Position numbers and translations under genes: made by a program. The notes under the pieces are model-generated. The model was not told the DNA's origin, ran no database searches, and saw only the letters and a list, made by a program, of their open reading frames with translations. Shown piece after piece: positions 1-64,000 of a stretch of DNA of 64,000 nucleotides. How positions within the stretch are numbered: position 1 is the first letter of the stretch; each line of letters begins with the position of its first letter. Origin of the DNA: Streptomyces sp. I6 (GTDB lineage Bacteria > Actinomycetota > Actinomycetes > Streptomycetales > Streptomycetaceae); NCBI GenBank assembly GCA_003725745.1, contig RHDP01000001.1, positions 1,047,001 through 1,111,000 of the forward strand, given 5' to 3'.

Positions 1-531
1 AAGCTGGGCTTCGCATCGACGCTGTTCGTGTCGACCGGCTGGCTGCGGGGCCCGCACCACCAGGGCGGAGCGCCCGACACCATGCTGGACTGGGGGCAGG
101 TGCGGGAACTCGCCGCGGCGGGCACGGAGATCGGCGGACACTCGCACACCCATCCGCAACTGGACCAGCTGGACGACGGCCCGCTCCGGTCCGAGGCACT
201 GCGCTGCAGGGAGATCATCACCGCGGAACTGGGGACCACCCCGGTCTCGTTCGCCTATCCCTACGGCTACTCCAGCCGTCGGGTCCGCCGGGCGGTGCGC
301 GCGGCGGGTTTCGCGCAGTCGCTGGCCGTGGGGAACGCCCTGGCCCGCCGGCGGCAGGGACCGTACGCCCTGGAGCGGGTGACCGTGCGGCGCTCCACGG
401 GCGCCGGGGAGTTCGGGCGGCTCGTCGAGGGCCGGGGCGTGGCTCTCGGCTTCGCCCGGGACCGGGTCCTCACCAAGGGGTACGCCGTCCTGCGCCGTGC
501 GAGGAGGGCGGCCCGGTTGCCGCGCACCTGA
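1..531 (+). CDS. Polysaccharide deacetylase (NodB-like), 5' end outside window
   Basis: The reading frame is open from the first base, so this is the C-terminal part (176 residues seen) of a longer protein. The stretch with His-Ser-His-Thr-His-Pro (bases 139-156) is the metal-binding motif of the NodB polysaccharide deacetylase fold, where His residues hold zinc. The following AYPYG-type segment is also typical of the family. Such enzymes remove acetyl groups from cell-wall or extracellular polysaccharides. The signal peptide or any extra N-terminal domain, and hence location and substrate, cannot be judged because the start is missing. The tail is Arg/Ala-rich and ends 97 bases before the next start codon. 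Confidence 0.8.
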   Translation, partial: KLGFASTLFVSTGWLRGPHHQGGAPDTMLDWGQVRELAAAGTEIGGHSHTHPQLDQLDDGPLRSEALRCREIITAELGTTPVSFAYPYGYSSRRVRRAVRAAGFAQSLAVGNALARRRQGPYALERVTVRRSTGAGEFGRLVEGRGVALGFARDRVLTKGYAVLRRARRAARLPRT

Positions 532-628
532 GCGGCCGGGCGGGGAGCGGGCCGGGAGCGGGCGGGGAGACCGGCGGCACGACCCAAAAGGCCGTGCACC
601 GGGGGCCGAGGTGCCGGATCATGGCGCC

Positions 629-1723
629 ATGACCGCCACGCCTGAGCACGCTCTGCCGATCCGGCTCAACGTCGACGACAGCGACTCGCCGTCGGATGTC
701 GTCGACGCGCTGTTCCTCGGCCGCTTCGCGGCGGGCGAGCAGCCGTTCTCGCACAGTTCGACGATCGACCGGGTCAAGCCCGGCGCCACGCTGCTGCCGC
801 CGGGCGCCCGGGTACTGCGCGCCGCGCGCGACGACGACCGGAGCGCGACGCTCGCCGAGGGCGACGGCTGGACCCTGCTGGTCTCCCGGTGGAACCGCGG
901 TGCGGACATCACGGTCACCGCGGTCAGCTCCGAACTCGCCGAGCACGTCCACCGGCAGGCGACCGACGGAGTCCAGGACGAGCCGGAGCCTCAGCCCGAG
1001 AACGTGACCATGGGCTTCTGGTACGTCTCCCCGCGCCGGGGGCCGCACCGTACGACCCGCCAGATCAGCGCCGGCACCTGGGACGAGGTCCGGCCCAACT
1101 ACACCGCCCCGGTGGCGAAGGCGATGGACCGGCTGATGAAGGTGACGCCCGACGACATCGCGGGCCGGCTGCTCCTGCTGCACGGTCCGCCGGGCACGGG
1201 GAAGACATCCGCGCTGCGGACTCTGGCCCGCTCCTGGCGCGACTGGTGCCAGGTGGACTGCGTCCTCGACCCCGAGCGCCTGTTCAACGACGTCGGCTAT
1301 CTGATGGACATCGCCATCGGCGAGGACGAGGGTACGGCCAAGGAACGCTGGAGGCTGCTGCTCCTGGAGGACTGCGACGAGCTGATCCGCGGCGAGGCCC
1401 GGCACGCCGCGGGCCAGGCGCTGTCCCGGCTGCTGAACCTGACGGACGGGCTGCTCGGCCAGGGCCGCAACGTCCTCGTGGGCGTCACCACCAACGAGGA
1501 CCTGGAGCGGCTGCACCCCGCGGTCGTCCGGCCGGGCCGCTGTCTCGCGCGGATCGAGGTCGGCCCGCTCACCCGCGATGAGGCCGTGTCCTGGCTGGGC
1601 ACGGAGGAGGAGGTCGGCCGCGAGGGCGCGACGCTGGCGGAGCTGTACGCCCTGCGCCGGGGGACGGTGCCGGCGTCCGTGCCGTCCCAGCACGACGGGG
1701 CGGACGCCGGGCTGTACCTCTGA
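629..1723 (+). CDS. AAA-family ATPase with DUF5925 N-terminal region
   Basis: This 364-residue protein carries a clear P-loop GPPGTGKTS at about residues 186-194 and an acidic Walker B segment (LLLLEDCDEL) near 241-250. An Arg-rich sensor segment (VVRPGRC) follows, as in small AAA+ ATPases of the FtsH/BCS1-like type. The first 180 residues resemble the DUF5925 region that accompanies this ATPase in Streptomyces. I chose the ATG at 629 (MTATPEHALP) because family similarity begins there. The upstream extension of the frame is Arg/Gly-rich, non-protein-like sequence. No membrane segment or partner gene is visible, so the substrate is unknown. The gene is intact. Confidence 0.82.
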   Translation: MTATPEHALPIRLNVDDSDSPSDVVDALFLGRFAAGEQPFSHSSTIDRVKPGATLLPPGARVLRAARDDDRSATLAEGDGWTLLVSRWNRGADITVTAVSSELAEHVHRQATDGVQDEPEPQPENVTMGFWYVSPRRGPHRTTRQISAGTWDEVRPNYTAPVAKAMDRLMKVTPDDIAGRLLLLHGPPGTGKTSALRTLARSWRDWCQVDCVLDPERLFNDVGYLMDIAIGEDEGTAKERWRLLLLEDCDELIRGEARHAAGQALSRLLNLTDGLLGQGRNVLVGVTTNEDLERLHPAVVRPGRCLARIEVGPLTRDEAVSWLGTEEEVGREGATLAELYALRRGTVPASVPSQHDGADAGLYL

Positions 1724-1760
1724 GGGCAGCCCTTGGTCAGCCGGCCCCGGCCCGGACCCG

Positions 1761-1820
1761 GTCCGCACCGCCGGGCACCGGTCCGCACCGCCGGGCACCG
1801 GTCCGCACCGCCGGTCGGCC
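1761..1820. repeat. 20-bp tandem repeat between convergent genes
   Basis: A 20-base unit beginning GTCCGCACCG occurs twice exactly (1761-1780, 1781-1800). A half copy follows and then three copies of an 8-base CCGGTCGG-type unit up to about 1835. It fills the gap between the ATPase gene and the convergent GntR gene and could act as a transcription barrier. No function can be assigned from sequence alone. Confidence 0.7.
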
Positions 1821-1854
1821 GGTCGGCCGGTCGGTTGCCGGACCCGGGCCGGGG

Positions 1855-2229
1855 TCACTTCCGGTAGGTGGCGCGCAGCGCGTCCTGCACCGCCGAGAGT
1901 GCGTCCGCACGGGACAGGCCGAGGCGGTGGACCTGTTCGGCGTACGCCTGCGCGGCCGTCGCGGCCTGGCGCTCGGCGGCGTCACCGGCCGCCGCGACGA
2001 ACGTGCCGTTGCGGCCCCGGGTTTCGATCACTCCGTCTCCCTCGAGGGCTCGGTACGCCTTGGCGACGGTGTTGGCGGCGAGGCCGAGCTCCTCCGCGAG
2101 CCCCCGCACGGTGGGCAGTTTGTAGCCGACGGGCAGTGCGCCCGAGCGGGCCTGGGCCGAGATCTGGGAGCGGAGCTGCTCGTAGGGCGCGGGAGCCGCG
2201 TCCGTGTCGATGACGATTTTCAAGGTCAC
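1855..2229 (-). CDS. GntR-family transcriptional regulator, short YtrA-like type
   Basis: A 124-residue protein with an N-terminal winged helix of GntR type: PYEQLRSQI, then a GxLPVGYKLPTVRGLAEELG segment, the recognition helix ANTVAKAYRALE, and the wing GVIETRGRNGTFV. The short C-terminal part (about residues 75-124) is helical and lacks a large ligand domain, as in the YtrA subfamily. The GTG start at 2229 gives the usual family length; the frame runs further upstream but without similarity. It is divergent from the GNAT gene at 2329 with about 100 bases between, so it may control that gene or itself. That is inference. Confidence 0.85.
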   Translation of the reverse strand: MTLKIVIDTDAAPAPYEQLRSQISAQARSGALPVGYKLPTVRGLAEELGLAANTVAKAYRALEGDGVIETRGRNGTFVAAAGDAAERQAATAAQAYAEQVHRLGLSRADALSAVQDALRATYRK

Positions 2230-2328
2230 TACGCGATTGTCCCCCACTTCCGGGGCCCGGGCACGCCGCTCCGGTCGTCCGGGAAATTGACAGGCGTGCA
2301 CGGGGGCGCACGCGTAGCGTGCCTCCTC

Positions 2329-3252
2329 ATGACCGTGATCGTCCGCGCCTTCCGTGCGCCGGGAGACGCCGAAGCCGTCGCCCGGGTGCGCCGCGCCGCC
2401 CTGCCCTTCATGCTGGTCACCCCCGAGGCCCTGGCGTTCGAGGGGGAGCATGCGCATCCGCGCTCCCGGTACCGGCCGCTGGTCGCCGAGGACGACGGGG
2501 AGGTCATCGGCACGGCGCAGGTGGGGCTCGCCCACGACAGCCCCGAACCGGGGGTCGGGTACGCCAACGTCTATGTGCACCCCGAGCGCCGCGGGCGGGG
2601 CGCGGGTACCGCCGTGGTGCGCGCCGCCGAGGAGTATCTGGCCGGTGTGGGCGCCACCGAGGTCTACACCTGGGTGCTGGACGAGCCCGGGCACCGTGCC
2701 TTCGCGGAGCGGCACGGCTACCGGGCCGGGCGCACCGCGCACTTCCTCCGCCTCGACCTGGCCACCGGGACGCTGCCGCCGTTGCGGACCCCGCCGGACG
2801 GGGTGCGGATCGTCCCGGCGTCCGACTTCGCCGGCGGCCCCCGGCCGCTGTTCGAACTGGACGCCGCAGCGACGGCCGACGAACCGGGCGATGTGACGAC
2901 CGAGTTGACCGACTACGCCCACTGGCTCGACGAGACCTGGGGGCATCCGATGTTCAGCCCGGAACTGACGTCGGTCGCCGTCGTCGACGGGCGCCCGGTG
3001 GCGTTCAGCGCGGCCCGCACGGACGGCGCGACCCGCTACGGGACCGCCATGACCGGCACCGCCCGGGAGTACCGTGGCCGCGGGCTGGCCAAGCTGGTGA
3101 AGAACGACTCGCTGCACCGGGCGCGGGACGCCGGATGCACCGAGGCCTTCACCGGCAACGACGCGGGCAACGCCCCGATGCTCGCCGTCAACGAGTGGTT
3201 CGGTTACCAGATCTGCGCGACGGAGGTGCGCCATGTCCGCACGCTGGGGTGA
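2329..3252 (+). CDS. GNAT N-acetyltransferase with two GNAT domains
   Basis: This 307-residue protein contains two GNAT folds in tandem. The first has the acetyl-CoA loop motif ERRGRGAGTAVV at about residues 85-100. The second has YRGRGLAKLVK at about 245-256 followed by an Asn-rich segment (GNDAGNAPMLAVN) typical of the last GNAT helix. Tandem GNATs in actinomycetes act on small amines or antibiotics such as mycothiol precursors, but this one cannot be assigned a substrate. The ATG start lies just after the divergent GntR promoter region. Its last 20 bases overlap the following DUF402 gene, implying co-translation. Confidence 0.85.
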   Translation: MTVIVRAFRAPGDAEAVARVRRAALPFMLVTPEALAFEGEHAHPRSRYRPLVAEDDGEVIGTAQVGLAHDSPEPGVGYANVYVHPERRGRGAGTAVVRAAEEYLAGVGATEVYTWVLDEPGHRAFAERHGYRAGRTAHFLRLDLATGTLPPLRTPPDGVRIVPASDFAGGPRPLFELDAAATADEPGDVTTELTDYAHWLDETWGHPMFSPELTSVAVVDGRPVAFSAARTDGATRYGTAMTGTAREYRGRGLAKLVKNDSLHRARDAGCTEAFTGNDAGNAPMLAVNEWFGYQICATEVRHVRTLG

Positions 3253-3727
3253 ATCCTGGGTCGATGTCACCCTGGTCAAGGCGGGTCGTACGAAGATCCG
3301 CTACCCGGCGGTGGTCGTCGCCGACGACGGCACCCGGATCACCGTCCGTGCGCCGTGGGCGGGTGAGGGCGTGAAGGACTTCGGGTTCGTCCGCTTCGAA
3401 CCGGGCGACGTCTTCACCGAGTACTACTGGCGCGACCGCTGGTACGCCGTCAAGGAGGTCCGGGCGGGCGACGGGACGCTGAAGGGCTGGTACACGGACA
3501 TCACCCGGCCCGCCCGGGTGTCCGGGGACGAGCTGGTGGTGGAGGACCTGGACCTGGATCTGTGGGTGTCTGCCGACGGCGCCCTGGTCGTGCGGCTGGA
3601 CGAGGACGAGTTCGCCGCGAGCGGTCTCGCCGAGCGGGACCCCCGGGCGGCCGAGGAGGCCGAGCGCGCCCTCGACGCGCTGGAACTCCTCGCCCGGCAG
3701 GGCCGGTTCACCCGCCTGCTGGTCTGA
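3233..3727 (+). CDS. DUF402 domain protein (FomD-like nucleotide phosphate hydrolase fold)
   Basis: A 164-residue protein matching the DUF402 family. The Tyr/Trp-rich core (FTEYYWRDRWYAVKEV), the GWYTDIT motif and the acidic run VVEDLDLDLWV with later DEDEF are the conserved barrel and metal-binding positions of the family. Characterised members (FomD, Ntdp-like) hydrolyse nucleotide phosphates with divalent metal. The substrate here is unknown. A strong ribosome site (GGAGG) lies inside the end of the GNAT gene, which it overlaps by 20 bases. Its 3' end overlaps the convergent methyltransferase-NUDIX gene by 20 bases. Confidence 0.83.
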   Translation: MSARWGESWVDVTLVKAGRTKIRYPAVVVADDGTRITVRAPWAGEGVKDFGFVRFEPGDVFTEYYWRDRWYAVKEVRAGDGTLKGWYTDITRPARVSGDELVVEDLDLDLWVSADGALVVRLDEDEFAASGLAERDPRAAEEAERALDALELLARQGRFTRLLV

Positions 3728-4876
3728 CACCCGTCATCGGCAGCGGCACCGCACGGTCCGGGACAGCCGGATCGTGGCCCACCGGGTCGTCGTCCTCGTG
3801 CCAGTGGAGGACGAACCTCTCGCCCCTGCGGTACGCCTCGAACCCGGCCCTGCTGTACGCGACCATGTCCTCCGGCAGCGCCGCCAGCGGGTGCCAGGCC
3901 AGCTCAGAGCACTTGTGCGGTTCCCGGTTGTACGGCTCGCCGCCCTTCCCGTGGACCGCCTCGAAGAACCAGCCGGTGCGCGGTGGGCCGCCGGGCCCCC
4001 GGTGCTGCATGACCAGCGCGACGCGCAGGTCCTCCGGCGCGAACGCGACGCCGATCTCCTCGTACGCCTCGCGCACCATGGCAGCGCGCACGTCCTCCCC
4101 GTCCTCCACGTGCCCCGACGGGGCGTGCCACAGTCCGTCCGCGTAGCCGGTGCCGGCACGGCGGGCGAGCAGGACGTCGCCGCCGCGCCGCAGGACGAGG
4201 TGGACGTCGACGACTTCGCTGTGCCGGGCCGGGGCCGCGTCGGCGGACCCGTCGGCGACCGCGTCGGCGGCCTCGTCGTGAGGCACCGGACCCGTCCGGG
4301 CCACCAGGGCGTACCGCTCGTCGTGCACCGGGCGGCCCAGAGCCCGGGCACGTCCGACAGCCGCTCGTGGTCGATCCGCCGGCTCAGCGACCCAAGGGCG
4401 CCGATCAGCCGGGCGGCCGGCAGTCCGCTGCCGCCCCACACCCCCTCGACCAGCACCAACCGCCCGCCCGGGCGCAGCAGTGACGCCCAGTGGGCGAGAG
4501 CCGCCTCGGGATCGGGCAGCGCCCACAGCACATGGCGGACCAGCACGGCGTCGAAACGCCGGTCCCCCACCGGGGGCCGCTCGGCGGGTCCCGTCAGCAC
4601 CTCGGCCGCGGTGCCGGCGAGTTTGCGGCGAGCGGCGTCCGCCATCCGCGGCGAGAGGTCGACGGCGGTCACCCGGTGGCCCTGCTCGGCGGCGAGCAGG
4701 GCGAGGCTGCCCGTACCGCATCCGAGGTCGAGCACGTCGGAGGGATCCGGCGGCAGCCAGTGCCGCATCCGTTCCGCCCAGGCACGGCGGACCCCGGGGT
4801 CGCGCAGCCCGTGGTCGGGCTCCTCGTCGTAGGTGTCCGCGGCGGCGTCCCAGTAGTCCCGGTCGATCGTCGTCAT
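3708..4876 (-). CDS. Bifunctional class I SAM methyltransferase / NUDIX hydrolase, frameshifted as read
   Basis: The N-terminal half (about residues 1-185) is a class I SAM methyltransferase with the SAM-binding loop VLDLGCGTGSLAL and the acidic strand end TAVDLS. The C-terminal half is a NUDIX domain with the box GHVEDGEDVRAAMVREAYEE. No stop or new start lies between the halves, and this fused layout is known in actinomycetes. The frame changes at 4331-4339. The first frame runs to WAARCTT, while the other frame gives the expected methyltransferase ending (HDERYALVAR) and then NUDIX. One extra G in the GGG run of the coding strand restores a single 389-residue protein starting at the ATG at 4876. 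The break is probably a consensus error. The substrate is unknown. Confidence 0.78.
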
Positions 4877-4967
4877 GCGTCCGATCCTGGCAGCCGCCAC
4901 TGACACGACGAGGCGGCCCCGGTGAGGGACCGTGCCGCTCCGCGGACGCAGAGGTGGACGGCGTCCG

Positions 4968-6464
4968 TCACGCCGTCGCCCTGCGCAGGCGCCCGGCGAG
5001 CCTCCTCAGCAGCGGCCAGGCCAGCAGCACCGCGATGACGGCGTAGACCGCCACCGAGAAGGGGGTGTTGACGAGCCCGGTGGCACTGCCGTCGCTGATC
5101 TGGAGGGCCCGCCTCAGCTGCTGTTCGGCGGCCGGGCCGAGGATGACGCTGATGACCGCGGGCAGCACGGGCAGGCCGTAGCGCCGCATCCCGAAGCCGA
5201 TCAGGCCGATCAGCAGCAGGATCAGCAGGTCCAGCGCCTCCCCGCCGACCGCGTAGGCGCCGACGGCCGCGAAGAAGAGGATGCCCGCGTACAGGTACGG
5301 CCGTGGGATGCGCAGCAGTTTCGCCCACAGGGGCGCGAGCGGCAGGTTGAGTGCGAGAAGCAGGACCATGCCGACGAACAGGGACGCGATGAGGCCCCAG
5401 ACCAGCTCGGGTTCTCGCTCGAACAGCAGGGGCCCGGGCTGGATGCCGTACTGCTGGAAGGCCGCGAGCATCACGGCCGCGACGGCGGTGGTCGGCAGGC
5501 CCAGGGTCAGCATCGACACCAGAGTGCCGGCCGCCGACGCGGACGCCGCGGACTCCGGTCCCGCCACGCCCTCGATGGCGCCCTTGCCGAACTCGTCCTT
5601 GTGCCGGGAGAGCCGTTTCTCGGTGACGTACGACAGGAAGGTGGGGATCTCCGCGCCGCCGGCGGGGACGGCGCCGAACGGGAAGCCGATCAGCGGGCCG
5701 CGCAGCCAGGACTTCCAGGTCCTGCGGACGTCGGACCGGGCGAGCCAGGGGCGCCCGACCGGTATCGCCTCGCCGGTGTCGCGCCGCAGATGCGCGGCCA
5801 CCCACAGCGCCTCGCCGATCGCGAAGAGCCCGACGGCGACGATGACGACGTCGATGCCGTCGGCGAGTTGGAGCGAGCCGAAGGTGAGCCGCTGCTGTCC
5901 GGTGAGCTGGTCCAGGCCGACGAGGCCCAGGGTGAGCCCGACGAGCAGCGAGGCGAGGCCCCGGATGCGGGAGGAGCCGAGGACGGAGGTGACGGCGATG
6001 AAGGCCAGCACCATGATGGCGAAGTAGTCGGGTGCCCCGATGTCGACGGCGAGCGCGGCGACGGTCGGGGCGAGCGCGACGAGGAGGATCGTGCCGATCA
6101 TGCCGCCCGCGAAGTGGCCGATGGCGGCGGCGGCGAGCGCCTGTGCGCCCCGGCCCGCCCTGGCCATCGGGTTGCCGTCGATCGCGGCGACCACGGCGGC
6201 GCTCTCACCGGGGGTGTTGAGCAGGATGGACGTGGTCGATCCGCCGAACATGGCCCCGTAGTAGATGCCGGCGAACATGATGAACGCGCCGGTCGGTTCG
6301 AGTCCGTAGGTGACGGGCAGCAGCAGCGCCACCGCCATGGCCGGGCCGATGCCGGGCAGCACGCCGATGGCGGTGCCGAGCAGCACGCCGAGCGCCGCCC
6401 AGAGGAGGTTGGCCGGGGTCAGTGCCGTCCCGAAGCCGTCGAGGAGGGAGTGGAGCGAATCCAT
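4968..6464 (-). CDS. tctA: TctA-family tricarboxylate transporter, large membrane subunit
   Basis: A 498-residue membrane protein of the tripartite tricarboxylate transporter family. The family signature near the N-terminus ([20 protein letters not shown], roughly residues 30-50) is present, as is the conserved [13 protein letters not shown] motif at about 80-92. Many hydrophobic helices follow, consistent with about 11-12 membrane segments. It works with the small membrane subunit TctB and the periplasm-type binding protein TctC encoded directly upstream, taking up citrate or a related carboxylate using an ion gradient. The start overlaps the end of tctB by 46 bases. The gene is intact. Confidence 0.93.
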
Positions 6465-7012
6465 CGGCTAGAGCACCCCATCAGCGGGCCGCCGGGCAGC
6501 GGCACCCCGAGCAGGTTGTTGAAGACATGGAAGTTGAGCAGCGACAGGACGGCCGCGATCAGCGGGTCGCGCCGCGGATGCCTGCTGCCCAGCGCGTATG
6601 CCGAGCCCCAGAAGAGCAGCGCCCCGGAGACCGGGAAGCCGAGCGGCTCGATGAGGACGGCGTTGCCGACGAAGACCCCGGCGAGCAGCAGCACGGTGCG
6701 CCGGTCACCGGGCCCGGCGAGGTCGATGTCCTCGCCGGTCTCGGCCTCTCCTCGGCCGCCGCGCAGCACGTCTACCGCGAGCAGGGCGGCGATCACCAGC
6801 AGTCCGGTGCCGACGGCGAGCGGCACGGTCCCGGGTCCGACGGGACCTCGCTGGGCGAGGTCGAGCGGCATCGTCAGCGCGTCGGTGAGCACGAGCACGC
6901 CGATGGCGAGGAGCAGCAGGCTCACGCCGAGTTCGGAGTGGTCCCGCAGCCAGGAGCGGCCCGCGGGTGCGGCGGGGGCCCCGGGTTCCGTCGGGGTGGT
7001 CGGGGTTCTCAC
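6419..7012 (-). CDS. tctB: TctB-family tricarboxylate transporter, small membrane subunit
   Basis: This 197-residue protein has four hydrophobic helices (for example [17 protein letters not shown] near the N-terminus and [15 protein letters not shown] later), as expected for TctB. The GTG start at 7012 overlaps the tctC stop by 4 bases, so translation is coupled. The frame is open further upstream but those codons fall inside tctC. The C-terminus runs 46 bases into tctA. TctB is the poorly conserved helper subunit, so the call rests on topology and position as much as on sequence. Confidence 0.88.
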
Positions 7013-7992
7013 AGCCCCAGCTCCTTCAGTACGGTGTCGACGCGGCGGTCCTGCGCCTCCAGGAAGTCGCCGAACTCCTCTCCGGGCAGGAAGGCGTCGT
7101 CCCAGCCGTTCTTCCGCAGCGACTCCCGCCACTGCTTCGAGGCGTGCAGCTCGGTGACGAGCGCGACGAGCTTGTCCCGTTCGGCGTCGGACAGCCCGGG
7201 CGGGGCGACGATGCCGCGCCAGTTGGTGAAGTCGGTGTCGAGCCCGGACTCACGCAGGGTGGGGGCGTCGAGGCCCGGAACCCGCTTCGGTCCGGTCACG
7301 GCCAGCAGCCGCAGTTCCCCGGACCTGATCTGGTCGAGGTACTCCCCGACTCCCGAGACGCCGAAGGCGATCTTGTTGCCGAGGATGGAGGCGAGCAGTT
7401 CGCCGCCGCCGTCGAAGGCGACGTAGTTGACGGACCTGGGAGCGATGCCCGCGGCCCTCGCCATCAGCATGGGGGCGAGATGGTCGGGGCCGCCGGGTGA
7501 GGAGCCTCCTCCCACGGGCACTTTGGCCGGGTCCTTCTTCCAGGCCGTGACGAGTTGCCCGATGGTCTTGTACGGGGAGTCCTTCGAGACCACCACGATG
7601 TCCTGCTCCTCGGTGAGCCGGGCGATCGGGGTGGTGTCGGCGAGGGTCCTCGGCGACTTGTTGGTGTGCACGGCGCCGACGACGCCGAGCCCCATCGACA
7701 TGGCGAGCCGGCCGTTGCCGTGCTCGCCGACGAGCCGGGTCAGTCCCACGGTGCCGCCCGCGCCGGGCAGGTTGAACACCTCGACGCCGCGGGTGAGCCC
7801 GGCCTCCTCGGCGTTCTTCGCCGCCGTTCGGGCCGTGATGTCGTAGCCGCCGCCGGGCGAGTTGGGGACCATGAAGCGCAGGCCGGGTATCCGGGTACCG
7901 GCGTCGGTGCCGCTGCCGGTGGTGAGCAGCGGTGGCCCCACGAGCACCAGCAGCGCCGCCCCGAGGAGGGCGAGGGGAGTGCGCGATCGCAC
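7009..7992 (-). CDS. tctC: TctC-family extracytoplasmic solute-binding protein
   Basis: A 327-residue secreted binding protein. An Arg-containing N-terminus followed by a hydrophobic stretch (LALLGAALLVLVGPPLL) is a signal peptide. No clear lipobox cysteine is visible. The mature part begins with the family motif FMVPNSPGGGYDITAR, the binding signature of Bug/TctC proteins, and contains VPVGGGSSPGGPDH further on. It delivers tricarboxylate or a similar acid to TctAB, encoded immediately downstream with a 4-base overlap. The GTG at 7992 was chosen as the start of the signal peptide; an upstream start near 8040 is possible. A response regulator is divergent. Confidence 0.9.
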   Translation of the reverse strand: MRSRTPLALLGAALLVLVGPPLLTTGSGTDAGTRIPGLRFMVPNSPGGGYDITARTAAKNAEEAGLTRGVEVFNLPGAGGTVGLTRLVGEHGNGRLAMSMGLGVVGAVHTNKSPRTLADTTPIARLTEEQDIVVVSKDSPYKTIGQLVTAWKKDPAKVPVGGGSSPGGPDHLAPMLMARAAGIAPRSVNYVAFDGGGELLASILGNKIAFGVSGVGEYLDQIRSGELRLLAVTGPKRVPGLDAPTLRESGLDTDFTNWRGIVAPPGLSDAERDKLVALVTELHASKQWRESLRKNGWDDAFLPGEEFGDFLEAQDRRVDTVLKELGL

Positions 7993-8315
7993 GCGAGCCG
8001 CCTTTCGGTCTGTACGGGGGATGTGTGAAGCGGCCCACATGTTGCCCGCGCGTGAACAAGCTGTCTCTCTTCCGGAATCAACGGAGGTTGTGGTCCTTGT
8101 GGTCGCGGCCTAGCGTGTCGGCGTGACGCAGCGCTTTCCCGGGCCGCACGGCCGCCGGACACCGTTCCGCCCCGGTCCGCACCCGTGGCGCCGGGACGGA
8201 TGCCCCGGCCGGAGCGGGTCCGCGAGCACCCGGGCGAGGGGAGTGGCGCCCGGCGGGTACCGGTCCGCCGCCCGCCCGTCCGTCGCGGTGAGTGCCGCCC
8301 GCGAGGTGGCTCCCG

Positions 8316-8999
8316 GTGAACGTCCTGGTGGTGGACGACGACTTCATGGTCGCCAGGCTGCACACCCGCTATGTGTCCGCGACACCCGGCTTCACGGTCG
8401 CGGGGGTGGCGCACAGCGGCGCCGAGGCACTGCGCGCGGTGGACCGGCTGCGCCCCGATCTGGTGCTGCTGGACGTGTATCTGCCCGACATGGACGGGAT
8501 CGAGGTGCTGCGCGAGCTGCGCGCGGCGGAGCGACCGGACGCGGGGCGGCAGCCGGTGGACGTCCTGTTCATCACCGCGGCCCGGGACGCCGGGGCGGTG
8601 CGTTCGGCGCTGCGCGCGGGCGCCCTGCACTATCTGATCAAGCCGTTCAGCCCCTCCGCTCTCCAGGAGCAACTGCGGCACGTGGCCTCACTCCGGAGCC
8701 GGCTGGAGTCACTGGGCGAGGCACGCCAGGAGGACGTGGACCGGATCTTCGGTACCCGTCCCCGCGGGTCCCGCGAACTCCCCAAGGGGCTCGCCGCGCA
8801 CACGGCCGACCTGGTCGACCGCATCCTGCGCGAGCACCCGGACGGTATGTCGGCCTCCGAGTGCGCGGAGGCCGGCTCGCTCTCCCGCGTCAGCGCCCGC
8901 CGCTACCTGGAGTACTTCGCGGAGACGGGCCGCGCGGAGGTGACGCTGCGGTACGGCGGCACGGGGCGGCCGGAGCGCAGGTACCGCCGGGCCGGCTGA
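8316..8999 (+). CDS. CitB/DcuR-type response regulator, no kinase gene beside it
   Basis: A 227-residue two-component regulator. The receiver domain (about 1-125) has the acidic pocket DDD at residues 7-9, phosphoacceptor Asp53 in LVLLDVYLPDMDG, and the conserved Lys of YLIKPF near 106. The C-terminal domain is a helix-turn-helix of the CitB/DctR type (SASECAEAGSLSRVSARRYLEYF). Regulators of this class usually sit downstream of a CitA-type sensor kinase and switch on carboxylate uptake, which fits the divergent tctCBA genes. Here only about 200 bases of non-coding-looking sequence precede the GTG start, and no kinase gene is seen in the window. Confidence 0.88.
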   Translation: MNVLVVDDDFMVARLHTRYVSATPGFTVAGVAHSGAEALRAVDRLRPDLVLLDVYLPDMDGIEVLRELRAAERPDAGRQPVDVLFITAARDAGAVRSALRAGALHYLIKPFSPSALQEQLRHVASLRSRLESLGEARQEDVDRIFGTRPRGSRELPKGLAAHTADLVDRILREHPDGMSASECAEAGSLSRVSARRYLEYFAETGRAEVTLRYGGTGRPERRYRRAG

Positions 9000-9349
9000 A
9001 CGGGCCGGCTGAACGGGCCGGTCGATCCGGGGGTGCCAGGGGACTCCGGCGGACTCCGGGGGATGCCGGGGGATGCAGCGTCCGCGCCCGGAGGGGGGTG
9101 TGGCACCGCGTGAGCGTACGCGCACGATCCGCGACGTTCCTCAGTCCCTGCTTACCGGCCCCTTAAAGCGACCATAAGGATCGCCGTCACCCCGCCGCAG
9201 CAGCCCGTTTCGGCGTTTCGGCGGGCTAGCTTGCTGGTCGCCGGGCGGGGTTCGGGCGTCGGTGCCGCTGATGGACCGGGGGCTGCACCGCGGTGCGGGC
9301 CCACGCCCGGGCCCCTCCCCCTACGCAACTGCTGAAGGAGATCCCCACC
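9000..9349. other. Intergenic region upstream of the AA10 monooxygenase gene
   Basis: No gene is visible. Directly after the response regulator there are short direct repeats (GGGCCGGCTGAAC-like units at 8990-9020, GGACTCCGG/GGATGCCGG units at 9041-9076). An imperfect inverted repeat CCTTA...TAAGG lies at 9161-9179 in a comparatively AT-rich patch, which is the most promoter-like part of the gap. A good ribosome site (AAGGAG) precedes the start at 9350. Confidence 0.5.
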
Positions 9350-10422
9350 ATGACCGCTCGCCGCAGGACCGCCGCCGTCGCCGCGTTCGGGATCGCACCG
9401 CTCGCGCTGACCGCGCTCGCCGCTTCACCGGCCGTCGCCCACGGGTCGATGACGGATCCGGTGAGCCGGGTGTCCGCGTGTTACGCCGAGGGACCGGAGA
9501 GCCCGAAGTCCGCGGCCTGCAAGGCGGCGGTCGCGGCCAGCGGGACCCAGGCGTTCTACGACTGGAACGAGGTCAACATCGCCGACGCCGCGGGCGACCA
9601 CAGGTCACTGATCCCGGACGGCAGGCTGTGCAGCGCCAACCGGGACAAGTACAAGGGCCTTGATCTGCCGAGAGCGGACTGGCCCGCGTCGAAGCTCACG
9701 GCCGGCGGTCACACGTTCCGCTACAAGGCGACCGCCCCGCACCGGGGTACGTTCGAGCTGTACCTCACGAAGGACGGCTACGACCCGTCGCGGCCGCTCA
9801 GGTGGTCGGATCTGGAGGCGCAGCCGTTCGCCAGGGTCACGGACCCCAAGCTGGTGAACGGGGAGTACGTCTTCGACGGAACGGTGCCGGCGCGGTCCGG
9901 CCGCCACCTGGTCTACTCGATCTGGCAGCGGTCCGACTCGCCCGAGGCCTTCTACACCTGCTCGGATGTGGTCTTCGGCCGGGACACCGGCGGCTCGGCG
10001 GGCGGCGGCGCCCCGGCACCGACCGCCTCCGCCCCTCGGACGAGCAGATCGAGCAGGGTGCGGACAAGTCCGGCGTGGAGCACGGCGGACACGGCGGACA
10101 CGGCGGGGGCGAAGAAGACGGAGGACTCGGCGAACACGGCGAACACGGAGGGAGCAGCGGGGACAGCGGGGACGGCCACTCCGGGGCGCCGGTCGCGAAC
10201 GCCGCCCCCGCCACTCCGAGGGCGGCGGCGCAGACGGACACGGAGAAGGACGGCGGGACCCCCGGCGAGGAGAGCGCCCCCGAGAGCGGCGACGCCGGGA
10301 AGAGCCTCGCCGAGACCGGCGGTGACGGCGGCACCCCGTATCTCGCCGCCGCCGGCGCCGCGGTGGTCCTGCTCGGCGCGGCCGTGGTGCGCGCGGCCAC
10401 CCGCCGCAGGGCCGGTCGCTGA
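9350..10422 (+). CDS. AA10 lytic polysaccharide monooxygenase with sortase-type C-terminus, frameshifted as read
   Basis: The N-terminus is a signal peptide ending AVA with cleavage before His31 (HGSMTDPVSR). This leaves the N-terminal His that, with His121 (GGHTFRYKA), forms the copper histidine brace of AA10 (chitin/cellulose-oxidising) enzymes. The catalytic domain ends near residue 215 and is followed by a low-complexity Gly/His/Glu/Ser linker. The tail has an LAETG motif (about residues 320-324), a hydrophobic helix and an Arg-rich end, the layout of sortase substrates. The domain and tail are in different frames. Restoring one C in the CCCC run at 10032-10035 joins them into 357 residues. 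The start is the ATG after AAGGAG. Confidence 0.85.
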
Positions 10423-10453
10423 GCGGTCGCTGAGCCGGGGGCGAGGGAGGCAC

Positions 10454-10496
10454 GGCGAGGGTGCCACCGCGGAGCGAACGCGGCGGCACCCTCGCC
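10454..10496 (+). terminator. Rho-independent-type hairpin after the AA10 gene
   Basis: The arms GGCGAGGGTGCC (10454-10465) and GGCACCCTCGCC (10485-10496) are perfect inverted repeats, with further pairing inside. It lies 32 bases after the monooxygenase stop, the usual place for a Streptomyces terminator without a T-tail. Confidence 0.75.
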
Positions 10497-10519
10497 GCTT
10501 CCGGACGGACGGAGCGGAC

Positions 10520-10548
10520 GGCCGCGGTGGGATCGTCCCACCGCGGCC
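10520..10548 (-). terminator. Hairpin terminator of the lipase gene
   Basis: A perfect 13-base inverted repeat (GGCCGCGGTGGGA at 10520-10532, loop TCG, complement at 10536-10548) lies 58 bases past the lipase stop, between the two convergent genes. Together with the hairpin at 10454 it makes a two-sided terminator region. Confidence 0.75.
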
Positions 10549-10605
10549 CTGCACCGGACGGCCCTGGGCGTGCCGGCCGTCAGACGGCCGGCGGGCGCCC
10601 TCAGC

Positions 10606-11463
10606 TCAGTGGAAGACCGACGCGCAGGTCGTCTTGGTCGCCTTCGCGGGATCGAGGGCGTTGACCACCTCGTGGAACGCGATCCGGTCGAACAGGCCGA
10701 TGGCCACGTGCTCCGAGAAGTCGAGGGCGCACAGGTCCTGCACGGCCACGTTCTTCACGTTCGGTCCGTCGAGGAACGACGACCGCCAGGGGGTGACGAC
10801 CTCGTCGTACTTGGTGGCGATGACGGTGTACTGGACGCCGGGGACGGTGTCGCCGCCCTCGTTCAGCTTGGTCAGGAACGGGGAGCCGGCGATCTGGTCG
10901 GCGAAGGCGGGGGTCGCGGTCTTGAGCAGGTGCTCGGCGGCCGGGAAGTACTTGAGCAGGCCGGTGAGCCCGTGGACGGTCGTGCCGTGGTTGGACGGAG
11001 CGATCCCGACGAGGGCGTTCACCTCGTCGGCGCCACCGAGGAACTTGAGGTAGTGACGCGGCATCATGCCGCCCTGCGAGTGGCCGACGATGTCCACCTC
11101 GTCGGCTCCGGTGGTGGCCAGGACGCGGTCGACGTAGCTGTCGAGTTCCTCGGCGGACTCCGCGACGGGGCCCAGCCCGTGGAAGAAGGGGACGCCCGGA
11201 AGCTTGCCGTAGTCGAGCGAGAAGACGCAGTAGCCGCGCTTGACGAGGTACGGCGCGAGGCCGAGCCAGTTGTCGACGGAGTTCCCGAGGGTTCCGTGGA
11301 CGAGGACCACCGGGCGGGGATGGGCGGCGGAGGGCTTGCAGGACCAGTTGTTCCAGCCACTCGACGGGGCGGCTGCGTGGGCGGTGGCGGCCGGCGCGAG
11401 GCCGATCCCCACCGCCAGCAGGGCGGCGGTCAGCGGTCTGAGGACACGCTTCCAGGACAGCAT
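10606..11463 (-). CDS. Secreted alpha/beta-hydrolase lipase (class 2 lipase-like)
   Basis: A 285-residue secreted enzyme. Residues 1-30 form a signal peptide (basic start, hydrophobic core, AHA cleavage). The oxyanion segment PVVLVHGTLGN lies near residues 51-61, and the nucleophile elbow GHSQGG places the catalytic Ser at 129. Later Asp (KYDEVVTPW) and His (HEVVNAL) fit the rest of the triad. It resembles Streptomyces lipases and esterases that cut triacylglycerols or polyester. The Cys residues in NWSCKPS and near the end could form disulfides, as expected for an exported protein. The gene is convergent with the AA10 gene. Its long upstream region carries a G-rich tract and an inverted repeat. 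Confidence 0.88.
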   Translation of the reverse strand: MLSWKRVLRPLTAALLAVGIGLAPAATAHAAAPSSGWNNWSCKPSAAHPRPVVLVHGTLGNSVDNWLGLAPYLVKRGYCVFSLDYGKLPGVPFFHGLGPVAESAEELDSYVDRVLATTGADEVDIVGHSQGGMMPRHYLKFLGGADEVNALVGIAPSNHGTTVHGLTGLLKYFPAAEHLLKTATPAFADQIAGSPFLTKLNEGGDTVPGVQYTVIATKYDEVVTPWRSSFLDGPNVKNVAVQDLCALDFSEHVAIGLFDRIAFHEVVNALDPAKATKTTCASVFH

Positions 11464-11524
11464 GGTGCGATCTCCTTGCGGCTCAAGGGAAATGCGAGGT
11501 TGTTTCGGGATGCTGACTTGCTGT

Positions 11525-11656
11525 GGGGATGGGAGCTTGATGCGGGGATGCGAAGGTGCAGGGGGATGCAGGGGATACGGGGGGACACGGCGGGATACGG
11601 GGGATGTGGGGGTGCAGCGGAATGCGGAGGATGTGGGGGGGGATGCGGGGATTCAT
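11525..11656. repeat. G-rich repetitive tract upstream of the lipase gene
   Basis: The + strand carries at least ten runs of three or more G, mostly as GGGGATGC/GGGGATAC-like units, with almost no C-runs. The lipase gene is on the other strand, so this lies 60-190 bases upstream of its start codon. Such spacing of G-runs could fold into quadruplexes on the non-template strand. This is a pattern reading, not evidence of function. Confidence 0.6.
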
Positions 11657-11692
11657 CCTGTGGCCCGGACCACAGGAGAGGGTGTGCTCATG

Positions 11693-11736
11693 CCAACGTA
11701 CGCACGGGTAACTAGGACTGGGAAGTTACGCGTTGG
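11693..11736. promoter_or_regulatory. Nested inverted repeat upstream of the lipase gene
   Basis: Two inverted repeats are nested: CCAACG (11693-11698) with CGTTGG (11731-11736), and GTAACT (11708-11713) with AGTTAC (11724-11729). The patch is AT-richer than its surroundings and sits about 230 bases upstream of the lipase start. It could be an operator, but the distance makes the target uncertain. Confidence 0.4.
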
Positions 11737-11755
11737 TAAAAACTGAAATACCGCC

Positions 11756-11803
11756 AAGCCCCGTGGCCATGTGGTTACTCACGGAAACATGGAGGTGGGG
11801 CTT
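11756..11803 (-). terminator. Possible terminator hairpin of the imuB-dnaE2 operon
   Basis: The segments at 11756-11771 (starting AAGCCCC, ending CCATG) and 11788-11803 (starting CATGG, ending GGGGCTT) can pair with a four-base internal mismatch. The hairpin begins at the stop codon of the imuB-like gene and extends downstream of it. Confidence 0.45.
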
Positions 11804-13006
11804 ATGCGGCGAGAGAGCCCGGAATGACCGCCCGAGGGCCGTACTTCGCCCGCGCCCGGTCGGCGACCGCCTCCAGCCGGCGCGCTTTGTCATCGGCGGG
11901 GTCGAAGGTGAGCTGATGCGCGGCCCGCTCGGCCGGGACCAGCCCCTCCGCCCGCAGGGCCAGAGCACGCACCCGGGCGCGCTGCAGGCCGAGCGCGTCC
12001 AGGAGCCGGTACGCGGCACCGGTGAGCGACACGGAGTGCGCGGTCGGCTCGGACAGGGCGCGGGTCCTGGTGGTCGTGGTGCGGTCCGCGTAGCGCACGG
12101 TGAGCGTCAGGGAACGGCACACCCGGCCCTCCCGGCGCATCCTCGCCCCCAGTTCCCCGGCGAGCGAGAGCAGTGCGCGGCGATGCCTGTCGCGGTCCAG
12201 TTCGTCCCGGGGAAAGGCGCGTTCGGCCGCGACGGAGCGGGCCGCCGCGTTGGGGACGACCCGGGTCCGGTCGATGCCGTGGGCCTTCTCGTACACCTCC
12301 CGGCCCGTGCGCGCACCGAGGATCCGCTGGAGCACGGCGAGGGGGGCGGCGGCGAGCCGGTCGACGGTGTCGAGCCCGTAGCCGCAGAGGGTGCGGGCCG
12401 TCGCGGGGCCGACACCGTGCAGCGCGGCGACCGGGCGGCCGGCGAGGAACTCCGCCGCGTCCCCCACCACCAGGGTCGTACCGGGGCCGGCCTCCCGTGC
12501 CGCCATCCCGGCGAGCAGCGGGTTGGGCCCGGCGCCGATCACGCAGTCGACGCCGTACAGGGCGAGGGCCCGCACCCGTATCACCGCGGCGAGCCCGGCG
12601 ACGTCCCGGCCGAAGTACCGCAGTGCGCCACGCACATCGGCGAGCGCGCCGTTCTGACCGACCGCCTCCACCACCGGGGTGAACGCACCGAGCATTCCGA
12701 GCAGCCCCGCGTAGGCGGCACCGTCCGGCGCCTCTCCGCAGGAGCCGCGGAAACGCACACAGAGGACGGTCGGCGCGTCCGCTCCCCGGCCGGCGCGTCC
12801 GCTCCCCCGGCCGGCGCACCAGCTCCCCCGGCCGGTGCGTCCGGCGCGTCCGATGTATACGGCGCGGGCGGCACGGGCGGCACGGGCGGTGCACCCGGCG
12901 CGGACGGCGCGGGTTGCCCGGACGGCGCGGAGGCCACGGACACTCCCGTACCGTCCGACGCGCTGTCGCCTCGCGGAGGAAGCGCGTTCCCCTGGTCCCT
13001 CGTCAT
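11802..13006 (-). CDS. ImuB-like DNA polymerase Y-family protein, frameshifted near N-terminus as read
   Basis: From about residue 87 (TVLCVRFRG) this matches the Streptomyces Y-family polymerase paired with DnaE2. It has palm and fingers with ALADVRGALRYFGRD, a helix-hairpin-helix (ALHGVGPATARTLCGYGLDT) and the little-finger domain. The acidic residues that bind metal in active Y-family enzymes (such as DinB DMDAF) are replaced by LCVRF and ALADV, as in ImuB. It therefore probably works as a clamp-binding partner of DnaE2 rather than a polymerase. The ATG at 13006 overlaps the dnaE2 stop by 4 bases (ATGA) after a GGGGAG site. The first roughly 85 residues are a Pro/Ala/Gly linker. Restoring one C at 12784-12787, where neighbouring repeat copies have five, rejoins the frames (401 residues). 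Confidence 0.8.
12773..12835. repeat. 21-bp tandem repeat in the imuB-like linker
   Basis: Three 21-base units containing GCTCCCCCGGCCG lie in tandem and encode a repeated Pro-Ala-Gly-Gly-Ala-type peptide in the linker. The first copy has four C where the other two have five, and that missing base is exactly the frame break of the gene. Confidence 0.7.
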
Positions 13007-16000
13007 CCCGCACTCCCCGGGCTCTGGTGCCACAGCTTCCGCGTCGGGGCCGCCCCTCCACCCGCCGGGCGGAGATCGGCCCAGGCGTTCATCTCGTACC
13101 CGGTGGACATCCTGATGCGGCGGCCGCCCCCGGCCCGGGCACCGGAGGCATCCGCATCCACGTCCCCGCCTCCGTCCCCTCCGTCCCCTCCGTCCCCTCC
13201 GTCTCCACCGTCTCCACCGTCTCCACCGTCCCCTCCGACTTGCGCGCCCACCGCGGCGAGCCGCTCGGCCACCGCGTCCAGGCCGCCCGTGCGGCGGAGT
13301 TCGATCAGGTCCGCGAGGTTCCAGGCGGCGGAACCGACCACACTGAGGCTGCGCGGCCCACGGCGCTGGACGACACCGCGCACCAGCAGCAGCCAGGAGT
13401 GGAAGACGGTATGGGCGCACGCTTCGTGGCTGTCGTCGAAGAAGGCCAGGTCGACCAGGCCCGTACCGTCGTCCAGGGTGGTGAAGATGACCCGTCGCCC
13501 GGAGCGGATCGGCGGTGTCTGGGTGGCCGCCTTGGCTCCGGCGACCAGCACCGTCGCGCCGTGCTCCGCCTCGCGCAGCCGCTTCGCGGGGATCGCGCCG
13601 AGTTCGCCGAGGAAGACGTGGTGGTCCGCCATCAGATGGCGGGACGCGTCCATACCGAGGACGCCCAGCTCTGCGCTGAGCCGCTCGGCCTCGTTGAAGT
13701 CGGGCAGTCCGACGGAAGCCGTCCTGCGGCCGCCGTCGAGCGGGAGCTGTCCACCGTGGCCGCCATGGCCGCCGCGGGAGACCGAACCCCGCTGGGCACG
13801 GTGCAGTTCGGCGATGTGCAGCAGCAGATCGCGCCGGTTGGCGCCGAACTCGTCCAGCGCGCCGACCTGTGCCAGCCGTTCCGCGACCGGCCGTCCGGGG
13901 CGGGACCGCTCCCAGAAGTCCAGCAGCGAGGAGTACGGCTGCGCGCCCTCGATCCGTTCCGCTTCCGCCTCGCCGATGCCGTGGACATCGGAGAACGCCA
14001 GCCTCAGCCCCCAGGTCACGGCCCCTCCGCCGGCCTCTCCGCCGGCGACTCCCCGCCAACGGGCCCTCTGCCGACGGAACCTCCATCCCCCGGACCTCCA
14101 TCACCGGAATCCCCACCGCCGGAACCCCCACCATCGGACACCAGTTCGATGCGATGGGTGACCGCCGACCGGTTCACATCGAGCGGGAGCACCGGTACCC
14201 CCCGCCGACGGGCGTCCGCCAGCAGCAGCCGCTTCGGGTACATCCCGGGGTCGTGTGTGAGCAGCCCCGCGTAGAAGGCCGCCGGATGGTGCGCCTTGAG
14301 CCACGCCGACTGGTACGTCGGTACGGCGAAGGCCACGGCGTGCGCCTTGCAGAAGCCGTACGAGCCGAACGCCTCGATGATCTCCCAGGTCCGCGCGACC
14401 ACCTCGGCCGTGTACCCCCTCCGCTCCGCCCGCTCGGCGAACCACGACCTGATCCGCTCCTGCGACTCGGGGTCGGAGAGCCCGCGCCGGACCCGGTCGG
14501 CCTCGTCCCGGCCGCAGCCGGTCATGATGTCCACCATTTCGATGATCTGCTCGTGGAAGACGACGACGCCGTACGTCTCCGCCAGCGGACCGGCCAGATC
14601 GGGATGCGGGAAGCGGACCGGCACCCGCCCGTGCCGTGCCTGGATGAACGGCCGCACCATGTCCGCCGCGACCGGCCCGGGCCGGAACAGCGAGATGTCC
14701 ACGACCAGGTCGTGGAAGTTCGCGGGTTGCAGCCGGCCGACGAGATCGCGCTGTCCCGGCGACTCGATCTGGAAGCAGCCCAGTGTCTCGGCCGAGCGGA
14801 TGAGCCCGTACGTCGCCGGGTCGCCGGGCGGCACCTGGGCGGGGTCGTCCAGATCGATCCGCCGGCCCGTGGTCCGCTCGATCTCGGCGACGGCGTGCGC
14901 CATGGCGGACTGCATCCGTACGCCGAGCACATCGAGTTTGAGCAGCCCGAGGTCCTCGACGTCCTCCTTGTCGAACTGCGACATCGGGAAGGGGGAACCT
15001 CCCGTGCCCGCGGTGCCGTGGGGGATCTCACCGCTGGTCGGCACCACGGGGGTGCGCCGCAGCAGCGAGGAGTCGGAGATGAGCACCCCGCACGGGTGCA
15101 TGGCGACACCGCGCGGCAGCGCGTCCAGGCTCTCGACGAGCTCCCACAGTCTGCGGTGGCCGCCCTTCTCCTTCGCCACCTCGCGCAGTTCGGGCAGCTC
15201 CTCCATGGCCGCGCGGGCGTCGCGGGCGCGGATGTGCGGGAACGCCTTGGCCAGCCGGTCGATCTCGGCCGGGTCCATGCTCAGCGCGGCGCCCACGTCC
15301 CGGATCGCGTGCCGCACCCGGTAGGTCTCGGGCATGGCGACGGCCGCGACCCGCTCCTCGCCGAAGCGGTCGAGGATCGCGCGGTAGACCTCCAGCCGGC
15401 GGGCGGACTCCACGTCGATGTCGATGTCGGGCAGCGCGAACCGGCGCCTGGACAGGAATCGCTCCATCAGCAGGTGCTGCTCGACCGGGTCGGCCTGTGC
15501 GATGCCGAGGAGGTGGTTCACGAGGGATCCGGCGCCGGAGCCCCGGGCGGCGACCCGGATCCCCATCCTCCGTACGTCGTCCACGACCTGGGCGACCGTC
15601 AGGAAGTAGGTGGCGTTGCCGTGGAAGGCGATGACGTCCAGCTCCGCGTGCATCCGTTCCCAGTAGGCGCGGGCCTGCGCCGGCGGCAGCCGGTCGTAGC
15701 CGCGCAGCACCATCCCGGCCGCGGCCCGGGAGGCGAGGACGCGTTGGGCGCCGCGCCCGGCGGCGCCCACGAGACGCGGCTCGGGGTAGTAGGCGTACCC
15801 CATCCCCAGGTCGCGTTCGGGGTCGACGCGGCACTCGGCGGCGGTCTCCTCGGTGACGGCGAGCAGCCGGTGCGCCGCGTCGCGGCGCCACCCGGCCGCC
15901 TCGGCGATCCGCTCGGCCGCGCGGGCCATGCCGTCCGCGCCCTTGAGCCAGCGCTCGCCGCTGTCGAGCCCCCGGGCGGGGTCGACGGGGACGAGCCTGC

Positions 16001-16771
16001 GGGCCGCGTCGAGGACATCGGCGACGGGGCCCTGGCCTGGATCGGCGTAGCGCACGGCGTTGCTGAGGACGGCCCTGACCCCTGCTCGGCGGCGAAGCCC
16101 GCGGTGCGGGCGGCGAGGCGGAGCGAGCCGGGTCCCGTGCCCCCGGTCCCGTGGTGCACGGCTTCGAGACGGAGTGCGTCGCCGTACCGTTCCCGCCAGG
16201 GCGCGAGCAGCCGGGCGGCCCGGTCGGGACGGCCCTCGGCGAGGGCCCTGCCCACCTCGGAGTCCGGGCCGAGCAGCACGGTGAGCCCGTCGGCCCCGGC
16301 GGCTGCCGCGGCCGCGGTGACTCCGGCGGGCCCGGCGGCTCCGGCGGCCCCTTCCAGGAAGTCCCGGCCGAGGACCGGTCGGCCACCGGAGGCGTGGGCC
16401 GCGGTGATCAGACGGCACAGCTCAGCCCAGCCCGCGGCGCCGTCGCGGGCGAGGAAGGTGACGCGGGGCGCGGACTCGTCGATGAAGGCGCCGCCCCGCA
16501 CCGGGGTGCGCCGGCGTTCGGCGCGGACGGCCGGGCCGGCGGCCCCTACGATCTGCTCGCGTACGGCGAGCTCGGCTCCGAAGATCGGGCGGATGCCCGC
16601 CCGGGCACAGGCCTTGGCGAAGCGGACCGCGCCCGCGACGGTGTCGCGGTCGGTCAGGGCGAGAGCGCCCATCCCCCGCTCGGCGGCGCGCTCGGCCAGC
16701 CGTTCCGGGTGCGAGGCCCCGTACCGTACGGAGAAACCGGACACGGTGTGCAGATGCGTGAAACCGGGCAC
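13003..16771 (-). CDS. dnaE2: Error-prone DNA polymerase III alpha subunit DnaE2 (ImuC), two frameshifts as read
   Basis: This is a C-family replicative-type polymerase used for damage-induced mutagenesis. An N-terminal PHP domain starts PGFTHLHTVSGFS. The palm has the catalytic acidic motif LPDIDIDVE near residue 460. A helix-hairpin-helix and an OB-fold region follow (VFLGELGA, VIFTTLDDGTGLVDL). The GTG at 16771 is preceded by a perfect AAGGAGG site; a TTG at 16789 is the longer alternative. The frame breaks twice, at the CCCC runs 16079-16082 and 14022-14025 (+ strand). One base restored at each gives 1256 residues, a little long because of a Gly-Asp-Gly repeat near the C-terminus. It is translationally coupled to the imuB-like gene and lies behind a LexA box. 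Confidence 0.88.
13172..13234. repeat. 9-bp tandem repeat inside dnaE2 coding Gly-Asp-Gly
   Basis: Seven 9-base units (CCGTCCCCT three times, CCGTCTCCA three times, CCGTCCCCT once on the + strand) give an in-frame Gly/Asp run about 60 residues from the DnaE2 C-terminus. All units are multiples of three, so copy-number change would not disrupt the protein. Confidence 0.85.
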
Positions 16772-16830
16772 CCGCACCTCCTTGATCAATCCGCTCTCAC
16801 CTCCCCCTCACCACCACCATAGACCAAGTT

Positions 16831-16846
16831 TCGAACGTTCGTGCGA
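16831..16846 (-). promoter_or_regulatory. LexA (SOS) box upstream of dnaE2
   Basis: The 16 bases TCGAACGTTCGTGCGA match the actinobacterial LexA consensus TCGAAC-N4-GTTCGA at 11 of 12 fixed positions. The site lies 60-75 bases upstream of the dnaE2 GTG start. This is the expected control for a DnaE2/ImuB mutasome operon, which is released when LexA is cleaved after DNA damage. Confidence 0.75.
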
Positions 16847-17335
16847 TACCCGTTTCCCCGGGGACGCCCGGCCGCGCTCCCGGCCCGGACGACGCCCGTC
16901 CCGGGCAGGCCCGGCCATGGTCCCGGCCCGTTGACCAGCCGTTTGCCGGCCCGTCCGCCCCGCCGGTGGACGAGGTGGGAAGCGCCGTTCCCCCGAGACG
17001 CCGGGTGCGGCGGGAGCGGATACCGCCGTCCCGCGAGCCGGGCCGCCACGGGGCACCGGCCCGGTGGGCGGCACCCTGCCCCGGCCGCCCGGACGGCGCC
17101 GCGGCCCGCGCCGACCGCCCCGGAGCCCGCGCCGACCGCCCCCGGAACCCGGGGCGCCGGTCCCGGGCTCCGCCCACCGGGCCGCGGAGGAACCTCCGAA
17201 CTCCGGGCCGCAGGGCCTCCGGGCCTCCGGGGCGTTCCGACGTTCCGAGCCCCTCGGGACGGTTCCCCCTGCCTTCGGGCGAATGAGGACCCGCGCGCGT
17301 TGGTCCCGCGCCCGCCGGTGGTACCAGTCCGGGCG

Positions 17336-18490
17336 ATGCCCACACGATCCGCCCACCCGCGGTACCGGTTCCGCGCGGCGCGCGGAACCGCGCGCGATGA
17401 CGCCCGCCCGGCGCCCGGCGCCCGGCCCGTCGCCGACCCCCCGGTGGCACCCGCCCTGCGGACGGCCGCCGCCTACGCCTGGCGGCTGCTGGTGGTCGGC
17501 GCCCTCGTGTACGCCGTCTTCTCGATCCTCGGGCGGTTCCACGAGATCGGTGTGGCCCTCTTCCTCGGTCTCGTCGGCTCGGCGTTGCTCCGGCCGCTGG
17601 TCGATCTGCTGGCCCGCCGGCTGCCGCGACCGCTCGCCGTGACCATCGCGCTGTTCGGCAGCGTCACCCTCGCCCTCGGCGTGCTGGCCCTGGTCGGGGA
17701 GACCGTCGCCGGTGAGCAGACCGTGCTGCAGCGCGAGTTCGGCGCCGGGATCGAGCGGATCGAACGCTGGCTGGAACAGCCGCCGTTCCGGCTCAACCCG
17801 GAGGCGCTCGACGATCTCCAGTCACGGATCGGCCGGTTCCTCTCCAGCCATCGGTCCACACTGATCAGTACGGCCATCAGCGGCGCGGCCCGGCTGGTGG
17901 AGGTGCTGACGACGCTGGCGCTCGGGCTGTTCTGCGCGGTGTTCTTCCTGCATTCGGGCGACCGCCACTGGCGCTGGATCTGCGCCCAGCTGCCGCTGTC
18001 CGCCCGGGACCGGGTGTCGGTGGCGGGCCACGCCGCATGGCGCACCTTCACCGGCTACACCCACGGCATCGTGCTGGTGGCCGCGACCAACTCGGTCCTG
18101 GTCGGCCTGGCGCTGTACGCCCTCGGCGTACCCCTCGCGGTGCCGCTGGCCCTGCTGGAGTTCTTCGCCGCCTTCGTCCCGCTCATCGGCTCGCCCATCG
18201 CGCTCGCCATCGCCGCCGTCGTGGCGCTGGCCACCAAGGGCCCGGTCGTCGCCGCGATCGTCATGGCGCTGATCGTGGTCATCGGCCAGATCGAGGCGCA
18301 TGTACTGCATCCGCTCGTGCTGAGCTGGGCCGTACGGCTGCATCCGCTCGTCGTGGCGATCTCGGTCATCGCGGGGGCGATCGCCGCCGGGGTGATCGGG
18401 GCGGTGGTGGCCGTGCCGCTCGTGTCGGTCGTCTGGTCGGTGCGCCAGGCACTGCGCACGGCGAACGGCCGGGGCCCGGCCCGTCCCTGA
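17336..18490 (+). CDS. AI-2E-family (UPF0118) membrane transporter
   Basis: A 384-residue membrane protein with the family layout: two N-terminal helices (LLVVGALVYAVFSIL, GVALFLGLVGSALLRPLVD), a third helix, a soluble amphipathic region (about residues 120-180), then four to five helices. The conserved EFFAAFVPLIGSPIA and QIEAHVLHPLVLSWAVRLHPL segments in the C-terminal half are hallmarks of the family. Members include the E. coli TqsA autoinducer exporter and Na+/H+ antiporters, so the substrate cannot be named. The ATG at 17336 was chosen because the open frame upstream is Arg/Pro/Gly-rich and unlike protein. A disordered tail of about 45 residues precedes the first helix. Confidence 0.87.
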   Translation: MPTRSAHPRYRFRAARGTARDDARPAPGARPVADPPVAPALRTAAAYAWRLLVVGALVYAVFSILGRFHEIGVALFLGLVGSALLRPLVDLLARRLPRPLAVTIALFGSVTLALGVLALVGETVAGEQTVLQREFGAGIERIERWLEQPPFRLNPEALDDLQSRIGRFLSSHRSTLISTAISGAARLVEVLTTLALGLFCAVFFLHSGDRHWRWICAQLPLSARDRVSVAGHAAWRTFTGYTHGIVLVAATNSVLVGLALYALGVPLAVPLALLEFFAAFVPLIGSPIALAIAAVVALATKGPVVAAIVMALIVVIGQIEAHVLHPLVLSWAVRLHPLVVAISVIAGAIAAGVIGAVVAVPLVSVVWSVRQALRTANGRGPARP

Positions 18491-18903
18491 GGGAACGGAC
18501 CGGGCCGCGGGCCGCCGTGCCGGCACTGCCGTGCCACACGGTGCCGGGCCGGTCCGGGGGCGGTCCCGGCCGGAGGCCGCTCCACGCGCCGCCGTGCAGG
18601 CGGAGCCCTGCCAGGTACTGCCGTACCGGTTGACGCGGGCCGGCTCGTGCTCGCCGGCGGCGCTCCGCCGGGTCGCTGCCGCCGGTAGGCAGCTCCGTGA
18701 GACGGCCCTGCCCGGAGGCCACTCCGTCGGTTCCGCCCCCGGGGCCGCTCCGTCAGAAGGATCCGTCGGCGTCGGCCCCGCTGCGAGGCCGCCCCGCCAT
18801 ACCGTCCCGCCCGGGAGCCACACCTCAGTCGCCCCCGCCCGGGAGCCACACCGTCAGTCGGCCCCGCCCGGAGGCCGCTTCGCCGGGGCGGTGCCCGGCC
18901 GGG
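18491..18903. other. Intergenic region between convergent permease and protease genes
   Basis: No gene is visible in these 413 bases. A large imperfect hairpin (GGACCGGGCC near 18496 with GGGCCGGTCC near 18545, containing GGCAC-TGCC-GTGCC) follows the permease stop and could be its terminator. The rest holds imperfect direct repeats of CCCGCCCGGGAGCCACACC type near 18805-18880. Confidence 0.45.
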
Positions 18904-19989
18904 TCAGCCGATCTCGGCGCCGAGCACCCGCAACGCCTCCGTCACGGGCTGGAAGAACGTCTCGCCGCCCGCGGAGCAGTCACCGCTGCCGCCGGAGGTC
19001 AGCCCGATCGCGGCGTCCTCGGCGAAGAGCGAGCCCCCGCTGTCGCCTGGCTCGGCGCAGACGTTCGTCTGGATCAGGCCGTTGACGATCCGGCCGTCGC
19101 CGTAGTTCACGGTGGCGTCGAGGCCGGTGACCTCGCCGTCGTGGACCCGGGTGGTCGAGCCGCTGCGGGTCACCCGCATGCCGACGGTCGCGTCGCCCGC
19201 CCTGGTGATCTGCTGGGTACCGCCGTCGTAGAGGTTCACCTCGCTCGGCTGGGCGGTGTCGCCGCTGTGCTTGACCAGCGCGAAGTCGTCCTCGGGGAAC
19301 CGCGAGTCGAGCATGCTGCCGATCGCGGCGCCGCCCGCGGAGTCCGACCACTCGCTGCCGGTCCCGCCGCAGTGCCCGGCCGTGATGAAGTGCGGGGCGC
19401 CGTCCTTGACGACGTTGAAGCCGAGCGAACAGCGGCCGCCGCCACTGTGGATGGCGTCGCCGCCGGCGGCGAAGGGCTTGAACTCCCCGGCCGTCCTTCT
19501 CAGCTCCGCCTTCTCCCCGAGGCTCTCGACGACCTCCTGGAGCTTCACCAGGTCCGCGCCCCCGACCGTGCGGTCGGCGGTGACGACCACCTTGTTGGTC
19601 ACCGGGTCGCCGGCCCACGAGGTGCCCGGGATGGTGGCCCGGTCGCTGAGGGTCTGCCGGGCGGCCCTCAGCTCCGCCAGCGAGTTCTCGACGACTCTCG
19701 CCCTGCCTCCGGCCTCGCGGACGGCATCCGCCGCCGCGTCGTCCACCACGTTCACCACCAGGGCCTTGGTCCCGGCGTCGTAGTAGGCGCCGGCCACTCC
19801 GCCGCCCAGGCTCCCGCTGAGCGTCGAGGCGAGGTTTCCGGCCGCCGAGGCGGAGAGCGTCCGCACCGTGACCGCCGGCCTGTCCTCGCCGGCGTTCGCA
19901 GTCTGGAAGGTGACGCCGGCCGCCACGAGAGCGGCGGCGGCTCCACCTGCCGCCGCCGCGCGCCTCTTGGGTATGCGTCGGTGCTTCAC
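18904..19989 (-). CDS. Secreted S1 (streptogrisin/alpha-lytic-type) serine protease with pro-region
   Basis: A 361-residue preproprotease. A basic start and hydrophobic segment (about residues 8-30) form the signal peptide. Residues of about 40-165 are the alpha-lytic-type pro-domain that folds the enzyme. The mature chymotrypsin-like domain starts near residue 170. The catalytic triad is visible as His206 (ITAGHC), Asp235 (DDFALVKHS) and Ser317 (GDSGGS), with paired Cys in RCSLGFN, GHC, NVCAEPG and GDCS. The GTG at 19989 follows a strong AGGAGGT site. Secreted proteases of this kind digest environmental protein and some process other exported proteins. A second such gene lies at 32180-33084, on the other side of the RiPP locus. 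Confidence 0.92.
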   Translation of the reverse strand: MKHRRIPKRRAAAAGGAAAALVAAGVTFQTANAGEDRPAVTVRTLSASAAGNLASTLSGSLGGGVAGAYYDAGTKALVVNVVDDAAADAVREAGGRARVVENSLAELRAARQTLSDRATIPGTSWAGDPVTNKVVVTADRTVGGADLVKLQEVVESLGEKAELRRTAGEFKPFAAGGDAIHSGGGRCSLGFNVVKDGAPHFITAGHCGGTGSEWSDSAGGAAIGSMLDSRFPEDDFALVKHSGDTAQPSEVNLYDGGTQQITRAGDATVGMRVTRSGSTTRVHDGEVTGLDATVNYGDGRIVNGLIQTNVCAEPGDSGGSLFAEDAAIGLTSGGSGDCSAGGETFFQPVTEALRVLGAEIG

Positions 19990-20400
19990 GTAGTACCTCC
20001 TGTGGGGGGCCGCGAACGGGCAAGTGGGGTACCCGGACGCGGAGGATCGGGCGCCCACTATTCCGATACGCGTCGGCAGCACACAAGGTCGACTTCAGGA
20101 CGCGCACACGAGAACGACAATGCGCCCTCTGCTTCTTCACGACCCCCCGCCCGTACAGGTCGGTTCCGTTCGCGAACACCCCGCGCTACCGGGCCCTGGC
20201 CAGCGCGTAAGGACTAGTCCTGTCCGGATCCCCGTACCCGACGGGCTCATTGGGGACTTACGCCGGCATCGCTCCGGCGGGTAATCATCAAGGGGCGGGG
20301 AATGCCAGGACGGTACCGCCGCGCAGCGCACATGTGCACGGCACTCAGGGAAGGTGCGGCATCTCCGGATCCGCGGAGGCCCACGGCGAAGGAGGCGGGG
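19990..20400. other. Divergent promoter region between protease and hydrolase genes
   Basis: No gene is supported. Two perfect palindromes stand out: GTTCGCGAAC (20168-20177) and AGGACTAGTCCT (20210-20221). They lie 180-220 bases from both start codons and could bind a regulator of either gene. An alternative earlier start for the hydrolase at 20302 would shorten this region. Confidence 0.4.
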
Positions 20401-21297
20401 GTGCGGCGTCGGGTGCGCGCGTCGGACGGGCGGCATCTGATGGTGGAGCGCCTGGGGGATCCGCGGGGCAGACCGGTCTTCCTGCTGCACGGCACTCCGG
20501 GCAGCCGCCTGGGACCGGCGCCGCGCGGCATGGTGCTGTACCAGCGGGGGATGCAGCTGATCGCCTACGACCGTCCGGGATACGGCGGTTCGGACCGGCT
20601 GGCCGGCCGCAACGTGGCGGATGTGGCCGGGGACGTACGGGCGATCGCCGACGCCCTGGGCCTGGACCGGTTCGCGGTGGTGGGGCGCTCCGGCGGCGCA
20701 CCCCACGCCCTGGCCTGTGCGGCGCTGCTGCCCGACCGGGTCACCAGGGCCGCGGCGCTGGTGACGCTCGCGCCGCGGGACGCGGACGGTCTGGACTGGT
20801 TCGAGGGCATGGCGGCGTCGAACGTGCTCGAGTACACAAGGGCCACGGTCGACCCCGACGGGCTCACGGCGCGGTTCATCATCCGCTCGGCGGAGATCCG
20901 GCGCGACCCGGTCCGGCTCCTGGACGACCTGCGCAGGGAACTCACCGATTCGGACCGGATGGTCGTCGCGGACGCCGGCGTGCGGTCGATGCTGCTGCGC
21001 AACTACCAGGAGGCGCTGCGCACCTCGCCGTACGGCTGGATCGACGACGCCCTCGCCTTCTGCGGCCCCTGGGGCTTCGACCCCGCCGGCATCACCGCGC
21101 CCGTGCTGCTGTGGCACGGCGAGAAGGACAGGTTCTCACCCGTCGGCCACTCCCGCTGGCTGGCGCAGCGGATCCCGGGGGTGACGGCCGTGCTGGAGCC
21201 GGCCGCGGCCCACTTCGACGCGCTGCACGCGCTCCCCCGGATCCTCACCTGGCTGCTGGAGGACCACCCGGGGAACACCCGCCGGCCGGGCGGCTGA
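20401..21297 (+). CDS. Alpha/beta-fold hydrolase (cytoplasmic)
   Basis: A 298-residue alpha/beta hydrolase. It shows the oxyanion segment FLLHGTPGSR near residue 27, the nucleophile elbow VVGRSGGAPHAL with Ser97, a late acidic residue in VLLWHGEKDRFSP and the active-site His in AAAHFDALH. No signal peptide or membrane helix is seen, so it should be cytoplasmic. Substrates in this broad family range from esters to epoxides and cannot be inferred. The GTG at 20401 was chosen because AAGGAGG precedes it at ideal spacing; ATGs at 20302 and 20332 are weaker options. Its 3' end merges into a 45-base tandem repeat. Confidence 0.85.
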   Translation: MRRRVRASDGRHLMVERLGDPRGRPVFLLHGTPGSRLGPAPRGMVLYQRGMQLIAYDRPGYGGSDRLAGRNVADVAGDVRAIADALGLDRFAVVGRSGGAPHALACAALLPDRVTRAAALVTLAPRDADGLDWFEGMAASNVLEYTRATVDPDGLTARFIIRSAEIRRDPVRLLDDLRRELTDSDRMVVADAGVRSMLLRNYQEALRTSPYGWIDDALAFCGPWGFDPAGITAPVLLWHGEKDRFSPVGHSRWLAQRIPGVTAVLEPAAAHFDALHALPRILTWLLEDHPGNTRRPGG

Positions 21298-21385
21298 AGC
21301 GATCCCGGCACCCCGGGAAACACCCACCAGGCGACCAGCCGAAGCGATCCCGGCACCCCGGCGAACACCCACCAGGCGACCAGCC
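21296..21385. repeat. 45-bp tandem repeat derived from the hydrolase 3' end
   Basis: Two near-identical 45-base units (21296-21340 and 21341-21385, two differences) begin GAAGCGATCCCGGCACCCCG. The last roughly 40 bases of the hydrolase gene (from about 21254) are a diverged third copy, so the repeat seems to have arisen by duplication of the gene end. It lies just past the stop codon. Confidence 0.75.
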
Positions 21386-21492
21386 GAAGCGTCCGCTGCC
21401 GCGCGCCGAGGCCACCGGGCCCGCGGCCTCCCCGCCCCGCGGGGCGCGGGGAACCGGGCCGCCAGCCCGCCCTCCCCTCGGGGACGGAAGGC

Positions 21493-21521
21493 GCCCGCTC
21501 CCCTCCGGGGGAGGAGCGGGC
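21493..21521 (-). terminator. Hairpin terminator after fxsT
   Basis: GCCCGCTCC and its complement GGAGCGGGC flank a CCTCC/GGAGG-containing core. The hairpin lies just past the fxsT stop at 21531, where the operon would end, and also serves the convergent hydrolase gene. Confidence 0.65.
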
Positions 21522-21530
21522 CCTGAGCGG

Positions 21531-24500
21531 TCAGACGGCCAGCGGTTCCAGGTCGCGATGGGTTCTGCGCTCGTCCTTGGCGATCCGGGTCAGCGCGTGA
21601 TCCTCACCCAGCAGCCGCGCCAGTTCATCCGCCGTCTCCGCCCGCAGCGCCGCCGCCTCGTCCTTGCGGCCCAGCGAACTGAGGGTGACGGCGATGTTGG
21701 AGGAGACGGCGAGGACCTCGGGGTGGTGCACGCCCAGGACCTCGCGCAGCCTCGTCACCGCCCGCCGCTCGGTCTCCAGCGCCGACTCCAGCTCGCCCAG
21801 GTCGGCTCGGGCGTTGGCGAGGTTGACGGTGCAGAACAGCGTGTGCGGGTGGGCCGTGCCGAGGACGTCCGTCATCCGGCGGACGGTGGCCAGCAGCAGT
21901 TGCTCGGCGGTCTCGGGCTCGCCGCAGCCCCACTGGTAGATCCCGAGGTTGTTGATCGCGGCGAGGGTGTAGGGGTGCTTCCCGCCCGGCACCTTCGTGT
22001 ACTGGTCGACGACCTCCTGGGCCAGGTCCCGGGCCGCCACCGGTTCCCCCGCCGCGAACAGGTCGGCCGCCAGGTTCAGATCACAGGCGAGGGAGTCCGG
22101 GTTGGCCGAGGTGTACTTGGCGCGGTAGCGGTTGCGGGTGGCCGTCGTCAGCCGGCGGGCGTCCTCCAGCCGGCCGGCCCGCCGCAGGGACACCGCGAGG
22201 CTCTTGCCCGCCGCCAGGGTGCCGGGGAAGACGCGGCCGAGGGTCCGCTTGTAGCTGTCGTAGGTGCGGCTGAGGAGGCTGACGGAGTCCTCGTACCGGC
22301 CGACCTCCCGCAGGTCGCGGGCCAGCGAGGTGGCGGAGGAGAGCGTGTACGGATGCTCGGGGCCGAGTACCTCGGTACGGCGGTCGAAGACGTCCTGGTC
22401 GATCTCGCGGGCCCGCGCGTACTGGCCGACCATCCGCAGGTTCAGCGCCAGGTTGTTGGCGGCGGCCAGGGTGCGCGGGTGGGACTCGTGGAAGATCTGG
22501 CTGAACCCCTCGTGCGCCTCGGTGGCCAGTTCCATGGCCTTGCCGTACTGGCCGAGGGTGCCGAGGTCCATCGCCAGCCCGCTGGTGGTCATGTACGTGT
22601 GCGGGTGCGACGGGCCGAGCACGGCGCGCTGGCGTTCCAGGGTGACCTCGTCCAGCTCCCTGGCCTCCACGTAGCGGCCCTGGGAGCGGAAGATGTTGGA
22701 GAGGTGGAAGCGCAGGTACAGGTACTGCAGGTCGTCGTTGCCGAGCATCTCCCGCCAGACCTCGCGCAGATCGTCGCCGAGGGCGCCGGCGGCCTGCCAG
22801 TCACCGCGCTTCCAGAGGTAGCGCACCCGGTCGATGAGCAGTCGGCGGGTCTCGGGCTCCTTGCAGTAGCGGGCCTCGGAGGGGCCGAGATGCGGCCAGA
22901 TGGTGCTGAACCGCGGCCAGGTCTCGGGGTTGTCGATCGGCTCGTCGTCGTCGGGCCGGGCGCCGGCGAGGACGCGGTGGACGGCGTGCTGGGCGTCCCG
23001 CTGCTCCTCCTCGCTGAGCTGGGCCCGGATGACGGCCTGCACCAGCCGGTGCACCTGGATGGAGTTGGAGACCTGGTCGACCTTGGCGAGGGCGAACCGG
23101 CCGATCTCGCGGATGACGCGGCCGAGTACGAGCTTCTCCTGGAGGGAGGGGTCGTACGGCTTGAGCGCGTCGATCATCTCCTTGCTGTAGAGGAGGTTCG
23201 CCGAGATCGGCTCGGGGGCGAAGAAGGCGCAGAGCTGGAGCAGCCGCACCGCGGCCGGCGAGCGCTCCTTGAGGCGCTCGATGGAGACGTTCCAGGTCGC
23301 GGCTACCGGCTCCGGGTAGCCGGCGGGCTGGTTGAGTGCGAGGACGCGGGGCGCCTGCTGGGCGAGCTGCTCCAGGTAGGCGGCGACGGGCGTGGCGGTC
23401 TCGGCGATCCATGCGGCGGCCTGCTCGACGGCGAGCGGCAGGTCGCCGACGGCGGCGGCGACCTGGTCGGCGTCCTGCGGGGTGAGTCCGGGTGCGCGGC
23501 GCTGGAGGTGCTCGACGGACTCCTCGCGGAGGAAGACGTCGACGGGCAGGGCGTCGCCGTACTGGGACCAGGTCTGGTTCCTGGAGGTGACGAGGATGTG
23601 GCCGCCGCTCGGGAAGAACCGCTTGAGCTGCTCGGGGTCGTCGGCGTTGTCGAAGACCAGCAGCCAGCGGGAGGTCGGCACGCCCCGCCTGAGCAGGTCG
23701 ACCGCCTCCTGCGAGGCGGCGGCCATGTCCTCGCCGCCCTGGGCGCCGAGGCGGGTGGCGAGTTCGGCGAGTCCGGCGACGACGTCGTCGGTCTGCTCGG
23801 AGGAGATCCACCACACCAGGTCGTAGTCGGCCATGAAGCGGTGCACGTACTCCAGCGCGACCTGGGTCTTGCCGACGCCGCCGAGGCCGTACAGCGTCTG
23901 GGGCTGCGGCAGTACGACGGCCATGCCGCCGCTGAGCTGGTCCCGCATCCGCTCCAGGACCAGGGACCGGCCGGTGAAGCCGGGGTTGCGGGCGGGCGCG
24001 TTCCAGATCTTCGGGACGGTTCCGGGGAAGCGCGGGCCGGGCGCGACCCCGTCGGTGAGCTGGACCGGACGGTCGAGCGCGCGCAGCAGCGCGCTGGTGG
24101 CGTGCACCTCGTCGAGGCGGAAGAGGTCGACGGGGTTGCGGTCGATGTAGGGGGCGGTGAGGCGTACGTCGCCGACGCGCAGCGGCAGCAGATGGCGGCC
24201 GCGGCCCCCGCCCGGGTCCTCGGCCGCGGCCCGTTCCCACACCCGCACGGCGCGGGCCGACTTGAGGTAGGCGCTGGAGAGCAGGACGACCGTGCGGGCG
24301 GCGTTCTCGGGTGCGGGGAGGGCGGCGCCGTCCCCGGGCGGTTCCGCCGAGACGTCGCGCGGCACGACCCGGAACCCGGCGCGGGTGAGGACGGACTCGA
24401 TCCAGTCGGCCCACATCCGGTTCTCGGCGACGTAGCTGAGGAACAGGTCGGCGGGCAGTGCGGGCCGGCGGCGGGTGAAGGCGTCCCTGATCCGCAGCCT

Positions 24501-25462
24501 GATCTCCTCGCCGACGGTGGGCATGGCGGTGATCTCCCCTTCGGTGATGACGGCGGTGAGCCGTTCGAAGGCGGAGAGCAGGGAGTTGGTGAGTCCGGCC
24601 TCGTCGCCGAAGGTGGCGAGGGTCTCCTCGTAGGCGTAGTAGGGGCGGTACGGGATCTCCACGGCGCCCCAGTAGGAGGTGAGGTCCTCGCCGGACAGAC
24701 CGGTGGGGAACCGGTCGAACTTCAACCGGGCCAGGGCGCGTCCGGCGTCGGCCTTCTCCTTCTCGCCCTCGTCGATGCGCATGGGGACGGGCAGGACGCG
24801 GATGCCGCGGCCGCCGTAGCGCTCGTCGATCTGGCGGGCGACGGCGGCGGCGCCGTCGATGGACTGGTCGCTGAGGGTGAAGCAGTCGACGAGGACGTCC
24901 GGGAGGTGGACGGTGCAGATGTCCGCGATGTCGCTGAGCCCGGTGCGGCTGTCGATGAGGACGTAGTCGTAGTTGGCCTTCATGTCGTCGCGCAGCGCGT
25001 CGAAGAAGTGCCCGCCGCCGAGCCGGTCGTAGAAGTTGTCCCAGTCGAAGGTGGAGACGGTCGCCGAGTACTCGCGGTTCTGCCTGCCCGCCGAGACGAA
25101 GTCGAGGGTGCCGCCCTCGGGGAACTCCCAGCCGAGGTTCTCGGGGGTGAGGGAGACGGCGTGCGGCTGGATGCGCGCGTAGTCCCGGTGCCAGTCGTCG
25201 GGACGCTGCACGGGGCTCGTCGCTGCCCAGGCGTACTCGGTGATCAGGTCGATGACACCGGTGGTGGCGCCGAGCGTGGACGGGTCGAGGAAGGGGTGGA
25301 AGAAGCGGTGCAGGCCGGGCGCCTCGAGGTCCCAGTCGACGGCGAGGACCCGCCTGCCGTTCGCGGCGAGTATCCAGGCGGTGTTGGCCATGGCCATCGT
25401 CCGCCCGGTTCCCCCTTGTAGGAGTAGAACGTGACGATGCGTCCGTCACGACTGGCTGTCAT
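21531..25462 (-). CDS. fxsT: FxSxx-COOH system ParA-like/TIR/NB-ARC/TPR protein FxsT, one frameshift as read
   Basis: About 1310 residues. The N-terminus is a ParA/MinD-like domain: deviant P-loop KGGTGRTM once the frame is restored, then VLAVDWDLEAPG and the switch DYVLIDSRTG. A TIR-like segment follows near residue 340 (ADLFLSYVAENRMWADWI). An NB-ARC type ATPase has P-loop LYGLGGVGKTQVALEYVHRF near 490 and Walker B WLLVFDNADD. The C-terminal half is a series of tetratricopeptide repeats, each with an HP-T-type motif. This is the large TPR protein conserved in FxSxx-COOH RiPP loci, with an architecture like bacterial STAND/NLR immune proteins. The frame breaks in the C-run 25411-25415; one added base restores it. 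The ATG at 25462 overlaps fxsC by 17 bases. Confidence 0.85.
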
Positions 25463-26877
25463 CCGTGTCCTCCGCATCCGGCGCATGGTCGAGCGTGTCG
25501 GGGATGTAGTGCGTGGTGGCGTACTCGGCCGCCATGGGGCCGCGCAGCCTCGGACGTTCGGTGTGGCTGCCGCCGGCGGGCGGGTAGACCTGGGCGTGGC
25601 GCAGGTACTGCTGGGCGGCCGCCTCCACGACCTGGGGAGGATCTGGCCGAACGCCTCCATGCTCGGTACGCCGCGGGCGGCGGCGCGGCAGGCCGCGCGG
25701 CCCTGGCCCAGCTTGGTCGGCAGGGTCTGGGCGAGCTTGGCGCCGAGGACGCCCTCGGCGCCGCGGCTCTGGTGGTCGTCGCGGTTGAAGGGGACCACGA
25801 TACTGACCCAGGGCCGGTTCTCGGCGTCGAAGGCGGCGAGCTGCTCGCGTCTGTCGTCGTCCTCCAGGGCCCAGCGGTCGACGATGAGCAGCTCCGGTCT
25901 GGTGGGCGCCTGCTTGCTGTCGAGGGGTGCGCTGTCGTGGTCGAACGAGGCTATGGTGGCTTGGTAGTTGAGGGTCCGCACCAGGTCGCGGGCGATATAG
26001 GCGAGCGGCCGGTGCGCCTCGGGGTAGTAGGGGTTCCAGTCCTGCGGCATGTCGCCGTAGTACTGCGGGTCGCGTCCCGGGGGAGGTCGTGCAGGGTCGG
26101 TGCGGCCACGGTCACCTGGATGGGTCGGGGCCGGTGCGGCGCGGGCCGGCGGGGCCGGGGGCCCGAAGGCGCTGGGGGCCTGCCGGTAGTCGAGGGGTCT
26201 GCTGGGCCCGACTGCGGTGGTGTCCGCGACGCTGACGATGCGTTTGGCGAGTTCGTAGACCGCCCGCTCGTACTCCTCGGCGAATATCCGGAGTTTGATC
26301 AGTCCGTAGAGCCCGTCGGTGACGTAGCGGTCGCCGAAGGCGCGGTGGTTGAACTGCAGCCGCTCGGCGGGGCCGGGTAGCTGCTCGGGGGGCACCGGCA
26401 CCCAGAGCGCGGGCACGATGGCCTCGGCGGGCCGGTTGCTCTTGGCCTGGTGGAAGATCTCCCGCTGGGCGAAGGCGTACCACTCCTTGCCGCACATCTC
26501 GCTGGCGAAATAGCGGGGGAGAACAGCGGTACGAACACCCGGCAGGTGGCGAGGACTTCGGCGAGGCGCTCGGACCACCCCTCACCGGAGCGTATCTCCC
26601 GGTCCATGAATCCCGCCTGCGCACCGGCGGGGAGATCCGTCATGGCCATCACATGGCCGCACAGGTCCCGGAAGAGCCGCTCCACCCACATGTCGGGATC
26701 CGGCACACCCGCCAGATACCTCGGTGTGTGCGCATAGCTCAGGAAGAAGTACGGCCGATGGTCCGCCGCACGCTGCTGCGATGACGCCTGCACACGCCCC
26801 CGTCCCGTATGAACACCCGCACTCGGTGGTGATGAGGTGCCGGCGGTTCCATCATTCCGGAGCAGACGTTGCTCCAT
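25446..26877 (-). CDS. fxsC: TIR-like protein FxsC of the FxSxx-COOH system, two frameshifts as read
   Basis: The N-terminal domain (after a roughly 40-residue tail) starts YFFLSYAHTPR and continues with GFMDREI, RVFVPLFSPRYF and SEMCGKEWYAF, the strand-helix pattern of TIR domains. A Pro-rich linker near residue 240 separates it from a C-terminal domain (LLIVDRWALEDDDRREQLAAFD, WVSIVVPFNRDD) found in FxsC proteins. The frame breaks at the G-runs 26515-26519 and 25634-25637. One restored base in each gives 477 residues ending Asp-Asp-Ser-Gln-Ser. The ATG at 26877 is used; a GTG at 26793 is the shorter alternative. No biochemical activity is established for FxsC. The TIR fold suggests NAD-linked or signalling chemistry, which is inference. 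Confidence 0.82.
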
Positions 26878-26897
26878 CCCCTGGTCCTTCGGTCAAA

Positions 26898-27673
26898 TCA
26901 ACGCCGCTTTCCGGACATCCACGTCACTGCATGGTCCACCGCATCGGTGATCGAGAACAAGGTCGCGTTCGTTCCCCCCAGTCGTCCCTGCTGTTCGATA
27001 TTCCGGGAGAAGGCGGCTCCGAGGTCCTCGAAATCACCGTCGTCGAGTTCGACGTCCAGGTATTCCGTCCATTCCGGGCCGTGCGCCCCGCGCACCACGC
27101 AGGCGTACCGGCGCAGCGGTGCGCCGGTACGGTACTCCGCCAGATGGAAGGCGGTGCAGACGGAGAACCCCACATTGATCATCAATACCCGCGCCCCTGC
27201 CCGGTAGAGCGCCCCGAGGGGGATTCCTCACCGAGGTGGCAGGTGAGCGGGTGCCGGGAGAGCAGCTCCCCCGCCCTCCGGCCGAGCGCGGCGAACGAGG
27301 TCTGGGGGTGGGCGCTGCGCACCGCGCCCCGGGCGGTCCGCACGGACTCGGCCAACCGGCCCATCCCGGTGCTCGGCGTGACGGCAGGGTCGAAGGCGGG
27401 CATCTTGGCCCGAAAGGCCGCCGCCTGAGTGGGTGTCATCCCGGCCACGCGCCGCAGATACGCGGAGGACGTGTCGGAGTTCTCGGGGGTGAAGGCGGGG
27501 ACCACGAGCGTGCCCTCCTCGCCGACGGCCCTCAGCAGGGCGTCGCGCAGCCCGGCGGCGTCCATGCCGGTGCCGCCGATGCCCGCGTGGACGAGGACCG
27601 TCTCCCCCGCCCGCAGCCCCAGTTCCGTCAGCCGCCGCGCGAGCCCGTCGCGTTCAGCGGCTCTGCCGGTCAC
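26898..27673 (-). CDS. AAC(3)-family acetyltransferase in the FxSxx-COOH locus, frameshifted as read
   Basis: A 258-residue protein of the aminoglycoside 3-N-acetyltransferase fold. The N-terminal VLVHAGIGGTG, the GTLVVPAFTPENSD strand and the active-site-type HPQTSFAALG motif are all present, followed by the C-terminal YLDVELDDGDFEDLG segment. AAC(3)-like genes recur beside fxsB in Streptomyces. Whether this one acylates an antibiotic or the peptide product is unknown, and the locus context favours peptide tailoring (inference). The frame breaks at the G-run 27218-27222. One restored base joins GEESP to LGALYRAGARVLMIN. The start overlaps fxsB by 20 bases, and fxsC begins 20 bases downstream. 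Confidence 0.82.
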
Positions 27674-29873
27674 GGTCCGCCTCTTCCCACAGCAGCGCCA
27701 GCAGCGCCTTCCCGCCGACGGTGAGTTCCGCGGCCCGGCCCAGGGTGTCCAGTGCCCTCAGGGCGGCCTCCGCCCCGTCCGGGTCGAAGGGGCGCAGCCC
27801 GGTGCGTTCGTACGCCCCCGCCAGCAGCTCGGACACCGGGACCGGCGGCTCCTGCCACGGCGCCGGATGCGTCCACCGGCCGTCGTCCGCGTACAGGTCG
27901 GTGACCTCCAGCAGGGCCCGCAGGCGCGCCCGGCGCCAGCCGCGCAGCAGCAGCGGCGCCAACTCCTCGGCACCGGCCCGCAGAGGGACGCCCAGAGCGC
28001 CGATTCCGTGCCGCCCGACCGCGGGCCGCGGGCCGTCGACGGGGTCAGCGTGGTGAGCGACGCGGCGGCGGCCGCGGCCTGTTCCGGTGCGCGGGCGCGC
28101 AGCAGTCCCCAGGCACACGCCAGCCGGTCCGTCCACGCGGCCGCCTCGTCGTGGCCGAGCCGGGGCGGCACCGGGACGCCGAAGCAGTCGCGGTACGGGT
28201 CGAGGTCGTCGATGGCGAGGTCGGGCGCCCCGTCCCGGCCGAGCCTGCGGACGGGCCGCCAGCAGGCGCCCGGTTCGTCGGGGCGCGGGATGCGCGTCTC
28301 GCTGCCCCCGGCCCGCACCAGGAGCCCCTTCTCGACGGGCCGCACCTCCGCGGTACCGCTCGGTTCCACCCCGCTGAAGCGGAGTTCGCCGAGCGTGGGC
28401 AGCAGCAGCGTCCCGCCCTCGTACGGGACCGGGACCGCGAGGTCGAGGCCGCCGCGGACGGCTGCCGCGGCGACCGTCGAGGCGAGCCTGGCGGCCGGGA
28501 GCGGCGCGGCGCCGGCCCCGCCCTCGCGCAGGGCGTCCAGGGAGCCGAGCAGCCAGCCGCGGGTGTACGGGTGGGTCAGCACGCCGTCGAGCGTGCCGGG
28601 ATGCCGGTCGACGGTGCCGGCCAGTTCCCAGGCGCGGGCCCACGCGTCGCCGCCGCGGCCGTCGAGTTCCCGGTGGAGGTCGGCGAGGAGCAGCCGCGTC
28701 AGCTCGTGCTGTTCGCTCCGCAGCTCCCCGTCGTCGGCGACCGCGGCGGGCACCGACCGGGCGGCGGTGCGATGCTCGATGCCGCGGACGAGGGCCTCGA
28801 GGTCGGTGCAGTAGACGGAGGCGTTCTCGAAGCCGGTGCCGGAGCGGTAGCGGTGGCTGTAGAGGCCGCCGCCGCAGGAGCGGACGACGGGGCAGTCGCG
28901 GCAGGTGCCGGCGACGCCGGCGAGGCCGAGCTGGCGGGCCCGGACGCCGGGGTGGGCGGCGACCTCGTCGAAGGTGTGGGCGAAGACGTCGAAGCCGGTG
29001 GCCGCAGCGCCCTCGTAGGCCGTCTTGAGCGAGTCGGCCTGCTCCAGGGTGCCGTCGGTCTCGACGACGACGAGGTCCGTGGGGTGAGGCCGAGCGATTC
29101 GGTGAGTCCGGGCCCCCGGAGAGCGTGGAGAGGACCGAGGCGAAGAGCCGCACCGGCACCCGGCGGCCCTGCCGGTCCCAGCGGTCGAAGACGGTCAGCA
29201 GCCAGTCGGCGTACGCGGTCGGGGACCCGCCGGGCCGGGGCGGCGGCTCGTCCCATGTGGCGTGCGGCAGCAGGAAGTCGATGCGCGGGGGGTCGAGCTC
29301 CATCAGCGCGTCATGGACGGCGACGGGGTCGTTGGCGACGTCGACGGTGCACAGCAGTCCGAGGTTGAGATGGCGCCAGCGGTCGGTGCCCAGCAGCTCG
29401 GCGGCCTTCAGCACCAGCGGGTGGCTGCTGCGTCCGTCCGCGAAGCGGCGGTGGCGGTCGTTGGCGGCCTTGTCTCCGTCGAGGGAGATGCCGACCCTGA
29501 CGCCGAACTCGTCGAAGAGTTCCAGATAGCGGGGGCTCAGCTGGATGCCGTTGGTGTGAATGCGCAGGTCGAGGGCGGCCACACCGTCGAGGGCCTGGGT
29601 GAGTTCCTCACAGACCCGGCGTAACCGGGTGGGGCCGGCGAGCAGCGGCTCCCCTCCGTGCAGGATCACTGACACGGAGGGCAGGGCATGTTTCTTCGCA
29701 TGCTCGGCCAGTCGCAGAGCTGTCCAGAAAATCGCCTCGTCAGAGATTGCTTTCGGGCGGGTGCGCCAGCTCTGATCAGCGTGTTCGTAGATGTAGCAGT
29801 GGTCGCAGGCGAGATCGCATCTGCTGTGGACCTTCAGTACGATCTCGCGGAACGGGACCACGGGTCGGGTCAT
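27654..29873 (-). CDS. fxsB: FxsB cyclophane-forming radical SAM/SPASM peptide maturase, three frameshifts as read
   Basis: The radical SAM CxxxCxxC motif is at Cys19, Cys23 and Cys26 (RCDLACDHCYIYEHADQSW) and binds the 4Fe-4S cluster that activates SAM. Further motifs are VILHGGEPLL and the Gly-Ile-Ser-Leu-Asp-Gly strand. Around residues 325-360 the SPASM region (GTCRDCPVVRSCGGGLYSHR) supplies auxiliary cluster cysteines. The remaining roughly 380 residues are the long C-terminal extension typical of FxsB. The frame breaks at 29113-29117, 29081-29084 and 28041-28044, all G/C runs short by one base. Restoring them gives 740 residues. It is predicted to crosslink the C-terminal FxS of FxsA into a three-residue cyclophane. 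It starts 50 bases after fxsA. Confidence 0.9.
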   Translation of the reverse strand: MTRPVVPFREIVLKVHSRCDLACDHCYIYEHADQSWRTRPKAISDEAIFWTALRLAEHAKKHALPSVSVILHGGEPLLAGPTRLRRVCEELTQALDGVAALDLRIHTNGIQLSPRYLELFDEFGVRVGISLDGDKAANDRHRRFADGRSSHPLVLKAAELLGTDRWRHLNLGLLCTVDVANDPVAVHDALMELDPPRIDFLLPHATWDEPPPRPGGSPTAYADWLLTVFDRWDRQGRRVPVRLFASVLSTLSGGPDSPNRSASPHGPRRRRDRRHPGAGRLAQDGLRGRCGHRLRRLRPHLRRGRRPPRRPGPPARPRRRRRHLPRLPRRPLLRRRPLQPPLPLRHRLRERLRLLHRPRGPRPRHRASHRRPVGARRGRRRRGAAERTARADAAAPRRPPPGTRRPRRRRVGPRLGTGRHRRPASRHARRRADPPVHPRLAARLPGRPARGRGRRRAAPGRQARLDGRRGSRPRRPRPRGPGPVRGRDAAAAHARRTPLQRGGTERYRGGAARREGAPGAGRGQRDAHPAPRRTGRLLAARPQARPGRGARPRHRRPRPVPRLLRRPGAAPARPRRGGRVDGPAGVCLGTAARPRTGTGRGRRRVAHHADPVDGPRPAVGRHGIGALGVPLRAGAEELAPLLLRGWRRARLRALLEVTDLYADDGRWTHPAPWQEPPVPVSELLAGAYERTGLRPFDPDGAEAALRALDTLGRAAELTVGGKALLALLWEEADRDRQSR

Positions 29874-29892
29874 TCCGCCAGTCTAGGGCAGC

Positions 29893-29911
29893 CCGTCCGC
29901 CGTACGGACGG
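29893..29911 (-). terminator. Hairpin between fxsA and fxsB (attenuator-like)
   Basis: A perfect 7-base inverted repeat, CCGTCCG and CGGACGG with a 5-base loop, sits in the 50 bases between the precursor stop and the maturase start. Short hairpins here are common in RiPP operons, where they let the precursor be made in excess of the enzymes. That role is inferred. Confidence 0.6.
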
Positions 29912-29923
29912 CCTGGAACCGGA

Positions 29924-30088
29924 CTAGAGCGCGGAGTTGAACGTGGACATCCGTGCGGATCGGTCGGTGCCGGCGGGGCGCACGCGATCCAGTTTCCTGG
30001 CCGCCTCGGCGTCACGGACATCGATCTCGGCGAGGGGCACCCGGCCCTTTTTCACAGAAGCAAAGGTGACTGAGGTCTGGAGGGTCAC
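29924..30088 (-). CDS. fxsA: FxsA, FxSxx-COOH cyclophane-containing RiPP precursor peptide
   Basis: A 54-codon gene directly upstream of fxsB on the same strand. The peptide starts with GTG (VTLQTSVTFAS), contains the family segment RVPLAEIDVRDAEAARKL at about residues 16-33, and ends MSTFNSAL. The last five residues Phe-Asn-Ser-Ala-Leu fit the FxSxx-COOH signature exactly. In this family FxsB links Phe to the residue two positions on, so Phe50 and Ser52 are the likely crosslink. An in-frame stop lies 15 bases upstream, so GTG at 30088 is the only start available. There is an AGGA-like ribosome site at about 9 bases. The peptide has no Cys and no export signal, so processing is unknown. Confidence 0.9.
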   Translation of the reverse strand: MTLQTSVTFASVKKGRVPLAEIDVRDAEAARKLDRVRPAGTDRSARMSTFNSAL

Positions 30089-30294
30089 GACGGCCGTCCT
30101 AGGTCATATCGTGCTGACGGGGGAGAACACCGGGCACCGTTGCAGTGTCGGCGGCACGACTTTACTCTCATGACCACCCGCAGCAACTCGGCCCGGAGCG
30201 CTGATACAAAAGCGTGGCGCGAGTATGCCCCACTCCGAACGGAACAAGCCATTCCATCGAACGAGTGAAGCCACCATCCGCAGAGGGGGTACGG

Positions 30295-31227
30295 ATGACC
30301 GGCGTTCCCGGCCATCTGCAAAGCATGGTCTTTCGAAATGCCGATCTGCCGGCACTGTTCCACAGGGCGGACGAGACGGCCGTGGACCGGCAGCGTGAGG
30401 CGGTCAAGGGCACCCGCCTGCAGCTTCTCCTGCTGGTGCTGGGCTCGGTGCTCGCGGTGCTGCCGTGGCGCGGGAGGATCGGCGAGTCCTTCCAGCTCAT
30501 GGGTCTGCTCAGCGCGTCGGCGTACGCCTGGGTACTGGTGGCCGGCTTACGCGGGACACGGCGCCGGGCGAAGTCGCACTGGCAACTGAACCGCTCCGCG
30601 GCGGAGTTCATCCGGTCGATGTGCTGGCGCTACGCCGTGCACGGGGCGCCCTTCGACTCCGGCTCACCCGATCCGGACCGGCTGTTCGCCACCCGGCTGG
30701 AGGAGGGGCTCCGGGAACTGCGCAAGGTCGGCTGGGTGGACCCCCGCGAGGAGGGCGGGGGCGCGGTGACCGGCGAAGTGATCACCACGCCGATGAGACT
30801 GCTGCGGGAGAAGGTCTTCAGCGTCCGCAAGGAGACGTATGTGAGGGACCGCCTGATCGAGCAGCGCAACTGGTACCACCGGCGTGCGGAGATCTCCCGG
30901 CGCGCGACCGCGCTGTGGACCGTGGTGATCAGCCTGCTCACCGCACTCGCGCTGCTGTTCGGGGTACTGCGCACCTTCTCCGTCACCGACTCGGCCGAAC
31001 CGGTGCCGCTGCTGTCCGCCGCGGCGGCCGCGTGTCTGGCCTGGAGCGAGATCCGGCGCCACCAGCCGCTGATCGCGGCCCACTCCCTGGTGGAGGAGGA
31101 CCTGGCCGCGATCCACATCGCGATGGAGACCTCGGTGACGGAGGAGCAGTGGCCGTCGGCCGTGTACGAGACCGAGCGGATCGTCTCGCCCCAGCACACC
31201 GACTGGCTCGTGCAGCACCGTAGTTGA
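30295..31227 (+). CDS. SLATT/DUF4231-domain membrane protein divergent from the fxs operon
   Basis: A 310-residue protein with two pairs of membrane helices: about residues 42-58 and 67-85, then about 205-225 and 236-252. Each pair is followed by a charged helical stretch (RAKSHWQLNRSAAEFI; EIRRHQPLIAAHSLVEEDL). This is the pattern of SLATT/DUF4231 proteins, predicted pore-forming effectors linked to SMODS and SLOG nucleotide-signalling conflict systems. The ATG at 30295 follows an AGAGGGGG site. It shares a roughly 200-base promoter region with fxsA. A SLOG-type gene lies 350 bases beyond its 3' end on the opposite strand. The family call rests on topology and helix pattern and should be tested by profile search. 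Confidence 0.7.
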   Translation: MTGVPGHLQSMVFRNADLPALFHRADETAVDRQREAVKGTRLQLLLLVLGSVLAVLPWRGRIGESFQLMGLLSASAYAWVLVAGLRGTRRRAKSHWQLNRSAAEFIRSMCWRYAVHGAPFDSGSPDPDRLFATRLEEGLRELRKVGWVDPREEGGGAVTGEVITTPMRLLREKVFSVRKETYVRDRLIEQRNWYHRRAEISRRATALWTVVISLLTALALLFGVLRTFSVTDSAEPVPLLSAAAAACLAWSEIRRHQPLIAAHSLVEEDLAAIHIAMETSVTEEQWPSAVYETERIVSPQHTDWLVQHRS

Positions 31228-31573
31228 CACCGCGTCACGCCACCTCGCGATCGCGTCACGCCACGCCACGCCACGTCGCGCACGGTCGCGGGTGTGTGCC
31301 GCACCCGGCCGGCGCGACCTGAGGGCCCCGCGGCGCGCACGGGGCCGGCGGCCGCACCCCGGCGCCCCACCGCGTACCGCACACCCCCCGGGGAGCCGGC
31401 GCAGACCGCACCCGCGCGCGTACCGCACACGCCTCTCCGCACACCGCATCCCCGCACGCATCGGCACATGCCTCTCCGCACCGCGTACCGCCGACACCCG
31501 CCGCACACCGCACCGCGCGTCATACCGCGCCGGGCACCTCAGCGGGACACTCCCGCCCGGTAGGGCGCACCGG
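31228..31573. repeat. Low-complexity intergenic repeats between SLATT and SLOG genes
   Basis: No gene is visible. The start is a run of CACGCCACGCCACG-type units (31235-31285), and later parts repeat GCGTACCGCACAC and CCTCTCCGCAC two or three times. Base usage is CA-rich on the + strand and differs from neighbouring coding DNA. Confidence 0.6.
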
Positions 31574-32053
31574 TCAGGTGCGCTCGACCCCGTCGCACCA
31601 CACCACCGTCACCGGCTTGCCGCGCTCGCGCGCGTACCGGACGATGTCGCCGGTGCCGCCCAGCCCACGGGCCGGCCGTCCGTCCCAGACCGCCAGGAGC
31701 CGGTCGCAGTTGTCCGCGATATAGGCACCGGCCGCGTAGTACGCCTCGTCCGTGGAGCGGGGGAACGCCAGCCGGACCTCCTGGCTGGCCCGGCGCCGGA
31801 GCCGCCGGTAGCGGGCCAGCGCGCATGGGTCGCCGAAGCCCTCCTCGTAGTCCCCGCTCGGGATGACCACGGTGAGTTCGGCGCCGCAGGCGAGGGCCAT
31901 GTCGGCGAAGATCTGGTCGGCTCCCTCGGCCAGGCTGGAGAGCGCTTCCAGCCCACCCTCGTGGCCGCACAGCACCGCCTTCATCCCGGCCAGCACATGC
32001 GGCATGGCCTCGGAGGGGATGTCTCGGTGTCCGGTCACTCCGATGCGCTTCAC
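31574..32053 (-). CDS. SLOG-superfamily (DprA/LOG-like) Rossmann protein
   Basis: A 159-residue single-domain protein starting MKRIGVTGHRDIP. The Gly-x-Thr-Gly-His-Arg start, LSSLAEGADQIFADMAL, TVVIPSGDYEEGF and late DRLLAVWDGRPARGLGGTGDIV match the SLOG (YpsA/DprA-LOG-like) fold, which binds nucleotides or nucleotide-derived ligands. It is intact with a GTG start and a weak ribosome site. It lies convergent to the SLATT gene, and SLOG proteins are predicted sensors for SLATT effectors, so the two may work together. It could instead be a housekeeping nucleotide-binding protein. Confidence 0.72.
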   Translation of the reverse strand: MKRIGVTGHRDIPSEAMPHVLAGMKAVLCGHEGGLEALSSLAEGADQIFADMALACGAELTVVIPSGDYEEGFGDPCALARYRRLRRRASQEVRLAFPRSTDEAYYAAGAYIADNCDRLLAVWDGRPARGLGGTGDIVRYARERGKPVTVVWCDGVERT

Positions 32054-32116
32054 GCGCGCCCCCGATCTGTTGTGGCCTACCGCTCCGGCATCCTCTCAAA
32101 AGTGTGCAATACGTCG

Positions 32117-32142
32117 AGCCCCCGCCGGTGCCGGCGGGGGCT
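32117..32142 (-). terminator. Hairpin terminator of the second S1 protease
   Basis: AGCCCCCGCCGG (32117-32128), loop TG, and the perfect complement (32131-32142) form a 12-bp stem 38 bases past the protease stop codon. Confidence 0.8.
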
Positions 32143-32179
32143 CTTGGCGTCGCTGTCGCCCCGGCGTCCCGGGGACGGG

Positions 32180-33084
32180 TCAGTAGACGCTCACTCCGTA
32201 GGCGCTCAGTGCCTCGGTGACGGGCTGGTAGAAGGTCGTACCGCCGCTGGAGCAGTTGCCGCTGCCGCCGGAGGTGAGACCGATCGCCCGGCTGCCGGAG
32301 TACAGCGGACCGCCGCTGTCCCCTGGCTCCGCGCACACGTTGGTGCGGATCATGCCGTAGACGACGTCACCGCCACCGTAGTTGACCGTGGCGTTGAGGC
32401 CGGTGACGGTGCCGCTGTGGGTGCCCGTGGTGGAGCCGCGGCGGGTCACGGACATGCCGACCGTGGCGTTGGCAGCGCTGGTGATGTCGACGTTGCCGAC
32501 GGTGCCCGGCTTGGAGATGGAGGTGTTGCTGTAGCGCACGATGCCGTAGTCGTTGCCCGGGAAGCTGGAGCCCGCGGTCGGGCCGAGGACCGTGGTGCGG
32601 GCGGAGTTCGCGTACCAGGTGCCCGCGCCGTCGGTGCAGTGGCCCGCCGTCAGGAAGTACGAGGTGCCCGCGCTGTTGCGGACGTTGAATCCGAGCGAGC
32701 AGCGCCAGCTGGTGGCGTAGACGGCGTCGCCACCCGAGATGAGCTTGCTGAATTCGCCGGGGTGCGCTCGATGCGGAGGGCGCTGGCGTTGGCGCCGGCC
32801 TCCCGTCTGATCTGCGCGATCTCGGCCTGGGAAACGGTGGAGTCGGCGGTCACGACCAGGGTGTTGGTCGCCTTGTCGATGTGCCAGGCGGTGCCTGCCA
32901 CGTCGGCGGTCAGCACGGCGTCGCTCGCGGCTGAGAGCTGGGACGCGCTGAAGGCGACGGGGGCCTCGGCGGCCCCGGCGGTGGGGACGGCCACTGCTGC
33001 GGCGGCGGCGAGACCGGTCGCCACGGCGAGCAGACGGGTTCGTCTCGCCACGCCGTGGGTGGGGGTGGTGCGCTTGATCCTCAC
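32180..33084 (-). CDS. Secreted streptogrisin-type S1 serine protease, frameshifted as read
   Basis: A 301-residue preproprotease. Residues 1-38 are a signal peptide ([20 protein letters not shown]). A short pro-region to about residue 110 is followed by the mature domain starting [18 protein letters not shown], very close to streptogrisin A/B. Catalytic residues are in [16 protein letters not shown] and GDSGGP, and three Cys pairs are visible. The break is at the pro/mature boundary: ALRIERTP in one frame must join [12 protein letters not shown] in the other. One base missing in the CCGG/GGGG stretch at 32757-32763 explains it. The GTG at 33084 follows GGAGG. Streptogrisins mature by self-cleavage at this boundary. 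Confidence 0.88.
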
Positions 33085-33739
33085 TTCTCGTTCCTCCGAG
33101 GGGAATCGGGGGCCCGCCCGTGGGGACGGCGGACCCGTGAGGCGCAGTCAGGGGGTGGGGATACGTCCGGATACCGGTCACGCTGTGCCCCTGACAAGCG
33201 CTGTTCGGGAGTATTCGGCGGGCCAACTTGCCGCGCAAGGGCACCTTTCGGCCGTGCCGTGCGATAGCACACCGGCCGGCCCCGGGACGTGGTATTCCCC
33301 GGGGCGGAAGCGGTCCGCGCCGGGCCTGGCTGATCGACGGGCCACGGAGCCCCCTCCCCAGCGGGCGGTTCGCACGCCCGGTGAGCCGGGCCGGACGGCA
33401 CGGCCGACGGCTCGCCACCGGGAAGACGCCCGCGGACGGCAGCCGTCCGCCGTGCGGATCGCCGCCCCCGCATCGGCCCGGGGATGACGGGAATTCGCTC
33501 TTCTCGCAGCCGCGCAGCCGCGCAGCCGCGGCCCCGGCGGGGGCTCGGCGGGGGCCCGGTGCCCGGCGCCCCGACGGCGGCCGTGACCCTCGTCGGACGC
33601 GGCGACCGGTCCCCTCGTCCTCGCGCTCACCGCGCCTGCCGGTCCGACCGTCACACACCGGCCTAGGTGCGCGGCCGGCTCCATGCCCGCGTCCCCGCCG
33701 GCCAGGTTCGATCGTGGGTTGGCTGGTTAGGGTCGGGGC
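33085..33739. other. Long intergenic region, no convincing gene
   Basis: Several open frames cross these 655 bases, but all give Arg/Pro/Gly-rich translations with no recognisable fold, as expected by chance at this GC content. An 8-base tandem repeat (CGCAGCCG, three copies) lies at about 33505-33530. The 3' end has a TAGGGT hexamer about 6 bases before the next ATG, which suggests a leaderless promoter for the flavoprotein gene. Confidence 0.5.
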
Positions 33740-34399
33740 ATGACGACACCCCTCGCCGGCAGTGCCTTCGACTCGCTGCGCCTCGACGCCGTGCCCGACC
33801 AGGAGGCCCTGCGCCGGGTCTACGAACTCCCCGGCGCCAGGGCCATGCGCAAGCAGATGACCGAACTCACGGAGCAGACAAGGCGGTTGATCGGCTGCTC
33901 ATCACTGGTCCTGGTCGCCAGCGTGGACGACGAGGGCAACTGCGACGTTTCACCGCGCGGCGGCCCCGCCGGGTTCACCGCCGTCCTGGACGCACGGACG
34001 GTGGCGATACCGGATGCGACCGGCAACAAGCGGCTGGACACACTGCAGAACGTCATCGCCACCGGGCGGGCCGGTCTGCTGTTCGTCGTCCCCGGGCGGA
34101 CCACCACCCTGCGGGTGAACGGCAGGGCCTGCGTCTCCACCAGCCCGGAGCTGCTGTCGCAGCTGACCGCCGTGGGCAAGCCGCCGGCCAGTGCGCTGGT
34201 GGTCGGGATCGAGGAGGTCTACCCGCACTGCCCCAAGTCCCTGCTGCGCAGCGGGGCCTGGAAGCCGGAGCAGTGGCTGCCGGCGGACGCCCAGCCGACC
34301 TCGGCCGAGGTGACGCTGGCCCAGCTGCGGATGCCGGAGCTGACGATCGCCGACATCGAGCAGACGGAGGCGGACTCGCTGACGTACCGGTACGAGTAG
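33740..34399 (+). CDS. Pyridoxamine-5'-phosphate-oxidase-family FMN flavoprotein (MSMEG_1061-like)
   Basis: A 219-residue split-barrel flavoprotein. The helical N-terminus is followed by the barrel strands [24 protein letters not shown], then [20 protein letters not shown] and [20 protein letters not shown], which hold FMN in this family. The C-terminal [20 protein letters not shown] with conserved His/Cys is typical of the MSMEG_1061-type subgroup. These enzymes use FMN or F420 and often have unknown substrates. The ATG is preceded closely by a possible -10 element, so the transcript may be leaderless. It stands alone, convergent with the DUF5685 gene. Confidence 0.87.
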
Positions 34400-34580
34400 C
34401 GGGCCGATCCGCCAGTGGGCACCGGCCGACCGGCCCGGGCCCGGCATACCCAGGGATCGGTCGTGGCTCAGCCCGTGGGCACCGCCCCGTGGTCCCCGGC
34501 GGATCGGCGCGCGGCGTCACTGCGGCCTCCCCGGGCCCCAAGGGCCCGGGGACGCGTCGCACGGCGGACGGCCGTCTTCG

Positions 34581-34620
34581 AACCGGGGTCCAACCGGGGT
34601 CAAGCCGGGGTCAAGCCGGC
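34581..34620. repeat. 10/11-bp tandem repeat between convergent genes
   Basis: Four imperfect units (AACCGGGGTC, AACCGGGGTC, AAGCCGGGGTC, AAGCCGGCTC) lie in tandem within the 318-base gap (34400-34717) between the flavoprotein and DUF5685 genes. No gene or clear terminator is otherwise seen there. Confidence 0.55.
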
Positions 34621-34717
34621 TCATGGCGGGCTCGTAGCCGGCTCTTCCGGGTGCTGCGCCAGCGCGGCGCGGTGTCACGGCCGTCGTGGTGCGCCCGCCG
34701 GGATCGCGGGGCGGACC

Positions 34718-35965
34718 TCAACCTCCGTTGCAGGGACAACAGCATTCGCAGCAGTCGCAGTCGCATTCGCAGCCGTCCTTGTGGCAGCAGCCCTCGCGCT
34801 TCCTGCGCGACCAGGGTCCCTCGTACTCCTTCGCGCAGCAGAGCCGGCAGGTGCAGCACAGGCCGGCGAAGGCCGCGCAGCCCGCCCAGAAGCCCCGGGG
34901 TGCGGGCTTCCGGGGCTTGCCGCCGAAGTGCGACCGGGGCGGCTCGCCTCCGTACCCGCCGCCCCCACCACCGCCCAGGGCGCCGCCGTACGGGTTGCCG
35001 CCCCCGTGGGGGACGGCTTGCCCGTAGGGTCCCGCCGCCTCGTCGCCGGGGCCGCCGTGCGGAGCCCCTCGCCGCGGCGGCTGCCCGCCGCGGCCCTGGT
35101 GCGGACAGGGCGCGGCACCGAAGACCCGGTCGACGGACCGCCGGAGCTCGTGCGTCAGGAGCACGTGCAGCAGCCGGTCGTCGGCGAACTCCGCCTCACG
35201 CAGGGCGAGCCGGGTTCCGCGCAGGGCGTCGTCGGCGAGGCGGCGGGCCTCGGGGAGGCTCGTGCCGGTCGCCGTGAGCGGGTTCCAGGCGCCCGACGCG
35301 GCATCTTCCTCCCGGTCCTCCACGGCGTCCAGGAGATGGGCCAGCCGGCCGAAGAGCCGGCCGGCCTCGGCGAGCGGTGCGGCGTTCCCGGGGCGCCCGG
35401 CCAGGACCGCGGTGTGTGCGAAGGCCGCCGCGGTCGCCGTCTCCGTCGGCTCGGTCACGGCCGTCAGCGGGGTGCCGGGAGCGGCCAGCGACTCGATGCG
35501 GGCCTGCCGGTCCACGGCGTCGACCAGCACCGCCGTGTCGAAGCCCAGTGCCGCGCCGCCGCGGGCACCGGCACGCTCCCAGCCCGTCGCCATCCGGCGC
35601 GCGACCGCGGCCGCCGGCCTGCGGGCCAACACCCCGTCCCGGTCCGCCAGGTGGTCGCGGACCCTGGCTGAGGCGAGGAGGAGCGACACGGCGGCGGCCA
35701 GCCGGGCGCCCGCACCGCGGGCGACGGCCGCGGTGCGCATGGCGCGCAGCGGGCAAGGCCCGGCCGTGCGGCGCTGGGCGGGGGTGCGCCCGGACTGAGC
35801 CTCCGTCAGGACCGAGACGACGAGCCCGTCGTAGTTCGTCACGATCCTGGCGAACTGCCCGTGGTCGGCGCGAAGTGCCAGGCAGAGTCCGCAGAGATGG
35901 GCCGTCCACTCCGCCCTGAGCCCCTCCGTGAGGCGATGGGTGCAGGGCCTGACGATTCCGAACAC
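34718..35965 (-). CDS. DUF5685-family protein with Cys-rich C-terminal tail
   Basis: About 415 residues from the GTG at 35965 (VFGIVRPC). This matches the usual start of the family and follows a GGGGGAA site; ATGs at 36004 and 36061 are upstream options. The first 290 residues are a helical domain with [26 protein letters not shown] and Cys in GPCPLRAM, the DUF5685 core. A Gly/Pro/Tyr-rich linker follows. The last roughly 50 residues hold about 19 cysteines (LCCTCRLCC, then [13 protein letters not shown] near the end), a likely metal-binding or thiol-rich module. No enzyme activity is known for the family. The gene is intact and divergent from the SepF-like gene. Confidence 0.82.
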
Positions 35966-36254
35966 GACGTTCCCCCGGGTGCCGTTCACCTGTGCGGCCG
36001 ACATCGCGTCCGGCTGCCCGTTCACCCGGACGCTCCGACACTCACCCGTCTGCCGAGACATTCATATTTTGCTTCGATATGAGCCCCTTCAGGGCCCCTA
36101 CGCTGGAGGAACCTTGACGAACCGCCACATGTTCTGCACCAGTACCGTCACGAATCCCCTGCGCGGCGACTATCCACTTGGCGCGCGATCCGCATTATGG
36201 ACGACCATAGGGATATGCGGAACCACAAGTGACCGCGGTCGAAAGGAGGCGTCC

Positions 36255-36689
36255 ATGGGATCGGTGCGCAAGGCGAGTGCATGGCTCGGTCTCGTCGAGG
36301 ACAACGACGAGCGCTACTACGACGACGAGTACGCCGAGGGTACGGGATCCGGCGACCAGTGGGTGACCGACCCGCGCGTCCGGGTGGCCTCCGAGACGGC
36401 CGAGGAGCAGGGGCGCCGGATCGCCACCGTCTCCCCCGACAGCTTCCGGGACGCCCGCGGCATCGGCGAGCACTTCCGCGAGGGCGTCCCGGTCATCGTC
36501 AACCTGACCTCCATGGAGCCCACGGACGCCAAGCGCGTGGTGGACTTCGCCGCCGGGCTGACCTTCGGTCTGCGCGGCTCCATCGAGCGCGTGGCGACCC
36601 GGGTCTTCCTGCTGACCCCCGCCGACACGGAGATCGTGAGCGGGGAGTCCGCGGGCCGCCCCGGCGACGGCTTCTTCAACCAGAGCTGA
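36255..36689 (+). CDS. SepF-family cell division protein (SepF-like paralogue)
   Basis: A 144-residue SepF protein. The N-terminus [18 protein letters not shown] is the amphipathic membrane anchor, followed by an acidic linker. The C-terminal SepF fold (about residues 58-135) contains [34 protein letters not shown] and the end DGFFNQS. SepF tethers FtsZ to the membrane. Streptomyces have one sepF in the dcw cluster and additional SepF-like proteins, and this copy lies away from ftsZ next to a dehydrogenase gene. I recall the S. coelicolor SepF-like gene SCO1749 in a similar context. The ribosome site AAAGGAGG is excellent. Confidence 0.88.
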
Positions 36690-36728
36690 GCGGGGCGCTC
36701 GCCGGTCGGCCGGAACGGGACGGCCGGC

Positions 36729-37919
36729 CTACCGGAACGCGTCAAGGCCGGTGAGCGCCTTGCCCAGGACGAGCTGGTGCATCTCGACCGTGCCCTCGTA
36801 GGTGAGCACCGACTCGAGGTTGGTGGCGTGGCGCATCACGGGGTATTCGAGCGAGATCCCGTTGGCGCCGAGGATCGTGCGCGCGGTGCGGCAGATCCCG
36901 ATCGCCTCACGTACGTTGTTCAGCTTCCCGAAACTGACCTGCTCGGGGCGGAGCGTCCCGGCGTCCATCCGCCGCCCGAGGTGATGGGCGAGCAGGATTC
37001 CCTTGTGCAGTTCGACCGCCATGTCGGCGAGCTTGGCCTGGGTGAGCTGGAAGCCCCCGATGGGCTTTCCGAACTGCTCCCGCGTCCTCGCGTAGTCGAG
37101 CGCCGTCTCGAAGCTGGAGCGCGCCGCGCCCATCGCACCCCAGACGATGCCGTAGCGGGCGTGCGAGAGGCAGCCGAGCGGGCCCTTCAGCCCCGTCACT
37201 CCCGGGAGGACGGCGTCTTGCGGCAACCGCACCTCGTCCAGGACGAGTTCACTGGTCACAGAGGCCCGCAGCGACCACTTGTGCCGGATCTCGGGGGCCG
37301 AGAAGCCGGGTGTGTCGGTGGGGACGGCGAAGCCGCGGATGCCGTCGTCGGTCCGGGCCCAGACGACGGCGACACCGGCGACGGAGCCGTTGGTGATCCA
37401 CATCTTGCGGCCGTTGAGCACCCAGTCGGAGCCGTCGCGCTTGGCGTGGGTGCGCATCCCGGCGGGGTCGGAGCCGTGGTCGGGCTCGGTGAGCCCGAAG
37501 CAGCCGATGGTCTCACCGGCCGCCATGGCCGGCAGCCACCGCTGCTTCTGCTCCTCGGAGCCGTACTTCCAGATCGCGTACATGGCGAGCGAGCCCTGGA
37601 CGGACACGAGCGAGCGGATACCGGAGTCGGCGGCCTCCAGCTCCAGGCAGGCGAGTCCGTACTGGACCGCGGTGGCGCCGGCGCAGCCGTAGCCGGTCAG
37701 CGACATGCCGAGGGCGCCGATGGAGCCCAGTTCCCTGGCCAGTTCGCGGACGGCGGGCAGTTCACCGCTCTCGTACCACTCGGCGATGTGCGGCAGCACG
37801 CGCCCGGCGGCCCAGGAGCGGACGGTGTCGCGCACCGCGAGGTCCTCCGGCTCCAGCAGGTCGTCGATGCCCAGGGGGTCGGCGGGGTCGAAGGGCGGCA
37901 GCTTCGAGGGTGCGGACAT
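36729..37919 (-). CDS. Acyl-CoA dehydrogenase, glutaryl-CoA dehydrogenase-like
   Basis: A 396-residue flavoenzyme. The acyl-CoA dehydrogenase signatures are in place: GCFGLTEPDHGSDPAGM (FAD and substrate contact), WITNGSVAGVAVVWA, SLRASVTSELVLDEVRLP, the C-terminal domain RTREQFGKPIGGFQLTQ and the catalytic Glu in LTYEGTVEMH. The pattern fits glutaryl-CoA dehydrogenase rather than medium-chain enzymes. It would oxidise and decarboxylate glutaryl-CoA from Lys/Trp breakdown. The ATG at 37919 follows GGAGG at 8 bases; the frame continues eight codons upstream. It stands alone, convergent with the SepF-like gene. Confidence 0.87.
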   Translation of the reverse strand: MSAPSKLPPFDPADPLGIDDLLEPEDLAVRDTVRSWAAGRVLPHIAEWYESGELPAVRELARELGSIGALGMSLTGYGCAGATAVQYGLACLELEAADSGIRSLVSVQGSLAMYAIWKYGSEEQKQRWLPAMAAGETIGCFGLTEPDHGSDPAGMRTHAKRDGSDWVLNGRKMWITNGSVAGVAVVWARTDDGIRGFAVPTDTPGFSAPEIRHKWSLRASVTSELVLDEVRLPQDAVLPGVTGLKGPLGCLSHARYGIVWGAMGAARSSFETALDYARTREQFGKPIGGFQLTQAKLADMAVELHKGILLAHHLGRRMDAGTLRPEQVSFGKLNNVREAIGICRTARTILGANGISLEYPVMRHATNLESVLTYEGTVEMHQLVLGKALTGLDAFR

Positions 37920-38023
37920 GAGGGTGCCTCCGGCGGCTCGCACGGGCGCTGTCCAGGTCCGGCGGCTGCCGGGGAACTGGAAACCTAGCAGTGGTAGTTA
38001 ATGCTCGGCGCCGACGTTACGGC

Positions 38024-39826
38024 TCAGCGGGCCGTGCGTCCAGTGGGGGCCGGGCCGGCCGCCTCCGCCGGCGTACGGCGGGCCGGGACCGCCGGCTCGG
38101 ACCGCACCTGGCCCAGGAGCGGACCGGCCGGCAGTGCGGGTCCGGGGACGGGACACCCCGGCCGGGAGTCGGCTGACGTCTCCGCTGACGTCTCGGCGGC
38201 CGGGAGTCCGTCGCGGCCGCCGAGCGCCTCGGGGTCGCCGAGTCCCCCGGGGGCGCCGGGGACTCCGACGTCGCCGGGCCCGCCGGGCTCCGCGCACTCC
38301 ATCGCCCTCGGCAGCCGGAGTGCCGCCAGCGCACCGAGCAGCAGCAGCCCCGCACTGGCGAAGAGCGTGACGTGCAGTCCGTGGACGAACGCCTGCCGGG
38401 CGGCGGTGCGCAGCGCGTCGCCGGCGGGGCCGCCGAGCTGGAGTGCCACCTGGTAGGCCTCGCCGAGCGAGTGCGCCGCCGCGCTGCGGGCCGCGGGCGG
38501 AGCGCTCACCGCGTCGTCGACCCCGGGGGCGTAGGCGGCGTTCATGATGCTGCCGAGCAGCGCGATGCCCATGCCGGCTCCGAGCTGGTACGAGGTCTCC
38601 CCGATCGCCGCGGCGCCGCCCGCGTCCTCGGGCGGGGCCTCGCTGAGCATCGACTCGTACGCGCCGAAGAGCGTGGTCTGCAGCCCGAAGCCGAGGAGGA
38701 CGAACCCGGCGGTCAGCAGCAGCGGGCGGTCGTGCTGCCCCATCAGGGTCAGCAGCACCACCGCGGCGGCGGTGAGCACGAAGCCCCAGCCGACCATCCG
38801 GCGGGGGCCGACGCGGCGGAGGGTGAAGGAGCCGGTGGCTCCGGCCGCCATGGCGGCGAAGGTCAGCGGCAGCAGCCGCAGACCGGTCTCCAGCGGGCTC
38901 AGCCCGAGCACCAGCTGAAGGTACTGGACGGCGATCAGCTCGAGGCCGACCAGCGCCAGCATGGCGAGCACGATGCAGCCGACCGCGGTGGAGAAGGTCG
39001 CCCTGGCGAACATCCGCATGTCGATGAGCGGATGGCTGCGGCGCTTCTGGCGGTGGACGAAGAGGACGAGGAGCCCCGCCCCCACGAGCAGCGGGCCGGC
39101 CGTGCGGAGGTCCGCCAGGGGATCGCCCGCGCCGAGCCGCTTCACGCCGAGGACGATGCCGAGGATTCCGGCCGCGGCCATGAGCGCCCCGAGGACGTCC
39201 CACGGTCCCTCGCGGTCTCCCCGGGACTCGGGGAGCAGCCAGCGGCCCACCGGCAGGATCAGCAGCATCAGCGGGATGTTGATCAGGAAGACCGAGCCCC
39301 ACCAGAAGTGCTGGACGAGGAAGCCGCCCAGAACCGGACCGGTTGCGGCGCCGACCGCGGCGACCGCGGTCCAGATGCCGATGGCGGTGGCGCGCTCGCG
39401 CCGGTCCGGGAAGACGGCCCGGAGTATGGAGAGCGTCGCCGGCATGATCATCGCTCCGCCGACGCCGAGCAGGGCGCGGGCGCCGATGAGCACCTCGGGC
39501 GTGGCGGCCAGTGCGGCGACGGCCGAGGCGACGCCGAAGAGCGCGTAGCCGAGCAGCAGGACGCGCCGCCGCCCGACCCGGTCGCCGAGGGTGCCGAAGA
39601 GGACCAGCAGCGAGGCGCAGACCAGGGGGTAGGCGTCCACGATCCACAGCAGCTCGACCCCGGAGGGGCGGAGGTCCTCCGTCACGGCGGGCACGGCGAC
39701 GTGCAGCACGGTGGCGTCCACCGCGACCAGGAGCAGGCTCACACAGAGGACGAGCAGGACGACCCAGCGGTTGGCACCGCCGCCGGCGGCACGCAGGCGT
39801 GCTCCGGCCGTGGTCCTGCCGAACAT
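38024..39826 (-). CDS. MFS drug exporter, DHA2 (14-TMS, EmrB/QacA-type)
   Basis: A 600-residue major facilitator with 14 predicted helices up to about residue 510. The first helix ends with the DHA2 motif LLLVAVDATVLHVAVPAV. Motif A GDRVGRRRVLL and motif C GPVLGGFL are clear. The last roughly 90 residues are a Gly/Pro/Ala-rich cytoplasmic tail, longer than usual. Such proteins export antibiotics or dyes using the proton gradient. The substrate is unknown and no TetR gene is adjacent. The ATG at 39826 follows AGGAGG. A 14-bp palindrome about 155 bases upstream may be an operator. Confidence 0.9.
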   Translation of the reverse strand: MFGRTTAGARLRAAGGGANRWVVLLVLCVSLLLVAVDATVLHVAVPAVTEDLRPSGVELLWIVDAYPLVCASLLVLFGTLGDRVGRRRVLLLGYALFGVASAVAALAATPEVLIGARALLGVGGAMIMPATLSILRAVFPDRRERATAIGIWTAVAAVGAATGPVLGGFLVQHFWWGSVFLINIPLMLLILPVGRWLLPESRGDREGPWDVLGALMAAAGILGIVLGVKRLGAGDPLADLRTAGPLLVGAGLLVLFVHRQKRRSHPLIDMRMFARATFSTAVGCIVLAMLALVGLELIAVQYLQLVLGLSPLETGLRLLPLTFAAMAAGATGSFTLRRVGPRRMVGWGFVLTAAAVVLLTLMGQHDRPLLLTAGFVLLGFGLQTTLFGAYESMLSEAPPEDAGGAAAIGETSYQLGAGMGIALLGSIMNAAYAPGVDDAVSAPPAARSAAAHSLGEAYQVALQLGGPAGDALRTAARQAFVHGLHVTLFASAGLLLLGALAALRLPRAMECAEPGGPGDVGVPGAPGGLGDPEALGGRDGLPAAETSAETSADSRPGCPVPGPALPAGPLLGQVRSEPAVPARRTPAEAAGPAPTGRTAR

Positions 39827-39981
39827 GTACGTACCTCCTGCTGGGTCTCTCGCGTCGGTGGGCCCGGCCGGGGGCTTGGCCCGGCGGGCGGCCCGGCATC
39901 GACGGGCGAGTGATCAGCCAGACTACGCGAGTCCCGGGCGGCGGCGCGTGGTGCACCTCTCACCTCGGAGGGCGCGCGGGT

Positions 39982-39995
39982 GTGGCGTACGCCAC
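39982..39995. promoter_or_regulatory. Palindrome upstream of the DHA2 exporter
   Basis: GTGGCGTACGCCAC is a perfect 14-base palindrome within the 422-base divergent gap (39827-40248) between the exporter and the PAP2 phosphatase. It could bind a TetR- or MarR-type repressor, though none is encoded nearby. Nothing else in the gap looks coding. Confidence 0.4.
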
Positions 39996-40248
39996 GCCGG
40001 CCGGGCCCGGCGCGGCTGCCCGTCCACGCCGAACGGCTGCGGAATTCGGTGCGGCAATCCCGTGAAGTGTCACCGCCGCCTGCAAACACACTTACGGAGT
40101 TGCGGCGCGGGCAATAGGCATCGCGTCCACCGGTTTTAGTCCGCCGCGCTCTTTCAATGCACCGGCGGGACGGACTCCACATCACATCGTCATCACGAAG
40201 AGCCTGGATCGGCCTGGGCGGACACTCACGCGCTGTAACGTCGATTGG

Positions 40249-41312
40249 GTGCGTACCGACATCTTTGCCCGTCTGGACCGGGAGCCGGAGCCGCCGAAGA
40301 TAGAGATCCCGCGGATGAGCCGCACCCGTCTCGCCCTCTTCGGCGGGACGTCGGCGTTCTATCTCGCGATCGTGGTCGCCGTGCTCATCCCGTCCTGGCT
40401 GGTGATCGTCGACTGGAAGGTCATGCTCTTCCGGCCGTATCAGCAGTGGCCCGAACTGCACGCGTTCCTGGACTACTTCGTGGTGCTCGGCCAGCGCGGC
40501 CCGACGGCCGTGATGGTCGCCGCCTGGCTCGGCTGGCGCTCGTGGCGGCAGCACACGCTGCGTCCGCTGCTGGTGCTCGGCGCCTCGCTGCTGCTGCTGA
40601 ACACGACGGTGGGCGCGGTCAAGCTGGGCCTGGGACGGCTGGGTCCCCACTACGCGACGCAGATCGGCTCCGCCGAACTCTTCGCCGGCGGCGATATATT
40701 CCCTTCCGGCCACACCGCCAATGCCGTCGTGACCTGGGGAATCCTCGCCTATCTGGCCACCACCCCGCGGGCCAGGCGGTACCTGTCGGCACTGTCCGCC
40801 GTGGTCGCCCTCGGCGTGGGGCTGACGACCGTCTACCTGGGCACCCACTGGCTCAGCGATGTGCTGCTGGGCTGGGCCGCCGGACTGCTGATCCTGCTCG
40901 CCCTGCCGTGGTGCGAGCCGCTCATCGGGCGCGTCGAGGACGGGGTCCTCTCGCTGCGCGACCGGCTGCGCGCCCGGCGTCTGCCGGTGCCGTCGCTGCC
41001 CGTCGCCTCGGGCGGCCCCCGTCCGGCCGTGTACGCGCAGCGGCTGTCGGCCGGGAACGGCGGGGAGCCGGTGCGCCACCCGGTGGGTGCGACGAGCGCC
41101 GCCCGGGGGCGGCGTCGAGGAGCGCCCTCGGCGGCGCGGCCGCGCCGGCCGGGTCGAAGCCGGCCGGTGCCTCGGGCACACAGGGAGTGGCGGCCCCCGC
41201 CCGGCACGCGCAGCCCCGCACCTACGCGGTGGGGCGCTCGCCGCACGCGCCCTGGACCCCGGCCCCGGCCGGGAGCAGGCGCCCGCCCCGGTCGCGGCCG
41301 CCGGGCGGCTGA
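40249..41312 (+). CDS. PAP2-family membrane phosphatase, frameshifted in C-terminal tail as read
   Basis: The membrane domain (residues about 25-220, six helices) carries the PAP2 motifs: KLGLGRLGP (KxxxxxxRP-like), the PSGH motif in GGDIFPSGHTANAVV, and YLGTHWLSDVLLGWAAG with the active-site His. It should dephosphorylate a membrane lipid phosphate such as phosphatidate or undecaprenyl pyrophosphate. A disordered tail begins near residue 240. In the G-run 41105-41109 one missing base shifts the tail. With the base restored the protein ends at 41312 (354 residues); without it the frame runs on to 42195 through a terminator. The GTG start has a TAACGT hexamer about 8 bases upstream, so it may be leaderless. 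Confidence 0.85.
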
Positions 41313-41347
41313 CGGCCCGCGGTGCCGCGAGGGCACCGTCGCGGTGA

Positions 41348-41397
41348 CCGGAGATGACGGGGGCCCCGACCGGCGTCGGGGCCCCCGTCATCTCCGG
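41348..41397. terminator. Long two-way hairpin terminator
   Basis: A perfect 23-base inverted repeat with a 4-base loop (arms 41348-41370 and 41375-41397) lies between the convergent PAP2 and I78-inhibitor genes. It is symmetrical enough to stop transcription from both sides and supports the PAP2 gene ending at 41312. Confidence 0.85.
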
Positions 41398-41442
41398 CGG
41401 GCTGCCGGGCGCTTCCGGTCCGCCCGTTCGCGGCCGGTGCGG

Positions 41443-41658
41443 TCAGCCCGTCCAGCAGCGGACGACCGTGCCGCCGTCGACCTCGAAGTTCAGCCGGCCC
41501 TCCAGGTACTCCATGGTGATGACGGAGCCGGGCGGAAGCGATCTGACGGTGGTCCAGCCGCGGCTGCGGGCGCGCCGCTCGGCCTGGTCGGCGTCGAGGC
41601 CGAGATAGGTCTCCGGGGCGTCGTCCGGCTGTCCTGTGGGAGTCGGTGTCGGTGCCAT
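41443..41658 (-). CDS. I78-family peptidase inhibitor-like small protein
   Basis: A 71-residue protein (start MAPTPTPTGQP). After a Pro/Thr-rich lead it has ETYLGLDADQAERRARSRGW, then LPPGSVITMEYLEGRLNFEVD and VVRCW. This matches the small I78 serine-protease inhibitor fold (potato-inhibitor-I-like), in which the Gly-Trp and R(L)N motifs are conserved. No signal peptide is seen, so an intracellular role is likely, perhaps guarding against the cell's own proteases. The frame extends upstream without similarity. Confidence 0.75.
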   Translation of the reverse strand: MAPTPTPTGQPDDAPETYLGLDADQAERRARSRGWTTVRSLPPGSVITMEYLEGRLNFEVDGGTVVRCWTG

Positions 41659-42372
41659 GGGAATCACCGTAGGCGGCAGCGGACGGTGACGGAAGGCCCG
41701 ACCGCGGCTGGCGGAAAACAGTCCGGACGAGCGGGATCGCACCCCTCCTCCGCCCCACATACCCCACCGGTCACACTTCTGTCACAGGTTCACGACAAGC
41801 GTTTAGCGGGCCACCGGGCATCGGCACAGGGAATCCGATTTATTCGCACAGAAATTCACCGTGAATTTCCGCACCGCTGCCAAGCCGCTCCACCCTGGGC
41901 CGTGAACAACTTCCACCACGCGCTTTCCACGCACATCCGTGCCGGTGGAATTCATCATGCCTTACGCACGTCCTACTTCTGGACGAACCGGAAATACTTC
42001 CGGGCGGCCTCCGGACGTCTTCCGCCCTGCTTCAACCCCCTTCGGCCCCCGCTTCCACCCTGCTTCAACCCCCCTTCAGCCCAGCTCCCGGACGAAGCGG
42101 TGAAAGCCCCGCACGAACCCGGGTGGCTCACCCATGCGCGTATCGCGCGTGCCCCGTTCCGTGCCCGACCGGCTCGTACGCACCTCCGTGGCTGAGGGCC
42201 GTCCCGTCATCACTGGCGGATCAACCCGCGTCGCCGGCAACGGCACCTCGCCGCGTTGCCGGATCGCCTGGACACACCCCGGAAGAGGACGGCCCTCCGC
42301 CGTGCGATGCACCGCATCCGACGCCGCGTGCTGATCCACCGGGGATTGCCGGACAGCCCTTAGCATCGGCCC
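41659..42372. other. 714-base intergenic region upstream of ctaD
   Basis: The stretch 41760-42010 is clearly AT-richer than its surroundings. It contains a perfect palindrome GAAATTCAC-C-GTGAATTTC (41851-41869), a likely operator. Two small frames are possible but unproven: a GTG frame 41901-42195 (98 residues, His/Arg-rich, with a TTA codon) and an ATG frame 41957-42103 (48 residues, repeated Pro-Ala-Ser-Thr-Pro). A 19/20-base direct repeat CCCTGCTTCAACCCCC... occurs near 42025 and 42058. No known family is recognised. Confidence 0.45.
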
Positions 42373-44095
42373 ATGGGCACGGACACCGCCGAGGCCTCCG
42401 CCTCACCGGCGCCGGTGCGGCGGCCTGGCCGGGTGGTCGTGGACTGGCTGACGACCACCGACCACAAGAAGATCGGACACCTCTATCTGGTCACCTCGTT
42501 CGTCTTCTTCCTGGTCGCCGGGCTCATGGCGATGGTGATGCGGGCGGAGCTGGCCCGCCCCGGGCTCCAGATCATGACCAACCAGTCGTTCAACCAGGCG
42601 TTCACCCTGCACGGCACGATCATGCTGCTGCTGTTCGCCACACCCACCTTCGCCGGCTTCGCCAACGAGATCGTGCCGCTCCAGATCGGCGCCCCGGACG
42701 TCGCCTTCCCCGGCTGAACATGCTCTCGTACTGGCTGTTCCTCTTCGGCGGGCTGATGGTGCTGGGTTCGCTGCTGGTGCCGTCCGGCCCGGCCGCATTC
42801 GGCTGGACCGCGTACGCGCCGCTCAACAGCCTGGACCGCTCCCCCGGCGTCGGCATCGACCTGTGGATCATGGGCCTCGCCCTGTCCGGCTTCGGCACGA
42901 TCCTGACGTCCGTGAACTTCCTTGCGACGATCATCGGGATGCGGGCCCCCGGCATGACGATGTTCCGGATGCCGATCTTCACCTGGAACATCCTCTTCAC
43001 CACCATCCTGGTGCTGGTGGCGTTCCCGGTGCTCGCGGCCGCCCTGCTGGTGCTGGAGTCCGACCGGCGGTTCGGCTCGATGGTCTTCGCGTCGGGCAAC
43101 GGCGGCGCGCTGCTGTGGCAGCACCTGTTCTGGTTCTTCGGCCATCCCGAGGTCTACATCATCGCGCTGCCGTTCTTCGGCATCGTCACGGAGATCATCC
43201 CGGTCTTCTCCCGGAAACCCGTCTTCGGCTATCTGACCCTCGTCGGGGCCACCATGGCGATCACCGGCCTCTCGGTGGTGGTGTGGGCCCACCACATGTT
43301 CGCCACCGGTGCCGTGCTGCTGCCCTTCTTCTCCCTGCTGTCGTTCCTGATCGCCGTACCGACCGGGGTGAAGTTCTTCAACTGGACCGGAACGATGCTC
43401 AGGGGCTCGCTGTCCTTCGAGACACCGATGCTGTGGGCCGTCGGTTTCCTGGTGTCGTTCCTCCTCGGCGGGCTGACCGGCGTCATCGTCGCCTCGCCGC
43501 CGATGGACTTCCACGTGACCGACTCGTACTTCATCGTGGCCCACTTCCACTACACGGTCTTCGGCACGGTCGTCTTCGCGATGTTCGCCGGCTTCTACTT
43601 CTGGTGGCCGAAGTTCACCGGCAGGCTCCTCGACGAACGCCTCGGCAAGGTCCACTTCTGGACGCTCTTCCTCGGCTTCCAGATCACGTTCCTGGTCCAG
43701 CACTGGCTGGGCGCCGAGGGGATGCCCCGGCGGTACGCCGACTACCTCGCCGCCGACGGCTTCACCGCGCTGAACACCGTCTCCACCATCGGCGCCTTCC
43801 TGCTCGGCGCGTCCACCCTGCCGTTCCTCTACAACGTGTGGAAGACCCAGAGGTACGCCGGCAAGGTCACCGTCGACGACCCATGGGGGTACGGCCGGTC
43901 GCTGGAGTGGGCGACGTCCTGCCCCCCGCCGCGGCACAACTTCACCACCATCCCCGGGTGCGCTCCGAGTCGCCCGCGTTCGATCTGCACCATCCGGAGT
44001 TCGCGCCGCAGCGTCCGGCGGTGCCGCGGCCCCAGCGGGACGGCCTCACCCGGAGGCGTCCACGGCCCGATGGAGCCGGTCCCGGACCGTCCTGA
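42373..44095 (+). CDS. ctaD: Cytochrome c oxidase subunit I (CtaD), solitary copy, two frameshifts as read
   Basis: A 574-residue heme-copper oxidase catalytic subunit with about 12 membrane helices. Metal ligands are visible: the heme a His in [12 protein letters not shown], CuB His with crosslinked Tyr in FGHPEVYI, the HH pair in [10 protein letters not shown], and heme a3/a His in [10 protein letters not shown]. The frame breaks at the CCCC runs 42708-42711 ([12 protein letters not shown] joins RLNMLSYW) and 43952-43955 (NFTTIP joins [15 protein letters not shown]). One base at each restores the protein, ending at 44095. No ctaC, ctaE or assembly genes are adjacent, so this is probably a second subunit I in addition to the main cta operon. 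Confidence 0.88.
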
Positions 44096-45011
44096 CCTGC
44101 TCGGTCAGCTCCGCGGGCTCGACCACCTCGAAGTCGAACCCGAGCAGCGCGATATGGAGGACCATCACCTCCAGACTCCCCGCGCCGGTGCGCAGCAGGC
44201 AGCTGCCCGGCCCCTCCGGCTCCAGCACCCCGGCGGACGGCGACACGACCGCGGCCGCGCGCTCGGCGGGCACCAGCAGCCTCACCACCGCCCGCTCCGC
44301 GTACGTCGCCGTCGACACGCCCCGGGACACATAGGCGGCGAGGTCCCCGGCGGGCGGGGTCCGCGGCGGGACGCGCGGTCCGTGCGGCGGCCGGGGCCTG
44401 ACCCGGTCGACACGGAAGGTGCGCCAGTCGTCGCGGTCCACGTCCCACCCGACGAGGTACCAGCGGCGCTCGGAGCAGACCAGCCGGTGGGGGTCGACCG
44501 TCCGGCGGCTGGGAGAGCCGTTGTGGTCGCGGTATGCGAAGCGCAGCCGCTCGCCGTCGCGGCAGGCGCTCGCCAGCTCGGTCAGGACCGAGGGGTCCGC
44601 CTGGTCGAGCGGTGCGCGCAGCATCGGCACCGTGAAGGCGGTGAGCGCGCCGATCCGGCGGCGCAACCGGTGGGGAAGCACCTGCTCGAGCTTCGCCAGG
44701 GCGCGCAGCGAGGCCTCCCCGATGCCCTCGATTCCGTTCCCCGCGGCGGTGCGCAGCCCGGCCGCCACTGCGACGGCCTCCTCGTCGTCGAGCAGCAGGG
44801 GCGGCAGCTCGGCACCGGCCCCGAGCCGGTAGCCGCCGCCGGTACCCGGGCTCGCGTCGACCGGGTAGCCGAGGTCGCGCAGCCGGCCGACGTCCCGGCG
44901 CACGGTGCGGGGGGTGACGCCCAGGCGGTCGGCGAGTTCCGCCCCGGACCAGTCGCGGCGGGCCTGCAACAAGGACAGCAGACGCAGAAGTCGCGCCGAG
45001 GTCTCCAGCAT
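44046..45011 (-). CDS. WYL-domain transcriptional regulator (YafY/DeoR-type HTH)
   Basis: A 321-residue regulator. The N-terminal HTH is [40 protein letters not shown], typical of HTH_11. The WYL domain (about 135-215) follows with [49 protein letters not shown], where Trp-Tyr-Leu is the namesake motif thought to sense a nucleic-acid or nucleotide ligand. A WCX segment completes the protein. Regulators of this type control DNA-damage or metabolic genes; the target here is unknown. The start is ATG at 45011. Its 3' end overlaps the convergent ctaD by 50 bases. Confidence 0.88.
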
Positions 45012-45121
45012 GCGGGCGATTCTGCCGCGGAACGCCGACCAACGCCGACGAACGCCGACGAACGCCTACGGTCGCCGTCCTGACCGGGAGGTTCCGGGGA
45101 CGCCGCGCCCGGTGGAGGCGG

Positions 45122-46404
45122 TCACACCGCCCGCCCTCCGCGGACGAGGCCGGCCGCCCGGTACCGCAGCGCGTACGCCGCGTCGAGAACGGAGCCGCGC
45201 GAACGGTGCACCACGTCCCGGAGCACGGAGCGGGAGCGGTGCCGCCCGCCCCGGGCGGCCAGCTCGGTGAACAGCGCCTCGTGGCGCTCCGCGACCCGCG
45301 CCGGGTCGAACCGCCCGGACGCCTTCAGCGCCGCAGTCCCGGCCCTGCGCCGCAGCTCGTCGTCGTTGATCAGGGTGAGCAGGGCGCCGGCGATCGCGCC
45401 CTCGTCTCCGACGGGTACGAGCAGTCCGTCGACGCCGTCCTCGATGATCTCGCGCGGCCCGTGCGGGCAGTCGGTGGAGACGACGGGCAGTCCGCAGCGC
45501 ATCGCCTCCACGATCGTCATGCCGAACGACTCCCTGTCCGAGGTGACCACGGCGATGGAGCCCTTGGCCCACTCCGGCTCCAGCGGATGGACCGGTCCCA
45601 TCAGAAGCACGTGGTCGTGCAGCCCGAGCCGGGCGATCAGGGCCAGCAGCGCGTCGCGCTCGTCGCCGGTCGCGTCGCCCCCGCCGTAGATCCGCAGCCG
45701 CCAGTCGGGGCGCGCCGCGACGACCTTGGCGAAGGCGTTGACGAGCAGGTCGTAGCGCTTGACCCTGAGCAGCCGGCCGGCCGCGACGACCCAGGGGCTG
45801 CCCCGTCCGCGGGGGCGGCGGCCGGCGCCGGAACGCCGTTGGGCACGGCCTCGATCCGTACGTCCGGCAGCCTCAGGCGTGTCCGGTAGGCCCGGGCGTC
45901 GGCCTCCGTGACGGTGGTGACCGCGTCGAGCAGGGCGTACCGGTGGGCGATCTCGCGGCGCAGGCGGTAGCCGTGGCTGTCCAGGGTCAGATGCTCCTGG
46001 CCGATACGGACCGGGCCGCGGCGGGCCTGGCGGGCGATGTGGACGTTGAGGCCGGGGCGGGTTCCGATCACGACGTCGGCCTCCAGGGACTTCAGGCATG
46101 CGCCGATGCGCGCGTCCGTGAGACGGCCGTACTGCTTCCAGCGTCGGTCGCCGCGCGGGAACACCCGGGCCGGCCGGGTGTAGTCGGGGTCGGTGCCGTC
46201 GTACCCGGGGCTCCCCCGCCGCAGGTCGAGGAGGTGACGCAGGGTCACGCCCGGCGGCGCGCCCAGGGCCGGCTCCTGGCGGTGGCGGAAGACCGACACG
46301 ATCTCCACGTCGTGCCGCTCGGCCAGGGTGCCGGCGAGGGTGAACGTGGTGCGGATGGTCCCGCCGATTCCGTAGGCGTTGTGGAGCAGGAACGAGATGT
46401 GCAT
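45122..46404 (-). CDS. Glycosyltransferase family 4, frameshifted as read
   Basis: A 427-residue GT-B glycosyltransferase. The N-terminal domain starts MHISFLLHNAYGIGGTIRT, which has the Gly-Gly loop of GT4. The C-terminal domain has VVAAGRLLRVKRYDLLVNAFAKV, DRESFGMTIVEAMRCGLPVVST and CPHGPREII, the nucleotide-sugar site with the EX7E pattern. The two halves are in different frames. One base missing at the CCCC run 45801-45804 accounts for this (ADGG joins SPWVVAAGR). The sugar and acceptor are unknown; related actinomycete genes make cell-surface glycans or teichoic-acid-like polymers. It is a single gene with a GGAG ribosome site. Confidence 0.85.
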
Positions 46405-46562
46405 GGTGCCGCTCCTGGCGGTTCGTGGCGGCCGGGACGGGACGCCGGGTCCGGTTGCCGGGGGCCGGGGCGGAGTGCGGCCACCCCGTCACGCCCCACT
46501 GTGGGCGATCCGGCCGCTCCCGTCCCGGCGGCATGCCGTCGGGAGGCGCGGCGGCCCCGGAA

Positions 46563-46632
46563 GACCGGCGTGTCGCCGAGCGCCCGGGCCCTGTCAAGGA
46601 CCGGCGTGTCGCCGAGCGCCCCGGCCCTGCCC
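46563..46632. repeat. 36-bp direct repeat upstream of hypothetical gene
   Basis: Two tandem copies of a 36-base unit starting GACCGGCGTGTCGCCGAGCG (46563-46598 and 46599-about 46632) lie in the 370-base divergent gap (46405-46774). No gene is seen in the gap. Confidence 0.7.
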
Positions 46633-46774
46633 TCGATTTGTCGATGTGTCTCCGTGACGATCTGTCGGCCCGGCATCGCCGTGGCGTGACTCTTGCCCCG
46701 CGTCTCCCGTTGTGCTTTTCACGAGCCGGGAACCGCCCGGCGCACCGTTACGCACCGAGTCCGAGGAGCAACCC

Positions 46775-47592
46775 GTGCCGCGCATGCTCGACGTCAGCGA
46801 GGACGTACGCGCCGAGATCGGCGACGAAGAAGCCGACCGGCTGCTCGCGGGCGAGAACGCCCCGGGCAACTACGACTGCACCTCCTGCCGCACCCCGGGC
46901 GACTCCGAGCAGGAGCGGACCAGCACCGTGCTGTTCGTCGGCGAGGAGACCGCCGTCCTCGCCTTCGCCCATGCCAGCTGCATCCCCTCCCAGGTCGTCC
47001 AGGTCGCCGAGGAGCAGCTCAAGGGCGCCGTCCGCTCCATCACCGGCGAGGCCGCCGCCCCGGTGGCCCAGCAGCACGCCGTCCACCCGGGGCACGGCGG
47101 GCCGGCCGCGCCGCGGGAGCAGGCGGTGCTCGGCGTGACCAGCGGCCTGGTCCTGATCGGCGAGGAGCTGCACCCCGCACTCGTCGTGGAGCCGACCGCA
47201 CCGATCGCCCGCCCCGGCAGCTTCGGGGAGGGCGGGGACGACTTCCTTCCGCTGCTGATCGAGCAGGGCTTCCTGCCGGTCTCCACGGTCGACCAGCTGC
47301 CCCCTCGCTGCACGGCTGGTCGGTGCTGCTCGCCATGGGGCAGCTGCACGCCGTGCTGCAGCCGGGCACCGGCGGGAGCGGCCAGGTCGCGTGGTGGCAG
47401 GCCCACCAGCCGCTGCAGGTCACCGACGGCTGGCGCACCGCGGCGAACAGGTCGCACACGGTACTCGTCTTCGCCGCCCCGGTCGGCTCGATCGGCCAGC
47501 AGCCGCGCGAGGACCTGCTCCGTGACGCACTCGACAAGGCCGCCGCGAACGGCAGGCTGGTCGCCGCGGCGATGCCGCTCGCCGGCACCTGA
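46775..47592 (+). CDS. Conserved hypothetical protein, frameshifted as read
   Basis: I do not recognise a named family. With one base restored in the C-run 47300-47304 the protein is 272 residues, from the GTG after GAGGAG to the stop at 47592. The N-terminal part is acidic (DVSEDVRAEIGDEEADRLL) with a CTSC pair and a later His/Cys (AFAHASCIP), which could bind zinc. The C-terminal part contains LHGWSVLLAMGQLHAVLQPG and WWQAHQPLQVTDGWR. It is cytoplasmic, with no membrane segments. Sequences of this kind are common in Streptomyces near der. The divergent gene is the glycosyltransferase. Confidence 0.7.
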
Positions 47593-47708
47593 CGGCCTCG
47601 GGCACCCGGTGCCGGGTGCCCGCCGGTGTGCGCCCCCCGTACCCCCGCCGAACTGCGATTTCCGGGACGGGCCCGCATCCGACGGACAGCGGGGTCGTTG
47701 GCCCCTAT

Positions 47709-47999
47709 GTGCACACAGACGACCCCGCCCGCCGGCCGTTCGAGAGCCGGAACGCCTCGGCCACCCCGATCTACGACACGCTGTACTCCGAGTACCGCAG
47801 AGCCTTCCGGTCACTGCCAGGTGACCGTTCAGGCGAGGAGGACCTCGCCTTCAAGGGGTTCGGACCCGGGCTGCACGGCGGTGGCGATCCGGGCGCCGTG
47901 GCCGCCGGCCGGTTCAGCCCCTGGCCGGCCGCCATCCGGCAGCACACCGGAGGGCTCCACGCCCGCGCGCTGCCGCCCGCGCCCCGCAGGGGGCTGTGA
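47709..47999 (+). CDS. Small conserved Streptomyces hypothetical protein
   Basis: A 96-residue protein from the GTG at 47709 (VHTDDPARRP). The central segment TPIYDTLYSEYRRAFRSLPG followed by DRSGEEDLAFKGFG is conserved-looking and recurs in Streptomyces small proteins of unknown function. The rest is low-complexity. The ribosome site is weak and the start is uncertain; an ATG two bases upstream is in another frame. It is followed directly by a strong hairpin terminator, which supports a real transcription unit. Confidence 0.55.
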   Translation: MHTDDPARRPFESRNASATPIYDTLYSEYRRAFRSLPGDRSGEEDLAFKGFGPGLHGGGDPGAVAAGRFSPWPAAIRQHTGGLHARALPPAPRRGL

Positions 48000-48010
48000 G
48001 GGCGGCAGCA

Positions 48011-48049
48011 CGGGAACGGCCGGGACGCAGTGCGTCCCGGCCGTTCCCG
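48011..48049. terminator. Perfect hairpin terminator between small hypothetical gene and der
   Basis: A 19-base perfect inverted repeat (48011-48029 and 48031-48049 around a single G) begins 11 bases after the stop of the small gene and about 115 bases past the end of der. It can serve both convergent units. Confidence 0.85.
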
Positions 48050-48163
48050 CGGGTGCCCGCCGCCTTCGTACGGCGGGCATCGGGGGGCCGCCGCTCCGGG
48101 CGCCGCTCCGCCCGTACGGCGCGGTGCCGTCCCGCCGGGGCCGTGTACGAGGCGCGCCCCTCG

Positions 48164-49612
48164 CTACTTCTTCCGGGAGCGCTTCTCACGCACCCGTACG
48201 GAGATGTGGATCGGAGTGCCCTCGAAGCCGAACTCCTCGCGCAGCCTGCGCTCCACGAAGCGGCGGTAGCCGTGCTCCAGGAAGCCGGAGGCGAAGAGCA
48301 CGAAACGCGGCGGCTTCGTGCCCGCCTGGGTACCGAACAGGATGCGGGGCTGCTTGCCGCCCCGGATCGGGTGGGGGTGGGCGGAGACCAGCTCACCGAG
48401 GAAGGCGTTGAGCCGGCCGGTCGGCACCCGGGTCTCCCAGCCCGCGAGCGCCGTCTCGATCGCCGGGACCAGCTTCTCCATGTGGCGGCCGGTGCGGGCG
48501 GAGACGTTCACCCGGGGCGCCCAGGACACCTGCTGCATCTCGGTCTCGATCTCGCGCTCCAGGTAGTAGCGGCGCTCCTCGTCGAGGGTGTCCCACTTGT
48601 TGTACGCGATGACGAGCGCCCGGCCGGCCTCGACGGCCATCGTGATGATCCGCTGGTCCTGGACGGAGATGGACTCGCTGGTGTCGATCAGTACGACGGC
48701 GACCTCGGCCTTCTCGACGGCGGCCGCGGTGCGCAGCGAGGCGTAGTAGTCCGCGCCCTCCTGGAGGTGGACGCGCTTGCGGATACCGGCGGTGTCCACG
48801 AACTTCCAGGTCGTGCCGCCGAGTTCGATGAGTTCGTCGACCGGGTCGCGGGTGGTGCCGGCCATCTCGTCGACGACGACCCGCTCCTCGCCGGCGACCT
48901 TGTTGAGCAGGGAGGACTTGCCTACGTTGGGGCGGCCGATGAGGGCGATGCGGCGCGGTCCGCCGATCGCGCCGCCGAAGGTCTGCGCGGGTGCGTCGGG
49001 GAGGGCCTTGAGGACCTCGTCGAGCAGGTCGCCGGTGCCCCGGCCGTGCAGGGCGGACACCGGGAACGGCTCGCCGAGGCCGAGCGACCAGAGCATGGCG
49101 GCGTCCGCCTCGCCCGAGGGACCGTCGACCTTGTTGGCCGCGAGGACGACCGGCTTCCCCGCGCGGCGCAGCAGCTTCACGACGGCCTCGTCCGTGTCGG
49201 TGGCGCCGACGGTGGCGTCCACGACGAAGACGACGGCGTCCGCGGCCTCGATGGCGAACTCGGCCTGGGCCGCCACGGAGGCGTCGATGCCGAGGACGTC
49301 CTGCTCCCAGCCGCCGGTGTCGACGACCTTGAAGCGGCGGCCCGCCCACTCGGCCTCGTAGGTGACGCGGTCGCGGGTGACGCCGGGCTTGTCCTCGACG
49401 ACGGCCTCACGGCGGCCGATCATCCGGTTCACCAGGGTCGACTTGCCGACGTTCGGGCGGCCGACGACGGCGAGGACGGGCAGCGGGCCGTGGCCGGCCT
49501 CCTCGATGGCGCCTTCGACGTCCTCGAGGTCGAAACCCTCCTCCGCGGCGAGCTCCATGAACTCCGTGTACTCGGTGTCGCCGAGTGCCCCGTGGTCGTG
49601 CTGGTCGTTCAT
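48164..49612 (-). CDS. der: Ribosome biogenesis GTPase Der (EngA)
   Basis: A 482-residue protein with two consecutive GTPase domains and a C-terminal KH-like domain. G1 motifs GRPNVGKST (about residues 51-59) and GRPNVGKSS (about 225-233), G3 DTGG and DTAG, and G4 NKVD and NKWD are all intact. The KH domain ends with a basic tail [10 protein letters not shown]. Der assembles the 50S subunit and is essential in bacteria studied. The first 40 residues are an acidic extension common in actinobacteria. It lies downstream of plsC on the same strand in the conserved cmk-plsC-der order, 70 bases apart. Confidence 0.96.
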
Positions 49613-49685
49613 GAAGTCCGTTCCTCGTTCATTCGTGGTCGGTGGGCCGGGCCCGTGCGGCCGGAGCCCACTACTGGAGTGTCGC

Positions 49686-50330
49686 TCAGCGCCCGCTGAG
49701 GCGCCTGGCGTTTTCCAGGTGCGCGGTGAGCCGCTCCTGGATGTGGACCGTCGCCTCGTCGAGCGCCTTGCGGGTGCGCCGCCCGCTGCCGTCGCCGGGC
49801 GCGAAGGGCTCGCCGAAGACGATGTCGAAGCGGCTGCGCAGCGGGGGCAGCGCCCGTATCAGCCGTCCGCCGTGCCCGCTGCTTCCCAGCACGGCGACCG
49901 GGACGATCGGGGCCCCGGAGCGCACGGCGAAGTACGCGAGCCCGGCGCGGATGGAGCCGAAGTCGCCGCCGCCCCGGGTGCCCTCGGGGAAGATCCCGAG
50001 GACCCCGCCGTTCTCCAGGACACCGAGGGCGCCGGTCACGGCCGTGCGGTCCGGTCCGGAGCGGTCCACCTTCAGCTGCCCGATCCCGGTGAGGAAGGGG
50101 TCGAGGGGGCCGGTGAACGCCTCCTTCTTGATGAGGAAGTGCACCGGCCTGGGTGCCGTGCCCATGAGCATCGGGCCGTCGATGTTGTGGGCGTGGTTGA
50201 CCGCGAGGATCACCGGCCCGGCGGCCGGCACCCGCCAGGCGCCGAGCACCCTCGGGCGCCACAGCGTGTGCATCAGGCCGACGCCGATGGCCCGGCCGAC
50301 GGCGGCGCCCCGCGCGGACGGTACGGTCAC
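49686..50330 (-). CDS. 1-acyl-glycerol-3-phosphate acyltransferase family (PlsC-like)
   Basis: A 214-residue acyltransferase. The catalytic HX4D box appears as [12 protein letters not shown] (about residues 44-55), and the substrate-binding FPEGTRGGG motif is at about 115-123. Members acylate lysophosphatidic acid to phosphatidic acid at the membrane, and the paralogue fixed between cmk and der in Streptomyces is usually annotated as lysophospholipid acyltransferase. The GTG start overlaps the cmk stop by 4 bases, so the two are co-translated. The gene is intact. Confidence 0.9.
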
Positions 50331-51006
50331 CGCGCGGCCCGCTTCTCCTCAACGAGAGCGACGACACACTCGATGACCTGCTTGAGCGTGAGATCGGTGG
50401 TGTCGACCTCGATGGCGTCGTCCGCCTTGGCCAGCGGGGAGGTCTTCCGGCTGGAGTCGGCGGCGTCGCGCCTGATCAGCGCCTCGCGGGTGGACGCGAG
50501 ATCGGCCGCCTCCTTGCCCTTCAGCTCGCCGCTGCGACGGGCCGCACGGGCCTCCGGGAGGCGGTGAGGAAGATCTTGACATCGGCTCCGGGGAGGACGG
50601 TGGTGCCGATGTCCCGGCCCTCGACGACGATGCCCTTCTCGGCGGCCGCGGCGATGGCCCGCTGCAGCTCGGTGATCCGGGTCCGCACCTCCGGGACCGC
50701 GCTGACGGCGCTCACCCTGGAGGTCACCTCCCGGGTGCGGATCGGGCCGGCGGCGTCCGCGCCGTCGACGCTGATGGCCGGGGCGAGCGGGTCCGTACCG
50801 GACTCTATGACGGGCTTCCCGCAGACGGCGGCGACGGCCCCCGGGTCGTCCACGTCGATGCCGTTGGTCAGCATCCACCAGGTGATCGCCCGGTACTGCG
50901 CGCCGGTGTCCAGGTAGCTGAGGCCCAGCTCTGCGGCGACCGCCCTGGAGGTGCTCGACTTGCCCGTGCCGGAGGGCCCGTCGATGGCGACGATCACGGA
51001 TTCCAC
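50327..51006 (-). CDS. cmk: Cytidylate kinase (Cmk), frameshifted as read
   Basis: A 226-residue NMP kinase that phosphorylates CMP/dCMP. The P-loop is VIVAIDGPSGTGKSSTSRAVA at residues 4-23. LDTGAQYRAITWWML follows, where most homologues read TGAMYRA. GIVVEGRDIGTTVLPGADVKIFLTAS contains the conserved Arg-Asp-Ile-Gly. The C-terminal part, DLASTREALIRRDAADSSRKTSPLAKADDAIEVDTT, is in another frame. One missing base in the GGG run 50556-50558 explains this (TASPEARAARRSGE). cmk is essential in most bacteria, so the break is very probably a sequence error. It sits between tyrA and plsC as in other Streptomyces. Confidence 0.92.
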
Positions 51007-51194
51007 GGTGTCGGAGACCTTCCTGAAGCTGGTGTGCGGGCAGGGCGGAGTGCCGAGGTGCCCTGCACAAGGTTACCGAGTGCGGGACGGGCCCCGTGCA
51101 CCGCTTCCCGGACCGGGCGGCCGGGCCCGGGAGGCGGGCGCGGCCGGGCCCGTGGAGCAGCCGCGGCGGGTCCGGAGGCGGCCCGCCGCGCGGG

Positions 51195-52280
51195 TCACTG
51201 GCGCAGTGCCCAGCCCCGCTCCCGGAGCGCCGCCGACAGCACGGGGGCGGCCGCGGGCTCCACCATGAGCTGGACCAGACCCGCCTGCTGCCCGGTCGCG
51301 TGCTCGATGCGCACGTCCTCGATGTTGACGCCCGCGCTGCCCGCGTCGGCGAAGATCCGGGCCAGCTCGCCCGGCCGGTCGCTGATGAGGACGGCGACGG
51401 TCTCGTACACCGCGGGCGCGGCACCGTGCTTGCCGGGTACGCGCTCACGGCCGGCGTTGCCGCGGCGCAGCACGTCCTCGACCCCGCTCGCTCCGCCGCG
51501 GCGCTTGTCCTCGTCGGAGGACTGCAGCGCGCGCAGGGCGCGGACCGTCTCCTCCAGGTCCGCGGCGACGCCCGCGAGGACGTCGGCGACCGGGCCCGGG
51601 TTCGCCGTCAGGATGTCGATCCACATCCGGGGGTCGGAGGCGGCGATCCGGGTCACGTCGCGGATGCCCTGCCCGCACAGCCGCACGGCCGTCTCGTCCG
51701 CGTCCGCCAGGCGTGCGGCGACCATGGACGAGATCAGCTGGGGCGTGTGCGAGACCAGTGCGACCGCGCGGTCGTGGGCGTCGGCGTCCATCACGACGGG
51801 GACCGCGCGGCAGAGCGCGACCAGTTCCAGCGCCAGGTTGAGCACCTCGGTGTCGGTCTCCCGGGTCGGTGTGAGCACCCAGGGCCGCCCCTCGAAGAGA
51901 TCGGCGGTGGCCGCCAGCGGACCGGACCGCTCCTTGCCGGACATGGGGTGCGTACCGATGTACGCCGACATGTCGACTCCCAGCGCCTCCAGCTCGCGCC
52001 GCGGACCGCCCTTGACGCTGGCCACGTCGAGGTAGCCGCGGGCGATCCCGGCGCGCATCGCCTCGGCGAGCGCCGCGGGCACGTGGGCGGGCGGCACGGC
52101 GACGACCGCGAGGTCGACGGGCCCCTCGGGGGTGTCCTCGGTGCCCGCGCCGAGCGCGGCCGCGGTCCTGGCCCGGGTGGGGTCGTGGTCCGTGAGGTGG
52201 ACGGCCACGCCGCGCCCGGCGAGCGCCAGGGCCGCCGAGGTGCCGATCAGGCCGGTTCCGATGACAAGGGCGGTTCTCAC
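51195..52280 (-). CDS. tyrA: Prephenate dehydrogenase with ACT domain
   Basis: A 361-residue enzyme of tyrosine synthesis. The NAD(P)-binding loop is ALVIGTGLIGTSAALAL at the N-terminus, with VDLAVVAVPP, DVASVKGG and the substrate loop YIGTHPMSGKERSGP following. The all-helical catalytic domain contains DAHDRAVALVSHTPQLIS. The last roughly 85 residues (VAVLISDRPGELARIFADAG) are an ACT domain for feedback control. It overlaps aroH by 4 bases, pairing the two enzymes that turn chorismate into 4-hydroxyphenylpyruvate. The gene is intact. Confidence 0.94.
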   Translation of the reverse strand: MRTALVIGTGLIGTSAALALAGRGVAVHLTDHDPTRARTAAALGAGTEDTPEGPVDLAVVAVPPAHVPAALAEAMRAGIARGYLDVASVKGGPRRELEALGVDMSAYIGTHPMSGKERSGPLAATADLFEGRPWVLTPTRETDTEVLNLALELVALCRAVPVVMDADAHDRAVALVSHTPQLISSMVAARLADADETAVRLCGQGIRDVTRIAASDPRMWIDILTANPGPVADVLAGVAADLEETVRALRALQSSDEDKRRGGASGVEDVLRRGNAGRERVPGKHGAAPAVYETVAVLISDRPGELARIFADAGSAGVNIEDVRIEHATGQQAGLVQLMVEPAAAPVLSAALRERGWALRQ

Positions 52281-52639
52281 TGGGCGATGTCCTTGCGGAG
52301 GGCGGCGGCGGCACCGAGGTAGACGTGCGCGATGTCGTTCCTGGGCAGGTCGGACTCGATGTGGGCGAGTACCCGCACCACGCGGGGCATCGCTCCGGCG
52401 ATGTCGAGTTCCTGGGCGCAGATGAGCGGGACGTCGACGATGCCGAGCCCCCGTGCCGCGGCCGCCGGGAAGTCGCTGTGCAGATCCGGTGTGGCGGTGA
52501 ACCAGATGCTGATGAGGTCGTCCGCCGTGAGCCCGTTGCGCTCCAGGATGGCGGTGAGCAGCTCACCGACCTGCTCGTCCATGTGCCCGGCTTCGTCCCT
52601 TTCCAGCTGGACGGCTCCCCGGACGGCTCGTACCGCCAC
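52277..52639 (-). CDS. aroH: Chorismate mutase, AroH type
   Basis: A 120-residue monofunctional chorismate mutase of the trimeric AroH fold. It shows VRAVRGAVQLERDEAGHM at the N-terminus, LISIWFTATPDLHSDFPA, VPLICAQELDI and the catalytic Arg in MPRVVRVLAHI. It rearranges chorismate to prephenate, the substrate of the overlapping tyrA product. The GTG start at 52639 matches the family start; a weak upstream site is present. It is the first gene of the aroH-tyrA unit. Confidence 0.94.
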   Translation of the reverse strand: MAVRAVRGAVQLERDEAGHMDEQVGELLTAILERNGLTADDLISIWFTATPDLHSDFPAAAARGLGIVDVPLICAQELDIAGAMPRVVRVLAHIESDLPRNDIAHVYLGAAAALRKDIAQ

Positions 52640-52887
52640 CTCGCGCTCCTCCTCGGCGTCGACTCCGCGGTTCCGGCCCCGCGGATGCTCCGATCAGCCT
52701 AGTGCCGCGTCGGGCCGGGCTGACCCCGGTAGTGGCCGGCCGCCCGGACGCGGGTCCGCGGCGACGCCCGGCGGGCGCGTCGGCACGGCCCGGGGTGCGG
52801 CGGACCGGAGGCACTGCCGCCTGGTGATCAAATGTCGCCCACCGCGGCAGCCGCCGCCACTGGGGCGGCCACCGGGTGCCGCCCGAC

Positions 52888-52917
52888 TCGACAGGCAAGT
52901 GAATACTTGCCTATTGT
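52888..52917 (+). promoter_or_regulatory. Promoter with 20-bp perfect palindrome controlling arsR-VOC
   Basis: A -35-like TCGACA (52888-52893) and a -10-like TATTGT (52912-52917) are 18 bases apart, and the space between is filled by a perfect palindrome with 8-base arms AGGCAAGT/ACTTGCCT (52893-52912). The transcript would begin at or next to the GTG at 52924, so it is probably leaderless. An operator exactly over the promoter of an ArsR gene points to autorepression. Confidence 0.72.
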
Positions 52918-52923
52918 GAGGCC

Positions 52924-53226
52924 GTGGCCGACGACCTCTTCAAAGCCCTGGCCGACGCCACCCGCCGCACCATCCTCGACGAGCTCGCGGAGAGGTCCGG
53001 GCAGACGCTGTTCGAGATCTGTGCGCGACTGAGCACAAGGCACGGGCTCGGCATCTCGCGCCAGGCGGTCTCCCAGCACCTGGCCGTGCTGGAGGCCGCC
53101 GGTCTGGTGGAGACCAGGCGGGAGGGCCGCTGCAAGTTCCACGACCTCAACACGGCTCCGTTGCGACGGATCACCGAGCGATGGCCCGCACCCCCCGTAC
53201 CGAACCCGGAGGACAGCACCCGATGA
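52924..53226 (+). CDS. ArsR-family winged-helix repressor
   Basis: A 100-residue ArsR/SmtB-type regulator. It shows the start LFKALADATRRTILDEL, then LFEICARLSTRHGLGISRQAVSQHLAVLEAAGLVETRREGR with the recognition helix, and the wing CKFHDLN. The single Cys residues do not form the classic CVC metal site, so it probably senses something other than arsenic or heavy metals. It overlaps the VOC gene by 4 bases (ATGA) and likely regulates it. The palindromic operator just upstream supports negative autoregulation. Confidence 0.88.
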   Translation: MADDLFKALADATRRTILDELAERSGQTLFEICARLSTRHGLGISRQAVSQHLAVLEAAGLVETRREGRCKFHDLNTAPLRRITERWPAPPVPNPEDSTR

Positions 53227-53615
53227 AGATCCATCTGACCAGCGTCTTCGTCGACGACCAGGCCGCAGCACTGCACTTCTACACCGAGGTCCTCGGCTTC
53301 CTGAAGAAGCACGACGTCCCCCTCGGCGAGCAGGACCGGTGGCTGACGGTCGTCTCGCCCGAAGAGCCCGGCGGCACCGAACTCCTCCTGGAGCCCGCCC
53401 GCCACCCGGCCGCCAGGACCTACCGCGACACACTCGTCGAGGACGGCATCCCGCTCGCCCAGTTCGCCGTCGACGACGTGGCGGCGGAGTACGAGCGCCT
53501 GAGCGCCCTCGGCGTCCGCTTCACCCAGAAGCCCCTGGAGATGAGCCCGGTCACCACCGCCGTCCTCGACGACACCTGCGGCAACCTCATCCAGATCGCC
53601 TCGCGGCCGCAGTAG
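53223..53615 (+). CDS. VOC-family (glyoxalase/bleomycin-resistance-type) protein
   Basis: A 130-residue vicinal-oxygen-chelate protein with two beta-alpha-beta-beta-beta modules: KIHLTSVFVDDQAAALHFYTEVLGF at the start, LTVVSPEEPGGTELLLEP, then LAQFAVDDVAAEYERLSALGVRF and AVLDDTCGNLIQI. Metal ligands typical of the fold (first-strand His4, mid Glu, late residues) are only partly present, so enzyme or drug-binding function is open. It is translated from the ATGA overlap with arsR and probably induced with it by a small toxic compound. Confidence 0.87.
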   Translation: MKIHLTSVFVDDQAAALHFYTEVLGFLKKHDVPLGEQDRWLTVVSPEEPGGTELLLEPARHPAARTYRDTLVEDGIPLAQFAVDDVAAEYERLSALGVRFTQKPLEMSPVTTAVLDDTCGNLIQIASRPQ

Positions 53616-53671
53616 GCGGCCGGCCGCGGACGGCGCCCTCCCGGTCCGTCCGCTCCCCCGCGCCGGTTCGC

Positions 53672-54564
53672 TCAGGCTTCCCGCCCACCGGTGCCGGCAT
53701 CCGCTTCCACGATCGCCACCGCCTGCCCGCTCACCCGCACACGCGGGTCGGCGGTGGAGGCCTCCACCCGGAGCACGCTGGGCCGGCCGAGGTCCTCCCC
53801 CTGGCGGATGGTGAAGGCACCGGAAGGCGGGAGGGCGCCGAGAGCGCGCAGATAGCCGCCGAGAGCGGCGGCCGCGGCACCGGTGGCCGGATCCTCGACG
53901 ACACCGCCGACCGGAAAGGGGTCGCGGGCGTGGAAGAGCTCTCGGGCCTCACGCCAGACCAGCTGGAGCGTGGTCCAGCCGTGACGGTGCATCACCTCGG
54001 ACAGGGCGTCGAAGTCGTAGTCGAGGGCCGCGAGACGCTCGCGGGTGGCCGCGGCGAGGACCAGGTGCTCGTTTCCGCCGAAGGCGACGTGCGGGGAAGT
54101 GCGGGGTCGAGGTCCTCCGGGGACCAGTGCAGGGCCGTGAGGGAGGCGTGCAGTTCCTGGTCGCTCGCCGGCCGCGAGCGGGTGGGGACGCTGGTGAGCG
54201 TCGCCGTCACGGAGCCGTCCGGCTCTGCCGAGGTGTCCAGGGCGATCTCACCCACCGGCGTGTCGAAGGCGAGCGGGCCGGTGCCGATCCGCTCGGCCAG
54301 CGCCACCGCGGTGGCGACGGTTGCGTGGCCGCAGAAGGCGACCTCGGCCAGCGGGCTGAAGTAGCGCAGCCGGAACCGGCGCGCCGCAGGGTCGGCGGCT
54401 GTGACGAACGCCGTCTCCGAGTAGCCGACCTCGGCTGCGGTGGCGCGCATGGCGGCATCGTCCCGTGCGGCCGCGTCGAGCACGACGCCGGCCGGGTTGC
54501 CACCGGCGGGGTCGGTGGTGAAGGCGGTGTAGCGAAGGATCTCGGGGTGTGTCCTCGGGCTCAT
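53672..54564 (-). CDS. PhzF-family isomerase, frameshifted as read
   Basis: About 297 residues of the diaminopimelate-epimerase-like PhzF fold. It shows YTAFTTDPAGGNPAGVVLDA at the start, GYSETAFVT with the active-site Glu, FSPLAEVAFCGHATVATAVAL with the conserved CGHAT, and EDPATGAAAAALGGYL near the C-terminus. The frame breaks at the GGGG run 54093-54096. One base restores LPPHVAFGGNEHLVLAAA between the halves. PhzF proteins isomerise or epimerise small acids; outside phenazine clusters their substrates are unknown, and no other phz genes are present. It is divergent from the LysR gene, which probably regulates it. Confidence 0.87.
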
Positions 54565-54622
54565 GCCCTTAACCGTCACACCGCGCAGCCATGTTCACAA
54601 ACGATGGAAAGCGATGGAAGCG

Positions 54623-54637
54623 ATCGATACATGCGAT
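54623..54637. promoter_or_regulatory. LysR-type operator (T-N11-A palindrome) between phzF-like and lysR genes
   Basis: ATCG-ATACATG-CGAT is an interrupted palindrome of the T-N11-A type used by LysR proteins. It lies in the 95-base divergent gap, 23 bases before the lysR start. Additional GCGATGG half sites nearby could be activation subsites. Confidence 0.55.
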
Positions 54638-54659
54638 GGCAGCGGCTATCGTCGGCAGC

Positions 54660-55524
54660 ATGGACACACGACTGCTGCGCACCTTCGCCACGGTCGCCCG
54701 GACCGGGAACCTGACGGCCGCCGCGGAGCGCCTGCACCTCGTCCAGTCCACCGTCACCGCCCAGGTGCAGGCACTGGAGAAGGACCTCGGCCTGCGCCTG
54801 TTCGACCGGCTGCCGCGCGGGGTGGTGCTCACCGGTGCCGGACGCGAGGTGCTGGCACAGGCAGAGGCCGTGCTGGAGGCGGAGTCCCGGTTGCGGTCGG
54901 TTGCCGCCTCGGCCGGTGGCGCGGGCGATCAGGTGACCGGACGCGTGGTGCTCTCGGCCGGCGAGACGCTGGTGTCCGCGCGGCTGCCGGGAGTCATCAC
55001 CGCGCTCCGGCGCAGCCACCCCGGGATCGAAGTGGACCTGCACACGATGGGCACCGCAACCGCCGTAGCCGCGCTCCGCACCGGCGAGCTCGACCTCGCC
55101 CTGCTCCTGGAGGACGAGGCGGACTTCCGCGACATCGAGTGCACGCCGCTGGCCCACGAGCCGCTCGTGCTCGTCTGCTCCCCAGAACACCCCGTCGCCC
55201 GCGGCGCCACCGACTCGCCCGCCCGCTGGGCAGAGCTGGCCCGCCAGGACTACTCGGCTGCTCACCGCCGCCGAAGGCACGCAGCCCCGGATCACCCGCT
55301 TCGGCAGCCTGGAGGCCGCCAGGTCCTGCGTCGCCGCGGGCCTCGGCCTCAGCCTGCTGGCCCGCGCCAATGTCGCGGACGCTCTCGCGGCGGGCCGCCT
55401 GACGCAGGTGCCCGGCCCGCGGTTCCCCGACGTCACCGTCCAGCTGGCCCGCCACCAGCGGCGCTGGCTCTCCCCCGCGGCGGCCGCGCTCACCAGGGAA
55501 CTACCGCACCACTTCCCGCGCTGA
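54660..55524 (+). CDS. LysR-family transcriptional regulator, frameshifted as read
   Basis: About 287-288 residues. The HTH domain is DTRLLRTFATVARTGNLTAAAERLHLVQSTVTAQVQALEKDLG. The effector domain starts near residue 95 (GRVVLSAGETLVSARLPGVI) and has VLVCSPEHPVA. After ARQDY the family sequence (LLTAAEGTQPRITRFGSLEAA, LGLSLLARANVADALAAG) continues in another frame to the stop at 55524. The break at 55252-55258 needs two added bases or one removed, unlike most other breaks here. The gene is divergent from the phzF-like gene with a T-N11-A site between them. Confidence 0.85.
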
Positions 55525-55542
55525 ACGCGGCCGCCCCGCGGG

Positions 55543-56641
55543 CTACGGAACGGGAGCGAGGACGTTCCCGGGCCCGTGCAGCCACAGACACCCGCCCTCG
55601 GGCCGCACGGTGAGCCCGAACGCCTCGGCCGCCGGCGAGCCGAGGCCGGCATAGTCGCGGTGCGCCCGCTCGATCTCCGCCCACAACGCGCGCGGCCCGT
55701 ACTCCCACACGTCCCCCGCGACCGCGGTCGCCGCCGAGCCGTCCGGGTGCCGCGCCCACACCTGCGCGCCCGCCGGGCCCTCGCTGTGCCACAGCCGCAC
55801 GGCCGGCAGCCGGGTACCGCCCCAGAGGGCGAACCCCAGGTGCAGCACCGCGGCCGGGCCGAGGCCGGTCCGCCGGCCGCGGGCCGTTCGGCTGTCGACC
55901 GGCTCGCCGCCGGCGACGCGGTGCGACCGCATCGGCATGTACGACGCGGCGCCGTGGAACCGGCCCGTCGCCGTGCCGTCGCCCCGCACGGCGAGCCGCA
56001 CCAGGGCGCCCGACCAGAACTCGCGGGCGAGCGGGGCGACGATCAGCCCGCCCGGCCGCACCTGGTCGACGTACGCCCGCGGTTTCGTGGCGCAGAGCGC
56101 ACGTCGCGAGCAGCCGGTCGAACGGCGCGGCCTCGGGCCAGCCCCGCTCGCCGTCGCCGCAACGGAGGTTCGGCCGGTAGCCGGCGGTGTGCAGCGCCGT
56201 CCCGGCGTGCGCGGCGAGCGCCGGGGCGGGCTCGATGCTGAACACCCGCTCGCCGCCGAGCCGCTCGGACAGCAGCGCCGCGACGTACCCGGACGCGGTG
56301 CCGATCTCCAGTACGCGGGCGCCGTCCTCGACCCGCAGCAGACCGAGCATGCGGGCGGCCGTGCTCGGCTGCGAGTTCGACGGCGTCGCGATGCCGGGCC
56401 CGTCCTCGGCGCCGTCGTCGAGCTGGATCAGGACCGGCTCGTCGGCGTGGACGAGCGCGTGCCGCTCGGCCGGCGAGTCGGGCAGTGTGCATCCGTCGTC
56501 GTCCTGCCGCCACGCGCGGGCGGGGATGATCGGTTCGCGCGGTACGGCGCCCCACACGCGGCGCCATGTGCCGTCGAGCAGACCGCGCTCGTGCAGGTCC
56601 TGCACGAGCGCGGCGTGCCCGCCCGGTCGGGCGGTCGTCAC
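55543..56641 (-). CDS. PCMT-type SAM methyltransferase, frameshifted as read
   Basis: About 365 residues. The N-terminal part has the substrate-loop-like DGPGIATPSNSQPSTAARMLGLL and the SAM motif VLEIGTASGYVAALLSERLGGERVFSIEP of protein-L-isoaspartate methyltransferase relatives. After ATCAL the expected PRAYVDQVRPGGLIVAPL continues in another frame, so a net one-base gain or two-base loss lies at about 56081-56095. The C-terminal roughly 170 residues are an extension beyond normal PCMT. The GTG at 56641 overlaps the upstream HTH gene by 4 bases. In actinomycetes such extended PCMTs often accompany RiPP or XRE-type regulators. No peptide gene is seen here, so the substrate is unknown. Confidence 0.75.
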
Positions 56642-57353
56642 GACGTCGAGTCCTCCGTGGCCTTGCCGGGCCCGCTGCCGTCCGGTGAGGGCGGCAGCGG
56701 CGGCGGGTTCCACGGCCGGTCGCTCGGCTGCCCCGCGTGCGCGGCCGGATCGTCGGCATCCTGCGCCGCGGCGAGCGCCCGGTCGGCGACGACCCACGCG
56801 AGCTCGGCGGGCGCGACATACGCGGTCGCCTGCCCAGTGAGTCGGTACACGTCCGACAGCGCGACGAGCCCCGCCCGACGCTCGGCGCCGTCGAGGCCGC
56901 GGCCGGCTGCCTCGGCATCGCGGATCAGCTTCGGCAGCAGCCGGGCGACTTCCGTGCGGTTGTGGCCGCTGCTGTGCCACAGCTCCCACGTCTGGTCGAC
57001 GCGACCCTGCAGCGCGGCGACATCGACCGGGCACCCGGGCCTTGACGGGATGAGCCGGCGGTTCATCACCGCGTCCCGGATCGCGGGCATTCCCGAATGG
57101 TGCAGGAGACCACTCGGAACGGTCTGAGCCGGCCCCGCAGCGCCGGTGATGATCGAGGCGTCCGAGATCTGCAGCGCGGCGGCGAGACGCAGAATCAGGG
57201 TGTTGGAGCGCAGCTCACGCTCCCCTGTCTCGATCTTCTTCAACCAGTCGACGCCGCGGCCGACATGCCCGCGAGGATCTCGCGGGTCATGCCTCGGGAG
57301 TCGCGCAGCAGCCGGATGCGTTCGCCGGTCGTGAGTTCGTCGGGGATGTCCAC
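56638..57353 (-). CDS. XRE-type helix-turn-helix regulator, frameshifted as read
   Basis: About 238 residues with one base restored at 57262-57264. The N-terminal HTH reads ELTTGERIRLLRDSRGMTREILAGM, then, in the second frame, GRGVDWLKKIETGERELRS and TLILRLAAALQIS. The remaining roughly 170 residues are helical with several Trp and His (DQTWELWHSSGHNRTEVARLLPKLI, AYVAPAELAWVVADRAL), resembling the TPR-like C-terminal domain of Streptomyces XRE regulators. The stop overlaps the PCMT-like gene by 4 bases, so the pair is co-translated. The GTG start at 57353 is chosen for the HTH; the ribosome site is GAAGG. Confidence 0.75.
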
Positions 57354-57630
57354 GACCGGTGCCCTTCTCTGTTCCGTTTCGGTCAGGGTGCGGGCGTAGT
57401 CCCCGGCGAGGGAACGTCGTTCGTGTACAAGCCGTCCGGGTATGCCAAGGCTCCCCCGGTGCGGACCCGCCGGGCGGACCCTGCGGCCGCCCGTTGACCT
57501 GCGGGCCCCCAGGCCCCTCCGGACCGGGCGGGCCCGGCTCGCCCTGCGCGCCGTACGGGCCCGTCACCGCGCTTGGGAGCCCTGCCCGCCTTCGCCCTGG
57601 CCCTCGGCCCGGGTCACGTAGCCTTCGTCC

Positions 57631-58380
57631 ATGACTCCCCAGGACCTGGTGCGCGACCACACGATCTACTCCTGTGTGATGGGGTCACGGGCCTTCGGCC
57701 TGGCCACGGACGGCAGCGACACCGACCTCCGCGGTGTGTTCCTCGCACCGACCGCCCTGTACTGGCGGTTCGACAAGCCCCCGACCCATGTGGACGGTCC
57801 CGCGGAGGAGCAGTTCTCGTGGGAGCTGGAGCGCTTCTGCGAGCTGGCGCTGCGGGCCAACCCGAACATCCTGGAGTGCCTGCACTCCCCCCTCGTCGAG
57901 CGCGTCGACGACACCGGCCGTGAACTGCTCGCGCTGCGAGACGCGTTCCTGTCCCGGCGGGTCCACGAGACGTTCGTCCGCTACGCAGTCGGCCAGCGGC
58001 GCAAGCTGGACGCGGATGTCCGGCAGTACGGCGCTCCGCGCTGGAAGCACGCGATGCATCTGCTGCGGCTGCTGGCGACGTGCCGCGATCTCCTGCGTAC
58101 GGGCCGGCTGGTGACCGACGTGGGCGACGGCCGTGAGCGGCTGCTCGCGGTCAGGCGGGGCGAGGTGCCCTGGCCCGAGGTGGAGTCCTGGACCGCCCGG
58201 CTCGCCGCGGAGGCGGACGCCGCGGTGACCGGGAGCCCGCTCCCCGCCGAGCCGGACCGGGCGCGGGTGGAGGACTTCCTGGTCCGGGTACGGCGGGCGT
58301 CAGCGCTGCGGGAGGCCCAGCCGGGTCCGTACGGCGAAGTCGTGCAGGTCGTGGCGGGCGGTGGCCTCGTCGGGCAGTGA
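57631..58380 (+). CDS. Predicted nucleotidyltransferase (RlaP-like, pol-beta superfamily)
   Basis: A 249-residue protein. The nucleotidyltransferase core motif is GSRAFGLATDGSDTDLRGVF (residues about 18-37), where Gly-Ser and Asp-x-Asp bind metal and nucleotide. A helical region follows (SWELERFCELALRANPNILECLHSP, RWKHAMHLLRLLATCRDLLRTG). The pattern fits the RlaP (RNA-ligase-associated) group rather than toxin-antitoxin MNTs, which are smaller. The activity and target are unknown. The gene is tail-to-tail with, and overlaps by 81 bases, a second nucleotidyltransferase of related type on the other strand. Confidence 0.8.
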   Translation: MTPQDLVRDHTIYSCVMGSRAFGLATDGSDTDLRGVFLAPTALYWRFDKPPTHVDGPAEEQFSWELERFCELALRANPNILECLHSPLVERVDDTGRELLALRDAFLSRRVHETFVRYAVGQRRKLDADVRQYGAPRWKHAMHLLRLLATCRDLLRTGRLVTDVGDGRERLLAVRRGEVPWPEVESWTARLAAEADAAVTGSPLPAEPDRARVEDFLVRVRRASALREAQPGPYGEVVQVVAGGGLVGQ

Positions 58381-59025
58381 CGAGCGCGCCCGGGCCTCGT
58401 CCAGGACGGAGTGCAGTTCCTCCACCTCCGCGTGCACGGTCCCGGTGTCCACGAGCGCCATCCCGTGCTCGGCCTCGGTCTTCGCCGCGATCAGCTCGGG
58501 CAGCCGGGCCGGCGCCGTCATCTCGCCCAGCAGCGTGGGCAGATGGGCGACGACCTCGCCGGTGCGCATCAGATGGATACCCGTGAGCAGCGCCCGGTAG
58601 GTGTAGAGCAGTGGCTTCAGCTCACCGGTCTTCTCGAACAGCCGCCACTGGGTGCCGGCGAACCCCCGGTAGTGGTGGGCGTGGTGCGTCGTCAGCACCC
58701 CGGGGGCGAGCGCGACGAGCTCCTCGTGGGCCGGCGTGGTGTGGGCCACCAGCGGCGACAGCAACTGCTCCAGCACATAGCCGTTGCGGCGCAGCATCAG
58801 CCGGACGAACTTCCGGAGGTCGTGCGTGACGAGGTCCATCTCCACGCCGCCCCTGACCCACATCAGGGACCGGGTCTCGTCCGGTTCGCGCAGTCCGACC
58901 AGGTCCTCCACCGGCAGCAAGTGGACTCCGCGCAGATCCACGTCCGAGTCGCGGGACGGAAAGCCGTAGAGGTGCGCGCCGGAGACCGTCGCGAAGAGCA
59001 GCGGGTGGGGCTGCTCCGCGGCCAC
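58300..59025 (-). CDS. Predicted nucleotidyltransferase, second RlaP-like copy, last gene of NAD operon
   Basis: A 241-residue protein with the core motif TVSGAHLYGFPSRDSDVDLRGVHLL near the N-terminus (about residues 13-37), matching the Gly-Ser/Asp-x-Asp layout except that Gly-Ala replaces Gly-Ser. FVRLMLRRNGYVLEQLLSPL and the YRGFAGTQWRLFE segment (with TGELKPLLYTYRALLTG) follow. It lies 39 bases after the ADP-ribosylglycohydrolase gene and so may belong to the NAD operon. Its 3' end overlaps the convergent paralogue by 81 bases. The target nucleotide or macromolecule is unknown. Confidence 0.8.
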   Translation of the reverse strand: MAAEQPHPLLFATVSGAHLYGFPSRDSDVDLRGVHLLPVEDLVGLREPDETRSLMWVRGGVEMDLVTHDLRKFVRLMLRRNGYVLEQLLSPLVAHTTPAHEELVALAPGVLTTHHAHHYRGFAGTQWRLFEKTGELKPLLYTYRALLTGIHLMRTGEVVAHLPTLLGEMTAPARLPELIAAKTEAEHGMALVDTGTVHAEVEELHSVLDEARARSSLPDEATARHDLHDFAVRTRLGLPQR

Positions 59026-59064
59026 GGGGGCGAGTTCGGCGAGGTGAAGGGCCAGTGTCTTGGC

Positions 59065-60105
59065 TCAAGCATCCCAAAGGGCACCCAGGGTCAGCAGTTC
59101 GCTGCGGTACTCGATGCGCTCCTCCCACTCCTTGGGCCAGGCCCGGGCACCGAGGTGCGCCCCGGCGAAGGCGCCCGCGAGGCAGGCGATCGAGTCGGAG
59201 TCCCCCCGGGTGCACGCGGCGCGGCGCAGCGCCGTCAGCGGTTCCTCGGGGAAGAGCAGGAAGCAGTGCAGCGCGGTGGCGAGGGCCTCCTCGGCGATCC
59301 AGCCGTCGCCGGTGGCGAGGCAGGGGTCGGTCTCCGGGTCGGGGTCGCGCAGGGCGTCGGCCAGGCGCTCCAGCGCCGCGAGGCACTCGTCCCAGCCGCG
59401 CTCGATGAAGTCCTCCGGCGTGCCGTCGTGGGCGTAGGTCCAGAGGTCGCCGAGCCAGCCGTGGTGGTAGCGGGAGCGGTTCTCGTACGCGTACGACCGC
59501 AGCCGCCCGACCAGGCCGGCCGGTTCCGTGCCGCGCGCCAGCAGGTACACGGCCCGTGCCGTGAGGTCGGAGGCGGCCAGCGCCGCCGGGTGGCCGTGTG
59601 TCAGCGCCGCCTGGAGCTGGGATGCGCCGGCACGCTGCCCGTCGCTGAGGCCGGGAACCAGCCCGACGGGCGCCACGCGCATGTTCGCCCCGCAGCCCTT
59701 GGACGCGATCTGGCTCGCTTCCTGCCACGGCATGTCGCTGTCGAGTTTGTGGCAGGCGACCAGACAGGTGCGGCCGGGGGCGCGGTTGTTGTCGGGCGAG
59801 TGGTACCAGTCCACGAACTCCTCGCGCAGCGGCCGGGTCAGCCGCAGCGGGGCGAGCAGTCCCCGGTCCGTGGCCGTGCGTATGGCACGGGCCAGCGCGA
59901 GGGTCATCTGGGTGTCGTCGGTGACGACGGCGGGCCTCGGCAGGTCCATCTCCCGCCAGGGCCCGAACGAGGCGAGGATCGACGGCACGTCCTTGAACTC
60001 GGTGGGGAAGCCGAGCGCGTCGCCGAGTGCCAGCCCGACGAGGGTGCCGGTGGCGGCCTGCTTGGTGGCGGTCATCGCCGCCGCCAGGCCGGTCATGTCC
60101 TTCAT
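59065..60105 (-). CDS. ADP-ribosylglycohydrolase (DraG) family protein
   Basis: A 346-residue DraG-fold hydrolase. The metal-binding motifs are clear: GLALGDALGFPTEF near residues 24-37, VVTDDTQMTLALA near 59-71, and the late GDSDSIACLAGAFAGAHLG near 300. These coordinate two Mg/Mn ions. The enzyme removes ADP-ribose from proteins, DNA or small molecules, and would feed ADP-ribose back to NAD metabolism. It starts with an ATGA overlap behind the NrtR-like NUDIX gene, inside the NAD-salvage operon, which fits that role. Confidence 0.9.
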   Translation of the reverse strand: MKDMTGLAAAMTATKQAATGTLVGLALGDALGFPTEFKDVPSILASFGPWREMDLPRPAVVTDDTQMTLALARAIRTATDRGLLAPLRLTRPLREEFVDWYHSPDNNRAPGRTCLVACHKLDSDMPWQEASQIASKGCGANMRVAPVGLVPGLSDGQRAGASQLQAALTHGHPAALAASDLTARAVYLLARGTEPAGLVGRLRSYAYENRSRYHHGWLGDLWTYAHDGTPEDFIERGWDECLAALERLADALRDPDPETDPCLATGDGWIAEEALATALHCFLLFPEEPLTALRRAACTRGDSDSIACLAGAFAGAHLGARAWPKEWEERIEYRSELLTLGALWDA

Positions 60106-60830
60106 GTCGAATGCCGTCCTTCCGGTCGCAGAAGCGGAGGGTGCAGGGCGTTCGCCGGCCCCGCGCGGTAGAGCGCGGCCGGTTTCCCCCGGCCACCGGT
60201 CAGGCGCGCGCCTCCTTCGACGGCTTCCACGAAGCCTGGCGTGGTGAGGACCTTGCGCCGGAAGTTGGGGCGGTCGAGTTCGACGCCCCAGACGGTCTCG
60301 TACACCTGCCGCAGCTCGCCGAGGGTGAACTCGGCGGGGCAGAAGGCGGTGGCGAGTCCGGTGTACTCGAGTTTGGCGCCGACGCGTTCACGGGCGTCGG
60401 CGAGGATGCGTTCGTGGTCGAAGGCGAGGAGCGCCTGGCTGCCGTGGGCCACCCAGCGGGCGTGCGCGGCGTCGCCTCCGCCGCGCGGTTCGGGCAGGTC
60501 GGGCAGGAGGGCGGTGTAGGCGACCGACACGACCCGCATCCTGGGGTCGCGGCCGGGGTCGCTGTAGGTGCGCAGCTGCTCCAGGTGGAGGCCGGCGACG
60601 GTGGCCTCCGACAGACCGGTCTCCTCGGCGAGTTCACGGCGGGCGGCCTGCTCGGCGGACTCCCGCGGGAGGAGGAAACCGCCGGGCAGCGCCCAGGCGC
60701 CCTTGTACGGTTCGGTCCCGCGTTCGATCAGCAGGACGTGCAGCCGGCCGTCGCGGATGGTGAAGACGGCGAGGTCCACGGTGACGGCGAAGGGCGGGAA
60801 CGCCCTCGGGTCGTATCCCTCGACGCTCAC
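60102..60830 (-). CDS. NUDIX hydrolase with C-terminal winged helix, NrtR-like NAD regulator
   Basis: A 242-residue protein. The NUDIX box is GGFLLPRESAEQAARRELAEETGL (about residues 45-68), following FAVTVDLAVFTIRDGRLHVLLIERG. The last roughly 75 residues (FTLGELRQVYETVWGVELDRPNFRRKVL) form the winged helix that defines NrtR. NrtR proteins bind ADP-ribose and repress NAD-synthesis genes, and the NUDIX part is often catalytically weak. The gene lies between nadR and draG-like genes with 4-base overlaps on both sides. A palindrome at the operon promoter is its likely operator. Confidence 0.86.
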   Translation of the reverse strand: MSVEGYDPRAFPPFAVTVDLAVFTIRDGRLHVLLIERGTEPYKGAWALPGGFLLPRESAEQAARRELAEETGLSEATVAGLHLEQLRTYSDPGRDPRMRVVSVAYTALLPDLPEPRGGGDAAHARWVAHGSQALLAFDHERILADARERVGAKLEYTGLATAFCPAEFTLGELRQVYETVWGVELDRPNFRRKVLTTPGFVEAVEGGARLTGGRGKPAALYRAGPANALHPPLLRPEGRHST

Positions 60831-61933
60831 CGGAACTCCGGCACGGGTGCGTCCCCGCCCCGGGCGGGGAGGGGGGCGGCGAAGTGCCAGCCCTCGGCGA
60901 TCAGTTCGTCCACGGCGGCGACGGCGGTGGCCAGCCGCTGGTGGTGCGGTCCGGTGACGGTGACGAACCGCCGGCCGGTGCGGGTGAGTTCCCCGGCGAA
61001 CCGGGCCGTCATCCAGGGGCGCAGATGCTCGCCGTCGCGCAGTCCGTCGTCCTCGAAGGGCACTCCCTCGTGGTCGGTGAGCAGCCAGAGGTCGCCCCGG
61101 CCGGCCGCGGCGATCCGGGCGACCTCCTCGTGCCGGCCGCCCAGGTAGCGCTCGTGCCAGACGGTGGTGGCGAAGGCGTCGGTGTCGCAGATCAGGACCG
61201 GGGAGCCGATCCGGGCGGCGGCGTTCTCCCGTTCGGTCTGGCGGCGGGCGATCAGCGGGAAGTCGTCGCCGGCGAAGCGGACGTCGGACCAGACCGCGCC
61301 CGGCTGTTCGGCGCGCAGGGCCGCGAGCTTCCGCTCGCTGTACTCCCTGCCGTACTCGGGTACGGCGGCGGTGCGCGACCACACCCCGCCGCGCGACCGG
61401 TAGTGCGCGGCGAGGGCCTCGGCCAGGGTGGTCGTGCCGGTGGACTCCGCGCCGAGGACGACCACGCGCCGGGCGAGGGCGGCGCGTACCGGCGGCTCCA
61501 GGAAGTCCCAGCAGCCGACGGGGTCGTTGCGCACGGCCGTGCCGGAGACCGGGAAGACCGTCCGCTCCGGGTCGACGCAGACCGAGTCGGCGCGGAACCT
61601 GCGGGCCAGTTCCTCGCCGTACGCCTCGGACGTGAACACGGCGTCCACGCGCTCGGGGACGGCCGAGCGGAAGACCGCCATGTGCGCGTCCCACACCGCC
61701 GGGTCGGTGAGGTCGACGGGGATGTCGTCGACGGCGCCGACCACCCGGACGTCCGGGTGCACCTCGCTCATCCACGCCGTCCGGGCGTCGAGCGGGATCG
61801 ACTCCACGGAGGCGGCGCAGACGAGGACGGTCAGCCGGTCGCAGCGGTCGCGCGCGGTCCTCACCAGATGGTGGTGGCCCGCGTGCGGCGGATAGAACTT
61901 GCCGAGGACGAGCCCGTGCCGGTAGCGCTTCAC
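60827..61933 (-). CDS. nadR: NadR-like nicotinamide-nucleotide adenylyltransferase / ribosylnicotinamide kinase
   Basis: A 368-residue bifunctional enzyme. The N-terminal nucleotidyltransferase has the HGLVLGKFYPPHAGHHHLVR motif (GxFxPxHxGH) and turns NMN plus ATP into NAD. The C-terminal P-loop kinase begins VVVLGAESTGTTTLAEALAAH near residue 170 and phosphorylates nicotinamide riboside. No N-terminal HTH is present, unlike E. coli NadR. Together with the overlapping pnuC it forms a riboside uptake and salvage route. GTG start, with 4-base overlaps to pnuC and to the NrtR-like gene. Confidence 0.92.
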   Translation of the reverse strand: MKRYRHGLVLGKFYPPHAGHHHLVRTARDRCDRLTVLVCAASVESIPLDARTAWMSEVHPDVRVVGAVDDIPVDLTDPAVWDAHMAVFRSAVPERVDAVFTSEAYGEELARRFRADSVCVDPERTVFPVSGTAVRNDPVGCWDFLEPPVRAALARRVVVLGAESTGTTTLAEALAAHYRSRGGVWSRTAAVPEYGREYSERKLAALRAEQPGAVWSDVRFAGDDFPLIARRQTERENAAARIGSPVLICDTDAFATTVWHERYLGGRHEEVARIAAAGRGDLWLLTDHEGVPFEDDGLRDGEHLRPWMTARFAGELTRTGRRFVTVTGPHHQRLATAVAAVDELIAEGWHFAAPLPARGGDAPVPEFR

Positions 61934-62616
61934 GCCGTCGCCTCCACGGTCGTTTCGTGCCGCGCTGCGCCGGTGGGCACCGGCAGCGGGCGCCTGACCG
62001 CCGGATCGCGCGACCAGTGCCGCAGCCCGAGGACGCAGAGCGTCATGAAGCCGATGTACAGCAGGGCGGTGAGATACAGCTCCTTGTACGCGTACAGCGG
62101 CACGTAGACCACGTCCGCCGCGATCCACAGCCACCAGGACTCCAGCCGCTTGCGGCACTGCCCGTACGTCGCCATCAGGGACAGCGCGGTGGTCAGCGCG
62201 TCCCAGAACGGGACGTCCGAGTCGGTGGCCCGGTCCAGGAGCAGTGTCAGCCCGGCTGTCCCCACCACCCCCGCCGCGAGCAGCCACGTCCACTCGGCGC
62301 GCGTGGTGCGGCGCACCGGGAGGACGCCGGAGCCTGGTCCACCCCCGTGGGTCCAGGTCCACCAGCCGTACACGGCGAGGGTGATGAAGACGACCTGCAG
62401 CCCCGCGTCGGCGTACAGGCCGGCCTGGGTGAAGAGCAGGACGAAGAGGACGTTGTTGGCGATGCCGACGGGCCAGTTGGCGATGTGCTGCCGGGCCACG
62501 AGCCAGACGCACAGGGCCCCGGTGCCGAAGCCGAGCACCTCGGTCCAGCTGACCGGTGTGCCGAGCGGCGTGAACAGCGGCTGCTGCAACGGCGCGAGTA
62601 CGTCCGCGAGGCTCAC
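61930..62616 (-). CDS. pnuC: Nicotinamide riboside transporter PnuC
   Basis: A 228-residue membrane protein with about seven helices. Conserved PnuC features include TEVLGFGTGALCVWLVARQHIANWPVGIANN, VVFITLAVYGWWTWTHGG with the Trp-rich helix, and SWWLWIAADVVYVPLYAYKELYLTALLY with the riboside-binding residues near the C-terminus. It facilitates entry of nicotinamide riboside, which the downstream NadR kinase traps by phosphorylation. GTG at 62616 is chosen for its GAGGGGGG site; a GTG two codons upstream is possible. It is the first gene of the operon behind a palindromic promoter. Confidence 0.93.
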   Translation of the reverse strand: MSLADVLAPLQQPLFTPLGTPVSWTEVLGFGTGALCVWLVARQHIANWPVGIANNVLFVLLFTQAGLYADAGLQVVFITLAVYGWWTWTHGGGPGSGVLPVRRTTRAEWTWLLAAGVVGTAGLTLLLDRATDSDVPFWDALTTALSLMATYGQCRKRLESWWLWIAADVVYVPLYAYKELYLTALLYIGFMTLCVLGLRHWSRDPAVRRPLPVPTGAARHETTVEATA

Positions 62617-62629
62617 GGCCACCCCCCTC

Positions 62630-62652
62630 TTTAGAGTCACTATGACTATAAA
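62630..62652 (-). promoter_or_regulatory. NAD-operon promoter with likely NrtR palindrome
   Basis: The arms TTTAGAGTCA (62630-62639) and TGACTATAAA (62643-62652) form a 23-base palindrome with one mismatch in a strikingly AT-rich spot. It overlaps a good minus-strand -10 element (TATAGT, 62650-62645), placing the transcript start about 20 bases before pnuC. A repressor bound here would block the operon; the NrtR-like protein in the operon is the obvious candidate. Confidence 0.68.
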
Positions 62653-62729
62653 GGTGCGAGGGGCGGCCCGGCAAGCACGACCGCGGAAGGAAGGGACACG
62701 GTGGGCGGCGCGGGCACAGCTACGGCGGC

Positions 62730-62843
62730 GGCACGGTGGGCGGACGCACGGCGGCCCGAGCAACGGCGCCACGGTGGACGGACACGCAGCGGCCCGAGCA
62801 ACGGCGCCACGGTAGGCGGACACGCAGCGGCCCGAGCAACGGG
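62730..62843. repeat. 38-bp minisatellite, three copies
   Basis: Three tandem 38-base units (62730-62767, 62768-62805, 62806-62843) share GCGGCCCGAGCAACGG and a GCCACGGTGG-type start. They lie in the 558-base gap (62653-63210) between the NAD operon and the pseudouridine synthase. The rest of the gap is GC-rich with no credible gene. Confidence 0.85.
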
Positions 62844-63211
62844 GCGTTGCCGGGCAGGAGCGGGTCGGGGCCCGGGCTGCGGGCATCGCTCCCCCGGGCG
62901 CCCGAGGCCCGGCGCCTGGCCGCGCACCTGCCGGGGCCGATACCCGAGCCCGGCCGCCCGGCCGAGCCGCCGGGCGCCCTCCCGGGCACGGCGGCCATGG
63001 CGGCCGACGGCCGCTTCGGGGCGGCCCCGCGCTTCTTCCGCCGGGCCCATCGCCCCGGGGGAGCACCTGTCGGGCGAAGCGCGGGCGCCCGCCCGGCACC
63101 CAGAACGGAGGGCGGGTACCCGGGATCCGGGCTCCCGGCCGCCCGCCGCTCACCGCCCGCGGGAGAGCGCCGGACAGGCGTTCGCGCTCCACCGCCGCAG
63201 CACGGCAGGCG

Positions 63212-64000
63212 TCAGAGCCCGACTTCCTTCATCAGCATGCCGACCTCGGTGTTGCTCAGCCGGCGCAGCCAGCCGGACTTCTGGTCGCCGAGCGCGATCG
63301 GGCCGAACGCCGTCCGCACGAGCTTGTCGACCGGGAAACCCGCCTCGGCCAGCATGCGCCGGACGATGTGCTTGCGGCCCTCGTGCAGTACGACCTCGAC
63401 GAGGTAGTTCTTGCCGGTCTGCTCCACGACCCGGAAGTGGTCGGCGCGAGCGTACCCGTCCTCCAGCTGGATGCCTTCCCTGAGGCGCTTGCCGACCTCG
63501 CGCGGGAGGGGGCCCTGGATCGCGGCGAGGTAGGTCTTCTGCACTCCGTACTTGGGGTGCGTCAGCCGGTGCGCCAGCTCGCCGTGGTTGGTGAGCAGGA
63601 TGATGCCCTCGGTCTCCGTGTCGAGCCGGCCGACGTGGAACAGGCGGGTCTCGCGGTTGGTGACGTAGTCCCCGAGGCACTGGCGGCCGTCCGGGTCCTC
63701 CATCGTGGAGACGACTCCGGCCGGCTTGTTGAGCGCGAAGAACTGGTACGACTGCGTGGCGACCGTCAGGCCGTCCACCTTGATCACGTCCTTGGCCGGG
63801 TCGACGCGCAGGCCCTGCTCGGTCACGATCTCGCCGTTGACCTCGACACGGGCCTGGTCGACCAGCTCCTCGCAGGCCCGCCGTGAGCCGTAGCCGGCGC
63901 GGGCGAGCACCTTCTGCAGCCGCTCGCCCTCCTGCTCGGCACCCGGAAACGTCCTGGGCGTGCTCGTCCGGGGCTTGTTCGCGTGGCGCTCGCGGTTGCG
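63212..64000 (-). CDS. RsuA/RluB-family 23S rRNA pseudouridine synthase, 5' end outside window
   Basis: The last 262 residues of a pseudouridine synthase are present; the frame stays open to base 64000, so the N-terminus (usually a long Arg/Gly-rich tail in Streptomyces) is missing. An S4 RNA-binding domain (RLQKVLARAGYGSRRACEELVDQARVEVNG) is followed by the catalytic domain with LNKPAGVVST, the catalytic Asp in HVGRLDTETEGIILLTN, and the C-terminal VVLHEGRKHIVRRMLAEAG. It makes a pseudouridine in large-subunit rRNA. The position next to aroH-tyrA-cmk-der, with accessory genes in between, is typical for Streptomyces. Confidence 0.94.
   Translation of the reverse strand, partial: RNRERHANKPRTSTPRTFPGAEQEGERLQKVLARAGYGSRRACEELVDQARVEVNGEIVTEQGLRVDPAKDVIKVDGLTVATQSYQFFALNKPAGVVSTMEDPDGRQCLGDYVTNRETRLFHVGRLDTETEGIILLTNHGELAHRLTHPKYGVQKTYLAAIQGPLPREVGKRLREGIQLEDGYARADHFRVVEQTGKNYLVEVVLHEGRKHIVRRMLAEAGFPVDKLVRTAFGPIALGDQKSGWLRRLSNTEVGMLMKEVGL

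Follow-up and report, generated by a model that had tools for sequence, protein, structure and literature searches.

A 54-codon frame just upstream of a radical SAM maturase gene in Streptomyces sp. I6 raises the question of whether it encodes the peptide on which that enzyme acts and, if so, what such a peptide would do among the genes that surround it. We examined this frame, fxsA, and its neighbors in a 64,000-nucleotide stretch of contig RHDP01000001.1, here called the window, and compared them with related loci. A first description of the frame had been made from the letters of the window without database searches (the sequence-only reading). The features of the locus are collected in Table 1.

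Table 1. Features of the fxs locus and its surroundings, in window coordinates
Feature	Position	Strand	Basis
Alpha/beta hydrolase gene, far side of fxsT	20401..21273	+	97% identity to L062 copy
fxsT: MinD-like KGGTGRT domain, TIR, NB-ARC, TPR	21531..25397	-	NF040586 1062 bits; TIR_2, NB-ARC, TPR_12
fxsC: TIR-like protein, frame-split	25449..26877	-	NF040588, TIGR04276
AAC(3)-like Antibiotic_NAT acetyltransferase gene, frame-split	26898..27673	-	PF02522 in both pieces
fxsB: FxsB-type radical SAM/SPASM cyclophane maturase with C-terminal inactivated beta-hydroxylase extension (FxsBH), frame-split	27654..29873	-	TIGR04269, NF040587
fxsA: 54-codon FxSxx-COOH precursor	29924..30088	-	TIGR04268, dN/dS, F.S.. 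frame 5' of fxsB across loci
Conserved non-coding block GTAAAGTC...GACACTGCAACGGTGC, between fxsA and SLATT	30134..30170	.	16-sequence alignment
SLATT_3 + SLATT_1 two-TM gene, putative effector, divergent from fxsA, intact	30295..31227	+	PF18184, PF18181
SLOG-fold (YpsA-like) gene, convergent with SLATT, intact	31574..32053	-	predicted structure model

A short frame before fxsB is a conserved coding gene

The frame lies on the minus strand, which the sequence-only reading had not stated, and runs from a GTG at 30088 to a stop ending at 29924, with the translation VTLQTSVTFASVKKGRVPLAEIDVRDAEAARKLDRVRPAGTDRSARMSTFNSAL. The frame had been placed 50 bases 5' of a radical SAM maturase, in agreement with the position of the downstream fxsB ATG (29873) and with the match of window fxsB to TIGR04269 (389 bits). 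It had also been credited with an FxSxx-COOH ending, and the core Phe50-Asn51-Ser52-Ala53-Leu54 (FNSAL) does stand immediately before the stop; the leader-like segment noted there, RVPLAEIDVR, is conserved among relatives. As proposed, an in-frame stop 15 bases 5' of the GTG, with no start codon in between, rules out a longer fxsA. The sequence AGGACGG lies shortly 5' of the GTG and is present in most aligned orthologues. The claim that fxsA is below gene-calling size limits and would be missed by default did not hold: 54 codons are not below the usual limits, and the gene-length floor of Prodigal is 90 bases.

The profile search suggested earlier as a check matched fxsA to NCBIfam TIGR04268 ("FxSxx-COOH cyclophane-containing RiPP peptide") with 38 bits (E 1.4e-9, cut-off 28) over profile positions 1-44 of 44. 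In a whole-genome search (E 0.001 or better), where it scored 37.1 bits, it was the sole match in its own genome. Pfam and PADLOC returned no match to fxsA. Besides a score above cut-off along the full profile, it shares with the family the C-terminal F-x-S-x-x and an adjoining FxsB-type maturase, and is a new but ordinary addition to an FxSxx-COOH family already named.

Start-to-stop frames of 30 codons or more number 464 over the two strands of the window, and fxsA is the single one with an FxSxx ending. We compared loci in a sample of 80 named loci, which favors close relatives because it took the 80 best among 419 confirmed relatives of the SLOG protein encoded in the window. A sense FxSxx frame of at least 30 codons was present in the 1 kb 5' of fxsB at 75 of 77 named fxsB loci, against 0 of 77 in the antisense control and 6 among 1282 1-kb stretches drawn at random from the same loci (all among the best 80 of 419). 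Between the window and each of seven orthologues, dN/dS was 0.17-0.41, with values up to 0.61 for other orthologue pairs, and differences over 376 codons numbered 83, 101 and 174 at codon positions 1, 2 and 3. All eight aligned sequences, window included, end in FNSAL or FSSAL. fxsA is a real, conserved coding gene under purifying selection.

Within the block between fxsA and the SLATT gene, GTAAAGTC is invariant across 16 aligned sequences, and the block probably has a regulatory role, judged by its conservation. A simple promoter and terminator scan around fxsA found none. On the SLATT strand the block resembles, by eye, TTGCAG-N17-TACTCT, for which we claim no promoter.

FxsB and its predicted product

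Compared with an intact relative, window fxsB lies in three pieces and two frames: C-x3-C-x2-C falls in an open N-terminal piece, the middle is in the other frame, and the C-terminal pieces match NF040587, the inactivated extension. The earlier remark that fxsB needs repair was thus borne out. The intact S. wuyuanensis FxsB scored 585 bits against TIGR04269 (cut-off 370) and 448 bits against NF040587 (cut-off 225), and the intact protein has 740 residues in loci L062 and L110. All 70 full-length relatives kept C-x3-C-x2-C as well as Cys 325, 328 and 334, and 69 of the 70 kept Cys 356. Since HExxH after residue 350 was found in none of these 70 proteins, the releasing peptidase assumed by Kaur et al. 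(PMC7159879) is not evident in FxsBH.

The neighboring enzyme probably staples the FxsA peptide into a ring. MscB (IPR026335) belongs to what we take to be the FxsB family. Because a review passage credits MscB with bonds from Phe C4 to Ser C-beta, and because the NCBIfam names of TIGR04268 (cyclophane-containing) and TIGR04269 fit this chemistry, a three-residue Phe50-Ser52 cyclophane is the likely product of FxsA and the best prediction by analogy with relatives. Compared by description, the MscA/MscB triceptide pathway has an F-x-S motif and an FxsB-like enzyme in common with the fxs locus.

Precursor variation and distribution

With F.S.. as the only search pattern, a matching frame was found 5' of fxsB at 76 of 77 named loci (among the best 80 of 419). 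The tails were FNSAL at 51, FSSAL at 11 and FNSSL at 10, with four single variants, and one of the 77 fxsB loci carried two candidate precursor frames (again among the best 80 of 419). A peptide alignment of 75 relatives and the window required F.S.. and a P-L-like leader for entry, so that columns F50, S52 and partly L19 are pre-selected; in unselected columns, R35 was present in 76 of 76, with N or S at 51, A or S at 53 and L, I or V at 54. The closest relative was the S. wuyuanensis locus, with 94% DNA identity over a 1,021-base fxsA-fxsB stretch.

TIGR04268 matched in 67 of 150 genomes of the genus (E 0.001 or better; 54 above cut-off) and in 50 of 296 of the class (35 above cut-off). A further correction to the sequence-only reading is that an NCBI family model already exists. 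The model does miss some relatives, as an FxSxx frame lay 5' of fxsB at 10 of 12 SLATT-plus-fxsT loci without a nearby TIGR04268 match. At the other two of these 12, L074 and L077, we found no FxSxx frame 5' of fxsB. A second frequent precursor class in the genus has tails of the LWGF-N-[SN]-A-F type, and in several of them the third residue is Asn, which means that Ser does not serve as acceptor throughout. From this class fxsA differs in its leader, K-x-x-R-V-P-L-x-x-I-D-V-R, and its FNSAL core.

fxsA travels with SLATT, SLOG and the fxs genes

At the loci found with the SLOG protein (the best 80 of 419), some of which end at contig ends, SLATT was present and convergent with SLOG at 80, fxsB was present at 77, fxsC at 70 and fxsT at 69. 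When the intact L062 proteins served as queries, SLOG, SLATT, fxsB, fxsC, fxsT and often the AAC-like gene recurred in the fetched relatives.

Across the genus, at least 40 of 52 SLATT_3 matches had fxsT or fxsA no more than 15 kb away, where about 0.4 would be expected under random placement; the fxsT set for this linkage comprised the best 55 fxsT matches listed (932 bits and more). Seen from fxsT, SLATT_3 was within 15 kb in 38 of 45 among the fxsT matches listed with 1000 bits or more. Genomes with both SLATT and fxsA numbered 39, with SLATT only 10, with fxsA only 28 and with neither 73 (Fisher p 2e-9, kinship ignored). In the class sample, a TIGR04268 match lay on the same contig within 15 kb in 7 of 10 same-genus SLATT_3 genomes; five strong SLATT_3 matches in other genera, inspected by eye, had none nearby.

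Part of this linkage may be inheritance at a fixed site, because the flanks are conserved in the window's clade. Among the 80 named loci (best 80 of 419) they held protease-like matches at 73, which may include other proteases, a DUF gene at 42, acyl-CoA dehydrogenase at 41 and MFS at 34. These flanks weaken the linkage as a pure signal of selection. Yet a divergent clade without the window's flank matches (L071-L078, L082 and L070) kept SLATT at 10 of 10 loci and SLOG at 9 of 10.

Of 45 fxsT sequences, 31 have SLATT on the fxsA side and 8 have it on the fxsT side, while no SLATT was found for the other 6. The eight fxsT-side loci form one clade (support 100 in a quick tree), and their arrangement resembles the outcome of inverting the fxsA-fxsT segment that lies between SLATT-SLOG and the hydrolase, which weakens the case for an independent move. 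SLOG-SLATT pairs without fxsB occurred at L116, L158 and the short contig L156 (best 80 of 419). At L108 (7378-8788) the pair sits beside window-type flanking genes, and no fxs genes were found within the 20-kb stretch; judged by gene content, the fxs operon there would have been lost or never gained.

Proteins encoded around fxsA

The NB-ARC Walker A of FxsT was intact in 45 of 45 sequences, and the TIR glutamate of FxsC was invariant in 43 of 43 relatives. The TIR of FxsT is variable at the catalytic-type glutamate position, with Glu in 15 of 44. It is perhaps an adaptor TIR, with FxsC supplying a putative enzymatic partner TIR. The AAC(3)-like gene lies inside the fxs operon at 32 of the 80 named loci (best 80 of 419), and its enzyme perhaps acetylates a ligand or the FxsA peptide.

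The SLOG protein is a single domain of 159 residues that matched no family profile. Because sequence searches gave no annotated solved relative at E 1, and a second search only DprA (E 0.74), we used a predicted structure. The model has the Rossmann-like fold of SLOG proteins and appears YpsA-like, with the ThsA SLOG domain and TRPM2 lower in the list of structural matches.

Translated comparison (tblastx) of the flanks was noisy and served solely to point to the alpha/beta hydrolase. Its L062 copy matched PF00561 with 78 bits, and Ser-Asp-His was kept in 42 of 42. Among 48 relative loci selected around fxsA, fxsT or SLATT matches, a hydrolase homologue stood beside the fxs operon in 42, including the SLATT-less L103-L107. 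The enzyme is a candidate for peptide release. PADLOC did not list FxsA, FxsC, SLATT or SLOG at the locus.

A proposed circuit and its alternatives

The gene set looks like a bacterial immune circuit. We consider it probable, taking the parts jointly, that fxsA is an FxSxx-COOH precursor whose FxsB-made cyclophane serves a circuit running from FxsT to FxsC and on to SLOG and SLATT. FxsB would read the FxsA leader around RVPLAEIDVR and join the Phe50 ring to the Ser52 C-beta, so that the very C-terminus would carry a three-residue cyclophane. The modified peptide would serve the NLR-like FxsT, most likely by acting inside the cell as a ligand or guarded bait for the TPR/NB-ARC part of FxsT. Upon a disturbance, for example by phage, FxsT would oligomerize and recruit the TIR protein FxsC, which would make an ADP-ribose-type signal; SLOG would sense or process this signal, which would open the SLATT membrane effector. 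For the peptide's role and the signaling that follows, this is the most likely course that we infer from the linked genes. Speaking for this reading are the intact Walker A of FxsT, the invariant TIR glutamate of FxsC, the SLATT linkage with its retention in the divergent clade, and the appearance of the ThsA SLOG domain among the structural matches. Speaking against it are the conserved flanks of the window's clade, the loci inside and outside the genus where the parts occur separately, the lack of HExxH in FxsBH and the absence of FxsA, FxsC, SLATT and SLOG from the PADLOC listing.

Alternatively, FxsA could yield a secreted natural product, an antibiotic or signal, with the TIR, NB-ARC and SLATT genes responding to it or protecting the producer. 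FxsA is indeed a RiPP precursor with an AAC(3)-like gene in its operon, and a passage of Kaur et al. regards the peptide, once processed, as a toxin or signal (PMC7159879). Yet no transporter is among the genes identified from SLOG to hydrolase at the intact L062 locus (SLOG, SLATT, fxsA, fxsB, AAC-like, fxsC, fxsT and hydrolase), and the nearly invariant core (FNSAL in 51 of 77, among the best 80 of 419) is unlike that of an antibiotic under diversifying selection. A secreted product seems unlikely to us.

The broken genes raise the possibility that the locus is decaying in the source strain, with fxsA left as a relic. In the window (21531-29873), frame-splits affect fxsB, the AAC-like gene, fxsC and the beginning of fxsT, with pieces sitting in different frames (the first codons of fxsT are in another frame); these genes are open in L062 and in S. 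wuyuanensis. However, fxsA, SLATT, SLOG and the hydrolase gene have open frames, and of 32 single-base indels against S. wuyuanensis (L110) over 18,730 aligned columns, 25 are bases missing from the window. Such one-sidedness is what long-read error typically produces, even though no more than 9 of the 32 lie within runs of at least three. The source assembly, in two contigs, is only 87.4% complete, whereas 146 of 150 genomes of the genus satisfy limits of 90% completeness and 5% contamination. The likeliest cause of the splits is sequencing error across the assembly, and genuine decay is improbable.

That fxsA is a chance frame of GC-rich DNA with an accidental F-x-S-x-x ending is hardly credible: the frame is short, starts with GTG and lies in DNA rich in long spurious frames, but its above-cut-off profile score, its dN/dS and the excess of FxSxx frames over the controls lead us to reject it.

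Relation to described systems

The reading in which a cyclophane peptide serves FxsT can be set against two described systems. The standalone FxSxx systems in the passages of Kaur et al. 2020 (PMC7159879) comprise, as here, a peptide gene, a radical SAM-SPASM gene and an AP-ATPase with a MinD/ParA-like domain; for the peptide after processing, that paper predicts a role as toxin or signal linked to the AP-ATPase. The core described in that source has a zincin-like metallopeptidase, whereas the FxsB extensions of the present locus type lack HExxH. Its passages on SLATT and SLOG concern other systems, while here both adjoin the fxs genes. A literature search at the terms used found FxSxx systems treated in PMC7159879 and did not find them joined with SLATT or SLOG.

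Thoeris pairs the TIR protein ThsB with ThsA, a SIR2-SLOG fusion. At our locus the ThsA arrangement, an effector fused to SLOG, is absent: SLOG is YpsA-like, stands as a protein of its own and carries no SIR2 fusion, the putative effector is SLATT, the switch would be NB-ARC/TPR, and a predicted modified peptide is added. We suggest tentatively, and would sooner doubt than assert, that the locus represents an anti-phage or other conflict system not described before, in which the cyclophane peptide acts as ligand or guard of FxsT and FxsT drives FxsC, SLOG and SLATT; it would then be a relative of Thoeris-type signaling that is gated by a peptide.

In itself, fxsA is one more precursor for a named family, with a likely product; the linked conflict-system genes make the locus of more interest than fxsA alone. 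The function of FxSxx peptides has so far been a guess, toxin or signal in the passages of PMC7159879. Linkage to an NB-ARC/TPR switch, a TIR candidate, SLOG and SLATT would give a cyclophane peptide a specific, testable role in immunity, and intact copies of the locus are carried by many named Streptomyces species.
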